From NCBI GenBank assembly GCA_024508675.1, contig JANINQ010000003.1, forward strand, positions 124,001-188,000: a stretch of 64,000 nucleotides of DNA, written 5' to 3'. The DNA comes from Afipia sp. (GTDB lineage: Bacteria; Pseudomonadota; Alphaproteobacteria; Rhizobiales; Xanthobacteraceae). The notes beneath the pieces are model-generated. The model made no database searches and was not told the DNA's origin. It worked only from the letters and a program-made list of their open reading frames with translations. Position numbers and translations under genes: made by a program. Shown one piece after another: positions 1 to 64,000 of the stretch (within the stretch, counting starts at the first letter, position 1; every line of letters begins with the position of its first letter).

Positions 1-416
1 ATGGCGATCTGGTGCGGCTGGGGCCGGGAGATCCTGCGATCATCGAGGAACTGCCGCACGGGCGGATCTACAAGGACGGCAACATTCTCGAAACTGATAA
101 GGCGCAAGCCGTTGTCGAGCGGCGGCGGCTGTCGTTCGCCGGCTGCGCTTTCGTCGCCATCGCGCTGACGGAGAAGGGCGAACTGGCGGACGATCCCGAG
201 GTCGATCTGGTCGGCGTTCCGGAAAAGAATAAAAGCGGCGAGGTGATCGCCGACGAGGTGTTCGATCTGGTCGTCTCCACCGTCGAGAACCTGCCGCGTG
301 CGCGGCGGCGCGATCCCGATGCGGTGGCCGAGTCCGTGCGGCGCGCGGTCCGTTCCGAGATCAACGACCAGTGGGGCAAGAAGCCGCTTTGCGTCGTTCA
401 CGTGCTGATGGTTTGA
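1..416 (+). CDS. rnj: Ribonuclease J, C-terminal end (partial at left edge)
   Basis: The frame is open from base 3 at the window edge to TGA at 414-416, so only the last ~137 residues are present. The segment runs from a G-D-L-V-R-L-G stretch through ...PHGRIYKDG... to a C-terminal domain ending in VVHVLMV, as in bacterial RNase J. This family is an MBL-fold endo/5'-exoribonuclease acting in mRNA decay and rRNA maturation. The metal-binding N-terminal part lies outside the window. A GTG at 12 is an internal valine, not the start. The downstream mce gene follows after 28 bases, an order I recall from related genomes. Confidence 0.85.
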   Translation, partial: GDLVRLGPGDPAIIEELPHGRIYKDGNILETDKAQAVVERRRLSFAGCAFVAIALTEKGELADDPEVDLVGVPEKNKSGEVIADEVFDLVVSTVENLPRARRRDPDAVAESVRRAVRSEINDQWGKKPLCVVHVLMV

Positions 417-444
417 TTTCCGTTCGATAGTCAGGGAGCAAGAT

Positions 445-849
445 ATGCTGGGCCGTCTCAATCATGTGGCGATTGCGGTGAAAGACGCCGAGAAGGCTGC
501 GAAGATCTACGGCACGGCCTTCGGCGCGGAGATTTCCGATGCGGTGCCGCTGCCCGAGCATGGCGTCATCACGGTGTTCGCGACCCTGCCGAACACCAAG
601 ATCGAATTCATCCAGCCGCTCGGTGAAGATTCACCGATCGCAAAATTCGTCGAGCGCAACCCCGACGGCGGCATTCATCACGTCTGCTACGAGGTGCCGG
701 AAATCATTGCCGCGCGCGACAAGCTGATCGCGGAAGGCGCTCGCGTGCTCGGCGACGGCAACCCGAAGATCGGCGCCCACGGCAAGCCGGTGCTGTTCCT
801 GCATCCGAAGGATTTCTCCGGCGCGCTTGTCGAAATCGAACAGTCCTGA
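445..849 (+). CDS. mce: Methylmalonyl-CoA epimerase
   Basis: A 134-residue protein of the VOC (glyoxalase) fold, the usual length for methylmalonyl-CoA epimerase. It interconverts the (S) and (R) forms of methylmalonyl-CoA in propionyl-CoA breakdown. Two beta-alpha-beta-beta-beta modules are visible: LNHVAIAV near residue 5 supplies the first metal-ligand His, GGIHHVCYEV near residue 75 the second, and LVEIEQ at the end the Glu. ATG at 445 is preceded by AGGGAGCAAG, a good ribosome-binding site. It is probably co-transcribed with rnj and with the small gene starting 8 bases downstream. Confidence 0.9.
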   Translation: MLGRLNHVAIAVKDAEKAAKIYGTAFGAEISDAVPLPEHGVITVFATLPNTKIEFIQPLGEDSPIAKFVERNPDGGIHHVCYEVPEIIAARDKLIAEGARVLGDGNPKIGAHGKPVLFLHPKDFSGALVEIEQS

Positions 850-857
850 GTAACTAG

Positions 858-1133
858 ATGGTCTATTCGCTCTCAACCGCGTTCGCGATCTACTTCGTGC
901 TCTGGTGGGTGGTGCTGTTTGCCGTGCTGCCGTTCGGCGTGCGCAGCCAGGCGGAGGACGGCGAGGGTGCTGCAGGCACGGACCCCGGTGCGCCGACGGC
1001 GGCGCGCATGGGGCGCAAGCTGCTGTGGACCACGCTGATTTCGGCGGTGCTGTTCGCGATTGGAATGTGGGCGTTCAGGGCGGGCTACCTGAACATCGAG
1101 CGCCTCACCAAGCTGATGGGCATTCCGCTCTAG
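858..1133 (+). CDS. DUF1467-family small membrane protein
   Basis: A 91-residue protein with two predicted membrane spans: YSLSTAFAIYFVLWWVVLFAVLPFGV near the N-terminus and LLWTTLISAVLFAIGMWAF near residues 55-75, joined by a hydrophilic loop rich in Gly, Ala and acidic residues. This matches the DUF1467 family, widespread in alphaproteobacteria and of unknown function. It begins 8 bases after the mce stop, so the two are probably one transcription unit. A role in energy or membrane metabolism would be a guess. Confidence 0.75.
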   Translation: MVYSLSTAFAIYFVLWWVVLFAVLPFGVRSQAEDGEGAAGTDPGAPTAARMGRKLLWTTLISAVLFAIGMWAFRAGYLNIERLTKLMGIPL

Positions 1134-1189
1134 GAACTCGGGCTCGACGCTTCGCTCTATTGCCGCCTGCTGCGCAGAATGCGTGGAAG

Positions 1190-1588
1190 TCAAACGTGGC
1201 TCGTCGGGGGATGAGCGCCGTAGGCGAGGCCGCCTCCCAGCGACCAGTCCATCGGCTGGTTTTCCGTAAGTGCAATCAGAATATCGTCGGCCCTGAAGCC
1301 AGCGGCTACGCATTTATCGACAATCACCCGATACAGCAGCCGCTTCTTGTGGTCGTCGCGCCCGGCGAGAAACGTGATCTCGACAATCGACGCATCCGCC
1401 GTGCGTATCACATCAGGAAATGTCGGATCGATGATCATCGATCCCTGCGCAAAACGCGAAATCAGCTGGAAGCGATCTTTGGGCGGCACATCGCATGTCG
1501 CAACCAGCGCATCGTGCACGGCATCGGCCAAGGCGATCACCTGGCTTTGGGGGAGATGGGCCGGGACTGAAATTCGGGCGAGGGGCAT
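1190..1588 (-). CDS. Tautomerase-family protein (4-oxalocrotonate tautomerase superfamily)
   Basis: A 132-residue protein starting MPLARISVPA. In this superfamily the initiator Met is removed and Pro2 becomes the catalytic N-terminal base. The frame stays open upstream to 1738, but the start at 1588 puts Pro in position 2 and has GGAGAA upstream, so I chose it. The long form resembles the Tautomerase_2 group, larger than the ~62-residue 4-OT. The substrate is unknown. It is transcribed divergently from a LysR regulator whose start is 124 bases away, the classic layout for a LysR target gene. Confidence 0.8.
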   Translation of the reverse strand: MPLARISVPAHLPQSQVIALADAVHDALVATCDVPPKDRFQLISRFAQGSMIIDPTFPDVIRTADASIVEITFLAGRDDHKKRLLYRVIVDKCVAAGFRADDILIALTENQPMDWSLGGGLAYGAHPPTSHV

Positions 1589-1712
1589 GGGTCGGTTCTC
1601 CGAGAGGAAGCTGCAGCATCTATGCGGCGCCGGACGGGGTATTCCGTTATCAACGAGGGATAAATCTGCTAAATCGCATCTCATTGCGACATAAAAATCA
1701 GGAATAAGGCCG

Positions 1713-2606
1713 ATGCATCCCGCCAACGACATCGCCACCTTCGTTCGTGTGGTGGATCGGGGAACATTCGCGGCGGTGGCGGATGAGGTTGGGCTGACCG
1801 CATCCGGTGTGTCGCGAACGATTTCCAGACTGGAAGACCGGCTCGGCGTGAAACTGCTTCATCGCAGCACGCGCAGACTCGTTCTGACGCAGGAGGGTGA
1901 AACCTACCTGGAGCGAGCCCGCAACATTCTGAACGAAATCGACGCTGCGGAGGCCGAGGTGACGGCGGGGCGCGGGCGTCCGCGCGGGCTCATTCGCGTC
2001 AACACTGGCACAGCGTTCGCCAAGCATAGGCTCATCCGGCTGCTGCCGGATTTTCAAACGCAGTACCCCGATGTCGAAATCGAATTGTCTGTTACCGACC
2101 GCCGCATTGATCCGGCCGCTGACCAGATTGATGTGACGATCCGCGTCGGAATGCTCGCCGATAGCGCGCTGATCGCCTATCCGCTTGGCGAGGTTCGCCG
2201 GATCATCGCAGCGAGCCCCGCGTATCTCGCACGGTGCGGGACGCCGCAGTCACCTTCTGATCTGAAACATCATAATTGCCTTCTGCTGTCGGGCTTCGCA
2301 CGGCAGGCCAACTGGCCGATGTTTGGCGAAGGGCGGCGTATGCTGGTGCCGGTCAAGGGTTCGATGAGTTGCGACAGCGCCGACCTGTTGCTCGATCTCG
2401 CCATTGCCGGCGCGGGGATCGTACGTCTTGGCGATTTTCTCGGTGAAGCCGCACTGGCCGATGGACGGCTGGTTCCCTTGCTGTCTGCGTCTCACGACGA
2501 GGACGCATCACCGATCACGGCGCTTGTTTTGCCAGGCCGTCAGAACATCCCGCGGATTCGCGTGTTTATCGACTTTCTGAAAAGCCGGATGCCGGTCCGC
2601 GTCTAG
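1713..2606 (+). CDS. LysR-family transcriptional regulator
   Basis: A 297-residue protein of normal LysR length. Residues ~5-65 form the winged helix-turn-helix (DIATFVRVVDRGTFAAVADE, then SGVSRTISRLEDRLGVKLLHRSTR), followed by a linker helix and a periplasmic-binding-protein-like effector domain (RGLIRVNTGTAFAKHRLIRL onward). It most resembles the CrgA/DsdC-like subgroup of LysR repressors and activators. It is divergent from the tautomerase gene, which is its most likely target. The effector is not identifiable from sequence. Confidence 0.88.
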   Translation: MHPANDIATFVRVVDRGTFAAVADEVGLTASGVSRTISRLEDRLGVKLLHRSTRRLVLTQEGETYLERARNILNEIDAAEAEVTAGRGRPRGLIRVNTGTAFAKHRLIRLLPDFQTQYPDVEIELSVTDRRIDPAADQIDVTIRVGMLADSALIAYPLGEVRRIIAASPAYLARCGTPQSPSDLKHHNCLLLSGFARQANWPMFGEGRRMLVPVKGSMSCDSADLLLDLAIAGAGIVRLGDFLGEAALADGRLVPLLSASHDEDASPITALVLPGRQNIPRIRVFIDFLKSRMPVRV

Positions 2607-2718
2607 CGGCAATGTGTGCGATATAGTTCATCCGGATCGAGCAAGCGCCACGACGCGATGTGATCGCTCGTCGCGTCTGTTGAATGAAAATCATCATCAG
2701 GAAAATCGACAAGAAAAA

Positions 2719-2742
2719 AGAGCAGGGCCAAAGCCCTGCTCT
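2719..2742 (-). terminator. Intrinsic terminator, minus strand
   Basis: A perfect 10-base stem, AGAGCAGGGC / GCCCTGCTCT, with a 4-base loop. Read on the minus strand it is followed by TTTTTTCTT (the A-run at 2711-2718 on the plus strand). It lies beyond the TonB receptor's own terminator, so it implies a separate minus-strand transcript starting between 2743 and 2979. Confidence 0.75.
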
Positions 2743-2792
2743 AAAAATTGTGTCGACCCTATTTTCCTCGAAAAAGTTGGATTTATCCTTTG

Positions 2793-2903
2793 TTAGACGA
2801 GGCGACGCTGCTTGTGCGCGTCAGGGGCTCCTCCCGAGACTTGGACCACCAGACGATGCGACGATAAGCCGTACCGTGCTGACGCGTTTTTGTAGCTGAA
2901 CAT
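2793..2903 (-). CDS. Possible 36-residue peptide or small RNA between two terminators
   Basis: On the minus strand an ATG at 2903 opens a 36-codon frame (begins MFSYKNASARYG, ends KQRRLV) that stops with TAA at 2793-2795, about 50 bases before the 2719-2742 terminator. An overlapping 60-codon frame at 2783-2965 (contains AYRRIVWWSKSREEP) is an alternative. Neither has a convincing ribosome-binding site and I recognise neither protein. The terminator argues for a transcript; whether it is translated cannot be decided here. An untranslated small RNA is equally likely. Confidence 0.3.
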   Translation of the reverse strand: MFSYKNASARYGLSSHRLVVQVSGGAPDAHKQRRLV

Positions 2904-2979
2904 TTCTTGATTGTCACGTTTTTCAGCATTAAATGTCCAATTTTGCGGCAGTGCACCATTTGCATTTTTAAGCTGAAAA

Positions 2980-3012
2980 CAGGCCGTTTCGCAGGGTTTT
3001 GGAAACGGCCTG
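2980..3012 (-). terminator. Intrinsic terminator of the TonB-receptor gene
   Basis: An 11-base perfect stem, CAGGCCGTTTC / GAAACGGCCTG, with an 11-base loop. On the minus strand it is followed by TTTTCAGC and lies about 30 bases after the TonB-receptor stop codon at 3041. Confidence 0.75.
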
Positions 3013-3040
3013 AACTATTCGTCCGATCAATGGTGCCGAA

Positions 3041-5176
3041 CTACCATCTCACCTTCATTCCTGCGTAAATTGCGCGGCCTGTGCCGGGCTCGAACAGTGG
3101 CGATGACGCGTCCGCGAGGCGTGCGATGCTGGTGCTGGCGATGTAGGCCGTGTTCGCGATGTTCCGCGCTTCGAGATACATCGAATACTTGCCGTCATCG
3201 ACGCCCATCTTGAGGCCCCAGATCGCATAGGCCTGCGTGGCGACCGTGTTGAAGTTATCGACGTAGTACGCCTGCGGCACCCATTCGACATTCGGGCCGA
3301 TGTAGAAACCGTTGGCATGTTTGTAGAGCGCTTCGGCACGCAGGAAGTGACGCGGTGCGCCGGGCAACTGGTTGTTGCCAAAGGTGGCGTCGTTGTTGAA
3401 GCGGAAGTCGTTGTAGGTATAGGCGAGGTTGATCCACACCTTGTCCGCGTCGGGCGTAAAGATGTTCTTCAGCACCGCGACGCCGAGACCGGCTTCGATG
3501 CCTTGATGAATCGTGCGGTCGGCGTTGACCACGTTGCACTGTCCGGGCGCGCCGTACATGCACTGCAGTTCGTTCCTGATCTCCGCACGATAACCGGTGA
3601 GTTCCCATGTCAGGTCGGGACGGCGGCCGCGCGTGCCGATCTCATAAGTGGTCGCGGTCTGCGGCCGGATTAGCCAGAACGGAATCGCCGGGGCCGCCGA
3701 ACTTTCACCGAAGCTCGGTACTTCGGCGCTGCGCGAGATATTAGCAAACGCCTGCCAGGTGGGATCGATGTTCCAGAGCAGTCCGGCCTTCGGGCTCCAC
3801 AGATTGAACTCGGTCGAGCCGCTCGATGTCGCCCCGAAGCGGGCGGTGCGGTCGCGCGTGGCATAGAGGAATTGCGTGCCGCCGATCGCCGCGACATCCG
3901 GCAGGAAGTAGAACGAGTTCTCGACATAGGCCGAAGTGTTCTTCGACTTGTCGAGCGAGGATGAAAGCAGCGCACCCTTGTAGCCGCCGATGTTCTGATA
4001 CTGCTTGTTGTCGATCTCGCCGTTGACGACGTTGACGCCCGCGACCAGCCGGTTGCGGTAGCCGCCGATGATGCGGTCGTCGGTGACTTTGCCGAAGCCG
4101 CCGTAGTCCTTGTATTGATAGTCCAGCCACTGGAAGATCGGATGCATCAGGTGGCGATCCACCGCGAACGCGCCGAATTCCACCGTCGTGGCATCGAACC
4201 GGATCGTGGTCTTGTTGGCAATGCGTCCGCTGTCGATGTTGCGCTGCTGGTCGTTGACGACATTGCCCGCCGCCGCTGTCTGCGGCGAGGTCAGTGCGGA
4301 TGCTCTCGTCACCGAGCCCGGAATGCGCTGCCGGATGTCATTGGCGTTGATGTAGAAGCGCGTCTCGAAATCCGGCGAGAACTGGTAGCCGACATTGCCG
4401 CTGGCGCGGGTCGAGTGGCCGTAGCTGTGATCGCGGAAACCTTCAGCGCTCTGGTTCGAGGCGGTGAAAAAGGCATCCCACGGGCCGCTCGCGCCGCCGA
4501 CACTGCCCTGAAAGCGGCGATAGCCGAACGAGCCCATGTCGATGCCGGCACTGTTCACGCCGGCGTCGCGCCCGGTCGGGGTCACGAAATTGATCGCGCC
4601 GCCGAGCGAGTTGGCTCCGAACTGCAGCGCGTTCGCGCCCTTGTAGACCTCGACATACTTGTAGGCGGTCGGATCGATTTCCTGAAAGTCGCCGTAGCCG
4701 TCGGACGTGTTGATTGGAATGCCGTCTATGTAGAGCTGGACGCCGCGCAGATGGAAATTGCGCGAGAGGCTTGAGCCGCGAATGGAGAGGCGGGTGTCTT
4801 CGCCCCATTTCGGCTGCGCGAACACGCCCGGCACATAGCCAAGAACATCCTTGATGGTGCTGGCGACGGAGTTGTTCTTGTAGTCCTGTGCCGCGACGAC
4901 AGCGACGCCGCCGGGCGTCTGTTGAATCTCCTGACGGGCCTGATCGGCGGTTTTGACGCCGAGCTGTTCGGGCACGGCAGGTGCCGGGCTCTGCGCAGCG
5001 CGGGTTGGTATGACGACGCGGCTTCGCGCCGGACGTGGCTGGCTTTCGCCTTCGACGTTGACCGTCGGCAGGGTTTGTGGCGCGGACTGCGCGAAAGACT
5101 GCGTAGACTGAGCTACGGCAGCGATTGAGACGGACGCCAGCAGAATGCTGCGCGCCCGCATGGAAACGGAAAACAT
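3041..5176 (-). CDS. TonB-dependent outer-membrane receptor
   Basis: A 711-residue protein with a signal peptide (RARSILLASVSIAAVAQS, cleavage near residue 30 after FAQ/S), a TonB-box-like TLPTVNVEGE, and a plug domain (~residues 75-205) with TPGGVAVVAAQDY, LSIRGSSLSRNFHLRGVQLY and YKGANALQFGANSLGGAINF. The rest is a beta-barrel ending in ...YAGMKVRW, with the terminal aromatic residue typical of outer-membrane proteins. It takes up a substrate across the outer membrane with energy from TonB-ExbBD. The plug is FecA-like, but the substrate is not readable. The DUF2946 gene 61 bases upstream on the same strand suggests a metal, perhaps copper (inference). Confidence 0.9.
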   Translation of the reverse strand: MFSVSMRARSILLASVSIAAVAQSTQSFAQSAPQTLPTVNVEGESQPRPARSRVVIPTRAAQSPAPAVPEQLGVKTADQARQEIQQTPGGVAVVAAQDYKNNSVASTIKDVLGYVPGVFAQPKWGEDTRLSIRGSSLSRNFHLRGVQLYIDGIPINTSDGYGDFQEIDPTAYKYVEVYKGANALQFGANSLGGAINFVTPTGRDAGVNSAGIDMGSFGYRRFQGSVGGASGPWDAFFTASNQSAEGFRDHSYGHSTRASGNVGYQFSPDFETRFYINANDIRQRIPGSVTRASALTSPQTAAAGNVVNDQQRNIDSGRIANKTTIRFDATTVEFGAFAVDRHLMHPIFQWLDYQYKDYGGFGKVTDDRIIGGYRNRLVAGVNVVNGEIDNKQYQNIGGYKGALLSSSLDKSKNTSAYVENSFYFLPDVAAIGGTQFLYATRDRTARFGATSSGSTEFNLWSPKAGLLWNIDPTWQAFANISRSAEVPSFGESSAAPAIPFWLIRPQTATTYEIGTRGRRPDLTWELTGYRAEIRNELQCMYGAPGQCNVVNADRTIHQGIEAGLGVAVLKNIFTPDADKVWINLAYTYNDFRFNNDATFGNNQLPGAPRHFLRAEALYKHANGFYIGPNVEWVPQAYYVDNFNTVATQAYAIWGLKMGVDDGKYSMYLEARNIANTAYIASTSIARLADASSPLFEPGTGRAIYAGMKVRW

Positions 5177-5237
5177 GGGTTGAATCCCACCAGTGATGTT
5201 GACGATTGAACGGATGCGCCCTGAAGGCGCGAGGTCG

Positions 5238-5615
5238 TCAGCTCAGGTGGGGAGGGCCGCGGGGCTGGTGATCGCTTTCAGCAAAGCGGACAACGATGTG
5301 ATCGTGGCTCGGGGCCTCGAACAGGATGCGCAGCGCAATCCGGATCGCGAGCGCGGGCGTCTGCGGCGGCTGGTCGGCCATTGCCACGGCGCTGGACAGG
5401 CACAGCGGGCAGCGGACGATCGGCTTGCCGGAGTCAGTGCCGTCGGCATCGGGGACAGCCGGACCGCCGTTGAGGCAGAGCTCGTGAACCGCATTGGCCT
5501 GGGTGGGCGAGATCGTGGCCAGCAGCGTGCTGGTCAGCACCACGTTGAAGACAAGCGCGTAGACCGCGATAAACGCAGCCCATCGTCCTGCCGATCTGAT
5601 CCGTGTTGCTGTCAT
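5238..5615 (-). CDS. DUF2946-like membrane/periplasmic Cys-His protein
   Basis: A 125-residue protein with one hydrophobic N-terminal segment (WAAFIAVYALVFNVVLTSTL, residues 12-31), then a conserved-looking HELC (His44, Cys47), a C-P-L-C pair (Cys69, Cys72) and several later His residues (104, 106, 116, 123). This matches my recollection of the DUF2946 family, small Cys/His proteins often next to TonB receptors and copper genes. A metal-binding or metal-sensing accessory role is therefore inferred. It lies 61 bases upstream of the TonB receptor on the same strand and is likely co-transcribed with it. Confidence 0.65.
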   Translation of the reverse strand: MTATRIRSAGRWAAFIAVYALVFNVVLTSTLLATISPTQANAVHELCLNGGPAVPDADGTDSGKPIVRCPLCLSSAVAMADQPPQTPALAIRIALRILFEAPSHDHIVVRFAESDHQPRGPPHLS

Positions 5616-5646
5616 CTTGAGCCCCGTCAGGCTGTTAGCACGGCGG

Positions 5647-5665
5647 CGGGGAACCTGAAACCCCG
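5647..5665 (-). other. Hairpin in the leader of the DUF2946/TonB unit
   Basis: CGGGG and CCCCG pair across a 9-base loop in the 5' leader of the minus-strand unit, about 30 bases upstream of the DUF2946 start. The flanking GGCGGC and GCCGCC could extend it. I compared it by eye with cobalamin and FMN riboswitch consensus elements and saw no match. It may be a control element or simply GC-rich leader sequence. Confidence 0.25.
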
Positions 5666-5788
5666 TTAAACCACCTGGCCAGCCGCCATGCTTTCACTTG
5701 TATTTTGACCTTTGATCCGCTTTCACTGAAAAGGTTCCCAAGCCTTCGTCCGATTCCCGGACCACACTCCCGAAACCTGAGTATTCCC

Positions 5789-7108
5789 ATGCGATTGTCG
5801 CGTTATTTTCTGCCAATTCTCAAAGATGCACCAAGGGACGCGGAAATCGTATCGCACCGGCTGATGCTCCGTGCAGGCATGATGCGGCAGGAGGCGGCAG
5901 GCATCTATGCGTGGCTGCCGCTTGGCTTCCGGGTGCTGAAAAAGATCGAGCAGATTGTCCGCGAGGAACAGAACCGCGCCGGCGCGATCGAACTGCTGAT
6001 GCCGACACTGCAGCTTGCAGACCTGTGGCGCGAAAGCGGACGCTACGATGCCTATGGCCCGGAGATGCTTCGCATCGCGGATCGCCACAAGCGCGAGCTG
6101 CTGTATGGGCCGACCAACGAGGAAATGATCACGGAAATCTTCCGGGCTTACGTGAAGTCTTACCGGAGCCTTCCGCTCAATCTCTATCATATTCAATGGA
6201 AATTCCGCGACGAGCAGCGTCCGCGTTTCGGCGTGATGCGGGGCCGCGAATTCCTGATGAAGGACGCTTACTCGTTCGACGTGGACGAGGCAGCGGCGCG
6301 CTTGTCCTACAACCGCATGTTCGTGGCTTACCTGCGCACCTTTGCCCGCATGGGCCTGAAGGCGATTCCAATGCGCGCCGAGACCGGGCCGATCGGCGGC
6401 GATCTTTCACACGAGTTCATTGTGCTGGCGGAGACCGGCGAGTCCGGCGTGTTCTGCAACAGGGATGTGCTTGACCTGCCTGTGCCGGGCTCTGATGTGG
6501 ACTACAATGGCGACCTCACGCCGATCATCAAGCAGTGGACCGATCTCTATGCCGCCACTGAGGATGTTCACGATGCGGCGCGTTATGAGAGCGAGGTGCC
6601 GGAAGACAAGCGGGTGCAGACCCGCGGCATCGAGGTCGGACAGATTTTCTATTTCGGCACCAAGTATTCGGACAGCATGAAGGCGCTGGTGTCCGGTCCC
6701 GATGGCGCAGAGAAGCCGATCCATGGCGGCTCCTACGGCGTCGGCGTGTCGCGCCTGGTGGGCGCGATCATCGAGGCCTGTCATGACGAGAACGGCATCA
6801 AGTGGCCGGAAGAGGTCGCGCCGTTCCGGGTTGCGATCCTCAATCTCAAGCAGGACAGCGACGAGACCGGCGCAGCCTGCGAGAAGCTCTACGCGGCGCT
6901 GAATGCCAAGGGCGTCGATGTGCTTTACGATGACACCGACCAGCGTCCGGGCGGCAAGTTCGCCACTGCCGACCTGATCGGCATTCCGTGGCAGATCCTG
7001 ATCGGGCCGAAAGGCCTCGCCGAGGGCAAGGTCGAAATCAAGCGCCGCAGCGACGGGGCGCGGGAGTTCATGAGCCTGGACGAGGCGATCAACCGCTTCG
7101 CCAAGTAA
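5789..7108 (+). CDS. proS: Prolyl-tRNA synthetase
   Basis: Class II aminoacyl-tRNA synthetase that charges tRNA-Pro. From ATG 5789 it is 439 residues ([20 protein letters not shown]). The frame is open back to 5705, but that extension is not protein-like. Motif 2 ([21 protein letters not shown], then MKDAYSFD) and motif 3 ([15 protein letters not shown]) are present, with an anticodon-binding domain at the C-terminus. It lacks the ~180-residue editing insertion of E. coli ProS, as is usual for the short alphaproteobacterial type. A TTGACC at 5705-5710 could be part of its promoter. Confidence 0.95.
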
Positions 7109-7150
7109 ATGATCAGGTGAATGACAGCAAATTCATGTACGGGCCTGCTT

Positions 7151-7177
7151 CCGCACGGTGAATAAGTCATCGTGCGG
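7151..7177 (+). terminator. Probable terminator hairpin after proS
   Basis: CCGCACGGTG and CATCGTGCGG form a 10-pair stem (one G-U) with a 7-base loop, 42 bases after the proS stop. The run of T after it is weak (CACCCTTT), so termination may be partial. Confidence 0.5.
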
Positions 7178-7245
7178 TCGCACCCTTTGCTTGCGCCGAC
7201 TAGAATTAGCCCGATTCGTGTGAAAATCCGGACCATGGAACAGAC

Positions 7246-8514
7246 ATGAGCGAGCCAGTTCGGACCCCACCTTTTGCGCCATTTGAATGGATGCTGTCGT
7301 CCCGCTACCTGCGGGCGCGGCGGAAGGAAGGGTTCATTTCGGTCATCGCCGGATTCTCGTTTCTCGGCATCATGCTCGGCGTGGCGACCCTCATCATCGT
7401 GATGGCGGTGATGAACGGCTTCCGCAAGGAATTGCTCGACAAGATTCTTGGCCTCAACGGCCATGTGGTTGTGCAGCCGCTGGAATCGCCGCTGACCGAC
7501 TGGAAGGATGTGGCCGAGCGGATCAGCAAGGTCGACGGGATTCGCCTTGCCGCGCCGGTGGTGGACGGGCAGGCGCTGGCGTCGTCGCCGTTCAATGCAT
7601 CCGGCGTGTTCGTGCGTGGCATCCGCGCGCAGGACCTGAACGCCGTCACCTCGATTGCCAAGAATATCAAGCAGGGCACGCTGGAAGGGTTCGACGAGGG
7701 GCAGGGCGTCGCCATCGGTCGCCGCCTCGCGGACCAGTTGTCGCTGCGCGCCGGTGACAGCATTACCCTCGTTGCGCCGCGCGGCGCAGTCACTCCGATG
7801 GGTACCACGCCGCGCATCAAGCCGTACAAGGTGGCCGCCGTATTCGAGATCGGCATGTCGGAATACGATGCGTCGTTCGTGTTCATGCCGTTGGCCGAGG
7901 CGCAGGCCTATTTCAACCGCGCCAACGATGTGACCGCCATCGAGGTCTACACCGTCAATCCCGACAGGATCGATGTCTACCGCAAGTCGGTGACCGAGGC
8001 GGCGCAGCGCCCGATCTTCCTGGTGGACTGGCGGCAGCGCAATTCGACGTTCTTCAACGCGCTGCAGGTCGAGCGCAACGTCATGTTCCTGATCCTGACG
8101 CTCATCGTGCTGGTCGCGGCGCTGAACATCGTCTCCGGCCTCATCATGCTGGTGAAGGACAAGGGGCAGGACATCGCCATCCTGCGCACCATGGGCGCAT
8201 CGCAGGGTTCGGTGATGCGGGTGTTCCTGATTACCGGTGCGGCCATTGGCGTGGTCGGGACATTGGTGGGCTTTCTGCTGGGATTGGTGGTCTGTCTCAA
8301 TATCGAAAGCATCCGCCAGTTCATCTCGTGGATGACCAACACCGAACTGTTCTCGCCTGAACTCTATTTCCTGTCCAAGCTTCCGGCTGAAGTCGATGCC
8401 GGAGAAACCACGGCGGTCGTGATCATGGCGCTGACCTTGTCGTTCCTGGCGACGCTGTATCCGTCGTGGCGGGCCGCCCGCCTCGATCCCATCGAAGCTC
8501 TCAGGTACGAATGA
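7246..8514 (+). CDS. lolC: Lipoprotein-releasing ABC transporter, permease LolC/LolE
   Basis: A 422-residue inner-membrane permease. It has one N-terminal span ([29 protein letters not shown], residues ~27-60), a large periplasmic MacB-like domain, and three C-terminal spans ([66 protein letters not shown]). It ends with the FtsX-type [14 protein letters not shown]. With LolD it extracts mature lipoproteins from the inner membrane and hands them to LolA. A single permease gene suggests a homodimer (the LolF-type arrangement). Its TGA overlaps the lolD ATG. Confidence 0.92.
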
Positions 8515-9221
8515 GCACACCGATGGATCAGGGGGAAAATGGCGTTCCGGTCGTCTATCTGCACGACGTCCGCAGGCGTTACAAACAGGGCGAGGCGACG
8601 CTGACCATTCTCGATGGCGCCAGTCTGGCGCTGTGGGAAGGGCAGTCGGTTGCACTGGTCGCCCCGTCTGGCACCGGCAAGTCCACGCTGCTGCATATTG
8701 CTGGTCTGCTGGAGCAGGCGGACGAGGGCGAAGTCTATGTCGGTGGCACCGCGACGTCGGGACTGTCCGATATGGAACGCACGCAGATCCGCCGCACCGA
8801 CATCGGGTTTGTCTATCAGTCGCACCGTTTGCTGCCGGAATTCTCGGCGCTTGAGAACGTGATGCTGCCGCAGATGATCCGCGGCCTGCCGAAGAAGGAA
8901 ACCATCAAGCGGTCGCAGGAAATTCTCGCCTATCTCGGCCTTGGCGAGCGCATCACCCACCGGCCTGCCGAACTCTCAGGCGGCGAGCAGCAGCGCGTGG
9001 CGATTGCCCGCGCTGTCGCCAACGCACCGCGCATCCTGCTGGCGGATGAGCCGACCGGAAACCTCGATCCGCATACGGCGGACTATGTGTTCAACGCCCT
9101 GACCCAGCTTGTGCGGGCGACACGCGTCGCGATGCTGATCGCGACGCATAACATGGACCTCGCGGCCCGGATGGACCGTCGCGTCTCGCTCCAGGACGGT
9201 CACGTCGTGGAGCTCGACTGA
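8511..9221 (+). CDS. lolD: Lipoprotein-releasing ABC transporter, ATPase LolD
   Basis: A 236-residue ABC ATPase with Walker A ([12 protein letters not shown]), Q-loop ([13 protein letters not shown]), signature [14 protein letters not shown], Walker B ([12 protein letters not shown]) and H-loop (IATHNMD). It powers LolC. I chose ATG 8511 because it overlaps the lolC stop (ATGA), which implies translational coupling. An ATG at 8523 and upstream in-frame extensions are less likely. Confidence 0.93.
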
Positions 9222-9228
9222 GGATCGC

Positions 9229-9498
9229 TCAGTAGTACGAGCGCTGCGCGCGGCGGCGCGGCTGATAGACCGGCTCGTCATCGCTATAGGCGAAATACGG
9301 ATTGGCGTAGCAGCCGGCATACGTGCCGGACGCGGCGGCCTGACACTGCTGATAGGTCGAGAAGCGGCAGTCACCCTGGCCCGTCGCGATGTCCCGGCCC
9401 TGAAGGCAGAACGGATAGTTTCCGCCGGCCTGCGCCGGAGCAGACTGGACGGCGAGGCCGGTGCCGAGCACCGCAAGGGCGAAAAACAGATTGCGCAT
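9229..9498 (-). CDS. DUF3551 small exported protein
   Basis: An 89-residue protein with a clear signal peptide (NLFFALAVLGTGLAVQSAPAQA) and a short mature region with four cysteines (31, 44, 52, 63) in the pattern PFCLQG...GDCRFSTYQQC...GTYAGCYANP, typical of DUF3551. The family is abundant in Bradyrhizobium-type genomes and its function is unknown. Two disulfides in the periplasm are plausible. It is convergent with lolD, whose stop lies 7 bases away. Confidence 0.8.
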   Translation of the reverse strand: MRNLFFALAVLGTGLAVQSAPAQAGGNYPFCLQGRDIATGQGDCRFSTYQQCQAAASGTYAGCYANPYFAYSDDEPVYQPRRRAQRSYY

Positions 9499-9665
9499 TG
9501 TGATCTCCTGCCGGGCGCGGCCCGGAAACTTAAAGTGTTGAAGCCAGATCGTTTTTAACAGCGCCCGTCAACTCACGTTCCTGCGGGGCTGTTGATGGAT
9601 TCGCGGGCTGTTTACGTTTTGTTAGCATTGGCCGGAGCTTGCCCCGGAGGCTGAATTTCGGGCGC

Positions 9666-9693
9666 TTGACTCTGAGAACAAAAAAGGAACAAT
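9666..9693 (+). promoter_or_regulatory. Candidate sigma-70 promoter of the SOS peptide gene
   Basis: TTGACT at 9666-9671 is a close -35 match. At a 16-base spacing there is AACAAT (9688-9693), a partial -10 match. The two LexA boxes cover the spacer and the -10, so bound LexA would block RNA polymerase. The promoter is predicted by eye only. Confidence 0.45.
9676..9690 (-). promoter_or_regulatory. LexA (SOS) box 1
   Basis: GAAC-N7-GAAC, which on the minus strand is GTTC-N7-GTTC, the consensus direct-repeat operator of alphaproteobacterial LexA. Its right half-site ends 3 bases before box 2, giving GAAC-N7-GAAC-AAT-GTTC-N7-GTTC. Confidence 0.75.
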
Positions 9694-9708
9694 GTTCTCA
9701 TTACGTTC
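9694..9708 (+). promoter_or_regulatory. LexA (SOS) box 2
   Basis: An exact GTTC-N7-GTTC (spacer TCATTAC) on the plus strand, 51 bases upstream of the start of the 32-residue membrane peptide. The lexA promoter at 39551-39565 carries the same motif. Confidence 0.8.
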
Positions 9709-9758
9709 TCACAGAGTCGTATCGGATAGTCGTCAGAGCGTCGATAGGGAGTTCGGTC

Positions 9759-9857
9759 ATGTTGAAGACATTCGTTGAAGAAGCTGCTGCGCTGACCTCG
9801 GTTATCTTGTTCGTCGGAATGATTGCAATCTGGGCGCAGGTCATTCCGCAGATGTAG
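9759..9857 (+). CDS. 32-residue single-span membrane peptide, SOS-controlled (SidA-like candidate)
   Basis: The start is ATG 9759, with AGGGAG at 9746-9751 seven bases upstream, an excellent ribosome-binding site. The peptide opens MLKTFVEEAAALTSVILFVG and ends WAQVIPQM. It has a short charged N-terminus, one ~20-residue hydrophobic span and a short tail. A longer frame back to 9639 lacks a site and would run through the LexA boxes. Two LexA boxes sit just upstream. Caulobacter SidA is a 29-residue inner-membrane peptide made under LexA control that stops division, and this gene shares size, topology and control. Homology and function are inferred. Confidence 0.7.
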   Translation: MLKTFVEEAAALTSVILFVGMIAIWAQVIPQM

Positions 9858-9869
9858 TGACTGGACCGG

Positions 9870-9931
9870 CCTCGGGAACACCCCCGGGGCTGGGGAAAAC
9901 GATGATGGACCCGGCATTGATCGGCGGGTCC
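9870..9931 (+). other. Two hairpins between the SOS peptide and dnaE
   Basis: Just after the peptide stop codon, CCTCGGG can pair with the CCCCGGGG that follows. A second stem, GGACCCG / CGGGTCC, lies at 9907-9931. Neither is followed by a T-run, so they may be attenuators or RNA-processing structures rather than terminators. The 191-base gap to dnaE holds no other gene that I can see. Confidence 0.35.
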
Positions 9932-10048
9932 GCGTCCGTTGCATGGACAGCTGTCGTACAAGGCACCACCATCGACCCTCGTGAGTCGTTCCGTCATCGC
10001 AAAAGGTTCATCGCGCCGGTGAACCTAGCGAAGGTTGCCAAGGTCCAC

Positions 10049-13000
10049 ATGTCCAGAACCGCTTCGCCGAAGTCCTCCGCGCTCGATCCCGGATTCGTGC
10101 ATTTGCACGTTCATTCGGCTTATTCGCTGCTGCAGGGCTCGATCACCATCACCAAGCTGGTGGAACTCGCGAAGGCCGACCATCAGCCCGCGCTGGCGCT
10201 GACCGACAACGACAACATGTTCGGCGCGCTGGAGTTTTCCGACAAGGTCGCGGGTTATGGCATTCAGCCGATTACCGGCTGCGCCATGGCGGTCGATTTC
10301 GGCGATCAGGACCCGGCGGCGCGCAATGCGCTTGCGCCTGCGCGGATCGTTCTGCTGGCGACCAACGAAGACGGCTATCGCAGCCTGATGAAACTCAATT
10401 CCCGCGCGTTCCATGAGACGCCGGTGAATTACGCTCCGCACATCAAGATCGAATGGCTGGACGGCGAGACTGCCGGGTTGATCGCGCTGACCGGCGGGCC
10501 CGAAGGCCCGATCGCGCAGGCCATCAATGCCGATCAGCCCGCGCTGGCGCAGGCGCGCTGCGACATTCTGGCAAAACTGTTCGGCGACCGGCTTTACATC
10601 GAACTGCAACGCCATGGGCTGGAGAGCGAGCGTCGCTGCGAGTCCGCGCTGATCGACATGGCCTATGCCATGGGCGTGCCGCTGGTCGCGACCAACCAGC
10701 CATACTTCGCGAGTGCCGACGATTACGAAGCGCACGATGCGCTGCTCTGCATCGCGGGTGGGCGTCTGGTATCGGAAACCGATCGCGAACAGTTGACGCC
10801 GGATCATCGTTTCAAGACGCGCGCCGAAATGGCGGTGCTGTTTGCCGATCTGCCGGAAGCCCTCGCATCCACGGTCGAGATTGCGAAGCGCTGCGCCTAC
10901 CGTCCGCGCACGCGCAAGCCGATCCTGCCGCGCTTCACGGTGGGCGGCGACAACGCGGCTGACGCCGAAAGCGCCGAAGCGGAGGAACTGCGCCGTCAGG
11001 CAGAGGACGGCCTTGCGTGGCGTCTGCAGAAATACGGTCTCGCGCCCGGCACAACTCAGGAGGATTACGCGAAGCGTCTGGCGTTCGAGCTCGACGTCAT
11101 CACGCGCATGAAATATCCCGGCTACTTCCTGATCGTGTCGGACTTTATCAAACACGCGAAGTCAAAGGGCATTCCGGTGGGGCCGGGGCGTGGTTCGGGC
11201 GCGGGTTCGCTGGTGGCCTATGCACTCACGATTACCGACCTCGATCCGATCCGCTTCGGCCTGCTGTTCGAGCGCTTCCTCAATCCGGAACGCGTGTCGA
11301 TGCCGGACTTCGACATCGACTTCTGCCAGGACCGGCGCGGCGAGGTGATCGACTACGTGCAGCGCCGTTACGGCACCGATCACGTCGCGCAGATCATTAC
11401 CTTCGGAACGTTGCAGGCGCGCGGCGTGCTGCGTGACGTCGGCCGCGTGTTGCAGATGCCCTACGGGCAGGTCGACAAGCTGACCAAGCTGGTGCCGCAG
11501 AATCCGGCGGCGCCGGTGTCGCTGAAACAGGCGATCGAAGGCGAGCCGAAGCTGCAAGCCTTCCGCGACGAGGACCCGGTGATCGCGCGCGCCTTTTCCA
11601 TCGCGCAGAAGCTGGAAGGCTTGAACCGCCACGCCTCGACCCACGCCGCCGGCATCGTGATTGGCGACCGGCCGCTGCACGAACTGGTGCCGCTCTATCG
11701 CGATCCGAAATCCGACATGCCGGTGACCCAGTTCAACATGAAATGGGTCGAGCCGGCGGGCCTCGTGAAGTTCGACTTCCTCGGCCTCAAGACGCTGACG
11801 GTGCTCGACGTCGCTGTGAAGCTGCTCAAGCAGCGCGATCTCGATCTCGATCTGTCGACGTTGCCGATGGACGACGCGCCGACTTACGAGATGCTGGCGC
11901 GTGGCGATGTGGTTGGCGTGTTCCAGGTTGAAAGTCAGGGCATGCGGCGCGCGCTGGTCGACATGCGCCCCGACCGTCTGGAGGATTTGATCGCGCTGGT
12001 CGCGCTGTATCGCCCGGGTCCGATGGCGAACATTCCGACCTATTGCGCGCGCAAGCATGGCGACGAAGAGCCGGAATACATGCATCCGATGCTCGAGCCG
12101 ATCCTCAAGGAAACCTTCGGCGTCATCATCTATCAGGAACAGGTGATGCAGATCGCGCAGGTGATGGCGGGCTATTCGCTCGGCGACGCCGACCTGCTGC
12201 GCCGCGCGATGGGCAAGAAGATCCGCGCCGAGATGGACAAGCAGCGCGAGATTTTCGTCGCCGGCGCGATGAAGAACAACGTACCGAAAGGGCAGGCGGA
12301 AACCATCTTCGAGTTGCTGGCGAAGTTCGCCGACTACGGCTTCAACAAGAGCCACGCCGCCGCCTACGCGCTGGTGTCGTACCAGACCGCCTACATGAAG
12401 GCGCATTATCCGGTGGAGTTCATCGCGGCGTCGATGACGCTCGACATGAGCAACACCGACAAGCTGTCGGAATTCCGCGCCGAGGCGCAGCGGCTCGGCA
12501 TCAAGGTCGAACCGCCGTCGATCAATCGCTCCGGCCCGACCTTCGAGGTCAGCGAGAACACGATCTACTACGCGCTCGCCGCGCTCAAGGGTGTCGGCCA
12601 GCAGGCCGTCGAAATGATTGTCGAAGCGAGGGGCGACAAGCCGTTCACCTCGCTGGCTGACTTTGCCTCGCGTGTCAGTCCGCGCGCGATCAACAAGCGT
12701 GTGGTGGAAAGCTTAGCTGCCGCCGGCGCGTTCGATTGTCTCGATACCAACCGCGCGCGCGTGTTCGCGGGCGCCGATGCCATCATCGCTGCATGTCAGC
12801 GCAGCCATGAGGCGGCAACCAGCGGCCAGAACGACATGTTCGGCGGTGCGGCCGATGCTCCGAGCATCGTGCTTCCGAACATCGAGCCATGGCTGGCGGC
12901 TGATCGCCTGCGGCGCGAATACGATGCCATCGGCTTCTTCCTCTCGGGACATCCGCTGGACGATTATTCCACCGCGCTGAAACGTCTGCGCGTGCAGTCG

Positions 13001-13570
13001 TGGACGGAGTTCTCCCGCGCGGTCAAGACCGGCGCGACCGCGGGCCGTGTTGCCGCCACGGTGGTGTCGCGCATGGAGCGCCGCACCAAGACCGGCAACA
13101 AGATGGGCATCATCGGCCTGTCGGACCCGACCGGGCATTTCGAGGCCGTGCTGTTCTCCGAAGGTCTTGCGCAGTACCGCGATGTGCTGGAGCCGGGCTC
13201 GGCGGTGCTGATGCAGATCGGCGCGGAACTTCAGGGCGAAGACGTGCGCGCCCGCATTCTTCATGCCGAGCCGCTCGACGATGCCGCCGCCAAGACGCAG
13301 AAGGGGCTGCGCATCTTCGTGCGTGACGACAAGCCACTGGAGTCGATTGCGAAGCGGCTGGAGGGTCATCAGGCAACGCCGGTGGTCACCAAGTTCCAGG
13401 CGCCCAAGCCTGCCGGACCTACCGCAGGCGATGGCGAAGTCACGCTGATCATGATGCTCGACCTTCAGACCGAGGTGGAGATGAAGCTGCCGGGCAAGTT
13501 CAAGGTGTCGCCCCAGATCGCCGGAGCCATCAAGGCCGTGTCAGGTGTGGTGGACGTGCAGACCGTCTAG
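10049..13570 (+). CDS. dnaE: DNA polymerase III subunit alpha (replicative, DnaE1 type)
   Basis: From ATG 10049 (MSRTASPKSSALDPGFVHLHVHS) it is 1173 residues, the size of replicative DnaE1 rather than the shorter mutagenic DnaE2. It has an N-terminal PHP domain (HLHVHSAYSLLQGSI, LALTDNDNMFGALEF), the palm with PDFDIDFC where Asp422 and Asp424 match the catalytic pair of E. coli, GRGSGAGSLVAYAL, fingers, tandem HhH and a C-terminal OB fold. The frame is open to 9857, but that extension is not conserved-looking. It is the catalytic subunit of the chromosomal replicase. It sits downstream of the SOS-controlled peptide, so partial read-through control is possible. Confidence 0.95.
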   Translation: MSRTASPKSSALDPGFVHLHVHSAYSLLQGSITITKLVELAKADHQPALALTDNDNMFGALEFSDKVAGYGIQPITGCAMAVDFGDQDPAARNALAPARIVLLATNEDGYRSLMKLNSRAFHETPVNYAPHIKIEWLDGETAGLIALTGGPEGPIAQAINADQPALAQARCDILAKLFGDRLYIELQRHGLESERRCESALIDMAYAMGVPLVATNQPYFASADDYEAHDALLCIAGGRLVSETDREQLTPDHRFKTRAEMAVLFADLPEALASTVEIAKRCAYRPRTRKPILPRFTVGGDNAADAESAEAEELRRQAEDGLAWRLQKYGLAPGTTQEDYAKRLAFELDVITRMKYPGYFLIVSDFIKHAKSKGIPVGPGRGSGAGSLVAYALTITDLDPIRFGLLFERFLNPERVSMPDFDIDFCQDRRGEVIDYVQRRYGTDHVAQIITFGTLQARGVLRDVGRVLQMPYGQVDKLTKLVPQNPAAPVSLKQAIEGEPKLQAFRDEDPVIARAFSIAQKLEGLNRHASTHAAGIVIGDRPLHELVPLYRDPKSDMPVTQFNMKWVEPAGLVKFDFLGLKTLTVLDVAVKLLKQRDLDLDLSTLPMDDAPTYEMLARGDVVGVFQVESQGMRRALVDMRPDRLEDLIALVALYRPGPMANIPTYCARKHGDEEPEYMHPMLEPILKETFGVIIYQEQVMQIAQVMAGYSLGDADLLRRAMGKKIRAEMDKQREIFVAGAMKNNVPKGQAETIFELLAKFADYGFNKSHAAAYALVSYQTAYMKAHYPVEFIAASMTLDMSNTDKLSEFRAEAQRLGIKVEPPSINRSGPTFEVSENTIYYALAALKGVGQQAVEMIVEARGDKPFTSLADFASRVSPRAINKRVVESLAAAGAFDCLDTNRARVFAGADAIIAACQRSHEAATSGQNDMFGGAADAPSIVLPNIEPWLAADRLRREYDAIGFFLSGHPLDDYSTALKRLRVQSWTEFSRAVKTGATAGRVAATVVSRMERRTKTGNKMGIIGLSDPTGHFEAVLFSEGLAQYRDVLEPGSAVLMQIGAELQGEDVRARILHAEPLDDAAAKTQKGLRIFVRDDKPLESIAKRLEGHQATPVVTKFQAPKPAGPTAGDGEVTLIMMLDLQTEVEMKLPGKFKVSPQIAGAIKAVSGVVDVQTV

Positions 13571-13575
13571 GCGCT

Positions 13576-13596
13576 GGCGGCGGGAGACCCGCCGCC
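13576..13596 (+). terminator. Probable terminator hairpin after dnaE
   Basis: A perfect 9-base GC stem, GGCGGCGGG / CCCGCCGCC, with a 3-base loop, starts 6 bases after the dnaE stop. It is followed by ATATTCC and no long T-run. Confidence 0.5.
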
Positions 13597-13688
13597 ATAT
13601 TCCGACTATCATTCGTTCAAACAATGTTCAGGTGGCCCGGCGTTCACTGAGACGTTGGGCCGTTGGGCTGATGTGAGGGACACGTCTG

Positions 13689-15974
13689 ATGCGCGGGATG
13701 ATCAGGATTTTGAATGTCGCGGCGATGCTGGTTCTGGTCGCCGCTGTCACTCCGCTTCAGGCGCAGACCGCACCACCTCCGCAAGGCCAGCAGGGCCGTA
13801 TCGCGCTGGTCATCGGCAACGGTAACTATCATAGCGCACCGCTGGCAACCGCCGCCAACGATGCGGGTCTGATCGCCCAGACCTTGCAGGCGGCAGGCTT
13901 CGATGTAGTCGGCGCGCGCGACCTCGACGGCGAGACGTTGCGCCAGACCTTCCGCGATTTCATCCAGAAGGCGCAGAAGGCGGGCCCCGATACCGTCGCT
14001 ATGATCTATCTCTCCGGTTACGGCCTGCAGCTTGCGGGCGAGAATTACTTCGCGCCGGTGGATGCGGCGATGGCGCGCGACACTGATGTTCCGGTCGAAG
14101 GCCTGCGTATTGGCGATTACGTGCGCCAGCTGTCGGCGTTGCCGCTCAAGGCGAACATCGTGGTGCTCGATACCGCCTACAATTCGCCGTTCGCCAAGGA
14201 AGGCCAGCCGCTGGCCGGTGGCCTTGCGCTGATGGAGCCCGAGCCGAAAAGCCTGATCGCGTTCAACGCAGCGCCGGGCACGGTCGCACCGAGCCCGACC
14301 GGCAACTACGGGCCTTATGCGCAGGCGCTGGCGGAAATGATCCGCACCGGCGGCATTTCGCTGCCCGAAGTGTTCAATCGCACGCGGCTGCGCGTCAACG
14401 ATGTGACCAAGGGTGCGCAGGTGCCGTGGGATGCGCAGAAGCTCGAAGGTGACTTCGTGTTCTTCGACCGCGCGCCCGATGCGCCGCCGCTGCAGGCTAA
14501 TCAGGACGCCGCTGCGCGCACGAAGCCGATCCGCGATTTCAGCGCGCAGGAGGCTTACACCGCCGCGCTCGAACGCGACACCATTGCGGACTACGAAGCG
14601 TTTCTCGCTGCCTATCCGGACGATCCGATGGCAAAGCGGGTGAGGGCGATCGTCGCTGCACGCCGCGAGGCGATCACATGGCGGCAGACTTATCGCGCCA
14701 ACACGCAACAGGCTTACTGGTCCTACCTCAAGCGTTATCCTAAGGGTCCGCACGCCGCTGACGCGCGCCGCAGGCTCGCCAACATCGCTGCTGCGCTCGA
14801 ACCGCCGCCGGCGTTCGATGCCTACGCCTATGACGTACCGCCGCCGCCGGAGTACGAATATGAGTATGTCGACCGGCCCTATCTGATGTTCGACGATCCG
14901 GTGTTCGCGTTCGCGCCGCCGCCACCGCCGCCGATTTTCTTCCTGCCGCCGCCGCCGGATGATTTCGTCGTGCTCGATCCGCCGTACTATTACGACGATG
15001 CCTATTATCTGCCGCAGCCGGTGTTCATCCCGATTCCGGTTTTCATCCGGCCGCCCATTTATGTGCGCCCGCCGGTGAACCGTTTCCTGTTCACCAACAT
15101 CCACAATGCCAACGTGATCAACAACGTCATCAATCGGCGTCCTGCGTCGGCGCTTGCTCCCGGCGTTCAGCCCGGTAGCCAGTTCAGGCCGGGAGCGGGA
15201 CGACCGGGTGGTCCCGGTGCTGCGGCGCTGGCGCGTCCGGCCTTCGCGCCGGGATTGCCGCCGTCGGCTGAGCGCCGGGGTAATCTCATTCGTCAGGGCC
15301 GGGTCAGTGCGCCTGCCGGTGTTTTGCCGGGTGCGGCGGGACGTGGACGTCCGGGAGGACCCGGAGCGCCTGCCGGTGTCGCGCCGGCGAATAGCTTGCG
15401 GCCGGGCAACATGCTGCCGGGTCAAACTCCGGGTGCAGGGCCGGGCGGCAGACCCGGACCGGGCGCGCGTCCATTGCCAACCCCGGGCGTGAGCGGTCCT
15501 CAGCCCGGACCGGGCGGCGGGCCGGGCCGGTTCGACCGCAGGCCGGGCGGAGCGCCGGATGCGGGGGCGCCCGCTACGGCTCGTCCCGGCATCACTGCTC
15601 CATCTGGACCAGTTGCAAGGCCGGGCCGTCCGGAACGTCCGCAGATCCAGCGGCCGGCGGCACGGCCGGAGGTTGCCCCGCGTCCGCAGCCGCAGCGGCC
15701 GCAGTTCCAGCGTCCTCCTGCTGCTGCTCCGCGTCCGCAGATGGCGCCAAGGCCGCAGCCACAATTCCAGCCGCGTCCGCAAATGGCTCCGAGGCCGCAG
15801 CCTCAGATGGCGCCGCGTCCCCAGCCGCAGTTCCAGCGTCCGGCTGCGCCACCGCCACGGCCCCAGATGGCGCCGAGGCCGCAAATGGCCCCGCGACCCG
15901 CTCCGGTGGCGCGCCCGGCACCTCCGCCGCGGCCGGCAGCACCGGCACGGGCGGTTCCAAAGCCTCCGGGCTAA
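13689..15974 (+). CDS. Exported caspase-fold (peptidase C14-like) protein with degenerate active site and Pro-rich tail
   Basis: A 761-residue protein. It has a signal peptide (ILNVAAMLVLVAAVTPLQAQ, residues ~7-26) and a caspase-like domain (GRIALVIGNGNY at 37, AANDAGLIAQTLQAAGFDV at 56, MIYLSGYG at 105, NIVVLDTAYNSPF at 156). Two short tetratricopeptide-like segments follow (YEAFLAAYPDDP, YWSYLKRYPKGP), then ~360 residues rich in Pro, Gly, Arg and Gln. Active relatives have SGHG and DAC. Here His is Tyr111 and Cys is Ala163, so it is probably a pseudo-enzyme. The start has GAGGGA upstream. The role is unknown, perhaps a cell-envelope scaffold. Confidence 0.8.
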   Translation: MRGMIRILNVAAMLVLVAAVTPLQAQTAPPPQGQQGRIALVIGNGNYHSAPLATAANDAGLIAQTLQAAGFDVVGARDLDGETLRQTFRDFIQKAQKAGPDTVAMIYLSGYGLQLAGENYFAPVDAAMARDTDVPVEGLRIGDYVRQLSALPLKANIVVLDTAYNSPFAKEGQPLAGGLALMEPEPKSLIAFNAAPGTVAPSPTGNYGPYAQALAEMIRTGGISLPEVFNRTRLRVNDVTKGAQVPWDAQKLEGDFVFFDRAPDAPPLQANQDAAARTKPIRDFSAQEAYTAALERDTIADYEAFLAAYPDDPMAKRVRAIVAARREAITWRQTYRANTQQAYWSYLKRYPKGPHAADARRRLANIAAALEPPPAFDAYAYDVPPPPEYEYEYVDRPYLMFDDPVFAFAPPPPPPIFFLPPPPDDFVVLDPPYYYDDAYYLPQPVFIPIPVFIRPPIYVRPPVNRFLFTNIHNANVINNVINRRPASALAPGVQPGSQFRPGAGRPGGPGAAALARPAFAPGLPPSAERRGNLIRQGRVSAPAGVLPGAAGRGRPGGPGAPAGVAPANSLRPGNMLPGQTPGAGPGGRPGPGARPLPTPGVSGPQPGPGGGPGRFDRRPGGAPDAGAPATARPGITAPSGPVARPGRPERPQIQRPAARPEVAPRPQPQRPQFQRPPAAAPRPQMAPRPQPQFQPRPQMAPRPQPQMAPRPQPQFQRPAAPPPRPQMAPRPQMAPRPAPVARPAPPPRPAAPARAVPKPPG
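15640..15940 (+). repeat. Imperfect coding repeat of Pro-Arg-Gln units
   Basis: The end of the caspase-fold gene encodes repeated RPQ, QMAPRPQPQ and FQRP units, with matching near-repeats in the DNA (for example the 'cagatggcgcc' word recurs). Such tracts often vary in length between strains by slippage or recombination. Confidence 0.6.
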
Positions 15975-15988
15975 CGGCCCAATCGCGA

Positions 15989-16018
15989 AAAAGCCCCGCC
16001 TGATCCGGCGGGGCTTTT
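15989..16018 (+). terminator. Intrinsic terminator after the caspase-fold gene
   Basis: A 12-base stem, AAAAGCCCCGCC / GGCGGGGCTTTT, with a 6-base loop, 15 bases after the stop. It ends in TTTT and the symmetry makes it usable in both directions. Confidence 0.85.
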
Positions 16019-16041
16019 GCCGTAAAAACGGCCGGATTTGC

Positions 16042-16070
16042 TTGCTTAACCCCGGTTGCGTGGGTATAAG
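16042..16070 (+). promoter_or_regulatory. Promoter for rpsB-tsf
   Basis: TTGCTT (16042-16047) and TATAAG (16065-16070) are separated by exactly 17 bases, directly after the preceding terminator. Transcription would start near 16077, leaving a leader of about 120 bases. The leader carries CGGAAGC (about 16085) and the complementary GCTTCCG (about 16164), which could pair over a long range. Ribosomal protein S2 often controls its own mRNA, but no known motif is recognised here. Confidence 0.6.
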
Positions 16071-16195
16071 CCGCGCATCTCACACGGAAGCATGGCTGTT
16101 AAAGGCCGTCCGGTGGCAACCGGGCCGCGATCCTTTTGGTTCGTCGGTTTGTATTGCTCACACGCTTCCGGAGGAACCAACCGGAGAAGAAACCT

Positions 16196-17191
16196 ATGGC
16201 ACTGCCCGATTTCTCTATGCGTCAGCTTCTGGAAGCTGGCGTGCACTTTGGCCACCAATCGCACCGCTGGAATCCGAAGATGGCGGATTACATTTTCGGT
16301 GCCCGCAACAACATTCACATCATCGATCTCGCGCAGACCGTGCCGATGCTTCATCGCGCACTGCAGGCTGTCAGCGACACCGTGGCCAAGGGTGGCCGCG
16401 TGCTGTTCGTCGGCACCAAGCGTCAGGCACAGGACGGCGTGGCGGAAGCCGCGAAGCGTTCGGCACAGTATTTCGTCAACTCTCGCTGGCTCGGCGGCAC
16501 GCTGACCAACTGGAAGACGGTGTCCGGCTCGATCAAGCGTCTGCGTCAGCTCGACGAGATGCTCGGCTCGGGTGAGGGCGCGCAATATACCAAGAAGGAG
16601 CGCCTGACGCTTCAGCGCGAGCGCGACAAACTCGACCGCTCGCTCGGCGGCATCAAGGACATGGGCGGCTTGCCCGACCTGATCTTCGTGATCGACACCA
16701 ACAAGGAAGACATCGCGATTGCCGAAGCCAACCGCCTGAACATTCCGGTGGCTGCGATCGTCGACACCAACTGCGACCCGAAGGGCATCTCGTATGTCGT
16801 TCCCGGCAACGACGACGCCGGCCGCGCGATCTCGCTGTATTGCGACCTCGTTGCCCGCGCAGTGATCGACGGCATCTCGCGTGCCCAGGGCGGCGCCGGT
16901 GTCGACATCGGCGCGATGGCCAACCCGACCGCTGAAGCGATTGCGCCTGCGAAGTCGGAAGGCTTCCAGGGTCTTGCCGGTCCGCGCGGCGTTGCCGACG
17001 ACCTCAAGAAGCTCTCCGGCGTGTCCGGCGCGATCGAGAAGAAGCTGAACGACCTCGGCATCTTCCACTACTGGCAGATCGCTGAGCTCAATCACGACAC
17101 CGCCCACCAGATCGGCGAAGAAGTCGGTCTTCCGGCGCGTGCCGACGGCTGGGTTGCCCAGTCCAAGGCGCTGACCGCGGAAGCGGAATAA
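16196..17191 (+). CDS. rpsB: 30S ribosomal protein S2 with C-terminal helix-hairpin-helix-like extension
   Basis: From ATG 16196 ([20 protein letters not shown]), preceded by GGAGAAG, the protein is 331 residues, against 241 in E. coli. The S2 core includes [37 protein letters not shown] and [12 protein letters not shown]. The last ~64 residues (268-331) read [20 protein letters not shown]... and look like the small helix-hairpin-helix domain seen fused to several rhizobial proteins. The frame is open to 16136, but the MALPDF start fits the family. It is the first gene of a long translation, membrane and lipid A gene run. Confidence 0.95.
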
Positions 17192-17205
17192 GCCTCACGC
17201 GTTTG

Positions 17206-17230
17206 TCGCGGCCGGGTCATCCGGCCGCGA
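17206..17230 (+). other. Hairpin between rpsB and tsf
   Basis: A perfect 10-base stem, TCGCGGCCGG / CCGGCCGCGA, with a 5-base loop, 14 bases after the rpsB stop. There is no T-run, so it is more likely a partial terminator or mRNA-end stabiliser that sets the S2:EF-Ts ratio. Confidence 0.5.
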
Positions 17231-17244
17231 TATCCACGACCGCA

Positions 17245-17289
17245 CGGATTCGCCCAAAGCGGATACCGTCTTTGCGATCAGACGACGCT
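17245..17289. repeat. Palindromic intergenic repeat, GCGGATACCG family (copy 1)
   Basis: An inverted repeat of the form TCGCccAAA - GCGGATACCGTC - TTTgCGA lies in the rpsB-tsf gap. The 12-base core AAGCGGATACCG (17257-17268) is shared exactly with the intergenic palindrome at 51495-51540, so both probably belong to one dispersed family. Confidence 0.5.
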
Positions 17290-17378
17290 TAACCCATATG
17301 TAGAACCTGCGCGTCGAATCCGGCTTGCCAGCTTTCACGCTGCGCCGCGCGGCCCGCACAGGCAAAGGACATCCCACG

Positions 17379-18302
17379 ATGACAGCGATCACAGCAGCGA
17401 TGGTCAAGGATCTGCGCGAGAAGACCGGCGTAGGCATGATGGACTGCAAGCAGGCGCTCAACGAGACCAACGGCGACATGGAAGCGGCCATCGACTGGCT
17501 GCGCAAGAAGGGCCTCTCGAAGGCCGCCAAGAAGGCCGGCCGTGTTGCGGCTGAAGGCCTGATCGCTGCGATCACCGAAGGCACCAAGGGCGTCGTCGTC
17601 GAGGTCAACTCGGAAACCGACTTCGTTGCGCGCAACGATCAGTTCCAGGGTCTGGTGAAGATGATCGGGCAGGTCGCACTCAAGACCGGCACCGACGTTG
17701 AGAAGATCAAGGCTGCCAAGGTCGGCGACATCACCGTCGAGCGTGCGATTGCCGACGCGATTGCGACCATCGGCGAGAACATGACGCTGCGCCGCGCGGC
17801 TGAACTCTCGGTCAGCAACGGCGTGGTGGCGAGCTACATCCACAACGCTGTGTTCGACGGCCTCGGCAAGATGGGCGTGCTGGTCGCGCTCGAATCGACC
17901 GGATCGAAGGACGAACTGGCTGCCCTCGGCCGTCAGATCGCGATGCACGTCGCCGCGACCAACCCGCAGGCGCTCGACGCTGCCGGTCTCGATCCGGCAG
18001 TGGTTGCCCGCGAAAAGGACGTAATGGCCGACAAGTATCGCCAGCAGGGCAAGCCGGACGCGATGATCGCAAAGATCGTCGAATCGGGCCTGAAGACCTA
18101 CTACAAGGAAGTCACCCTGCTGGAGCAGGCTTTCATTCACGACAACGCCAAGACCGTGGCGCAGGCCGTGAAGGATGCTGAGGGCAAGGTCGGCGCGCCT
18201 ATCAAGGTCGCTGGTTTTGTGCGCTATGCTCTCGGCGAGGGAATCGAAAAGCAGGAATCCGATTTCGCTGCTGAAGTCGCCGCGGCTGCAGGCCAGGGGT
18301 AA
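17379..18302 (+). CDS. tsf: Elongation factor Ts
   Basis: From ATG 17379 ([20 protein letters not shown]) it is 307 residues. The UBA-like N-terminal domain carries [14 protein letters not shown], and the EF-Tu-contacting motif [13 protein letters not shown] is present near residue 85. It exchanges GDP for GTP on EF-Tu. The frame opens at 17325, but the extra residues do not fit the family. It follows rpsB, as in most bacteria. Confidence 0.96.
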
Positions 18303-18332
18303 CGGCACGACGCGATCGGAGTTCTGAGCGCA

Positions 18333-18353
18333 CCGGGCAGGTTTCTTGCCCGG
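18333..18353 (+). other. Hairpin between tsf and pyrH
   Basis: CCGGGCA / TGCCCGG forms a 7-base stem with a 7-base loop. It has no following T-run, so read-through into pyrH is expected. Confidence 0.4.
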
Positions 18354-18386
18354 CACAGCGCCCAGTTCGAAAGAGTGAGCGATCGT

Positions 18387-19103
18387 ATGGCTGAACCGTC
18401 CTATCGGCGTGTCGTGGTCAAGGTGTCCGGCGAGTTTCTCGCCGGGGACCAGTCTTTCGGTATTCATCAGCCCACCATCGACCGGATCGCAGGCGACCTG
18501 ATCAAGGCGCGCGAGCTTGGCGTCGAGATTGCTGTCGTCGTCGGCGGCGGCAACATCTTCCGCGGCGTCGAGGTTTCGTCGCGCGGCGTGTCCCGCACGA
18601 CCGGCGATACGATGGGCATGCTTGCCACCGTGATGAATTGCCTGGCGCTGGAATCGGCGCTCGAGCGCAAGGGCCAGTCGGCCCGTGTGCTCTCTGCGTT
18701 CGTCATGCCGCAGGTCTGCGAACTCTTCACCCGCGCCGCCGCTCACCGTTATCTCGCGGAGGGCCGCATCGTGGTGCTCGCGGGCGGCACCGGCAATCCG
18801 TATTTCACGACCGATACGACCGCGGTGCTTCGCGCAGCCGAAATCGGTGCGCAGGCCGTCCTCAAGGCGACCAATGTGGACGGTGTCTACAGCGCCGACC
18901 CCAAGAAGGACAAAACCGCCACGCGCTTCGAACGGCTGAGCCATTCGCAGGCGGTGGAAGGTGGCTATAAGGTGATGGACGCGACGGCCTTCGCGCTTGC
19001 CCGCGAGACCTCATTGCCTATCATCGTGTTCTCCATCGCGGAGCCGGGTTCGATCGGTGCCGTGCTGACCGGCAAGGGCAAGAGCACGATTGTTTCCGGC
19101 TGA
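18387..19103 (+). CDS. pyrH: UMP kinase
   Basis: A 238-residue amino-acid-kinase-fold protein phosphorylating UMP to UDP. Motifs visible are [59 protein letters not shown] and [19 protein letters not shown] 18387 is preferred. A GTG four codons upstream (18375) is possible and would give 242 residues. It belongs to the rpsB-tsf-pyrH-frr cluster. Confidence 0.95.
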
Positions 19104-19201
19104 CGGGCGGTGACGCGAAGCCGAAAATAAGAGATTTAACAAGAAGATACGCGTTGCGGCCGGGAGAACAGGCCGCAGGAGACCTAAAGGAGTACCATCG
19201 C

Positions 19202-19765
19202 ATGGCCGCCGGGAATTTCGATATCAACGATCTCAAGCGCCGCATGGAAGGCGCGCTGACGGCGCTCAAGCACGAACTTGGCGGACTGCGCACCGGGCGC
19301 GCCGCGATCTCGATGGTCGAGCCTGTGCAGGTCGAGGCCTATGGCAGCCACATGCCGCTCAATCAGGTCGCGACGGTCAGCGTGCCGGAGCCGCGCATGC
19401 TGTCAGTTCAGGTCTGGGACAAGTCGATGGTGAAGGCGGTCGAAACCGCAATCGTCAATTCCAACCTCGGTCTGTCGCCAGCGACCGAAGGTCAGGTGAT
19501 CCGTCTGCGCATTCCTGAACTCAACGAAGAACGCCGCAAGGAACTGGTGAAGGTCGCGCATAAATATGCCGAAGCTGCCAAGGTCGCCATCCGTCACGTC
19601 CGCCGCGACGGCCTTGATGTGCTGAAGAAGTCCGAGAAGGATCACCAGATATCGGAAGACGATGAGAAGCGCCTGTCGAACGACGTGCAGAAGGCGACCG
19701 ACGCCGCCATCGCCGACGTCGACAAGGCGCTTGCGACCAAGGAAAAAGAAATTCTCACCGTTTAA
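19202..19765 (+). CDS. frr: Ribosome recycling factor
   Basis: A 187-residue protein from ATG 19202, with AAAGGAG upstream. It contains [22 protein letters not shown], the helical-bundle start typical of RRF, and [26 protein letters not shown] near residue 115. With EF-G it splits the post-termination ribosome. uppS starts 9 bases after its stop. Confidence 0.96.
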
Positions 19766-19774
19766 GAGATCGAC

Positions 19775-20545
19775 ATGTCGAACGGCGCCATGCCAAAGCC
19801 AGAAGGATCGGATCGTGCCGACGCGCCGCGGCATGTCGCGATCATCATGGACGGCAATGGACGCTGGGCGGCGGCGAGGGGACTGCCGCGCGCGGAAGGT
19901 CATCGCCGTGGCGTCGAGGCGCTGCGCAAGGTGGTGCGCGCCTCGCACGAACTCGGGATTTCCTATCTCACGATCTTCTCGTTCAGCTCCGAGAACTGGT
20001 CGCGTCCCGCAAGCGAAATCGGCGATCTGTTCGGCTTGCTGCGCCGCTTCATCCGCAATGATCTCGCAACGCTGCATGCCGATGGCGTCCGGGTGCGTGT
20101 CATCGGCGAGCGCGAGGGACTTGAGTCCGACATCTGCGCGCTGCTGACCGAAGCCGAAGACCTGACGCGCAACAATACCCGGCTGACGCTGGTCGTGGCG
20201 TTCAACTACGGCTCGCGTCAGGAAATCGCAAATGCCGCGCAGCGCCTCGCGCGCGAAGTCGCCGATGGCAAGCGCGACCCGGCAACCATCACGCCGGATG
20301 TGCTTGGCGCCCATCTCGATACGTCCGACATTCCGGACCCCGACCTGATCATCCGCACCAGCGGAGAGCAGCGCCTGTCGAATTTCCTGATGTGGCAGGC
20401 CGCCTACAGCGAACTGGTGTTCGTGCCGATTCACTGGCCGGATTTCGACAAGGCCGCGCTCGAAGGCGCGATCGCCGAATACGCGACCCGCGAGCGTCGC
20501 TTCGGTGGTCTTGTCGCCAAGAACGTCGCGAAGACGGGCTCGTGA
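19775..20545 (+). CDS. uppS: Isoprenyl (undecaprenyl diphosphate) synthase
   Basis: A 256-residue cis-prenyltransferase making undecaprenyl diphosphate, the lipid carrier of peptidoglycan and O-antigen units. It shows [13 protein letters not shown] with the catalytic Asp, [20 protein letters not shown], and [19 protein letters not shown] with the diphosphate-binding residues. Its TGA overlaps the GTG start of cdsA. Confidence 0.95.
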
Positions 20546-21396
20546 GCGGCGTGGCCCCGGACACGCAAGTGACACCCGACAGCGCCAAAGGGTCGAGCAA
20601 TCTCTATATGCGCGTGGTCGCGGCGCTGGTGCTCGCGCCGCTGACGATCGTGATCGCGTGGTTAGGGGGCTGGATCTGGGCGTGCGTCGTCATTGCCGCT
20701 GCGGCCTTGCTGTATTTCGAATGGCTGATGATCGTCGGCGTGTCCGGCAACCGGTTCGCGGCAGCGGCAGGAGTAGTGGCGCTCGCGCTCGCGGGCGTCT
20801 GCCTGATGTTGCGGCGTGCGGATGTTGCAGTTGCCGTTATTGTTGCCGGCATTCTGTTTGCCGCGGCGATGACAAACGGAAAACGTGGCTGGGTTGCCAG
20901 CGGACTGGTTTATGCCGCAGCAGCTCTTGTCGCCACGATCCTTGTCCGGCGTGATGCGGACCTTGGATTTGTTGCGCTGATGTTCGTACTGCTGGTGGTC
21001 TGGGTCACCGACATCGGCGGCTACTTTGCCGGGCGCGGGATCGGCGGGCCGAAACTTTGGCCGCGCGTCAGCCCGAAGAAGACATGGGCCGGGGCGATTG
21101 GCGGACTGGTGCTCGCACTTGTGATTGCCTTGGGCTTCGCGCTGTTCGGATTCGGCAGGACGGTCCCGTTGCTTCTGCTCGGCGCTGTGCTGTCGGTCGT
21201 GTCGCAACTCGGTGACTTGTTCGAGTCGGCGGTGAAGCGCCGTTTCGATGTGAAGGATTCGAGCCATATCATTCCAGGTCATGGCGGCCTGATGGACCGG
21301 CTCGACGGTTTCGTTGCGGCGATTGTTTTCGCCGCTCTCGTAGGTTTTATGCGCGGCGGCCTCGATGGGATCGGCCGCGGTTTCATGGTTTGGTGA
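20542..21396 (+). CDS. cdsA: Phosphatidate cytidylyltransferase
   Basis: From GTG 20542, which overlaps the uppS stop (GTGA), it is 284 residues. It is an integral membrane enzyme making CDP-diacylglycerol. Multiple spans are visible ([32 protein letters not shown], and others). The signature region runs [12 protein letters not shown] ... [19 protein letters not shown] ... [13 protein letters not shown]. The upstream part of the open frame, back to 20392, overlaps uppS and is not real. Confidence 0.93.
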
Positions 21397-21400
21397 TGCG

Positions 21401-22624
21401 ATGAATGCTGTTCCGTTGCGTAACAACAAGACCGCGGCTTCCGCGGTGCGGACCGTCACGGTGCTCGGCGCCACAGGATCGATCGGTGACAGCACTATGG
21501 ACCTGCTGCGCGCGTCGCCCGAGCGCTATCAGGTCGAGGCGCTGACGGCGAACGGCAATGTCGAAGGACTCGCCAAGCTCGCGAAGGAATTCAACGCACG
21601 CTTCGTCGCGGTTGCCGACGCATCGAAACTCGGTGAGCTCCGGGACGCGTTGTCAGGAACCGGCATTGCGAGTGGAGCAGGCGAGAGCGCCATCGTCGAG
21701 GCGGCGCAGCGTTCGGCCGACTGGGTGATGGCGGCGGTCAGCGGCGCGGCAGGCCTCAAGCCTGCGCTCGCGGCAGCGGATCGCGGCGCGACCATCGCGC
21801 TCGCCAACAAGGAATGCCTTGTTTGCGCCGGTGACTTCTTCATGGACCGTGCCGCGAAAGCAGGGGCCTGCATCCTGCCGGCGGACTCCGAGCATAATGC
21901 GCTGTTTCAGGCGCTCGCATCCGGCAACCGCGAGGAACTGGTACGCGTCATTATCACGGCGTCTGGCGGCCCGTTCCGCACATGGAAGGCGGCGGACATC
22001 GCGCAGGCCACGCTGGCACAGGCCCTGAAACATCCGAACTGGAGCATGGGCCAGAAGATCACCATCGATTCCGCATCGATGATGAACAAGGGGTTGGAGG
22101 TGATCGAAGCCTCTTATCTGTTCGCCTTGTCGCCCGATGAGATCGACGTGCTGGTACATCCGCAGTCCATCGTTCATGGCATGGTGGAGTTTTCCGACCG
22201 CTCGGTGATGGCACAGCTCGGAACTCCCGACATGCGCACTCCGATCGCGCATTGTCTCGGCTGGCCGGATCGCATCGTGGGCCGCGCCGCGGCGCTGGAT
22301 CTGGCAAAAATCGGCTCGCTGACCTTCGAAGCACCGGACTATGAGCGGTTTCCGGGACTGAAACTCGCCTATGACGCGCTGCGTCTCGGGAATGGCGCGA
22401 CGACCGTCTACAACGCGGCGAACGAGATTGCCGTGGCGGCGTTCGTCGCGCAGCGCATCCGGTTCGGCGGAATCGCGCAGCTCGTTGAAAGCACGTTGAA
22501 CGCCTGGGTGCGTGCAGGAAACCTCGCGCCGCTGTCATCGGCCGATGACGCGATTTCCGTTGACCATGCTGCGCGAAATAGTGCCGCCGCCCTCTTGCCA
22601 GAAATCGCCTTAAAGGCATCGTAG
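21401..22624 (+). CDS. dxr: 1-deoxy-D-xylulose 5-phosphate reductoisomerase
   Basis: A 407-residue enzyme of the MEP isoprenoid pathway, NADPH-dependent. [20 protein letters not shown] is the Rossmann nucleotide-binding motif. Metal and substrate residues appear in [14 protein letters not shown] and [22 protein letters not shown] 21401 lies 4 bases after the cdsA stop. It works upstream of uppS in making undecaprenyl diphosphate. Confidence 0.95.
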
Positions 22625-22654
22625 AGCGTTGGGGACAGGGCCGGACGGCCCGCT

Positions 22655-23818
22655 GTGAGGGATTGGGTTGTGGATTTTTTCCTGAATGGTTTCAATACGT
22701 TGAGTCACGGCCTGATCGGCTACATCATCCCGTTCCTGTTTGTCCTGACCATCGTTGTTTTCTTCCATGAGCTTGGCCATTTCCTCGTCGCCCGCTGGGC
22801 CGGGGTGAAGGTCCTGACGTTTTCGCTTGGCTTCGGCCCGGAACTGTTCGGTTTCAACGACCGCCACGGCACCCGCTGGAAGGTGTCCGCCATTCCGCTC
22901 GGCGGCTACGTCAAGTTCTTCGGCGATGATTCCGAGGCCAGCACGCCGTCCGCCGATGCGCTCCAGACCATGACGGCGGACGAGCGGAAGGTCAGCTTCC
23001 ATCACAAGAAAGTCGGACCGCGGGCCGCCATCGTGGCTGCCGGGCCGATTGCCAATTTCCTGCTGGCAATTGTGATTTTCGCGGCTCTTTTCACCTTCTT
23101 CGGCAAGCCGAGCCAGACTGCGCGCGTTGATTCCATTCAGGAAAACAGCGCTGCTGCGACTGCTGGCTTCAAGCCGGGCGATGTCGTGACCGCCATCAAC
23201 GGCGACGCCATCGAAAGCTTCACTGACATGCAGCGGATCGTCAGCACCAAGGCCGGGGTGCCGCTGGTGTTCACTATCAAGCGCGGCGACGAGGTGGTGA
23301 AGCTCAACGGAACGCCGCAGCTTCGCGAGATCAAGGATACCTTTGGCAATGTGCACCGGGTCGGAATCCTTGGAATCACCCGTGCCACCGGCCCCGGCGA
23401 CACCGTCACCAAACCAGTGAATCCCGCGACCGCTGTTTGGCTGGGCGTGAAGGAGACCTGGTTCGTCGTGGATCGCACCTTCTCCTATATCGGCGGGATA
23501 TTCACCGGACGGGAAAATGCGGATCAGGTCGGGGGACCGATCCGAATCGCCCAGATTTCGGGGCAGGTGGCCACGATCGGGCTTTCAGCCCTGATTCACC
23601 TGGCTGCGGTACTCTCGGTCTCGATCGGCCTTCTGAACCTGTTTCCGGTGCCGCTCCTCGATGGCGGACACCTTTTGTTCTATGCAATCGAAGCCATTCG
23701 CGGAAAACCCCTGTCGGAGCGCTCGCAGGAGCTGGGTTTCCGTGTTGGTTTGGCGCTTGTGCTGATGCTGATGCTGTTTGCGACCTACAACGACATCCTG
23801 CATCTGGCCGCCTCCTGA
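22655..23818 (+). CDS. rseP: Site-2 intramembrane zinc metalloprotease RseP/MmpA
   Basis: A 387-residue M50 protease from GTG 22655. HELGH (His38, Glu39, His42) lies in the first span, one PDZ domain occupies the middle (QENSAAATAGFKPGDVVTAINGD), and NLFPVPLLDGGHLLFY carries the third metal ligand in a C-terminal span. E. coli RseP has two PDZ domains; the single-PDZ form fits the Caulobacter MmpA type. It cleaves membrane-bound regulators such as anti-sigma factors. The start is weakly supported (no clear ribosome-binding site). Confidence 0.92.
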   Translation: MRDWVVDFFLNGFNTLSHGLIGYIIPFLFVLTIVVFFHELGHFLVARWAGVKVLTFSLGFGPELFGFNDRHGTRWKVSAIPLGGYVKFFGDDSEASTPSADALQTMTADERKVSFHHKKVGPRAAIVAAGPIANFLLAIVIFAALFTFFGKPSQTARVDSIQENSAAATAGFKPGDVVTAINGDAIESFTDMQRIVSTKAGVPLVFTIKRGDEVVKLNGTPQLREIKDTFGNVHRVGILGITRATGPGDTVTKPVNPATAVWLGVKETWFVVDRTFSYIGGIFTGRENADQVGGPIRIAQISGQVATIGLSALIHLAAVLSVSIGLLNLFPVPLLDGGHLLFYAIEAIRGKPLSERSQELGFRVGLALVLMLMLFATYNDILHLAAS

Positions 23819-23988
23819 TTGCGGCTTTTTTACAGGCGTGGCCGATCAGCAACGTCTTGTTGGGAAATTGGAATTGCGTTGCGAAACGTCGTTTGCCCGT
23901 TAGGGAAAATTGGCTACAAGCAGTGCAACAATTGGGGAATCTCCCGGCCCGGTTTGGCCGGCTTTGGAATGACAAGGGCGCCTGGCGC

Positions 23989-26529
23989 ATGATGGTTGGA
24001 TTGCGAGTGCTAAGGGGCGGTTTGACCGCTGCCCTGATCATGTTTGCTGCGTCGGTTGCCACCGTGGCGGCCACCTCGCTCGTATCGTCGCAGGCTGTTG
24101 CCCAGACCGCGGCTTCCATTGGTGTGGAAGGCAACCGCCGTATCGAAGCCGATACCATCCGTTCCTATTTCAAGCCCGGCCCGAGCGGACGCCTCGACAG
24201 CGCGCGGATCGACGACGGACTGAAGGCCTTGATCGAAACCGGCCTGTTCCAGGACGTGAAGATCAATCAGGCCGGTGGCCGTCTGGTCGTTGTGGTCGTC
24301 GAAAACCCGGTCATTGGCCGCGTGGCTTTCGAAGGCAACAAGAAGGTCAAGGACGAGCAGCTTCAGGCTGAAGTGCAGTCCAAGGCTCGCGGAACCCTGT
24401 CGCGGGCGATGGTTCAGTCCGATACCGCGCGCATCACCGAAATCTACCGCCGCAACGGCCGTTACGACGTCAGGGTCGAGCCCAAGATTATCGAGCAGCC
24501 GAACAACCGCGTCGATCTCGTCTTCGAGGTTACAGAAGGCGCGAAGACCGGCGTGAAGTCGATCGATTTCGTCGGCAACCAGGCCTTTTCGGCCTATCGC
24601 CTGCGCGACGTGATCAAGACCCGCGAAACCAACTTCCTGAGCTTCCTTGGCTCGAATGACACTTACGATCCCGACCGCATCGAAGCTGATCGTGACATCC
24701 TTCGCCGGTATTACCTCAAGAACGGCTATGCCGACGTCCAGATCGTCGCTGCGCTGACCGAGTACGATCCGGAGCGCAAGGGCTTCCTCGTGACCTTCAA
24801 GATCGAGGAAGGTCAGCAGTATCGTGTTGGCTCGGTGGAATTCCAGTCCAGCATCGCGACCCTCGATGGCAATTCGTTCCGCAGCCTGTCGCGTGTGAGC
24901 GTGGGCTCGGTTTACAACGCCGAGGCAGTTGAGAAGTCGGTCGAGGAAATGTCGATCGAGGCGTCACGTCGCGGCTATGCCTTCGCGACCGTGAAGCCGC
25001 GTGGCGACCGCAACTTCGAAGCGCACACCGTGTCGATCATTTTCGCAATCGACGAAGGTCCGCGCACCTACATCGAGCGAATCAATGTTCGCGGCAACAC
25101 CCGCACGCGCGATTACGTCATTCGCCGCGAGTTCGATATTTCGGAAGGCGATGCCTATAACCGTGCGCTGGTCGATCGTGCCGAGCGCCGCCTGAAGAAT
25201 CTCGATTATTTCAAGAGCGTGAAGATCGTTCCCGAGCCGGGATCGTCTTCGGACCGCGTCGTTCTGAACGTCGATCTCGAAGAGAAGTCGACCGGCGACT
25301 TCTCGGTGTCGGGCGGTTACTCGACGGCTGACGGCTTCCTCGGCGAAGTCAGCATCTCGGAGCGCAACCTGCTGGGCCGTGGTCTCTATGCGAAGGCCGC
25401 CGTTCAGTACGGCCAGCGCACGCAGGGCTATCAGCTCTCGTTCGTCGAGCCGTATCTGCTTGGCTATCGCGTGGCGCTGGGTCTCGACTTCTATCAGCGC
25501 AAGCAGCTCGCTTCGAGCTATGTGTCCTATGACTCGAAGTCGATCGGCTTCAGCCCGCGCCTCGGCTTCCAGCTCCGTGAAGATCTGAACCTGCAGCTGC
25601 GTTATTCGATCTCGCAGCAGGAAATCACGCTGCCGGATTATCTAAAGAACTGTAATAACTTTGGCTCGGGTATCGCGGGTAGTTCCTACTTCCCGACCCC
25701 CGCATACCTTGCTGCGGGCGGCGATACGACCAACCAGAATGGCGGTACGCCTTACAGCGCGGTTATCGGCGGAAATAACTGTTTTGTGGACGGCGAAGTC
25801 TCTGCTGCGGTCAAGCAGGCTCTTGCCAACGGTCCGGTTGTCACCTCCGCTCTCGGCTACACGCTGCAGTACAACACCCTTGATAACAACAAGGACCCAA
25901 CCAGCGGTATCCTCGCCGTCCTCAATCAGGACTTCGCGGGCGTCGGCGGTGACGTGAGCTATCTGAAGACCATTGGCGACGTGAAGCTCTATACGCCTGT
26001 CGTGTCTGATATCGTCGGTGTGCTTCGCCTGCAGGGCGGTGTGCTGACTGATACGGGCAAGGGCATCCGCATGCTGGATCACTTCCAGATGGGTCCGAAC
26101 CTTGTCCGTGGTTTCGCGCCGCAGGGCCTTGGTCCGCGCGACATCAGCACCATTTCCTACAACGGTTATGGCGATGCGCTCGGCGGCACCAAGTATTGGG
26201 GCGCTTCGGTCGAACTGCAGATGCCGTTCTGGTTCCTGCCCAAGGAAATCGGCCTGAAGGGCGCAGTCTATGCGGACGCTGGCTCGGTGTTCGGTTATCA
26301 GGGCGCGACTTCGCTTGTGGGAAGCTGCGGCGGAACTGCTCTTCAGAACGCCCAGAACCAGTGTATCTCGCTGGTCGGCGACGACGGCTTGGTGCGGTCG
26401 TCGGTCGGTGTCGGCCTGATCTGGCAGTCGCCATTCGGTCCGCTGCGCTTCGACTATGCTGTGCCGCTGACCAAGGGTCAGTATGACCGGACGCAGGAAT
26501 TCCGGTTCGGCGGCGGCACGTCCTTCTGA
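23989..26529 (+). CDS. bamA: Outer-membrane protein assembly factor BamA
   Basis: An 846-residue protein from ATG 23989 (two adjacent ATGs, giving MMVGLRVLRGG). A signal peptide ends near VSSQAVAQ. Five POTRA domains follow (first SIGVEGNRRIEADTIRSYF), then a 16-strand Omp85 barrel ending in GGGTSF with terminal Phe. It inserts beta-barrel proteins into the outer membrane. The open frame extends to 23437, but that part is a shadow of rseP. The 170-base gap after rseP holds nothing else that I can identify. Confidence 0.95.
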   Translation: MMVGLRVLRGGLTAALIMFAASVATVAATSLVSSQAVAQTAASIGVEGNRRIEADTIRSYFKPGPSGRLDSARIDDGLKALIETGLFQDVKINQAGGRLVVVVVENPVIGRVAFEGNKKVKDEQLQAEVQSKARGTLSRAMVQSDTARITEIYRRNGRYDVRVEPKIIEQPNNRVDLVFEVTEGAKTGVKSIDFVGNQAFSAYRLRDVIKTRETNFLSFLGSNDTYDPDRIEADRDILRRYYLKNGYADVQIVAALTEYDPERKGFLVTFKIEEGQQYRVGSVEFQSSIATLDGNSFRSLSRVSVGSVYNAEAVEKSVEEMSIEASRRGYAFATVKPRGDRNFEAHTVSIIFAIDEGPRTYIERINVRGNTRTRDYVIRREFDISEGDAYNRALVDRAERRLKNLDYFKSVKIVPEPGSSSDRVVLNVDLEEKSTGDFSVSGGYSTADGFLGEVSISERNLLGRGLYAKAAVQYGQRTQGYQLSFVEPYLLGYRVALGLDFYQRKQLASSYVSYDSKSIGFSPRLGFQLREDLNLQLRYSISQQEITLPDYLKNCNNFGSGIAGSSYFPTPAYLAAGGDTTNQNGGTPYSAVIGGNNCFVDGEVSAAVKQALANGPVVTSALGYTLQYNTLDNNKDPTSGILAVLNQDFAGVGGDVSYLKTIGDVKLYTPVVSDIVGVLRLQGGVLTDTGKGIRMLDHFQMGPNLVRGFAPQGLGPRDISTISYNGYGDALGGTKYWGASVELQMPFWFLPKEIGLKGAVYADAGSVFGYQGATSLVGSCGGTALQNAQNQCISLVGDDGLVRSSVGVGLIWQSPFGPLRFDYAVPLTKGQYDRTQEFRFGGGTSF

Positions 26530-26556
26530 GCTCAAACCGGGCTCGCACTTCGACTT

Positions 26557-26588
26557 AGCGGGTTCCAGCCATCCGGTTGGGACCCGCT
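26557..26588 (+). terminator. Probable terminator after bamA
   Basis: AGCGGGT and ACCCGCT enclose CCAGCC / GGTTGG (one G-U pair), giving about 13 pairs around a 4-base loop. The sequence CGACTATTTTGTT follows. It lies 28 bases after the bamA stop. Confidence 0.6.
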
Positions 26589-26673
26589 CGACTATTTTGT
26601 TGCAGGCATTTTCCTCCTCCGGTCAGGAACTGGTATTTCGGGAAGATGCTTTTTCCTGACCGCGGCGGATGGA

Positions 26674-27759
26674 ATGACGCAAGGGACCTTCTTCAAACGC
26701 CCTTCACCGGTGACGCTGGCGGACCTTGCCACGCTCGCTGGCGCGCAACTCGCTGATCCATCGCATGCAGGTAAGGTTATCGCCGGAGGAGCGTCGCTGG
26801 ACCGGGCCGGACCTGGCCATCTGACATTCTGCGAAAACAAGAAATACACCGCTCTGCTCGAGCAGACCCATGCAGGGGCCTGTCTGGTCAACGAGCGCAT
26901 GGAAGGCAGCGTTCCGCCCCATGTCGCGGTCCTGCGCGTGGCTGAGCCTTATAAGGCCTTTGTCACGGCGATGCGGTCGCTCTACCCGGACACGCTACGG
27001 CCGGCATCCTGGTTCGACAGCAAGGGCGTTTCGCCAAACGCCGTGATTCACTCCACCGCGTATCTTGAGGACGACGTCGTGGTCGATCCGCTTGCCGTGA
27101 TCGGGCCGGATGTCGAAATCGGCTCCGGAACGGTGATCGGGGCAGGGGCAGTGATCGGGGCCGGCGTCCGGATCGGCCGCGATTGCCACATCGGCGCCAA
27201 TGCGTCGGTGCTGTGCGCCTTCATCGGCAATGACGTCATCATCCATCCGGGCTGCCGGATCGGGCAGGACGGGTTCGGCTACCTGATGGGTGCCAGAGGC
27301 CATCAGAAGGTGCCGCAGGCTGGCCGGGTCATCATCCAGAATGGGGTGGAAATCGGGGCCGGCTGCACCATCGACCGCGGGGCGCTGAACGACACCGTGA
27401 TCGGCGAGGGCAGCAAGATCGACAACCTCGTCCAGATCGGCCACAACGTGGTCATCGGCCGCAATTGTGTCGTGGTCAGCCAGAGCGGGATCGCGGGAAG
27501 TTCGACCTTGGGTGACGGCGTTGTCCTCGCCGCCCGGATCGGGGTCAGCGATCACGCTGTCATTGGCGACGGGGCACAGATCGCGGCGCGAAGCAGCGTT
27601 GTCGGTGAGGTGCCGGCGGGCGCGCGCTGGGGCGGATCGCCGGCCAAGCCGATCAAGCAGTTCTTCCGCGAGCTGTTCGAGGTCGAGCGCCTTGGCCGCG
27701 AAGGCAGTGCAAAATTGAAATCGAAGCCGTCCGGTTCGGGCGACGAGGAACAGAGATAA
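26674..27759 (+). CDS. lpxD: UDP-3-O-(3-hydroxyacyl)glucosamine N-acyltransferase
   Basis: A 361-residue left-handed beta-helix acyltransferase, the third step of lipid A synthesis. The N-terminal uridine-binding domain ([20 protein letters not shown]) is followed by hexapeptide repeats ([20 protein letters not shown]) and a C-terminal helix. The catalytic-His region is [14 protein letters not shown]. Its stop shares a base with the fabZ start (TAATG). Confidence 0.95.
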
Positions 27760-28217
27760 TGGACGAGAAGGCGCCAATCACCATCGAGGCGGTGGACATC
27801 GGGCAGATCCTCAAGACCCTGCCGCATCGTTATCCCATGCTGTTGATCGATCGTGTGATCGACATCCGCAAGGACTTCAGCGGTATAGGCATCAAGAACG
27901 TCTCGGCCAACGAACCGCAATTCCAGGGGCACTTCCCGAACCGTCCGATCTATCCCGGCGTGCTGATGATCGAAGGCATGGCGCAGACCGCCGGCGTGAT
28001 CGGCATGCTGTCGACCGAGACCGACCGCCCGACAGCGGTGTATTTTCTCACCATCGACAAGTGCAAATTCCGCAAGCCGACGGGACCGGGCGACATCATC
28101 GAGTATCACATGCGGCTGGTCACGCGGCGGCGTGACATGTGGTGGTTTCACGGTGATGCCAAGGTCAACGGCGAGATCGTCGCGGAAGCCGATGTCGGCG
28201 CGATGCTCGCCGACTGA
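27759..28217 (+). CDS. fabZ: 3-hydroxyacyl-ACP dehydratase FabZ
   Basis: A 152-residue hot-dog-fold dehydratase of fatty acid elongation. [18 protein letters not shown] carries the catalytic His, and [20 protein letters not shown] the catalytic Glu. Its ATG overlaps the lpxD stop. Placement among lpx genes ties the hydroxyacyl-ACP pool to lipid A synthesis. Confidence 0.96.
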
Positions 28218-28363
28218 TCTGTCCTGTCATCAAACGTAACAATTGATGACCGTGTCCGTGCCGCCTTCGTTTCTGATGACGCGCGGGCGTGCATTATAAG
28301 ATGTCATATCGCCTGCGCGGCCGGTCTGCGGCTGAATGAAGGGCATGCAGGCCCGAGGAATTG

Positions 28364-29176
28364 ATGAGCAAGATCGATCCAACCGCACGAATTGAGGATG
28401 GGGCCGTCATTGGCGACGGCGTGACCATCGGTCCCTATTGCGTCATCGGGCCGAACGTGACGATCGGTGCGGATTGCAAGCTGCAGGCCCACGTCAGCAT
28501 CAGCGGCCACACCACGCTCGGCGCAGGCTGCAAGGTGTTTGCGTTCGCATCGCTCGGCGGCGCGCCGCAGGATCTCGGCTATCGCGACGAGCCGACGACG
28601 CTGGACATCGGCGAAGGCTGTGTCATCCGTGAAAGCGTGACTATGAATGTCGGCACCGTAAAGGGCGGCGGCAAGACCCGCGTCGGCAAGAGCGGATTCT
28701 TCATGGCGTATTCACATGTCGGCCACGACTGCATCGTCGGCGACAACGTGATCTTCGCCAACAGCGCCACCCTCGGCGGTCACTGCGAGATTGGTGACTT
28801 CGTTTATTTCGGCGGCCTGTCAGCCGCGCATCAATTCGTCCGGATCGGGCCGCAGGCCATGATCGGCGGCGTGTCGGGTCTGCGTGGCGACGTCATTCCC
28901 TACGGTCTTGTCAGCGGCCAGTTCGCGCGTCTTGAAGGATTGAACGTGGTCGGCATGCGCCGCCGCCGCTTCACCCATCAGCGTCTTCAACTCGTGCGCG
29001 AATTCTATCAGAAGCTGTTTCACAGCCCCGGTATCTTTGCGGACAGGCTGGCGGCAGTTCGGCCGATGGCCTCAGCCGATCCGGCGATTGCGGAGATTCT
29101 CGCCTTCATCGATGCCGGCGACAAGCGGCCGCTGTGCATGGCGTTTAACAAGTCCGATCGCTTGCAGGTCGAGTAA
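28364..29176 (+). CDS. lpxA: UDP-N-acetylglucosamine acyltransferase
   Basis: A 270-residue left-handed beta-helix protein catalysing the first step of lipid A synthesis. Hexapeptide repeats run from IDPTARIEDGAVIGDGVTIG to about residue 190, followed by a helical C-terminus (GLNVVGMRRRRFTHQRLQLV). AYSHVGHDCIVGDN carries the active-site His. GAGGAA lies just upstream, and a TTG one codon earlier (28361) is a less likely start. Confidence 0.95.
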   Translation: MSKIDPTARIEDGAVIGDGVTIGPYCVIGPNVTIGADCKLQAHVSISGHTTLGAGCKVFAFASLGGAPQDLGYRDEPTTLDIGEGCVIRESVTMNVGTVKGGGKTRVGKSGFFMAYSHVGHDCIVGDNVIFANSATLGGHCEIGDFVYFGGLSAAHQFVRIGPQAMIGGVSGLRGDVIPYGLVSGQFARLEGLNVVGMRRRRFTHQRLQLVREFYQKLFHSPGIFADRLAAVRPMASADPAIAEILAFIDAGDKRPLCMAFNKSDRLQVE

Positions 29177-29183
29177 GGGCGTG

Positions 29184-30038
29184 ATGACGGCGGGCGCGGA
29201 CTCTTCCTCGACAGTCGGCATCATTGCAGGAAGCGGAGTGTTGCCGTTTTCGGTGGCCGACCTGTTGCGGGCGCGGGGGCGGACGCCATTCCTGTTTGCG
29301 ATCCGCGGTTTCTGCGATCCCGTTCGCGTCGCGCAGTATCCCCATCATTGGGTGGCGCTCGGTCAGGTCGGAAGGCTGACGCGCCTGATGCGAGCGGAAG
29401 GCTGCGGCGACATTGTTTTTATCGGCGGGTTGGTGAGACCTGCATTGTCCGAAATCCGCCTCGATCTTGGAACGCTGCGCGCCATTCCGGCAATTGCAAA
29501 AGCGCTGCGCGGTGGTGACGATCATCTTCTGACCGGCATTAGCCGCATCTTCGAGAGCCATGGCTTTTGTCTTGTCGGAATCCAGGACGTTGCACCCGAA
29601 CTCCTGATGCCGGAAGGCAGCATTACACGACTGGCTCCCGACGCCGACGCGCTCGCCGATATTGCGAAGGGACGCGACCTGATGCGGGCGATCAGTCCGT
29701 TCGATGTCGGTCAGGCGGTGGTGGTGATCGACGGTCACGTGGTTGCGGTCGAGGATATCGAGGGCACCGATCAGCTTCTGGCGCGGGTGGCACGGCTCCG
29801 GGCGGACAAGCGCATTCGCGCCAGGCCGGGGCGTGGCGTGCTGGTGAAGACGCCGAAGGTGCAGCAGGATCTGCGGTTCGATCTGCCGACGCTCGGGCCG
29901 AAGACGATCGACGGCATTGTCTCCGCCGGTCTTGCAGGCATTGGTATTGTTGCGGGCCGCACGCTGGTTGCCGAGGCTGACGTGATGACCGCGAAGGCGG
30001 ATCAGGCCGGATTGTTCGTCACGGGATTGCCGTTGTGA
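29184..30038 (+). CDS. lpxI: UDP-2,3-diacylglucosamine pyrophosphatase LpxI
   Basis: A 284-residue protein of the LpxI (former DUF1009) family. It hydrolyses UDP-2,3-diacylglucosamine to lipid X and replaces LpxH in most alphaproteobacteria. Visible segments are VGIIAGSGVLPFSVADLLRA, a central GGDDHLLTGISRIFESHGF and a C-terminal DLPTLGPKTIDGIVSAGL. It starts 7 bases after the lpxA stop (a GTG one codon upstream is possible) and its TGA overlaps the GTG of lpxB. Confidence 0.92.
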   Translation: MTAGADSSSTVGIIAGSGVLPFSVADLLRARGRTPFLFAIRGFCDPVRVAQYPHHWVALGQVGRLTRLMRAEGCGDIVFIGGLVRPALSEIRLDLGTLRAIPAIAKALRGGDDHLLTGISRIFESHGFCLVGIQDVAPELLMPEGSITRLAPDADALADIAKGRDLMRAISPFDVGQAVVVIDGHVVAVEDIEGTDQLLARVARLRADKRIRARPGRGVLVKTPKVQQDLRFDLPTLGPKTIDGIVSAGLAGIGIVAGRTLVAEADVMTAKADQAGLFVTGLPL

Positions 30039-31204
30039 CCGGCGGAAAAGCCCTGCAAGGGCAGAAGATATTCGTGATCGCTGCGGAGGAATCCGGAGAT
30101 CGGCTTGGCGCCGGCCTGATCAAGGCGCTGCGCGAAAAGCTCGGACCGGCTGCGACATTCTCCGGCATCGGCGGCAGCCACATGGCGGAACAGGGGCTGG
30201 GGTCGTTGTTTCCGACCGAGCAATTGTCCATTATCGGCATCGTTGCGATCCCGAAGCGTTTGCCGATGATTCTGCGGCGGATTCGTGAGGCAACCGATGC
30301 TGTGCTCGCGGCAAAGCCCGATGTGCTGGTGATCATCGACAGTCCGGACTTCACCCACCGCGTCGCGCGTCGTGTTCGTGCAGCCGATCCGTCCATTCCA
30401 ATTGTCGATTATGTGTCGCCGACAGTCTGGGTCTGGCGGCCGGGCCGCGCCCGCAAGATGCGCGCCTATGTCGATCGCCTGCTCGCTGTGCTGCCGTTCG
30501 AGCCCGAGGTTCACCGCAAGCTCGGCGGTCCGCCATGCAGCTACGTCGGCCATCCGCTGCTGGACGATCTTGGTGCGCTGAGGCCGAATGCCGATGAACT
30601 GGCGCGCCGCTTGGCGCAGCCGCCATCGCTGCTGGTGCTGCCGGGAAGCCGCCGCAGCGAGATCAAACGCAATATGGTGATATTCGGTGAGACGCTTCGC
30701 CTGCTGCGCGAGCAGGGCGTGGCTTTCGATCCGGTCTTGCCGACCGTGCCGCATCTTGCCGAAAGCGTCCGTGCTGCTGCGGCAGGCTGGCCGGTGCAAC
30801 CGAGGATCGTGGTTGGCGAAGCCGAGAAGAGGGCCGCCTTCCGCACGGCGCGCGCGGCGCTGGCAAAATCCGGCACGGTGACACTCGAGCTTGCGCTTGC
30901 GGGCGTGCCCATGGTGACGGCGTATCGCGTGACCGAACTGGAAGCCTTCATCGCGCGCCGCGTAATCCAGACTTCTTCGATCATTCTGGCCAACCTGATC
31001 CTTGGCGAGAATGTCGTTCCTGAATTCCTGCAGCAGGACTTCACCGCAGAAAATCTCGCTCCGGCCTTGCGTGATGTGCTCGGCGATACACCTGTGCGGC
31101 AGCGGCAGGTCGAAGCGTTCACCAGGCTGGAGCAGATCATGTCCACCGGCGGCAGGCGGCCAAGCGAACTGGCCGCCGACGAGGTGATTGCCGCGATCCG
31201 CTAA
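30035..31204 (+). CDS. lpxB: Lipid-A-disaccharide synthase
   Basis: A 389-residue GT19 glycosyltransferase joining lipid X and UDP-diacylglucosamine. KIFVIAAEESGDRLGAGLIKALR begins the N-terminal Rossmann domain. IVDYVSPTVWVWRPGRA and LLVLPGSRRSEIKRN are family signatures, and KSGTVTLELALAGVPMV lies in the nucleotide-binding half. The GTG start overlaps the lpxI stop (GTGA). Confidence 0.95.
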   Translation: MTGGKALQGQKIFVIAAEESGDRLGAGLIKALREKLGPAATFSGIGGSHMAEQGLGSLFPTEQLSIIGIVAIPKRLPMILRRIREATDAVLAAKPDVLVIIDSPDFTHRVARRVRAADPSIPIVDYVSPTVWVWRPGRARKMRAYVDRLLAVLPFEPEVHRKLGGPPCSYVGHPLLDDLGALRPNADELARRLAQPPSLLVLPGSRRSEIKRNMVIFGETLRLLREQGVAFDPVLPTVPHLAESVRAAAAGWPVQPRIVVGEAEKRAAFRTARAALAKSGTVTLELALAGVPMVTAYRVTELEAFIARRVIQTSSIILANLILGENVVPEFLQQDFTAENLAPALRDVLGDTPVRQRQVEAFTRLEQIMSTGGRRPSELAADEVIAAIR

Positions 31205-31227
31205 TCCGATTTTGTCGGACGCAACAA

Positions 31228-31256
31228 AAAAGGCCGGTGTAAAACACCGGCCTTTT
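31228..31256. terminator. Bidirectional terminator between lpxB and gltA
   Basis: A 13-base perfect stem, AAAAGGCCGGTGT / ACACCGGCCTTTT, with a 3-base loop. The T and A runs on both sides let it serve the converging lpxB and gltA transcripts. Confidence 0.9.
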
Positions 31257-31276
31257 CATCGAGCGATATGGGTTGC

Positions 31277-32581
31277 TTACTTCCGCTTGTCGATCCCGAC
31301 ATAGTCGCGGGTGGTTGCACCGGAGTAGAGCTGGCGCGGACGGCCGATCTTCTGCTGCGGGTCCTGGATCATCTCGCTCCACTGGCTGATCCAGCCCACG
31401 GTGCGGGCGACGGCGAACAGCACGGTGAACATCGAGGTCGGGAAGCCCATCGCCTTCAGGGTGATGCCCGAATAGAAGTCGACATTCGGATAGAGCTTGC
31501 GGTCGATGAAGTACGGATCGCTCAGTGCGATCTTTTCCAGTTCCATCGCGACGTGAAGCAGCGGGTCGTTCTGGTGCCCGGTTTCCTTCAGCACCTTGTG
31601 GCACATCTGCTGCATGATCTTCGCGCGCGGATCGTAGTTCTTGTAGACGCGATGACCGAAGCCCATCAGGCGGACGTTGCTGTTCTTGTCCTTCACCTTG
31701 GCGATGAATTCCGGAATCTTGTCCACGGTGCCGATCTCGGCGAGCATCTGCAGCGCGGCTTCGTTTGCGCCGCCGTGTGCGGGTCCCCACAGGCAGGCGA
31801 TGCCGGCGGCGATACAGGCGAACGGGTTGGCGCCCGACGAGCCGGCAATACGCACGGTCGAGGTCGATGCGTTCTGTTCGTGGTCGGCGTGCAGGATGAA
31901 GATCTTGTCCAGCGCTTCCGCCATCACCGGATTCACCTTGTATTCTTCACAAGGCACGCTGAAACACATCTGCAGGAAGTTCGATGCGTAATCGAGCGAG
32001 TTCTTCGGATACACGAAGGGCTGGCCGACGTTGTATTTGTAGGCCATCGCGGCCAGCGTCGGCACCTTGGCGATCATGCGCATCGACGCGATCATGCGCT
32101 GCTGCGGGTCGTTGATGTCGGTGGAGTCGTTGTAGAAGGCGGCGAGGGCGCCGACGGACGCAACCATCACGGCCATCGGGTGCGCATCGCGGCGGAAGCC
32201 CTGGAAGAAGCGGGCCATCTGCTCGTGCACCATCGTGTGACGGGTGACGCGGTTGTCGAAATCTTCCTTCTGCGCCTTGTTCGGCAGCTCACCGTAAAGG
32301 AGCAGGTAGCAGGTCTCGAGGAAGTCGCCCTTCTCGGCGAGCTGTTCGATGGGATAGCCGCGATACAGCAGCACGCCGGCGTCGCCATCGATGTAGGTGA
32401 TCTTGGATTCGCAACTGCCGGTGGACGTAAAGCCCGGATCGTAGGTGAACATCCCGGTCTGGGCGTAAAGCTTGCTGATATCGATCACGTCGGGACCGAC
32501 CGTTCCGGTCAGCACCGGGAAATCGACGGTCTTTCCTTCAACCGTCAGCGTCGCTTTCTTGGTGTTGGTCTTTGCATCCAT
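31277..32581 (-). CDS. gltA: Citrate synthase (type II)
   Basis: A 434-residue citrate synthase condensing acetyl-CoA and oxaloacetate at the TCA entry point. Signature residues are in [17 protein letters not shown] and [16 protein letters not shown] (catalytic His residues), with the catalytic Asp in the following C-terminal region. The N-terminal small beta domain ([25 protein letters not shown]) marks the Gram-negative hexameric, NADH-regulated type. The 202-base gap upstream to gltX holds its promoter and no gene. Confidence 0.96.
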
Positions 32582-32783
32582 CGTAAAGTCCCCAGTGTTG
32601 CGCAGGGCAAGCGAGGCTTACGAACGCCATATAGCGAGGTAAGCGCATTATTCCAGAAGTGTGGCCCAAATGGGTAGCTTATTGCCGTGTGCGCTGCAAG
32701 ATAGGCCAAGTACCTCTAAAGTTTGGGCAGCCTTGAGCGAACACGGCATTCACAGGGCTGTCGTTTTCTGTTCCTTTTGGCGT

Positions 32784-34211
32784 TCAGGATGCCACGGCCT
32801 GGTCCTGCAGCCGGTCCAGGCAGGTTTGCCTGCCGAGGACAGCCAAAACATCGAAAATTCCGGGCGAAGTTGTCCGCCCTGTGAGAGCCACGCGCAGCGG
32901 TTGTGCGATCGCGCCCAGTTTCAGGTTTTTGGTTTCGGCAAAGGTCCGCATGGCGGCTTCAGCGGTATCGGCTGCCCACGGATCGACCGTTTCCAGAGCC
33001 GAACGTAGTTCCCCGATCAGCTTGCGTGTCTCGGGCGTGAGCACCGCCGCGGCTTTTGGTTCGAGGGCCAGCGGCCGGTCCGCAAAGATAAAGTTTGAAC
33101 TGTCGATCAGCTCGACAATGGTTTTTGCGCGCTCCTTAAGGCCCGGCATGGCTGCCAGAAGCTGCGCGCGGGTGATGTCGTTGAGCTTGGCGCGGATGGA
33201 TGCCCCGTTCGGATCGAACTGAAGTACGTCCTCGAAAGCAGCCAGCAGCGTCCTGTCGTCCGAACTGCGGATGTAATGGCCGTTGATGTTTTCGAGCTTG
33301 GCGAAGTCGAACCGCGCTGCCGAGCGGCCGATGGCGGGCAGGTCGAACGCCTGAATCATCTCCTCGGTGGAGAATATTTCCTGATCGCCATGGCTCCAGC
33401 CGAGACGGACGAGGTAATTCCGCAGCGCCGCCGGCAGATACCCGCGCTCGCGATAGGCTTCGACGCCAAGCGCGCCATGGCGCTTGGAAAGCTTCGAGCC
33501 GTCCGGTCCATGGATCAGCGGAATGTGCGCCATCACCGGCACCCGCCAGCCCATCGCATCGTAGATATGCTTCTGGCGTGCAGCGTTGATCAGATGGTCG
33601 TCGCCGCGGATGACGTGGGTGACGCCCATGTCGTGATCGTCCACCACCACGGCGAGCATGTAGGTCGGGTTGCCGTCAGAGCGCAGCAGCACGAGGTCGT
33701 CGAGATTTTCGTTCTGCCAGACCACGCGGCCCTGAACCTGATCCTCGATCACGGTCTCGCCGGTCTGCGGCGCGCGGAGCCGGATCACCGGCTTGACGCC
33801 CGCGGGAGCTTCCGAAGGATCGCGGTCGCGCCAGCGGCCATCGTAACGGATCGCGCGGCCCTCGGCCTTGGCGGCCTCGCGCATCTGCGCCAGTTCCTCG
33901 GCGCTGGCGTAGCAGCGATAAGCCTTGCCGTCGGCAAGGAGTTGCTCGGCGACTTCGCGATGCCGGGCTGCGCGGGCGAACTGATAGATGGTCTGGTCGT
34001 CCCACTGGATGCCGAGCCATTCGAGCCCTTCGAGAATGGCCTTGATCGCCGCATCGGTCGAGCGCTCGCGGTCGGTGTCCTCGATCCGCAGCAGCATCTT
34101 GCCGCCATGTTTGCGCGCATAAAGCCAGTTGAACAGCGCGGTCCGCGCGCCGCCGATATGAAGGAAGCCGGTCGGGGACGGCGCAAAGCGGGTAACAACG
34201 GGTTCGGTCAT
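32784..34211 (-). CDS. gltX: Glutamyl-tRNA synthetase
   Basis: A 475-residue class I synthetase. The HIGH motif is in [20 protein letters not shown] and the KMSKS equivalent in [14 protein letters not shown]. The C-terminal helical anticodon-binding domain is of the bacterial GluRS type. It charges tRNA-Glu. It is divergent from glnS, with 208 bases between the two starts holding both promoters. Confidence 0.95.
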
Positions 34212-34419
34212 TTCGGGTGGTTCGGTCCGTCTCAGGGGATAATTACCGGCGGGCGTTTATCACACCGTTTGCGCACTGTCCCGGCATCCCGAAGGCAAAT
34301 GCCGCCGGAAGGTCAAAAGTTCGTTTTCGACCCGCTGCCGGGCCGACAGCGGTGGTCGCCGGGCACTTGGCGTGGCCCCCCGGATTTGGCACATAGGACC
34401 CAACTTTTAAGGGGTAAAA

Positions 34420-36090
<1,671 letters not shown>

Positions 36091-36123
36091 AAATCTCGCT
36101 GATTTGAGCGACTACTCCCTGTC

Positions 36124-36154
36124 GTCATGGCCGGGCTTGTCCCGGCCATCCACG
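36124..36154 (+). repeat. REP-like palindrome, left unit
   Basis: ATGGCCGGG and CCCGGCCAT pair across CTTGT, flanked by GTC and CCACG. It is inverted relative to the right unit at 36179-36209. Confidence 0.75.
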
Positions 36155-36178
36155 ACCTAAATGGCTATCAAAGAAAGA

Positions 36179-36209
36179 CGTGGATCACCGGGACAAGCCC
36201 GGTGATGAC
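36179..36209 (-). repeat. REP-like palindrome, right unit (inverted)
   Basis: Read on the minus strand this is the same 31-base unit as 36124-36154. It differs only where GG..CC in the stem becomes CA..TG, so base pairing is kept by compensating changes. The pair sits in the 211-base gap between glnS and comEC and may also end glnS transcription. Confidence 0.75.
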
Positions 36210-36301
36210 ATCTTTGCGTTGCGAACATTCCGCATCCGTTCTCCTATTCGTGGCGACACGCTCTCAGCTAGCATTGCTTCAAGCGATGCCGGAGCCATGC
36301 G

Positions 36302-38575
36302 ATGGCGGGCGGGGGCGAGGAGCAGCGGCGATCCCGGGCGGGGCGGGCCATCACATGGCCGCCGCGCGGTGCCGTGCGCGCCACCGGGGTTACCGAGCAC
36401 GGATCGCTTTCTCTCGCTGAAAAAGTACGGAGCTGGGCCACTGCCGAAACCGGGCCGGGACGCTTGCTGCCGTGGGTGCCGGTGGCGTTTGGCGCGGGGA
36501 TCGCGGTCTACTTTGCTGCGGATCGGGAGCCGATCCCATGGGTTGCAGCCGTCACGGCTGTTGCGTTCTGTGCTGCAGCCTTCGCCGCGCGGCGAAGCCG
36601 GATATTTCCGCTTGTCGTTATGCTGGCTGCGCTGGCGGCGGGCTTTGCGGCGGCAACGCTGAAAACCGCGCGTGTGGCTCATGGCGTTCTCGCGCGGCCG
36701 ATGTTTTCCGTCACCATGAAAGGCTTTGTCGAAACGCGGGACGAGCGCGAGCGTACCGACCGCTTCGTGCTGCGTGTCGAGGAGATGGAATCCGCGCGCG
36801 GCAGTCAGAAACTCGAGCGCGTGCGGCTTTCGGTCAAGAAAGGCACCGCGCCCGCGGTCGGCAGCTTTGTCGAACTGAAGGCACGGCTCTTGCCGCCGCT
36901 CTCGCCGCTGCGTCCGGGCAGCTACGACTTCGGGCGCGACATGTATTTCCAGGGAATCGGCGCGTCTGGATTCGTGATGGGTGCGATCAAAACGGTGGAA
37001 GCTCCGCGCAGCGGCGGCCTCTATCTGCGCTATGCGGCCACCATGCAGGGCATGCGCGATGCGATCGATGCACGCATTCGCAGCGTCGTTTCCGGCGACA
37101 ATCGCGCCATCGCCACCGCGCTGCTGACAGGACGGCGTGACGCGATTTCCGCGCCGGTCAACGATGCGATGTTCATTTCAGGGTTGGGCCACGTGCTGTC
37201 GATCTCCGGCTATCATATGGCCGTGGTGGCAGGCGTCGTGTTCTTTGCGGTACGCGCGCTGCTTGCGCTGTTTCCCGCGCTCACCGTGACGTTTCCAATC
37301 AAGAAATGGTCGGCTGCCGCAGCGTTTGCGGCGGCGCTGTTCTATCTGCTGCTGTCGGGCGCGGAAGTCGCGACGCAGCGCTCGTTCTTCATGACGGCGG
37401 TGGTGCTGATCGCGGTCATGGTAGACCGCCGCGCGATCACGTTCCGCACGCTGGCGGTGGCGGCGATGATTGTGCTGTTGATCGCGCCTGAGGCGCTTGT
37501 TCATCCCAGCTTTCAAATGTCTTTCGCCGCAACGCTTGGTCTTGTGGCGCTGGTGCAGATCGGCATGCCGAACCTGTTCGCATCGCCGGACAATTCTCAG
37601 GTGGCGCGTGCCGCGCTCTGGGGAGGGCGCGAGATCACGATGCTGGCGCTGGCGTCGCTTGTCGCTGGCCTCGCGACCATGCCTTACGCCGCGTTCCACT
37701 TTCATCGCGTGACGCCCTATGGCGTGCTGGCCAATCTCGCGGCGATGCCGGTGGTATCGGCGCTGGTGATGCCTGCGGGTTTGCTCGGAATACTCAGCAT
37801 GCCGTTTGGCCTCGACGGTGTTTTCTGGCGGCTGATGGATGTCGGCATCGGCTGGATGATCGCGGTGTCGCAATGGGTCGCGGCATTGCCCGGCGCCATC
37901 GGCCAGATCGCGTCGTTCGGCACAGGTCCGCTGGCTGTGATGAGCGCAGGCATCATTCTGTTTGCCCTGCTGCGAACACCCTTGCGATGGGCGGGCGCGG
38001 GGCTTGTCACATTGGCAACCATCGTTGCGCTGATGACACCGCAGCCGGACATGCTGGTTGCTGCCGATGGAAGTGCGGTGGCGGTGCGCGGCAAGGATGG
38101 GCGGCTGCGCCTGATGCGCACCGGAAAGGACGCGTTCCTGTCGCGGGAATGGCTCGCTGCCGATGCCGACGGACGCAAGGCCACCGACGCGTCGCTGACC
38201 GAGGGCGTATCGTGCGACGACACCGGCTGCGTGGTGCAGGCGGCGGACGGCTCAGCTGTCGCGCTGACGCTGAAAGCTGAAGCCTTCGCTGACGATTGCA
38301 CACGAGCGACGGTGATTGTGACCTTGCGCCAGCCGCCGGTCGATTGCGCTGCCCTGGTGCTGGATCAGGAGATGCTGCGCGCCCGGGGAACGCTGGCTTT
38401 GCGCAAGGGCGCGAATGGCTACACGATCATCGCAAACCGGCCGCGCGGCGTTGATCGCCCGTGGGCGCCTGCAAACCGGAATGATGACGCGAGTACGCCA
38501 GCGGGTCAGCCAAGTCGTCCGGCTCAGCCTGTCGATGCAACTCCGGCGGAGAGCGATCTGCAGCCGGACGATTGA
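36302..38575 (+). CDS. comEC: ComEC/Rec2-family DNA-uptake channel protein
   Basis: A 757-residue polytopic membrane protein. An N-terminal hydrophobic region and DUF4131-like OB-fold segment (residues ~60-230) precede the competence domain with SGLGHVLSISGYHMAVVAGV near residue 295. Many spans follow, then a degenerate beta-lactamase-like tail (VAVRGKDGRLRLMRTG ... DCTRATVIVTLR) lacking obvious metal motifs. ComEC moves one DNA strand across the inner membrane in transformable bacteria. Many non-competent relatives keep it, so its presence does not prove competence. The ATG start is not strongly supported by a ribosome-binding site. Confidence 0.88.
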   Translation: MAGGGEEQRRSRAGRAITWPPRGAVRATGVTEHGSLSLAEKVRSWATAETGPGRLLPWVPVAFGAGIAVYFAADREPIPWVAAVTAVAFCAAAFAARRSRIFPLVVMLAALAAGFAAATLKTARVAHGVLARPMFSVTMKGFVETRDERERTDRFVLRVEEMESARGSQKLERVRLSVKKGTAPAVGSFVELKARLLPPLSPLRPGSYDFGRDMYFQGIGASGFVMGAIKTVEAPRSGGLYLRYAATMQGMRDAIDARIRSVVSGDNRAIATALLTGRRDAISAPVNDAMFISGLGHVLSISGYHMAVVAGVVFFAVRALLALFPALTVTFPIKKWSAAAAFAAALFYLLLSGAEVATQRSFFMTAVVLIAVMVDRRAITFRTLAVAAMIVLLIAPEALVHPSFQMSFAATLGLVALVQIGMPNLFASPDNSQVARAALWGGREITMLALASLVAGLATMPYAAFHFHRVTPYGVLANLAAMPVVSALVMPAGLLGILSMPFGLDGVFWRLMDVGIGWMIAVSQWVAALPGAIGQIASFGTGPLAVMSAGIILFALLRTPLRWAGAGLVTLATIVALMTPQPDMLVAADGSAVAVRGKDGRLRLMRTGKDAFLSREWLAADADGRKATDASLTEGVSCDDTGCVVQAADGSAVALTLKAEAFADDCTRATVIVTLRQPPVDCAALVLDQEMLRARGTLALRKGANGYTIIANRPRGVDRPWAPANRNDDASTPAGQPSRPAQPVDATPAESDLQPDD

Positions 38576-38584
38576 TCTCTCTTC

Positions 38585-38625
38585 GTCATTCCGGACAGGC
38601 CGCGTAGCGGGCTGATCCGGAATCC
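38585..38625 (+). repeat. CATTCCGG-type palindromic repeat, left unit
   Basis: GTCATTCCGG at the left and CCGGAATCC at the right enclose a GC-rich imperfect stem. The right unit (38652-38692) is the inverted counterpart with the same ends. Confidence 0.6.
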
Positions 38626-38651
38626 AGCAAAACCTGCGGATCAGTTTTTTT

Positions 38652-38692
38652 GATTCCGGGTTCGCTCGCAGCAGCTCGCGCCCCGGAATGAC
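38652..38692 (-). repeat. CATTCCGG-type palindromic repeat, right unit
   Basis: GATTCCGGG at the left and CCCCGGAATGAC at the right. Ends are inverted copies of those of the left unit, while the interiors differ. Both lie between the converging comEC and lexA genes and could end either transcript. Confidence 0.6.
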
Positions 38693-38693
38693 C

Positions 38694-38723
38694 AATTCAA
38701 TCTCAGTAAATTCAATCTCAGTA
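38694..38723. repeat. Perfect 15-base tandem duplication over the lexA stop codon
   Basis: AATTCAATCTCAGTA occurs twice in immediate succession (38694-38708 and 38709-38723). The second copy contains the lexA stop (38718-38720) and its last codon, so the duplication reproduces the gene end just downstream. Confidence 0.85.
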
Positions 38724-39425
38724 TTTGCGGACCAGCCCGATCAGCTTGCCCTGAATGCGCACGCGGTTCGGCGGCAGGATGCGGACTTCGTAAGCCGCGT
38801 TGGCCGGTTCAAGCGCGATGGACGCGCCGCGGCGGCGGAAGCGCTTCAGTGTGGCTTCTTCCTCGTCGATCAGCGCGACCACGATGTCGCCGGTATCGGC
38901 AGTTTCGTTGCGCTGGATCAGCACGGTGTCGCCGTCGAGAATGCCGGCTTCCATCATGGAGTCGCCACGCACTTCGAGGGCGTAGTGTTCGCCGGAACCG
39001 AGCATGTCGGGTGGCACGCTGATGGTGTGGCTGCGGGTCTGCAGCGCCTCGATCGGTGTACCTGCCGCGATCCGGCCCATGACCGGCACGGCCACGGGGA
39101 AGCTCGCATCCTCGTCAGGCCCGAGCGACGGTGCGGAACGAACCTTGCCGAGATTGCCTTCGATGACGCTGGGGGTAAAGCCGCGGCGCGAGCCGCCGGG
39201 ATTGGCGCTGGTTTCGGGGAGCTTGATCACCTCGATGGCGCGGGCGCGGTTGGCCAGCCTGCGGATGAAGCCGCGTTCTTCCAGAGCGGTGATCAGTCGG
39301 TGGATGCCCGACTTGGAGCGCAAGTCCAGCGCGTCCTTCATCTCGTCGAAGGAGGGTGGAACACCAGCTTCCTTGAGCCGCTCGTTGATGAAGCGAAGAA
39401 GCTCGTATTGTTTGCGTGTCAGCAT
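38718..39425 (-). CDS. lexA: SOS repressor LexA
   Basis: A 235-residue repressor from ATG 39425 ([20 protein letters not shown]). The frame is open to 39503, but that extension is not LexA-like. The N-terminal winged helix contains [21 protein letters not shown]. The self-cleavage site is Ala121-Gly122 in [13 protein letters not shown]. The catalytic pair is Ser156 ([14 protein letters not shown]) and Lys194 ([10 protein letters not shown]). It represses SOS genes until RecA filaments trigger cleavage. Its own promoter carries the GTTC-N7-GTTC operator, and a matching pair stands at 9676-9708. Confidence 0.96.
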
Positions 39426-39535
39426 TTGAGTGGTCCCCGATCCCTCGCTTGAGCGCTGCGCCTGACCGGCTCCCGGCCCGGAGAACGAGGGCGGAGGGGA
39501 CATTCAGGAAACGCGAGTCACTCGAAACAAATCAT

Positions 39536-39565
39536 GAACGAACACTATATGTTCCATATGTGTTC
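39536..39565 (-). promoter_or_regulatory. LexA operator in the lexA promoter
   Basis: GTTC-N7-GTTC occupies 39551-39565. A GAAC at 39540-39543 lies exactly 7 bases before the first GTTC, and another GAAC at 39536-39539. So half-sites recur every 11 bases as GAAC-N7-GTTC-N7-GTTC. On the minus strand a TATAGT overlaps them, consistent with autorepression. The lexA start is about 110 bases downstream. Confidence 0.8.
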
Positions 39566-39601
39566 CGCAACCCCTTAATTTCCCGTCAACGCCGGGGGGT
39601 G

Positions 39602-40537
39602 TCAGGCCGCCGCTCGCGCGTAGCGGCTCGGTGGCTGGCCGACATAGCGGCTGAAAGCGGTGCTGAAGGTGCTCGCGGAGCTGTAGCCGACCCGTTCGGC
39701 CACCTCGCCGAGGCCGAGGTCCTGTCGCCGGAGCAGGTCCTTGGCAACGGTCATGCGCCACGCCAGGAGGTATTCCATCGGCGGCAAACCGACCGCGCGC
39801 GTGAAGCGCTCGAAGAAGGCGGAGCGCGACAGGGCCGCCTTCTTCGCAAGCTGCGCCATCGTCCAAGGACGCGCGACATGGCCGTGCATCTGCTGCATCG
39901 CCGGCGCGAGCCGTGCATCGGCCAGACCTCGCAGCAAGCCCGGCGGCGCATCTTGTCCGGATGTCGACCGCAGCGCTTCGATGAGCAGCACCTCTACAAG
40001 CCGCGTCAATACGAGATCGCGTCCGGGCTGTTGTTTGCCGGATTCTTCCGCAACGAGTTGCACCAGTGCCGAGAGCCGCTTGATACCGCGGACGTGGATG
40101 AGCGCCGGCAGCAGCGAAACGAGCAGGGAGGCGTCCGGCGAGTCGAAAACGAAATAGCCGCCGAGCAGGCGAACGTCGGGCCTTCCGCCGCGCGTGCCGT
40201 GGCGAACTTCTCCCGCCGGTGAAAGCATCAGCTTCGGATCGACGCGCGTGGGCCGTACCGGCTCGAAGCCCGACATGGTGAAGCCCGGCGTCGCCGGCAG
40301 CAGCACGAAGTCTCCCGCTTCCACAGTCAGCGCGGACTGCCCCTCAACCGCGAGGCGGCAACTGCCTTCGAGCACGGCGCAGAAACTCGGTTGGCCGAAA
40401 TCCGAATAGCGCACGCCCCAGCGGCCGGCGCCGCTGATGCGCTTGGAAAAGACGGTGCGCGGTTGAAGCAGCGCGATGACTTCGGAGAGGGGATCGGTCA
40501 CAGCCGGACGCTCGCAAATGAAATATGGACTTTGCAT
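39602..40537 (-). CDS. AraC-family transcriptional regulator
   Basis: A 311-residue regulator. The N-terminal half is a cupin-type effector domain (GVRYSDFGQPSFCAVLEGSC ... VEAGDFVLLPATPGFTMSG). The C-terminal ~100 residues hold two helix-turn-helix motifs (WTMAQLAKKAALSRSAFFERF and LGEVAERVGYSSASTFSTAF, ending GQPPSRYARAAA). It is divergent from the short-chain dehydrogenase gene 62 bases away, its most likely target. The ligand is not identifiable. Confidence 0.88.
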   Translation of the reverse strand: MQSPYFICERPAVTDPLSEVIALLQPRTVFSKRISGAGRWGVRYSDFGQPSFCAVLEGSCRLAVEGQSALTVEAGDFVLLPATPGFTMSGFEPVRPTRVDPKLMLSPAGEVRHGTRGGRPDVRLLGGYFVFDSPDASLLVSLLPALIHVRGIKRLSALVQLVAEESGKQQPGRDLVLTRLVEVLLIEALRSTSGQDAPPGLLRGLADARLAPAMQQMHGHVARPWTMAQLAKKAALSRSAFFERFTRAVGLPPMEYLLAWRMTVAKDLLRRQDLGLGEVAERVGYSSASTFSTAFSRYVGQPPSRYARAAA

Positions 40538-40599
40538 GGTAGATCGTCCGGGGCGCGCCTGCCATAGCCTTCCGCATCGAAATCAGCGGAAACACCATC

Positions 40600-41343
40600 A
40601 TGAAAACAGTTCTTATCACCGGTTGCTCGTCAGGCTACGGCCTCGAAACCGCCCGGCACTTCCATGCGCAGGGCTGGACCGTTATCGCCACCATGCGGAA
40701 CCCGCGCGAGGACGTGCTGCCGCGTTCGGATCGGCTGCGCGTGCTGCCGCTCGACGTCACGAAGCCCGAGAGCATTGCGGCCGTGCTTGCCGCAGGCGGG
40801 CCCATCGACGTGCTGGTCAACAATGCAGGCATCGGCCTGTTTGGCGCGTTCGAAGCGACGCCCATGGCGACCGTGCGCGAGATATTCGAGACCAACACAT
40901 TCGGCACGATGGCGATGACGCAGGCGGTACTGCCGCAGTTTCGCGCGCAAAGGTCGGGCGTGGTGGTGAACGTCACATCAAGCGCGGTGCTGACGCCGAT
41001 GCCTCTGGTTGCCGCGTATACCGCAAGCAAGACGGCTATCGAGGGTTTCACCGGATCGCTGGCGCACGAACTCGCGGCATTTGGCGTGAGCGTGAAACTG
41101 GTCGAGCCGGGCTATGGGCCGACCACACGCTTCACCAGCAATTCAGGCAACCGCATGGAAGGGCTTATCCCTGAAGCCTACGCGCCCTTTGCGCAGCAGG
41201 TGTTTGCCGCGTTCGTTCAGCCAACGGCCGTGACAACGGAAGCCGATGTGGCAGAGGGCGTGTGGCGCGCGGCGAATGACACGACCGGGCAACTCCGCTT
41301 TCCGGCCGGTGCGGATGCCGTGACGCTGGCACAGGCGAAATAG
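40600..41343 (+). CDS. Short-chain dehydrogenase/reductase
   Basis: A 247-residue classical SDR. The cofactor motif is TGCSSGYG near residue 7, NNAGIG lies near residue 75, and the catalytic Ser and Tyr-x-x-x-Lys are in VNVTSSA and YTASK. The substrate is unknown. It is probably controlled by the divergent AraC regulator. Its stop lies 2 bases from the converging moeA stop. Confidence 0.88.
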   Translation: MKTVLITGCSSGYGLETARHFHAQGWTVIATMRNPREDVLPRSDRLRVLPLDVTKPESIAAVLAAGGPIDVLVNNAGIGLFGAFEATPMATVREIFETNTFGTMAMTQAVLPQFRAQRSGVVVNVTSSAVLTPMPLVAAYTASKTAIEGFTGSLAHELAAFGVSVKLVEPGYGPTTRFTSNSGNRMEGLIPEAYAPFAQQVFAAFVQPTAVTTEADVAEGVWRAANDTTGQLRFPAGADAVTLAQAK

Positions 41344-41345
41344 TC

Positions 41346-42554
41346 TCAGTTCGGCAGGCGCAGGATGGTGCAGGGCGAGCCCGCAGGCGCAGCCGGAGCG
41401 AACGGCGGGCGGACGATCAGAGCGTTGGCGGCCGCGAGATTGGCCACCAGCGAACTGTCCTGCGGACCCACCGTGGTCGCGACCGGAATGCTGCTTTCGC
41501 CGTTCTCAAGCCGCGCACGCAGATAATCCTGGCGCTGGTCGTTTGCAGGCATGTCGCGCCCGAGCACCGCCTGCTCCAGCACATGATCCACCACGTTCCG
41601 TCCGGAGAGCGCGCGGATCAATGGCACCAGAAACAGGAAGGCGCAGACGTAGGATGACACCGGATTTCCCGGCAGGCCAAGCACGCGCATCGATCCGAGT
41701 CGTCCGTGCATCATCGGCTTGCCGGGACGCAGCGCGATTTTCCAGAAGGCCATGTCGACGCCTTCGGCCTTGAGCGCGGTCTGGACGAGGTCATGGTCGC
41801 CGACCGATGCGCCGCCGGTGGTGACCAGCACGTCAGCGCCGCTCTCGCGGGCGCGGCGGATTCCATCGGTGGTGGATTCGAGCGTGTCGCGCGCGACGCC
41901 GAGATCGATGACCTCGGCGCTTTCGCTTCGCACCAGTGCGCCGAGCGAGAAGATGTTGCTGTAGACGATCTGGCCGGGAGCAGGGGCCACGCCCGGCGCG
42001 ACCAGTTCGTCCCCGGTAGCGAGGATCGCGATGCCCGGACGGCGGTGCACCGGCAATTGCGGATGGTTCATGCCCGCAGCCAGAGCAAGCGCGCGATCGT
42101 TCAGCCGTGTGCCGCGCGGCAGCAGCACATCGCCCTCGTTGAAGTCGATGCCCGCGTTGCGGATGTTCTTTCCTTCCGCGATGGCCTCATTGACGATCAC
42201 CGTGTCGCCGTCGCGCGTTGTGTCTTCCTGAATGACGATGGTGTCCGCGCCGTCAGGCACGACGCCGCCGGTGAAGATGCGCGCCGCCTGTCCCGTGCCG
42301 ACGGTCTGATGGAACGGCCGGCCCGCGGCGACTTCACCGATGATTTTCAGCCGCGCTCCGACTGTCGCGTCAGCCGCACGGACCGCATAGCCGTCCATCG
42401 CCGACATGGCGGCGGGGGGCTGGGTGCGAAGAGCAGCGATGTCGCGCGCGAGCGTGCGGTGGTGCGCGTCGGTGAGGGCAACGGTTTCCTCTGGCAGCGC
42501 AGCCGCCCCCTTGAGGACCGCGGCGTAGGCTTCTGCAACCGGCATCAGCGCCAT
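41346..42554 (-). CDS. moeA: Molybdopterin molybdotransferase MoeA
   Basis: A 402-residue enzyme inserting molybdate into molybdopterin. ATG 42554 (MALMPVAEAYAAVLKGAAAL) has GAGGAG upstream. The frame is open to 42614, but that part overlaps moaC. Visible motifs are MSAMDGYAVRA, RIFTGGVVPDGADTIV, ATGDELV, TTGGASVGDHDLV, RPGKPMMHGRLG and LGLPGNPVSSYVCAFLFL. It starts 10 bases after the moaC stop, forming a moaC-moeA unit for molybdenum cofactor synthesis. Confidence 0.95.
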   Translation of the reverse strand: MALMPVAEAYAAVLKGAAALPEETVALTDAHHRTLARDIAALRTQPPAAMSAMDGYAVRAADATVGARLKIIGEVAAGRPFHQTVGTGQAARIFTGGVVPDGADTIVIQEDTTRDGDTVIVNEAIAEGKNIRNAGIDFNEGDVLLPRGTRLNDRALALAAGMNHPQLPVHRRPGIAILATGDELVAPGVAPAPGQIVYSNIFSLGALVRSESAEVIDLGVARDTLESTTDGIRRARESGADVLVTTGGASVGDHDLVQTALKAEGVDMAFWKIALRPGKPMMHGRLGSMRVLGLPGNPVSSYVCAFLFLVPLIRALSGRNVVDHVLEQAVLGRDMPANDQRQDYLRARLENGESSIPVATTVGPQDSSLVANLAAANALIVRPPFAPAAPAGSPCTILRLPN

Positions 42555-42564
42555 CGTGCGCTCC

Positions 42565-43083
42565 TCAATATTCGGCCAGATAATGGCCGGACTTTCCGCC
42601 TTTTTTCTCGACAAGGCGGATGCCTTCGATCTGGATGCCGCGCTCCACGGCCTTCACCATGTCATAGATGGTGAGGCACGCGACCGATACGGCGGTCAGG
42701 GCTTCCATCTCGACGCCGGTGGGGCCTTTGACCTTTACCGTCGCGCGGACGTGGCAGCCCGGCAGCTTCCTGTCGGGTGTGATGTCGACGGTGACCTTCG
42801 ACAGCGCCAGCGGGTGGCAGAGCGGGATCAGGTCGGATGTGCGTTTCGCTGCCATGATGCCCGCGACACGGGCGGTGCCGAGTACGTCGCCTTTGGTGGC
42901 GTTACCCTTCACGATGAGATCGAGCGTCTTGCCCGTCATCACCACATGGCCCTCGGCCACTGCGACACGCTCGGTGTCCGGCTTGGCGGAAACGTCGACC
43001 ATCCGCGCCTCGCCCCTGGCGTCGATATGAGTGAGGGCGGAGCCTGCCTTTGTCTTCGATCCTGTTTTGGATTTCTTGGCCAC
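42565..43083 (-). CDS. moaC: Cyclic pyranopterin monophosphate synthase MoaC
   Basis: A 172-residue enzyme of the first stage of molybdenum cofactor synthesis, acting with MoaA. It shows [60 protein letters not shown] and the C-terminal Lys-rich GGKSGHY. A basic N-terminal extension ([14 protein letters not shown]) precedes the core. It lies 3 bases after the trpC stop and is probably translated from the same mRNA. Confidence 0.95.
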
Positions 43084-43086
43084 AGC

Positions 43087-43911
43087 TCAGCGTGTCCCGG
43101 TGGCGCGCTGGGGGTCGCGCGCAAGCAGCGTGCGCGTTGCGGCGGTGACGTCGGCCTGCCGCATCAGGCTTTCGCCGACAAGGAATGTGTTCATGCCGAC
43201 GCGTGCAAGACGGGACAGGTCCTCAGGCGCGAAGATGCCGCTCTCACCGACGCTGATGCGATCCTTCGGGATCAGCGGCGCGAGTTCTTCGCTGGTCCTG
43301 AGCGTGACCTCGAAGGTGCGCAGGTTGCGGTTGTTGACGCCGAGCAGGGGCGATTTCAGTCTCAACGCGCGGTCGAGTTCCTCGCGGTTATGGACTTCGA
43401 GCAGCACGTCCATGCCGTGGGCGAAGGCGGCATCCTCGATGTCCTTCGCTGCCGCGTCATCGAGCGCGGCCATGATGATCAGGATGCAGTCCGCGCCATG
43501 GGCGCGTGCTTCCGCCACCTGATAGGTGTCGTACATGAAATCCTTGCGCAGCACCGGCAGCGACACCGCAGCGCGCGCAGCGACCATGAAGGCCAGCGAG
43601 CCCTGGAACGAGGGCGTGTCGGTCAGCACCGAGAGGCACGCCGCGCCGCCAGCCTCGTAAGCCTTCGCCAGTACCGGCGGATCGAAATCGGCGCGGATCA
43701 ATCCCTTGGAGGGAGACGCCTTCTTGATTTCCGCGATCAGCGCGTAATCGCCATTGGCGTGTTTTGCGCGAATGGCCTTGGCGAAGCCGCGCGGGGCCGG
43801 AGCGGCCTTGGCGCGCGCTTCGATCTCGCTCAGGGAAACTGCACGCTTGGCGGCAGCGATTTCCTCGCGCTTGTAGGTTTCGATTTTATCGAGGATGTCC
43901 GACAAGGGCAT
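43087..43911 (-). CDS. trpC: Indole-3-glycerol phosphate synthase
   Basis: A 274-residue TIM-barrel enzyme of tryptophan synthesis from ATG 43911 ([20 protein letters not shown]), preceded by AAGAGGAG. An ATG five codons upstream (43926), overlapping trpD, lacks a site and is less likely. Conserved segments are [60 protein letters not shown] and GESGIF. Substrate-binding and catalytic Lys and Glu residues are present. Confidence 0.95.
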
Positions 43912-43918
43912 CTCCTCT

Positions 43919-44932
43919 TCAAGCATTTGAAACGGCGACGAGGCGCGTCAGCCGGTCTGTTGCGGCGCCAGTGTCCAGCGCCTTGGTTCCGAGCGCAACG
44001 CCTTCCTTCAGATCCTTCGCCTTGCCCGCGACCACGAGGGCCGCGGCAGCGTTGATCAGCGCGACGTTGCGGTAGGCGTTCTGCTTGCCGTCGAGCACAT
44101 CGCGCAGCGCGTTCGCGTTGGCCTGTGCATCGCCGCCCTTGAGTTCAGCGGCGGTCGCGCGCGGCAATCCGGCGTCCTCCGGCGTAACGTCGAAGGTCCG
44201 GATGGTGCCGTTCTCAAGCGCAGCAACGTGGGTCGGGCCGGTGAGGGTGATTTCGTCGAGGCCGTCGGAGCCATGCACGACCCAGACCGATTCCGCGCCG
44301 AGATTCTTCAGCACCTGCGCCAGCGGCTGCACCCAATGCTTCGAGAACACGCCGACCATCTGCCGCTTCACGCCAGCAGGATTGGACAGCGGCCCGAGCA
44401 GATTGAAGATGGTGCGGGTCGCGAGTTCGACGCGGGTTGGGCCGACATTCTTCATCGCCGGATGATGCGTCGGTGCGAACATGAAGCCGATGCCCGCCTC
44501 GGCGATGCAGCGGCCCACGCCTTCCGGCGTGATGTTGATGTTGACGCCGAGCGCGGCGAGGGCATCGGCGGCGCCGGACTTCGACGACAGCGCGCGGTTG
44601 CCGTGCTTGGCGACCGGAACGCCGGTGCCGGCGAGAATGAACGAGGCGCAGGTCGAGACATTGACCGAGCCCGAGCCGTCGCCGCCGGTGCCGACAATAT
44701 CGACGGCGTCGTCAGGGGCCTTCACCGTCAGCATCTTGGAGCGCATGGCGGAGACCGCGCCGGTGATCTCATCCACGGTTTCGCCGCGCACGCGCAGGCC
44801 CATCAGCAGCGCGCCCATCTGCGAGGGCGTCGCTTCGCCGGACATCATGCGGTCGAACGCCGATGCGGCTTCGTCACGCGACAGGGCAGCGCCGGTGGCG
44901 ATCTTTCCGATAATGGCTTTCAGGTCGTCCAT
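43919..44932 (-). CDS. trpD: Anthranilate phosphoribosyltransferase
   Basis: A 337-residue enzyme transferring phosphoribosyl to anthranilate. Signatures are [63 protein letters not shown] and [16 protein letters not shown]. It lies 7 bases before trpC. No trpG gene adjoins it; in related rhizobia the amidotransferase is fused to TrpE elsewhere. The preceding ppiD stop is 1 base from its start codon. Confidence 0.95.
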
Positions 44933-44933
44933 G

Positions 44934-46841
44934 TTACTGAGCCGAGGCAGCGCCGGTCGCCACGGCGAACGCGTTCTGGTTGATGGTTACGCCGATGTCG
45001 GTTTCGATCTTGGCGATGTAGGCGCCGAGTTGCTCCTCCATCTCCGCGCGGCGCAGGTTTTCAGTCAGCTTCTTCACATCCTCGGACGCGAGATCGACAG
45101 GCGGCACGACGATGTCGGTGACCTTGAACACGACCCACTCGCTGGCGCCGTTGCCCTCGGTCTGACCGACGCCATCCTTCGGCGTGCGGAAGGCAGCAGC
45201 CACCAGCCGTTCCGGCACGTCCTTGGCTTCGCCGTCGCGCTTGAACAGCTTGGCGGTTTCGACCTTGACGCCCGCCGCTACGGCTTCAGTCTCGAGGGTC
45301 GCGCCCTTTTCGATCTTGCCGACCATCTCGGCAGCCTTAGCGCGCAGGCGCGTCGAGATCTGCTCATCCTTCCAGCGGGTCTCAACCTGATCCTTCACTT
45401 CATCGAGCGCGCGGTCGCGCGATGGCGTCACGCCCAGAACGTCGAACCACAGTTCGCCGCCGTTATACTGGATAGGCTCGTTTTCGACGCCGATGTTGCT
45501 GGCGAAGGCAGGGGAGACAACGTCGATGCCCTGCGGCAGGCCGGTGACCGGCTTGCCGTCCAACCCGCGGCCGGAACGATCGACGGCTTCGATCGCGGTT
45601 GCGTTGAGGCCGAGCTTCTGTGCGGCTTCGGCGATGTTCGCGCCGCCGCCGCGCTCGTCCTCGATCTTGTTGTGTAGGTCCTGCATCTGCGTGCGCGCGC
45701 GTTCCAGCGCGATCTCGCGCTTGATGGTCGGCGCGACGCTCTCAAACGTCGGATTGGTGCCGGGCTCGACCTTCGTGACCTTCAGGAGAGCCGTAATCAG
45801 CGTTCCCTTGACCGGCTCGCTCACGGCGTTGGGCGCCAGGGCAAACGCTGCGTTGGCCAGGGCGGAATCGCCGATGGACGATTTCGCGACGGTGCCGAGA
45901 TCGATGTCCGCCGTGGTGAGGTTACGCTCCTTGGCGATGTCCTCGAACGAGGTTCCGGCCTTGATGCGGTCGCTCGCGGCTTTCGCCTCATCGGCATTCG
46001 GGAACGGGATCTGCAGCACCTGACGTTTCTCAGGTGTCGCGTAGCGCTCGCGGCGCTGCTCGAAAATCTTCTTCGCATCCTCGTCGGACACGGTGATCCA
46101 CTTGGCGATGTCATCCGGCGTCAGGGCGAGCATCGCGATCTTGCGATATTCCGGCGCGCGGAACAGTTGCTTGCGGTCCTCGAAATAGGTCGCGAGCGCT
46201 TCAGGCGATGGTGCGTCGATGGTCCCGGCCTGCGCGGCGGTCAGCCGCACATAGTTGGCCGAGCGCTGTTCGTTCTGGAAACGGACCAGCGCTTCGACCT
46301 GGGTTTTCGGCGGCTCGACTCCGGCGACAATCGTGCCGGTGAGCTGACGGCGCAGCGCGGTCTTGCGCTGTTCGGCGATGTAACGCTGCTCGGTATAGCC
46401 GGCCTGACGAATGATCTGAACGAAACGCTCATGCTCGAACTTGCCGTCGAGGCCCTTGAAGTTCGGGTCGTTCTGAATGGCGCGCACGATGTCGGCGTCG
46501 GACTGGCCAAGGCCCATGCGGCGCGTGGTCTCGTCGATGGCGGCGTCGGCGATGACGTCCTGCAGCACCTGACGGTCGAGGCCGAACTGGCGCGCCTGCT
46601 CCGTGGTCAGCGGACGGCCGAAACGGCGGCCGATCTGCTGCAGCCGATCGGTGAACAGGTTGCGGAATTGCTCGGTGGTGATCTCGGTGCTGCCGATCTT
46701 GGCGAGCGAGGACTGCCCGAACCCCTTGAAAATGTCAGCGATGCCCCAGACACCGAAACTGATAATCAGGATGCCAAACATGACGGACATGACCGTCTTG
46801 CCGAGCCAATTCGATGAGGCTTTGCGCATTCCTCGGAGCAT
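44934..46841 (-). CDS. ppiD: Membrane-anchored periplasmic folding factor PpiD (SurA/PPIase-like)
   Basis: A 635-residue protein from ATG 46841 ([20 protein letters not shown]), with an N-terminal membrane anchor ([21 protein letters not shown]), SurA-N-like helical chaperone domains and a central parvulin domain ([20 protein letters not shown] ... [21 protein letters not shown]). PpiD sits near the SecYEG exit and helps exported proteins fold. An alternative start at 46829 is also plausible. The frame is open to 46937 without support. Confidence 0.9.
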
Positions 46842-47079
46842 GGGTCCAACTTGATGTTCGGGGAGTGGGGCAGCTCGCCACGGAGGCGTTACCGCGTTGT
46901 TTCGGCAACATATAAAGGGGTGCCGGTTCCCTAGCAACCATGCAGACGGCGGCGCTTCAGCGCGGTTAACGGCGTGATATGGAAAAACCGGAACCGCTGT
47001 GTGAAAAGGTCGCCCGGAACTGGCTTCTCCGGGGCGCCTCTGCTAGCGCAAATCAACCCATTCAGACGTGAGATGAAGA

Positions 47080-47835
47080 ATGACCGAGACGCGCCGTCCG
47101 CTGATCGCGGGGAACTGGAAGATGAACGGCCTCAAGGCCTCGGCGAACGAACTGGCCGCCATCGGGCAGGGTGCTGACAAGGTCTGGCGCAAGGCCGACC
47201 TTCTGATCTGTCCGCCGGCGACGCTGCTGTTCACCTCCGCCGCCATCGTGATCGGATCGAAGGTCGCCATCGGCGCGCAGGACTGTCATCCGGCGGCCTC
47301 CGGCGCACATACTGGCGATCTTTCGGCGGAAATGCTGGCGGACGCAGGCGCGACCGCGATCATTGTGGGCCATTCCGAACGGCGCACCGATCATCACGAA
47401 ACCGACGCGCTGGTCCGCGCCAAGGCCGAGGCTGCATGGCGCGCCGGGCTTGTCGCCATCGTCTGTGTGGGCGAGACGCAGGCCGAGCGCGACGCCGGGA
47501 AAACCCTCGATGTGGTCGGCCAGCAGCTTACCGGGTCGGTGCCTGACGGCGCGACGGCGGTCAATCTGGTCGTGGCTTATGAGCCGGTCTGGGCGATTGG
47601 AACCGGACGGACCCCGACCACCAGGGATGTCGAGGAAGTCCATAAGCTTATCCGGGATCGGCTCAAGGATCGGTTCAGCGGCGAGGGCGCATCCGTCCGG
47701 ATTCTCTATGGCGGCTCGGTCAAGCCCTCGAATGCGGCAGAGCTCATGGCGGTGGCCAATGTCGATGGTGCCCTGGTGGGGGGCGCCAGCCTCAAAGCGG
47801 TTGATTTCCTTGCGATTGCGGCGGCCTGTCCCTAA
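47080..47835 (+). CDS. tpiA: Triosephosphate isomerase
   Basis: A 251-residue TIM-barrel glycolytic enzyme. GNWKMNGL carries the active-site Lys, [13 protein letters not shown] the catalytic His, [16 protein letters not shown] the catalytic Glu with loop 6, and [15 protein letters not shown] the phosphate site. It is divergent from ppiD, and the 238-base gap holds both promoters and no other gene I can see. Confidence 0.96.
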
Positions 47836-47972
47836 ATCCCGGGTGACTGAGAACAGCCCGTGCAGGGGTGGCAATCACCCCCGCAATCGTGTACAGACCG
47901 CGCAACTTCAACCCCCGCAAGCCGAACGTGCGGCCGGTCTCCGGCGCTAACGGCTTGTGACGGAAGGTAACG

Positions 47973-48362
47973 ATGCAAACCGTCATTATCGTCATTCATC
48001 TCATGCTCGTGCTCGGCCTGATCGGCGTCGTGCTGCTGCAGCGTTCCGAAGGCGGTGGCCTCGGGATCGGCGGCGGCGGTGGCGGCGGTTTCATGTCCAG
48101 CCGCGGCACGACCAACCTGCTGACCCGCACCACCGCGATCCTTGCAACAGGCTTTTTCATCACCAGCCTGTTCCTGTCGTGGCTGGCGAACTATGAGCGC
48201 AAGCCGTCGTCGATCATCAATTCGACGAGCCCGGCGCCGATCTCGCAACCGGGCAGCGCACCGCAGGCGCCGGTCGGCGGTCTGCTCGACTCGCTCAAGA
48301 AGCCGGATGCACCGGCCGCACCTTCGGCCCCCGCCGCACCACAGGCGCCGCAGTCGAAGTAA
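47973..48362 (+). CDS. secG: Preprotein translocase subunit SecG
   Basis: A 129-residue inner-membrane protein with two spans (QTVIIVIHLMLVLGLIGVVL and TTAILATGFFITSLFLSWL) joined by a Gly-rich loop (RSEGGGLGIGGGGGGGFMSS), as in SecG. The C-terminal ~50 residues are Ala/Pro-rich and low complexity, a common alphaproteobacterial addition. It is part of the SecYEG export channel. Confidence 0.92.
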   Translation: MQTVIIVIHLMLVLGLIGVVLLQRSEGGGLGIGGGGGGGFMSSRGTTNLLTRTTAILATGFFITSLFLSWLANYERKPSSIINSTSPAPISQPGSAPQAPVGGLLDSLKKPDAPAAPSAPAAPQAPQSK

Positions 48363-48530
48363 TCCAGACAAATGCTGTGCAGTCATGCGTGAACCGCCTG
48401 CCTGCACATCTGAGAATTGCCTTCCAAGTCACTGACTGAACTTCCATATCAGGACTACCCACAGTGCAGCGGATTTCCACTGCGCGCGTGGGTTTCGTTT
48501 TGCGAATCACACCGGCGGAGCTAAAGGTAG

Positions 48531-50168
<1,638 letters not shown>

Positions 50169-50225
50169 TCCGGATGTTGCCGGCCGCGCTGGCGTAGAGC
50201 GGGCCAGTGTCGCTCAGGATAGGCA

Positions 50226-51077
50226 ATGACTGAAGACGAGCGCCGACCGTCTGCAAGAGGTTCCGTGCCGCAGGTTGGTTCTGCGCGGACAAGGTCCGGG
50301 CCTGAACGGCCGGAGACGGCAGCACCATGGGGCACGCCATCGCCGCAGCGCCCACAGCCCGACCAATCGCAAGACGTGCAGCCGCGTCAAAGGCGCTGGC
50401 ACAGCTCCACGCTTGCATCAGTCATCTTCGCATGCCTGCTGCTGGCGGGCGTTCTCATCCCGGCCTATCAGGAACTCTCATCGCCGGGCGGATGGTCGTA
50501 CTGGAAAGAGTTCTTCGGCTCTCCCAGCCTGACATCATCCGTTGTCACCATGACGGACGGCCGCAAGGGTCTCGCCATCGACGGGCGGATCGGGCCTGCT
50601 TCCGCTAGCTGGTTTCGCGAACAACTCGATGCTGCCAGGCTCAACAGCGGCGATGTTGTTTTCCTGTCGTCGCCCGGCGGCTCACTCGATCAGGGACTGA
50701 TCATGGGCGCGGTGGTGCGCGCACGCGGACTGACGACGGTGGTGGGGAAGGTCGATTCCAGCGGGCGGCCTCAACCAGCGCGATGCGCCAGCGCCTGCGT
50801 GTTTGTCTTTGCGGGCGGCAAAATCCGCGAGGCCATGCCGCGTTCGATGCTGGGCGTGCATCAGTTCAGTTCTACGGGCGCGAAAGGCGAGGAATCGGCG
50901 GGTGATCTGGTGTCGCGCACCCAGCGCACCACCGGGATCATTCTCGACTACATGACGCAGATGGGCATTTCGCCATCGATCATGCAGGCGATGACCGCGA
51001 GCAAGGACATCCGGTGGCTGACCGAGAAAGAGGCGTTCGAGATGAATCTGGTCACGGCGCGTTACGCCGGAAGCTGA
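50226..51077 (+). CDS. Membrane-anchored ClpP-like (COG3904-type) protein
   Basis: A 283-residue protein. It has a Pro/Arg/Gln-rich cytosolic N-terminus (~58 residues), one span (LASVIFACLLLAGVLIPA, residues ~63-80), then a periplasmic crotonase/ClpP-like domain. LSSPGGSLDQGLIMG near residue 148 forms the oxyanion region. Ser189 in CASACVFVF and His212 in MLGVHQF are the candidate catalytic pair. Proteolysis is inferred from fold resemblance only; the substrate is unknown. It follows pyrG by 57 bases and converges on the PAAR-repeat gene. Confidence 0.7.
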   Translation: MTEDERRPSARGSVPQVGSARTRSGPERPETAAPWGTPSPQRPQPDQSQDVQPRQRRWHSSTLASVIFACLLLAGVLIPAYQELSSPGGWSYWKEFFGSPSLTSSVVTMTDGRKGLAIDGRIGPASASWFREQLDAARLNSGDVVFLSSPGGSLDQGLIMGAVVRARGLTTVVGKVDSSGRPQPARCASACVFVFAGGKIREAMPRSMLGVHQFSSTGAKGEESAGDLVSRTQRTTGIILDYMTQMGISPSIMQAMTASKDIRWLTEKEAFEMNLVTARYAGS

Positions 51078-51079
51078 TC

Positions 51080-51400
51080 TTATTTCGGACAACCGGACGT
51101 CTGGTCGCCGGTGCGTGCGGCCGGTTTGCCGTTGATGTAAATGCCGCCGGCGCCGCCGACCACAACGCCGCCGCATCCGGTCTTGCCGCTCATCACGGCC
51201 GCAGGCTTGCCATTGATAAACACATTCGGAGAACCTTCCACGATGACGCTGCCGTCACTGGTCGCGTCGCCCTGACGGGCGGCAGGCTTGCCGTTGAAGA
51301 TGACGCCGTCTGAGCCGCCGGTCACAACGCTGGGGGTCTGCGCATGTGCGGACAGCGACATCGCGGCGGCGAGCAGCATCTGGCAAACGATTATCCGCAT
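51080..51400 (-). CDS. Exported PAAR-repeat protein
   Basis: A 106-residue protein from ATG 51400, with a signal peptide (MRIIVCQMLLAAAMSLSAHAQ). The mature part is built of three PAAR-type turns: GVIFNGKPAARQGD, NVFINGKPAAVMSG and GIYINGKPAARTGD, plus GKTGCGG and SGCPK near the end. PAAR proteins normally cap type VI secretion spikes and have no signal peptide. No such system is in the window. The frame is open to 51577, but only this start gives an export signal. Function unknown. Confidence 0.75.
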   Translation of the reverse strand: MRIIVCQMLLAAAMSLSAHAQTPSVVTGGSDGVIFNGKPAARQGDATSDGSVIVEGSPNVFINGKPAAVMSGKTGCGGVVVGGAGGIYINGKPAARTGDQTSGCPK

Positions 51401-51494
51401 GGCGAACCTCGCATGGAGCACATGGTACACGGATGCTTGATCCGCAGCCGGGCAGGCGACTATATGCGGATCGGGAAATCCTGCATAATCCTGT

Positions 51495-51540
51495 CGCGTT
51501 TTCGAGCGAAGCGGATACCGGTTCGCGCGAAGAAAACGCG
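51495..51540. repeat. Palindromic intergenic repeat, GCGGATACCG family (copy 2)
   Basis: CGCGTTTTC and GAAAACGCG form the outer arms, with GCGAA and TTCGC as inner arms around the core GCGGATACCGG. The 12-base core AAGCGGATACCG (51509-51520) is identical to that at 17257-17268. It lies between the PAAR-repeat gene and the NIPSNAP gene. Confidence 0.6.
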
Positions 51541-51602
51541 TCAAACATAAGTCGGCGCGTCTGGTGCGCCGGTTCAATCAAGAAAACAGGGGCAAAACGG
51601 CC

Positions 51603-51929
51603 ATGATCCTTGAAATGCGTGTCTACCGCTGTCTTCCGGGACGGCTTCCGAATCTGCTGAAGCGCTTCGAAGACCACACGCTGAAGATCTGGGAAAAACA
51701 TGGCATCCGTCAGGCCGGCTTTTTCACCACGGTGATCGGCCAGTCCAATCAGGAACTGACCTATTTCCTGAACTGGGACTCGCTGGCCGAGCGCGAGCAG
51801 AAGTGGACCGCATTCATGAACGATCCCGCCTGGCTGTCGGCGCGCGCGGACAGCGAGAAGGATGGCCAGATTGTCGAGAACATCGTCAGTCAGGTTCTGA
51901 CGCCGACTGCATTCTCATCGGTGAAGTGA
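51603..51929 (+). CDS. NIPSNAP-family protein
   Basis: A 108-residue ferredoxin-like dimeric alpha/beta-barrel protein. MILEMRVYRCLPGRLPNLLKRF and FLNWDSLAEREQKWTAFMND match the NIPSNAP family, whose bacterial members have no settled function. ATG 51603 follows AGGGGC. The adjacent VOC-family gene starts 23 bases after its stop, probably co-transcribed. Confidence 0.8.
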   Translation: MILEMRVYRCLPGRLPNLLKRFEDHTLKIWEKHGIRQAGFFTTVIGQSNQELTYFLNWDSLAEREQKWTAFMNDPAWLSARADSEKDGQIVENIVSQVLTPTAFSSVK

Positions 51930-51952
51930 GAGGGCGCATTCGCGCATCGATC

Positions 51953-52825
51953 ATGGCTCGCGGTCTCGATCATATCGTTCATGCCGTCAGCGATCTCGAC
52001 GCGGCTGCGGATTTCTATTCCCGAGCCGGGTTCAAGGTGGGTGCGCGTAACAAACATCCGTGGGGCACCCACAATCATGTGGTGCAATTTCCCGGATTCT
52101 TCATCGAAGTGCTGACCGTCGCCGAGCCTGAAAAACTCGGCGACGACGGCCTCTCGCAACGCTTCGGGATTCCCGGTCGTGACGCGATTGCACGCGGTGA
52201 TGGCCTTGCCATGCTGGTGCTGGAGAGTACCGACAGCGAGGCCGATGTCGCCGACTTCGCGCGGCAGGGCATCGGCATCTCAAAGGTGTTGCCATTTTCG
52301 CGGCAAGCCATGCTGCCTGATGGCAGCGCGACCACGGTGGGGTTTTCGCTGGTCTTCGCGAAAGATGCTCTGTCACCGGACACGACGTTCTTCACCTGCA
52401 AACAGCAGAATCCGGCGGCGTTCTGGAAACCGGATTTTCAGCAGCACCCGAACGGCGCGAGTGGCGTGCTTGGCGCTGTTCTTGTCGCTGACAACCCGGC
52501 GGATCATCACATCTTCCTCGAGGCCTTCACGGGCGTGCGCGATCTGCATTCGAGTTCGCTCGGCGTCACCGCAACAACTCCGCGTGGCGATGTCGAGATC
52601 ATGGATGCCGTCGCGTTTCGCGACCGGTTTGGAACCACGCCCGCGGTGCGCGGCAAGGGCGCGTCGCTGAAGGGATTGCGGCTGTCGGTTCCGAACCTGG
52701 GTGCGCTGGAAGATGCATTGAAGGCTGGCGGCGTGGCTTCGCACAGGCATGCCGGGCGGGTCGTGGTCCCGCCCGAGACCGCCTTCGGCGCAACCCTGAT
52801 ATTCGAGACCTCCGCCGGGATTTGA
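51953..52825 (+). CDS. VOC-family (glyoxalase-like) protein
   Basis: A 290-residue protein from ATG 51953. MARGLDHIVHAVSDLDAAAD starts the first glyoxalase-like module and a second follows (GVLGAVLVADNPADHHIFLE). It resembles the Glyoxalase_3-like group (PF13468 type). The substrate is unknown. It forms a pair with the NIPSNAP gene. Codon use looks like that of the neighbouring genes. Confidence 0.8.
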   Translation: MARGLDHIVHAVSDLDAAADFYSRAGFKVGARNKHPWGTHNHVVQFPGFFIEVLTVAEPEKLGDDGLSQRFGIPGRDAIARGDGLAMLVLESTDSEADVADFARQGIGISKVLPFSRQAMLPDGSATTVGFSLVFAKDALSPDTTFFTCKQQNPAAFWKPDFQQHPNGASGVLGAVLVADNPADHHIFLEAFTGVRDLHSSSLGVTATTPRGDVEIMDAVAFRDRFGTTPAVRGKGASLKGLRLSVPNLGALEDALKAGGVASHRHAGRVVVPPETAFGATLIFETSAGI

Positions 52826-52890
52826 CGGGACGCACTTGATCCGGCATTGCCTCATCGGCATGGTCAGTTGCTTCCAGTAAAGGATATGTC

Positions 52891-53739
52891 TTGAACGCCC
52901 AGACTTCAGCCGCTCCGGTGGTCTCCGCAGGCACCGTCAAATTCGGCAATGCGCTGCCGCTCGCGGTGATCGCGGGGCCGTGCCAGCTCGAGAGCCGGGC
53001 GCATGCGCTTGAGACGGCGCAGGCGCTGAAGGAGATTGCGGCGCGTCTTGGCATAGGGCTCGTCTACAAGACCTCGTTCGACAAGGCCAACCGCACCAGC
53101 GCGTCCGGTGCGCGCGGCATCGGCCTCGAAAAGGCGCTTCCGGTTTTCGCGGAAATCAAATCGTCACTCGGTCTGCCGGTGCTGACGGACGTGCACGAAA
53201 TCGATCAGTGCGCGCCCGTCGCCGAGGTCGTAGACATTCTGCAGATTCCGGCGTTCCTCTGCCGCCAGACCGATCTGCTGCTCGCAGCCGCGGCCACCGG
53301 CAAGATCGTGAACGTGAAGAAGGGCCAGTTCCTCGCACCGTGGGACATGGCCAATGTCGTCGCCAAGGTGACAGGCGGCGGCAATCCGAATGTCATGGTG
53401 ACTGAACGCGGCGCCTCTTTCGGCTACAACACGCTGGTGTCCGACATGCGCGCACTGCCGATCCTGGCGCGTACCACCGGCGCGCCGGTGATTTTTGACG
53501 CCACCCATTCGGTGCAGCAGCCGGGCGGGAAGGGAAGTTCGTCGGGTGGCGAGCGCGAGTTTGTGCCGGTGCTGGCGAGGGCGGCAGTCGCGGTCGGCGT
53601 CGCGGGCGTGTTCATCGAGACGCACCCCGATCCGGACAATGCGCCGTCGGACGGCCCGAACATGGTGCCGCTTAAGGATTTTGAAGCTCTTGTGAAGACC
53701 CTGATGAATTTTGATGCTGTCGCGAAATCGAAAGCGTGA
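52891..53739 (+). CDS. kdsA: 3-deoxy-8-phosphooctulonate synthase (Kdo-8-P synthase)
   Basis: A 282-residue TIM-barrel enzyme condensing PEP and arabinose 5-phosphate, feeding the Kdo of lipopolysaccharide. Segments are [54 protein letters not shown] and [14 protein letters not shown]. The start appears to be TTG at 52891, with AAAGGA six bases upstream. No in-frame ATG fits the conserved N-terminus, so a TTG start is likely. Confidence 0.94.
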
Positions 53740-53801
53740 CGGCCAAGTCATAACAACAAGAACATAAGGGCCGCGAGTTCAACGCGGCGTCCGCCAGACT
53801 G

Positions 53802-54977
53802 ATGTTGCCGATCCTCAATGTCATCGCACTGACGACCTTCGCGGCGAGCCTGTCGGCGCGCGCGATGGAGCCGGTGCTTCCGCTGGTGTCCAACGATCTC
53901 GGTGTGACGGTTGCGACGGCGGCGAGTCTCTCGGCGGCGGTGGCGCTCACATTCGCCATCGTGCAGCCGTTTCTCGGCGCAGCCGCCGACATGTTCGGCA
54001 AGGCGCGGCTGATGATCGGCTGTCTCGCGATGCTCGGTGCGGCCAACATGATCGGCGCGCTGACATCGTCGTTCGACATGCTGTTTTTGTCGCGCATCCT
54101 CTGCGGCATCGCGGCGGGCGGCACGTTTCCCATTGCCATGAGCCTGACCAGCGATCTCGTTCCGACCGCGCAGCGGCAGGTTGCGCTGGGCCGCATCCTT
54201 GCAGGCGCAATGACCGGCAATCTGCTCGGTGCATCGGCATCCGGGGTGATCGGCGACTTCTTCGGCTGGCGCGGCGTGCTTGTGGTGCTCGGCCTCTTGG
54301 TGATCGCAGCGGCCATCGCCGCACTTATCGGATTTCGCAAAGCGGGCGTGGCCAATCCACGCCGGAAGGTCAGCCTTGCCGCACTGAAAGACGGATACCG
54401 CACGATCCTCACCAATCCGAATGCGCGCGTCTGCTTCACGGCGGTGTTCATCGAAGGACTGTGCGTACTTGGACTTTTCCCGTTCGTCGCCGCGTTTCTG
54501 TTCGAGCTTGGCGAAACCCGCGCGTCGATCCCGGGTGTTGTCATCGCTGCATTCGCGGTCGGCGGATTGGCCTACACCATGAGCGTGTCGCGGCTGTTGC
54601 CGCGGTTTGGCGTGAACGGCCTGATGATCGGCGGTGCAGCGATGATGGCGTTGCAACTTGTGATGATTGCAATCGGGCCGCGCTGGGAAATTCAGGCGAT
54701 CTGCTTCTTCCTGATGGGCTGGGGCTTCTACTCGCTGCACGGTTCGCTGCAGGTATTCTCAAGCGACCTCGCGCCCGAGGCGCGCGCCTCGGCGCTGTCG
54801 CTGCACGCGTTCTGCTTTTTCATGGGGCAGGCGGTCGGACCGATCGTCTACGGTTTCGGCCTGTCGCATCTCGGCAAGATGGCGACGCTGATCCTGAGCG
54901 CCACCGCCATTCTGGTGCTGGGTTTGATCGCTGCGCGCCTGCTCAATCAGAAGCCGGCCGAGATGGTGGACGTCTAA
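53802..54977 (+). CDS. Major facilitator superfamily transporter
   Basis: A 391-residue polytopic protein with about 12 predicted spans. The MFS loop 2-3 motif is present in degraded form ([15 protein letters not shown]). It resembles drug/arabinose-type efflux permeases ([40 protein letters not shown]). The substrate is not predictable. Its stop codon overlaps that of the converging queF gene. Confidence 0.85.
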
Positions 54978-55453
54978 CCCCGTCCGCGATAGGGCGGGAC
55001 GCCCTGATCCGGCACCCAGACTCCACTCGGCAGTTTTCCGGTCTGCCAGAACACGTCGATGGGAATGCCGCCGCGCGGATACCAGTAGCCGCCGATCCGC
55101 AGCCAGCGGGGCCTGATTTCCTTCACCAGACGCTTGCCGATCCCCACCGTGCAGTCTTCATGGAACGCGCCGTGATTGCGGAAGCTCGAGAGATAAAGCT
55201 TCAGCGCCTTGGATTCGACCAGCCACTGATCCGGCACGTAGTCGATCACCAGATGTGCGAAATCCGGCTGGGCCGTGATCGGGCATAGCGAGGTGAACTC
55301 GGGCGCGACGAAACGCACCAGATAGTTGTCCTTCGGATGCGGGTTCGGCACCCGGTCGAGCTGCGCCGCTTCAGGCGAGGCAGGCATCCCGACTTGCTTG
55401 CCGAGTTGTAGCCGCGCGTCGGGTGAATTTTTTTTGCTGGACTTTCGAGCCAT
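54974..55453 (-). CDS. queF: NADPH-dependent 7-cyano-7-deazaguanine reductase
   Basis: A 159-residue enzyme reducing preQ0 to preQ1 in queuosine synthesis. Cys57 in [15 protein letters not shown] is the thioimide-forming nucleophile, with Asp64 nearby. [20 protein letters not shown] is the type I (unimodular) QueF signature. A basic N-terminal extension of ~30 residues precedes the core. No preQ1 riboswitch is obvious in the 117 bases upstream. It overlaps the MFS gene by 4 bases at the stops. Confidence 0.93.
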
Positions 55454-55570
55454 TTATTTCTCCGTGGCCATCACGATAGCCACTCCTGACGCAAAGGTCA
55501 CGCGAGCGGCGAATTTTTCACGCCGCTGCGTCAGCGGGGCACTTTTTAGCGGGATGGGGATATTTCAACA

Positions 55571-56650
55571 ATGTGGACAAATACGCCGATTACGAAAGCG
55601 CTGGATCTTCTTTATCCCGTCATTCAGGGGCCGTTCGGCGGCGGTGTCTCGTCAACGCAGCTCGTCGCGGCGGTTTCCAATGCAGGCGGGCTCGGTTCGT
55701 TCGGTGCCAATGCGCTGTCTCCGGCGCAAATCACGGAGGTCGTTACTGATATCCGCGCAAAAACGAGCAGGCCCTTTGCGATCAATCTGTGGGTGATGAC
55801 CGAAGCAGAGCCGGGCCTGAGCGCAGCGACGTTCGAGAAGGTGGGTGGCTGGTTCGCGCCGTACTACCGCGAACTTGGTCTTGAGGCACCGAAACCTCCT
55901 GCGCGGTTCGCGCAGGATTACGCGGCGCAGATTGAAGCTCTGCTTGAGGCGAAACCGCCTGTCGCCAGCTTTGTGTTCGGGATTCCCTCGAAGGATGTTC
56001 TGCAGGCCTGTCGCAAGCGAGGGATCTTCACCATCGGCACCGCCACGACAGTCGAGGAAGCCGAGGCTCTGGAAGAGGCGGGGCTCGATGCGGTTGTCGC
56101 GACCGGCCTCGAAGCGGGCGGTCACCGGCCATCGTTTCTCCGGTCCGCAGAGGACTCGCTCACCGGAACGCTGGCGCTGGTTCCGCAGGTGGCCGATCGC
56201 GTCAAAATCCCGGTTATCGCGGCAGGCGCCATCGCGGATGGGCGCGGCGTGGTGGCGGCACTGGCGCTCGGTGCGCAGGCGGTTCAGATCGGCACGGCCT
56301 TTCTTGGCTGCGCCGAATCCGGCGCGCCATCCGTTCATCGCGAGATGCTGTTTCAGCCGGAGGCGCGTGACACGCAGCTCACGCGTGCTTTCAGCGGACG
56401 GCTGGTGCGCGCGATCCGAAACCGGTTCATGGATGACATGACGAAACATGCCGCCGATCTGCCGCCATACCCGATCCAGAACTGGTTCAGCGGCTCGCTC
56501 CGCAAGGCGGCTATCGAGCAGGGAAAGGCCGATTTTCTTTCGCTTCAGGCCGGTCAGGGGGCCGGACTTCTGAAGGAGAGAACGGCGCAGGCTCTCATGG
56601 ACAAACTGGTGCGGGAAACCTCGGCCGCGCTGAACGCAATTTCGCGATAA
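55571..56650 (+). CDS. Nitronate monooxygenase
   Basis: A 359-residue FMN-dependent TIM-barrel enzyme of the NMO / 2-nitropropane dioxygenase family. Motifs are YPVIQGPFGGGVSSTQLVAA, GLGSFGANALSP, ATGLEAGGHRPSF, IPVIAAGAIADGRGVVAAL and QIGTAFLGCAESG. It detoxifies propionate 3-nitronate and related nitronates in characterised members; the substrate here is inferred only. Confidence 0.88.
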   Translation: MWTNTPITKALDLLYPVIQGPFGGGVSSTQLVAAVSNAGGLGSFGANALSPAQITEVVTDIRAKTSRPFAINLWVMTEAEPGLSAATFEKVGGWFAPYYRELGLEAPKPPARFAQDYAAQIEALLEAKPPVASFVFGIPSKDVLQACRKRGIFTIGTATTVEEAEALEEAGLDAVVATGLEAGGHRPSFLRSAEDSLTGTLALVPQVADRVKIPVIAAGAIADGRGVVAALALGAQAVQIGTAFLGCAESGAPSVHREMLFQPEARDTQLTRAFSGRLVRAIRNRFMDDMTKHAADLPPYPIQNWFSGSLRKAAIEQGKADFLSLQAGQGAGLLKERTAQALMDKLVRETSAALNAISR

Positions 56651-56705
56651 TTTCGGCTGAAATGCCGCCCTTTGCGGCCTTTTCTCGCGGAAATCCTTCC
56701 TGTAG

Positions 56706-58025
<1,320 letters not shown>

Positions 58026-58030
58026 ATCAA

Positions 58031-58058
58031 GATGCGCCGGAAGAGACTTCGGCGCATC
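58031..58058 (+). terminator. Probable terminator after eno
   Basis: GATGCGCCG and CGGCGCATC form a 9-base stem that AAG/CTT extends past a bulged G. GCATTTCATTT follows. It starts 5 bases after the eno stop. Confidence 0.6.
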
Positions 58059-58159
58059 GCTGCATTTCATTTCTGAACGTGACTGACGGCTTGCCTTGGC
58101 AGGCCGTCGCCGTTTGACTTGGGCCCTGCCGGGATTCTGCCGGTGTGGGAGACGATGTG

Positions 58160-59284
58160 ATGCAAGGTCCGCTTGCCGGAATTAAGGTCATTGAAATCGG
58201 GCAGGCGCTCGCGGGTCCGCTGGCGGGCGCGATCATGGCCGACATGGGCGCGGACGTCATCAAGATCGAGAAACCCGACGGCGGCGACGACGCGCGAAGC
58301 TGGGGGCCTCCCTTCATCGAGGAAGCCTCGATCATGTTTCACGTCACCAACCGCAACAAGCGGTCGGTGACGCTCGACATGAAGAGCGCGGATGACATCG
58401 AGAAACTGAAAACACTTGTGCGCGACGCCGACATCCTGATCCAGAATCTGCGCTCGGGTGTGGTCAGCGATCTCGGCATCGGCCCGGACGACATGTGCGC
58501 GATCAATCCGCGGCTGATCTACTGTTCGATCTGGGCGTTCGGCCCGAAGGGGCCGCTATCGAAAGCGCCGGGCTTCGATCCGCTGCTGCAGGCGTATGGC
58601 GGTGTGATGATGCAGACCGGCCGCCGCGACGATCCGCCGACATTTTGCGCGCCCGCGATCAACGACAAGGCGACAGCACAATGGTGCGTGATCGGTGCGC
58701 TTGGCGCGTTGCAGCAGCGTCATGTCACCGGCAAGGGCTGCGTGATCGACACGTCGCTGCTCGACAGCGCAGCCTCGTGGGTGGACTCGTCGCTGGCGAC
58801 CTATCACGTCACCGGCGAACTCTCGCAGCGGACGGGCGCGGCGACGCCGACCATCGTGCCGTATCAGGCCTTTGAGACCGCCGATCTTCCGCTGGTGATC
58901 GCCGCCGGATACGACCGGCTGTTTCACAAGCTCGCCACCGTTCTCGGTTTCCCGGAATGGTGCACCGATCCCCGATTTGCCAGGGGCAGGGACCGTTTCG
59001 TCCATCGCGACACGCTGATCGGATTGCTGAAGCCGGTGCTGCTGACGAAGACGCGCGCCGAATGGCTGGCCGCGTTCGAGGCAGTGGGCGTGCCGTGCAG
59101 TCCGGTCAACACCATCGCGGAACTGTCACAGACCGAGCAGTTCAAGGCGTCCGACCTGATCCGCACCTTGCCCGGCAGCGAACTGCCGGTGGTGGGCCTG
59201 CCGATTACGTTCGACGGTCAGCGTCCGCACCCGCATTCCGGCGCGCCCCGGCTTGGGGAACATAACGACGAGTTGCTGGGGTAG
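58160..59284 (+). CDS. CaiB/BaiF-type (class III) CoA-transferase
   Basis: A 374-residue class III CoA-transferase. PLAGIKVIEIGQALAGPLAG, MGADVIKIEKPDGGDDARSW, NRNKRSVTLDMKS and VRDADILIQNLRSGV are family motifs. The catalytic-Asp region is KGCVIDTSLLDSAASWVDSS. The acyl substrate is unknown. I chose ATG 58160 because GGGAGA precedes it at good spacing; a GTG at 58145 is possible. Confidence 0.87.
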   Translation: MQGPLAGIKVIEIGQALAGPLAGAIMADMGADVIKIEKPDGGDDARSWGPPFIEEASIMFHVTNRNKRSVTLDMKSADDIEKLKTLVRDADILIQNLRSGVVSDLGIGPDDMCAINPRLIYCSIWAFGPKGPLSKAPGFDPLLQAYGGVMMQTGRRDDPPTFCAPAINDKATAQWCVIGALGALQQRHVTGKGCVIDTSLLDSAASWVDSSLATYHVTGELSQRTGAATPTIVPYQAFETADLPLVIAAGYDRLFHKLATVLGFPEWCTDPRFARGRDRFVHRDTLIGLLKPVLLTKTRAEWLAAFEAVGVPCSPVNTIAELSQTEQFKASDLIRTLPGSELPVVGLPITFDGQRPHPHSGAPRLGEHNDELLG

Positions 59285-59401
59285 AGGGATTACGGAACAC
59301 GATCTCGCGATCTCAAGTTAATGCACTTGCATCCTTTTTGACCGGAGGCTAATCGGGCCTTCGCAGGTTCAATTTGTCCTGTTGCTTAAAAGGATCGTCC
59401 C

Positions 59402-59953
59402 ATGGCCCATTCCGTCGTCGTTATCGTCGGCAGCCTCCGCAAGGAGTCGTTTTCCCTCAAGATCGCCAAGGCTTTCGCCAAGATTGCTCCAGCATCCCTC
59501 AAGCTGGAAATTACGACCCTTCACGGCCTCTCGTTCTTCAATCAGGACCTGGAAGCGACGCCGCCGGCGGACTGGGTCGCCTTCCGCGAGAAAATCCAGA
59601 AATCCGATGGGGTCCTGTTCGTGACGCCGGAATACAACCGCTCCATTCCCGGTGTGCTGAAGAACGCCATCGACGTCGGCTCGCGGCCCTACGGCAAGAG
59701 CTCGTTTCTCGGGAAGCCGATCGGCATCGTCAGCAACTCGCCGGGACCGCTGGGCGGCGTCTGCGCGGCGATGAACCTCAAGCAGATCCTTCCGGGTTAT
59801 AGCGGCCCGATCCTGCAGCAGCCGGAAATCTACCTGAACGGCGTGGGCGACGCGTTCGACGACAAGGGCGAACTGACCAAGGAGTCCCTTGCGAAGGTGC
59901 TGAAGGACTACATCGCCGCCTTCGCAGCCTGGGTCGACAAGCACAAGGCATGA
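59402..59953 (+). CDS. NADPH-dependent FMN reductase (ChrR/azoreductase-like)
   Basis: A 183-residue flavodoxin-fold protein. IVGSLRKESFSLKIAKAF supplies the FMN-phosphate loop, and FVTPEYNRSIPGVLKNAIDV and KPIGIVSNSPGPLGGV the isoalloxazine-contacting region. It is a quinone, chromate or azo-dye reductase type; the true substrate is unknown. AAAGGA lies before the ATG. Confidence 0.88.
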   Translation: MAHSVVVIVGSLRKESFSLKIAKAFAKIAPASLKLEITTLHGLSFFNQDLEATPPADWVAFREKIQKSDGVLFVTPEYNRSIPGVLKNAIDVGSRPYGKSSFLGKPIGIVSNSPGPLGGVCAAMNLKQILPGYSGPILQQPEIYLNGVGDAFDDKGELTKESLAKVLKDYIAAFAAWVDKHKA

Positions 59954-59967
59954 CGTTGAGGTGACAG

Positions 59968-60005
59968 GACAGCCCGGTTGTTAGCGATAGGTTAACCGGG
60001 CTGTC
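59968..60005 (+). terminator. Terminator-like hairpin after the FMN reductase gene
   Basis: A 12-base stem, GACAGCCCGGTT / AACCGGGCTGTC, with a 14-base loop. It lies 14 bases past the stop and just before ftsB, with no clear T-run. Confidence 0.5.
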
Positions 60006-60017
60006 GCATCGTGCGGC

Positions 60018-60326
60018 ATGGTTTCACGCACGCGACTCAAAGCAATCATGACCGGCCTCGCGCTCTATGCGATCGCGGCGGCGTTGATTGCCTATTTCGG
60101 GGTCAATGCCTACACCGGCAAGTACGGCCTCAATGCGCGGCAGGAACTGGATCAAGAGATCGTGTTGCTGACCGCTGAACTCGCCCGCCTGAAAGCCGAG
60201 CGTATTGCCGCCGAACAACGCGTCTCATTGCTGCGTTCGGACCGGGTCGATCCCGACATGCTCGATGAGCGCGCGCGGTATCAGCTCGACTATGTCCATC
60301 CGCGCGACCTCGTTCGGATGAACTGA
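60018..60326 (+). CDS. ftsB: Septum formation initiator, FtsB-like
   Basis: A 102-residue protein with one N-terminal span (IMTGLALYAIAAALIAYFGV, residues ~10-30), then a coiled coil (ELDQEIVLLTAELARLKAER) and a short tail (LDYVHPRDLVRMN). This is the FtsB/DivIC arrangement. FtsB works with FtsL and FtsQ in the divisome at the inner membrane. Position just upstream of pdhA and after eno is conserved in this group. Confidence 0.88.
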   Translation: MVSRTRLKAIMTGLALYAIAAALIAYFGVNAYTGKYGLNARQELDQEIVLLTAELARLKAERIAAEQRVSLLRSDRVDPDMLDERARYQLDYVHPRDLVRMN

Positions 60327-60362
60327 GTTTCAAATTTCAAAAACACCGCAGTTTCGATTTTA

Positions 60363-60409
60363 AAGTTGCGTTCGCTGCATTGCGAAATGCGAGCGTGTTG
60401 TCGCAACTT
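60363..60409 (+). promoter_or_regulatory. Large inverted repeat in the pdhA leader or promoter
   Basis: AAGTTGCG (60363-60370) and CGCAACTT (60402-60409) are exact inverted copies. Inside them CGCTGCAT and ATGCGAGCG can pair with one unpaired base, and TTCGC/GCGAA is a competing stem. It sits 72 bases before pdhA. It could be an operator or an RNA structure; no known PdhR-type site is recognised. Confidence 0.45.
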
Positions 60410-60480
60410 CATGCAATCCTTTCATGGCGATGTGAGTTGGAGTAGAGAGGATTGTATCCGCTCTCTCATCCGGACATGAC

Positions 60481-61527
60481 ATGTCGCCAAAAGAATCGGC
60501 CTCTTCGAAGAAAAGCGCCGCCGCGCAGGACGCGGCTACCGGCAACGGCTCCCGCCATCCAAACAATCTGACGTTCAGCAAGGACCAGGAGCTTCACGCG
60601 TTTCGCGAGATGATGCTGATCCGCCGTTTCGAGGAGAAGGCTGGCCAGCTTTACGGCATGGGCGCTATCGGCGGTTTCTGCCACCTCTACATCGGCCAGG
60701 AAGCGGTCGTGGTGGGCATGCAGATGTCGCTGGAGAAGGGCGATCAGATCATCACCAGCTATCGCGACCACGGCCACATGCTGGCGTGCGGCATGGACCC
60801 CAAGGGCGTGATGGCCGAGCTGACGGGGCGCGAAGCCGGCTATTCCAAGGGCAAGGGCGGCTCCATGCACATGTTCAGCAAGGAGAAGAACTTCTACGGC
60901 GGTCACGGCATCGTCGGTGCGCAGGTTCCGCTCGGCACCGGCCTTGCTTTTGCCAACCGCTATCGCGGCAACAAGAATGTCGCGGTCGCCTATTTCGGCG
61001 ACGGTGCGGCCAACCAGGGTCAGGTCTACGAGAGCTTCAACATGGCGGAGCTGTGGAAGCTGCCCGTCATCTACGTGATCGAGAACAACCGCTACGCCAT
61101 GGGCACCTCGGTGACCCGCTCGTCCGCGCAGACCGATTTTTCCAAGCGCGGTGCCTCGTTCAACATTCCCGGCGAACAGGTGGACGGTATGGACGTCCGC
61201 GCCGTGAAGGCCGCTGGCGACAAGGCCGTGCAATGGTGCCGCGAGGGCAACGGGCCTTACATTCTCGAGATGCAGACCTACCGTTACCGCGGCCATTCGA
61301 TGTCTGATCCCGCGAAGTACCGGACCCGCGAGGAAGTGGACAAGGTGCGTCACGACAGCGACCCGATCGAGCAGGTGCGCCAGCGCCTTCTGGATCTCAA
61401 GGTCAGCGAGCAGGACCTGAAGGCGGTCGACGGCGAGGTTCGCGAAATCGTCAACGAGGCGGCAGACTTCGCGCAGCACACGCCCGAGCCGCCCGTGTCC
61501 GAGCTTTACACCGACATCTATCGTTAA
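60481..61527 (+). CDS. pdhA: Pyruvate dehydrogenase E1 component, alpha subunit
   Basis: A 348-residue thiamine-diphosphate-dependent E1 alpha. The ThDP motif is GDGAANQGQVYESFNMAELW ... VIYVIENNRYAMGTS. HLYIGQEAVVVG and YRYRGHSMSDPAKYRTREEV are family signatures. A low-complexity N-terminal stretch of ~35 residues precedes the core. It forms an alpha2beta2 E1 with PdhB, decarboxylating pyruvate. Confidence 0.96.
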   Translation: MSPKESASSKKSAAAQDAATGNGSRHPNNLTFSKDQELHAFREMMLIRRFEEKAGQLYGMGAIGGFCHLYIGQEAVVVGMQMSLEKGDQIITSYRDHGHMLACGMDPKGVMAELTGREAGYSKGKGGSMHMFSKEKNFYGGHGIVGAQVPLGTGLAFANRYRGNKNVAVAYFGDGAANQGQVYESFNMAELWKLPVIYVIENNRYAMGTSVTRSSAQTDFSKRGASFNIPGEQVDGMDVRAVKAAGDKAVQWCREGNGPYILEMQTYRYRGHSMSDPAKYRTREEVDKVRHDSDPIEQVRQRLLDLKVSEQDLKAVDGEVREIVNEAADFAQHTPEPPVSELYTDIYR

Positions 61528-61566
61528 GCGCGCGCAGTCAGCGTAAAAGATTAGTCCGGAGCGACC

Positions 61567-62961
61567 ATGCCGATTCAAGTTCTGATGCCCGCGCTTTCGC
61601 CCACCATGGAGAAAGGCAATCTCTCCAAATGGCTGAAAAAAGAGGGTGAAGCCATCAAGTCCGGCGACGTGATCGCCGAGATCGAAACCGACAAGGCGAC
61701 AATGGAAGTAGAGGCGACCGACGAGGGGACGCTCGGCAAGATTCTGATCCCCGAAGGCACCAGCGACGTCGCGGTCAACACGCCGATTGCAACCATTCTT
61801 GCCGATGGCGAAAGCGCCGCCGATCTAGGCAAGGCGGCTTCGGCTCCTGCGCCCCAGCAGAAGGCGGCCGAATCCGCACCGCCCGCTGCCGCAGAGGCGA
61901 AGGCTCCCGCCACGCCGGGCGTTTTGCAATCGCCTGCGCCGATTGCCGAAGCTGATCCGGAAGTGCCGCCCGGCACCGAAATGGTGAAGATGACCGTGCG
62001 CGAAGCGCTGCGCGACGCGATGGCCGAGGAAATGCGCCGTGACGAAGACGTGTTCGTCATGGGCGAGGAAGTCGCCGAGTATCAGGGCGCCTATAAGATT
62101 ACGCAAGGCCTGTTGCAGGAATTCGGCGACCGCCGTGTGATCGATACGCCGATCACCGAACATGGCTTCGCGGGCGTCGGCGTCGGTGCCGCGATGGCGG
62201 GCCTCAAGCCGATCGTCGAATTTATGACCTTCAACTTCGCCATGCAGGCCATCGACCAGATCATCAACTCCGCCGCGAAGACGCTCTACATGTCCGGCGG
62301 ACAGATGGGATGCTCGATCGTGTTCCGTGGTCCGAACGGCGCGGCCGCGCGCGTCGCCGCTCAGCACAGCCAGGACTATTCAGCCTGGTATTCGCAGATT
62401 CCGGGCCTCAAGGTTGTGTCTCCGTATTCGGCGGCGGACGCCAAGGGCCTGCTGAAAGCCGCGATCCGTGATCCGAATCCGGTGATCTTCCTCGAGAACG
62501 AAATTCTCTATGGTCACTCCGGCGACGTGCCGAAGCTCGACGATTACGTCATTCCGATCGGCAAGGCGCGCATCGCGCGTTCCGGCAAGGACGTGACGCT
62601 GATCTCGTGGTCGAACGGCATGACCTATGCGCTGCATGCGGCCGATGAACTCGCCAAGGAAGGCATCGAGGCGGAGGTGATCGACCTGCGCACGCTGCGT
62701 CCGCTCGACACCGAAACCATCATCAACTCGGTGAAGAAGACGGGTCGTGCTGTTGCTGTGGAAGAAGGCTGGCAGCAGTCCGGCGTCGGCGCTGAAATCG
62801 CCGCGCGGATCATGGAGCAGGCCTTCGACTATCTCGATGCACCGGTGGCGCGCGTGTCCGGCAAGGATGTGCCGATGCCTTACGCCGCCAATCTCGAAAA
62901 GCTGGCGCTGCCGTCGGTGGCCGAAGTCGTCGATGCGGCCAAAGCCGTGATGTATCGCTGA
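61567..62961 (+). CDS. pdhB: Pyruvate dehydrogenase E1 component, beta subunit, with N-terminal lipoyl domain
   Basis: A 464-residue protein. Residues 1-80 are a lipoyl domain ([21 protein letters not shown], with lipoyl Lys43 in [12 protein letters not shown]). An Ala/Pro-rich linker (~81-135) follows, then the E1 beta core ([35 protein letters not shown]). E1 beta subunits usually lack a lipoyl domain. The fused form is known from alphaproteobacteria such as Sinorhizobium and Zymomonas. It starts 39 bases after pdhA. Confidence 0.96.
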
Positions 62962-62979
62962 GAGAGCGGGGCCAGGATT

Positions 62980-64000
62980 ATGCCGATCAATATTTTGATG
63001 CCCGCGCTGTCGCCCACGATGGAGAAGGGCAACCTTGCCAAGTGGCTCAAGAAAGAGGGCGACAAGGTCAAGTCCGGCGACGTGATCGCCGAGATCGAAA
63101 CCGACAAGGCGACGATGGAAGTCGAAGCCGTCGACGAAGGCACCATCGCGAAAATCTTGGTGCCGGAAGGCACGCAGGATGTTCCGGTCAACAACGTCAT
63201 CGCAGTGCTTGCCGGTGACGGCGAGGATGTGAAGGCGGCGGGAGCGGGGGCTGCTTCTGCACCTCCGGCGAAAGCCGAAGCACCAAAGGCCGAAGCGCCA
63301 AAAGCTGCCGCGCCTGCATCTGCGGCAGCGCCGGTCGCGAAGTCAGGCGGCGACGTTGTCTCAAATGGCATCATGGCGGCACCGACGCCGGCCGCAAGCA
63401 ACGGCGCACGTGTGTTCTCCTCGCCGCTCGCACGCCGTCTTGCCAAGGAAGCGGGCATCGATCTTTCGCGCGTGACCGGCTCCGGTCCGCATGGCCGCGT
63501 GGTGGCGCGCGACATTGCTGAAGCCAAATCCGGCAAGGGACTCAAGCCCGCGACCGGCGCGGGTGCTCCGGCTGCAAGCACCGGCGCGATCGGCGCTCCG
63601 GCGATGTCGGATCAGCAGATCCTCGCGCTGTATGACGAGGGCGCTTACGAAAGCGTGCCGCACGATTCGATGCGCCGGACCATCGCGCAGCGTCTCACCG
63701 CCGCGACCAACTCGATGCCGACATTCTATCTCACGGTGGATTGCGATCTCGGCAAGCTGGCTTCTGCACGCGAAGAGATCAACGCCGCTGCCGGCAAGGA
63801 CAAGGACGGCAAGCCGCTCTACAAACTTTCGGTCAACGACTTCGTCATCAAGGCGATGGCGCTGGCGCTGCAGAAGATTCCCGAAGCCAATGTTTCGTGG
63901 ACGGAAGCTGCGATGCTCCGTCACAAGCATTCGGACATCGGTGTCGCGGTGGCGCTGCCGTTCGGTCTGATCACGCCGATCATCCGTCAGGCTGAAATCA
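62980..64000 (+). CDS. pdhC: Pyruvate dehydrogenase E2 (dihydrolipoamide acetyltransferase), partial at right edge
   Basis: An open frame from ATG 62980 runs off the window; 340 codons are visible. An N-terminal lipoyl domain (Lys43 in [15 protein letters not shown]) is followed by an Ala/Pro/Lys-rich linker, the E1/E3-binding domain ([20 protein letters not shown], then [12 protein letters not shown]), a second linker and the start of the acetyltransferase core ([37 protein letters not shown]). It carries the swinging arm between E1 and E3. The catalytic HxxxD motif lies beyond the window. It starts 18 bases after pdhB. Confidence 0.95.

Follow-up and report, generated by a model that had tools for sequence, protein, structure and literature searches.

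A candidate SidA-like membrane peptide encoded between paired LexA-type sites and dnaE in Afipia and related Alphaproteobacteria

In Caulobacter, the 29-residue peptide SidA is induced by the SOS response, resides in the inner membrane and interacts with FtsW (PMC4211646, cited here and below for the part of its text available to us). Another Caulobacter protein, DidA, is likewise a damage-induced small membrane division inhibitor (PMC4211646); it differs in being 71 residues long, SOS-independent and a partner of FtsN. SOS-induced division inhibitors also occur in other bacteria, namely YneA in Bacillus, SosA in Staphylococcus and SulA in E. coli, the last of which disrupts FtsZ polymerisation, and the same text calls both yneA and sidA unrelated to sulA (PMC4211646). 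In the full-text literature that we searched, which is mostly without subscription papers, no report of SidA outside Caulobacter was found, and an earlier remark is possible.

An earlier note on a 64,000-nucleotide stretch of Afipia sp. DNA (the window) proposed that a LexA-controlled peptide gene within it encodes a SidA-type division inhibitor. The gene lies on the forward strand at 9759-9857 (ATG at 9759, stop codon ending at 9857), and its 32-residue product, MLKTFVEEAAALTSVILFVGMIAIWAQVIPQM, is predicted to be a single-span membrane peptide. The 32 codons are as the note had described them, and the hydrophobic span is borne out by hydropathy, the best 18-residue value being 2.24 vs 1.92 for the Caulobacter peptide. 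The ribosome-binding site AGGGAG (9746-9751, forward strand) was also found as described, with a 7-base spacer to the ATG. A longer, TTG-started frame (9639-9857) was rejected because relatives L021 and L022 are open for only 36-37 codons, and antisense open reading frames at 9612-9944 and 9701-9997 overlap the region. Searching NCBIfam and Pfam with the peptide gave no match. It is smaller than YneA, SosA and SulA and has no known sequence relation to them. The gene order runs from a ProRS-like gene through two genes with MacB/FtsX and ABC-transporter domains (neighbours that we take, on our own reading, to be ProRS, LolC and LolD) to a divergent DUF3551 gene, the peptide element and dnaE. 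The DUF3551 gene (PF12071; 9229-9498, reverse strand) shares its intergenic region with the peptide promoter.

Upstream of the peptide gene, a -35-like hexamer, TTGACT (9666-9671, forward strand), is followed by two exact SOS sites, neither assigned a strand: site 1, GAAC-N7-GAAC (GAACAAAAAAGGAAC, 9676-9690), and site 2, GTTC-N7-GTTC (GTTCTCATTACGTTC, 9694-9708), which begins 18 bases downstream of the start of site 1. The claim that two such sites lie 3 bases apart is thus confirmed, with one correction: from the second box to the ATG there are 50 bases, and not 51. That the sites overlap a promoter is also upheld, since TTGAC begins 9-11 bases ahead of the start of site 1 in all 30 loci compared (those of 29 relatives and the window's own). 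This near-constant distance places site 1 across the -35/-10 spacer; site 2 would then cover the -10 element and the transcription start. Among the 29 relatives, which are the best-scoring ones of a peptide search, site 1 is kept in 29 and site 2, hence both sites, in 28. DnaE is present in all 30 loci, so that the combination of peptide and paired boxes before dnaE, which the note had suggested looking for in related genomes, is found there (both sites in 28/29, DnaE in 29/29).

A lone GTTC-N7-GTTC is close to chance frequency in this genome (153 matches vs 98 for a reversed control pattern; in the window, 5 vs 2.06 expected, a count reached by 5 of 100 shuffles), and the weight therefore rests on the pair and its conservation. 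With at most one mismatch allowed, the 4.4-Mb genome holds an opposed pair at a single place and the control pattern nowhere; the pair is not a product of chance. When one locus was taken per peptide picked, 12/56 loci had a second site at a distance of exactly 18 bases (at most two mismatches), against an expectation of about 1 if base frequencies are equal, a figure that is not a probability because the loci are related. The two sites point towards each other in the window peptide's family, in Rhodopseudomonas and in one Xanthobacteraceae strain, and share one orientation in Caulobacter, Asticcacaulis, Brevundimonas, Phenylobacterium and Parvularculaceae. A single box is reported for about 97% of Caulobacter SOS promoters (PMC12700426, in the part available), which makes a double site unusual; it would suit a gene whose leakage is costly.

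LexA itself is encoded in the window: a gene on the reverse strand at 38718-39425 specifies 235 residues with LexA DNA-binding and S24 peptidase domains, and a LexA-type box (39551-39565, no strand assigned) lies about 125 bases upstream of its likely start. Among 16 other box regions hand-picked from the genome listing, three boxes precede genes for proteins that we identified by eye as RecA, UvrA and RadA.

We found dnaE in 30 named genomes, hand-chosen from 80 CtrA loci and rich in Caulobacterales and Hyphomicrobiales; judged by DnaE, Afipia massiliensis comes closest to the window (90% over 126 residues). In 27 of the 30, dnaE is preceded by a LexA-type box and then a small open reading frame of about 28-36 residues that looks hydrophobic by eye. 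The box is exact in 20 of the 27 and has one mismatch in seven (four Caulobacter, two Asticcacaulis and Oceanicaulis). This arrangement was not found in Hyphomicrobium, Oryzicola or Brevundimonas bacteroides, the other three of the 30. Two peptides from this position, one of Caulobacter and one of Phenylobacterium, were scored against the curated model NF033228 (div_inhib_SidA, cut-off 35 bits) and reached 71.6 bits (E 3.5e-20) and 69.3 bits (E 1.9e-19), respectively. Because these dnaE-adjoining peptides are SidA by NF033228, the gene in the window is located at the position of sidA. Published locus tags for dnaE (CC1926; PMC1839093) and sidA (CCNA_02004; PMC10769358), each seen in part of its source, belong to two number series and so do not prove adjacency; the sequences of the loci do.

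The likeness extends beyond position. Like the window gene, sidA has a LexA-type promoter and stands directly before dnaE, and both peptides (29 and 32 residues) have one hydrophobic span and a basic-then-acidic N-terminus. All four Caulobacter loci examined have two LexA-type sites 18 bases apart. However, the two sites of Caulobacter have the same orientation and contain one mismatch apiece, whereas those of the window are opposed with perfect half-sites; the Caulobacter loci encode tails of the CQVAQ- or CSVAQ-type, whereas the window peptide ends in WAQVIPQM; and the gap to a dnaE start at ATG 10050 is longer in the window. The window peptide is also unmatched by NF033228 at E<=1, short of the equivalog cut-off. 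Across the class, no genome of 289 scored above that cut-off; one of 14 control genomes did, a set including E. coli, B. subtilis and Caulobacter vibrioides, and we take that one to be Caulobacter.

We compared profiles of the window family (A1), of members of the order with no Caulobacterales row (A2), and of Caulobacterales peptides from the SidA position (A3). A2 aligned with A3 over 23 columns (probability 83%, P 9.1e-6), and the narrow A1 gave a weak alignment with A3 (probability 24%, P 8.6e-4). When 17 dnaE-linked peptides were scored with A2, ten, including both from Caulobacter, exceeded 1000 of 1000 of their own shuffles; the score was reached by 1 and 8 shuffles for the Phenylobacterium peptides and by 37 and 54 for those of Asticcacaulis. 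On these comparisons, common descent of the peptide in Hyphomicrobiales with that of Caulobacter and Brevundimonas appears well supported. For the remaining groups, where common descent is conceivable, the argument is one of position and regulation. We class the window peptide as SidA-like, on the strength of position, regulation and a distant profile match, rather than placing it in NF033228. The reading as a SidA-type inhibitor draws support from its occupying the same place as Caulobacterales SidA, between a LexA-type promoter and dnaE.

We consider it likely that this lineage's counterpart of SidA is encoded at 9759-9857: a LexA-repressed, damage-induced, membrane-inserted peptide that would block division by contacting FtsW, FtsI and FtsN, although LexA binding, induction, insertion, FtsW contact and arrest are all inferred from the DNA. 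In undamaged cells, LexA would occupy the two adjoining sites, from just after the -35 element to past the -10, keeping the promoter shut. DNA damage would lead to RecA-stimulated cleavage of LexA and free the promoter. The 32-residue peptide would then be made, enter the inner membrane as one helix and contact the FtsW/FtsI/FtsN complex, keeping septal wall synthesis off until the damage is repaired. The FtsW-type protein of this genome, encoded beside a MurG-type gene, is 46% identical overall to Caulobacter FtsW, and its residues equivalent to A31, F145 and A246 (Caulobacter numbering) are identical. Changes at these three positions suppress SidA in Caulobacter (PMC4211646). At 46% identity, all three would be kept by chance about one time in ten, so the agreement is consistent with FtsW contact and not compelling.

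A small SOS-induced membrane peptide could instead have another target, such as membrane potential, on which DinQ of E. coli acts, or another envelope protein, and hold the sidA position or have drifted within it. The sequence is weakly conserved beyond the order, and the peptides of Parvularculaceae, Robiginitomaculum and Methylobacterium match A2 no better than many of their own shuffles (138, 202 and 524, respectively). SOS-regulated single-span peptides of other action do exist, toxic DinQ of E. coli being an example in the literature available to us. Nevertheless, we think a different target unlikely, since the gene has the same position in front of dnaE as curated SidA, its profile matches that of SidA and the FtsW residues are kept.

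A further alternative is that the LexA sites are there to induce dnaE, the reading frame being mainly a leader. The dnaE open frame (DNA polymerase III alpha; forward strand) spans 9857-13570 with candidate in-frame ATGs at 9902, 9905 and 10050, leaving about 190 bases after the peptide stop if translation starts at 10050 and 44 if at 9902. In the four Caulobacter loci, 21-26 bases separate the peptide stop from the likely dnaE ATG, making a shared transcript likely there, and a 2012 comparison, as far as its text was available, names dnaE among the genes reported as SOS-regulated in Caulobacter and recovers SOS-regulated dnaE in Alphaproteobacteria with several chromosomes (PMC3323433). Against this, the amino-acid sequence shows purifying selection, a membrane span is present and the Caulobacter counterpart is a division inhibitor; moreover, the roughly 190 bases before ATG 10050 hold a hairpin and a conserved motif, though ATGs 9902 and 9905 are closer. 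We therefore judge this alternative very improbable, and induction of dnaE by the LexA sites may be true in addition to a role for the peptide. In the loci examined, the peptide gene stands between the LexA-type box and dnaE, and we infer that the published LexA site of dnaE is the peptide's promoter, with dnaE as the second gene.

The hairpin between the two genes (9866-9893, forward strand, 11 pairs) has an energy z-score of -2.1, was equalled in stability by 5/200 shuffles and is present in close relatives. It is followed by a TGGGGA motif (region 9866-9907) that is invariant in 21 aligned loci, with a GTGGACA-like stretch downstream. This region could be a control region for dnaE or part of its ribosome-binding site, or, going by the consensus, a DnaA-box-like site; Rfam gave no match in the window at the gathering threshold. 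On the far side of dnaE, another, conserved LexA-type box (GTTCAAACAATGTTC, 13615-13629) precedes by about 60 bases a caspase-domain (Peptidase_C14) gene at 13689-15974, making its product a candidate SOS-controlled caspase-like protein. The caspase motif occurs in 14 of 15 relatives fetched; 12 of these 14 have an exact box and the other 2 a box with one mismatch, the spacer being variable.

Substitution patterns in the peptide frame were examined among relatives. Mean minor-allele frequencies at codon positions 1, 2 and 3 were 0.13, 0.03 and 0.30, and the median pN/pS was 0.19 in the peptide frame, compared with 1.4 and 3.5 in the other two (241 of 435 pairs, those with pS between 0.05 and 0.6). 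From these alignments we take the frame to be real and its amino-acid sequence to be under purifying selection; conservation in relatives, whose absence had been named beforehand as refuting, is clear. A chance, untranslated frame behind a LexA-type site, conceivable because short frames are common and a lone GTTC-N7-GTTC is near chance frequency, is already contradicted by the codon-position pattern, the frame-specific selection and the strong matches found in 25 of the 28 genomes from the same genus, and is barely credible. At the level of the DNA, LexA-type control, the hydrophobic single span, frame conservation and linkage to dnaE all hold.

How widely the peptide occurs was first gauged in the window's own genome and 60 relatives, 35 of these 61 being matched at E<=1. 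Apart from the 25 strong matches, one more same-genus genome matched weakly, and the three genomes of the genus without a strong match are 83-84% complete. Of the family's 8 other genera, 6 also gave matches, as did 2 of 24 genomes from the order's other families, one of these two weakly. Over 397 genomes of the order, A1 matched 70 at E<=0.05, at 71 places. We fetched 63 further loci, leaving out the window's own and L020; many are closely related to one another. Even though the search was blind to position, DnaE is present in 58 of the 63, and one of the five without it (L083) lies at a contig end. In 49/63, the 200 bases ahead of the chosen start contain an exact box. In L078, L094, L096, L098, L099 and L107, six genomes of one genus, each of about 5 Mb, the peptide ahead of dnaE is a 27-residue version that is nearly invariant (MIIRDVLALGSLITFMSM...), and no exact LexA box is present there; in L096, the one examined, the best site has 2 mismatches.

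Across the class, A1 matched 6/289 genomes at E<=0.05, own genome included, and A2 matched 32/385 at E<=0.1; the window's genome and a few others aside, these matches are short and partial, many within longer frames. We surveyed position and regulation in about one genome per family (104 searched, 101 with dnaE), which gave 100 upstream regions besides that of the window, 96 of them with the full 640 bases. An exact box with a hydrophobic frame of 24-45 residues precedes dnaE in 9/100 regions at a hydropathy of at least 1.7 and in 12/100 at 1.2 or above, compared with 1 and 3, respectively, of 2000 shuffled regions. Allowing one mismatch leaves the real counts at 9 and 12 and raises those of the shuffles to 10 and 35. 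Any exact box upstream of dnaE was present in 18/100. The combination is above chance yet confined to a minority of the sample, so the arrangement is not class-wide.

Tentatively, and with a little less than even confidence, we propose that a LexA promoter driving a SidA-type peptide and then dnaE is an ancestral module for an SOS checkpoint, shared by Caulobacterales and Hyphomicrobiales at the least. What the literature describes as a LexA site of alphaproteobacterial dnaE would then be the promoter of a division-blocking peptide that had been overlooked, and with the two genes close together, a single derepression would both halt septation and add replicative polymerase. The peptide offers an explanation for the LexA site credited to dnaE, and it suggests a SidA family much wider than the curated model can detect. 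As a conserved candidate with a constant location in front of dnaE, it can be tested in Bradyrhizobium or Rhodopseudomonas, and its dozens of natural variants are available for mapping contacts with FtsW.
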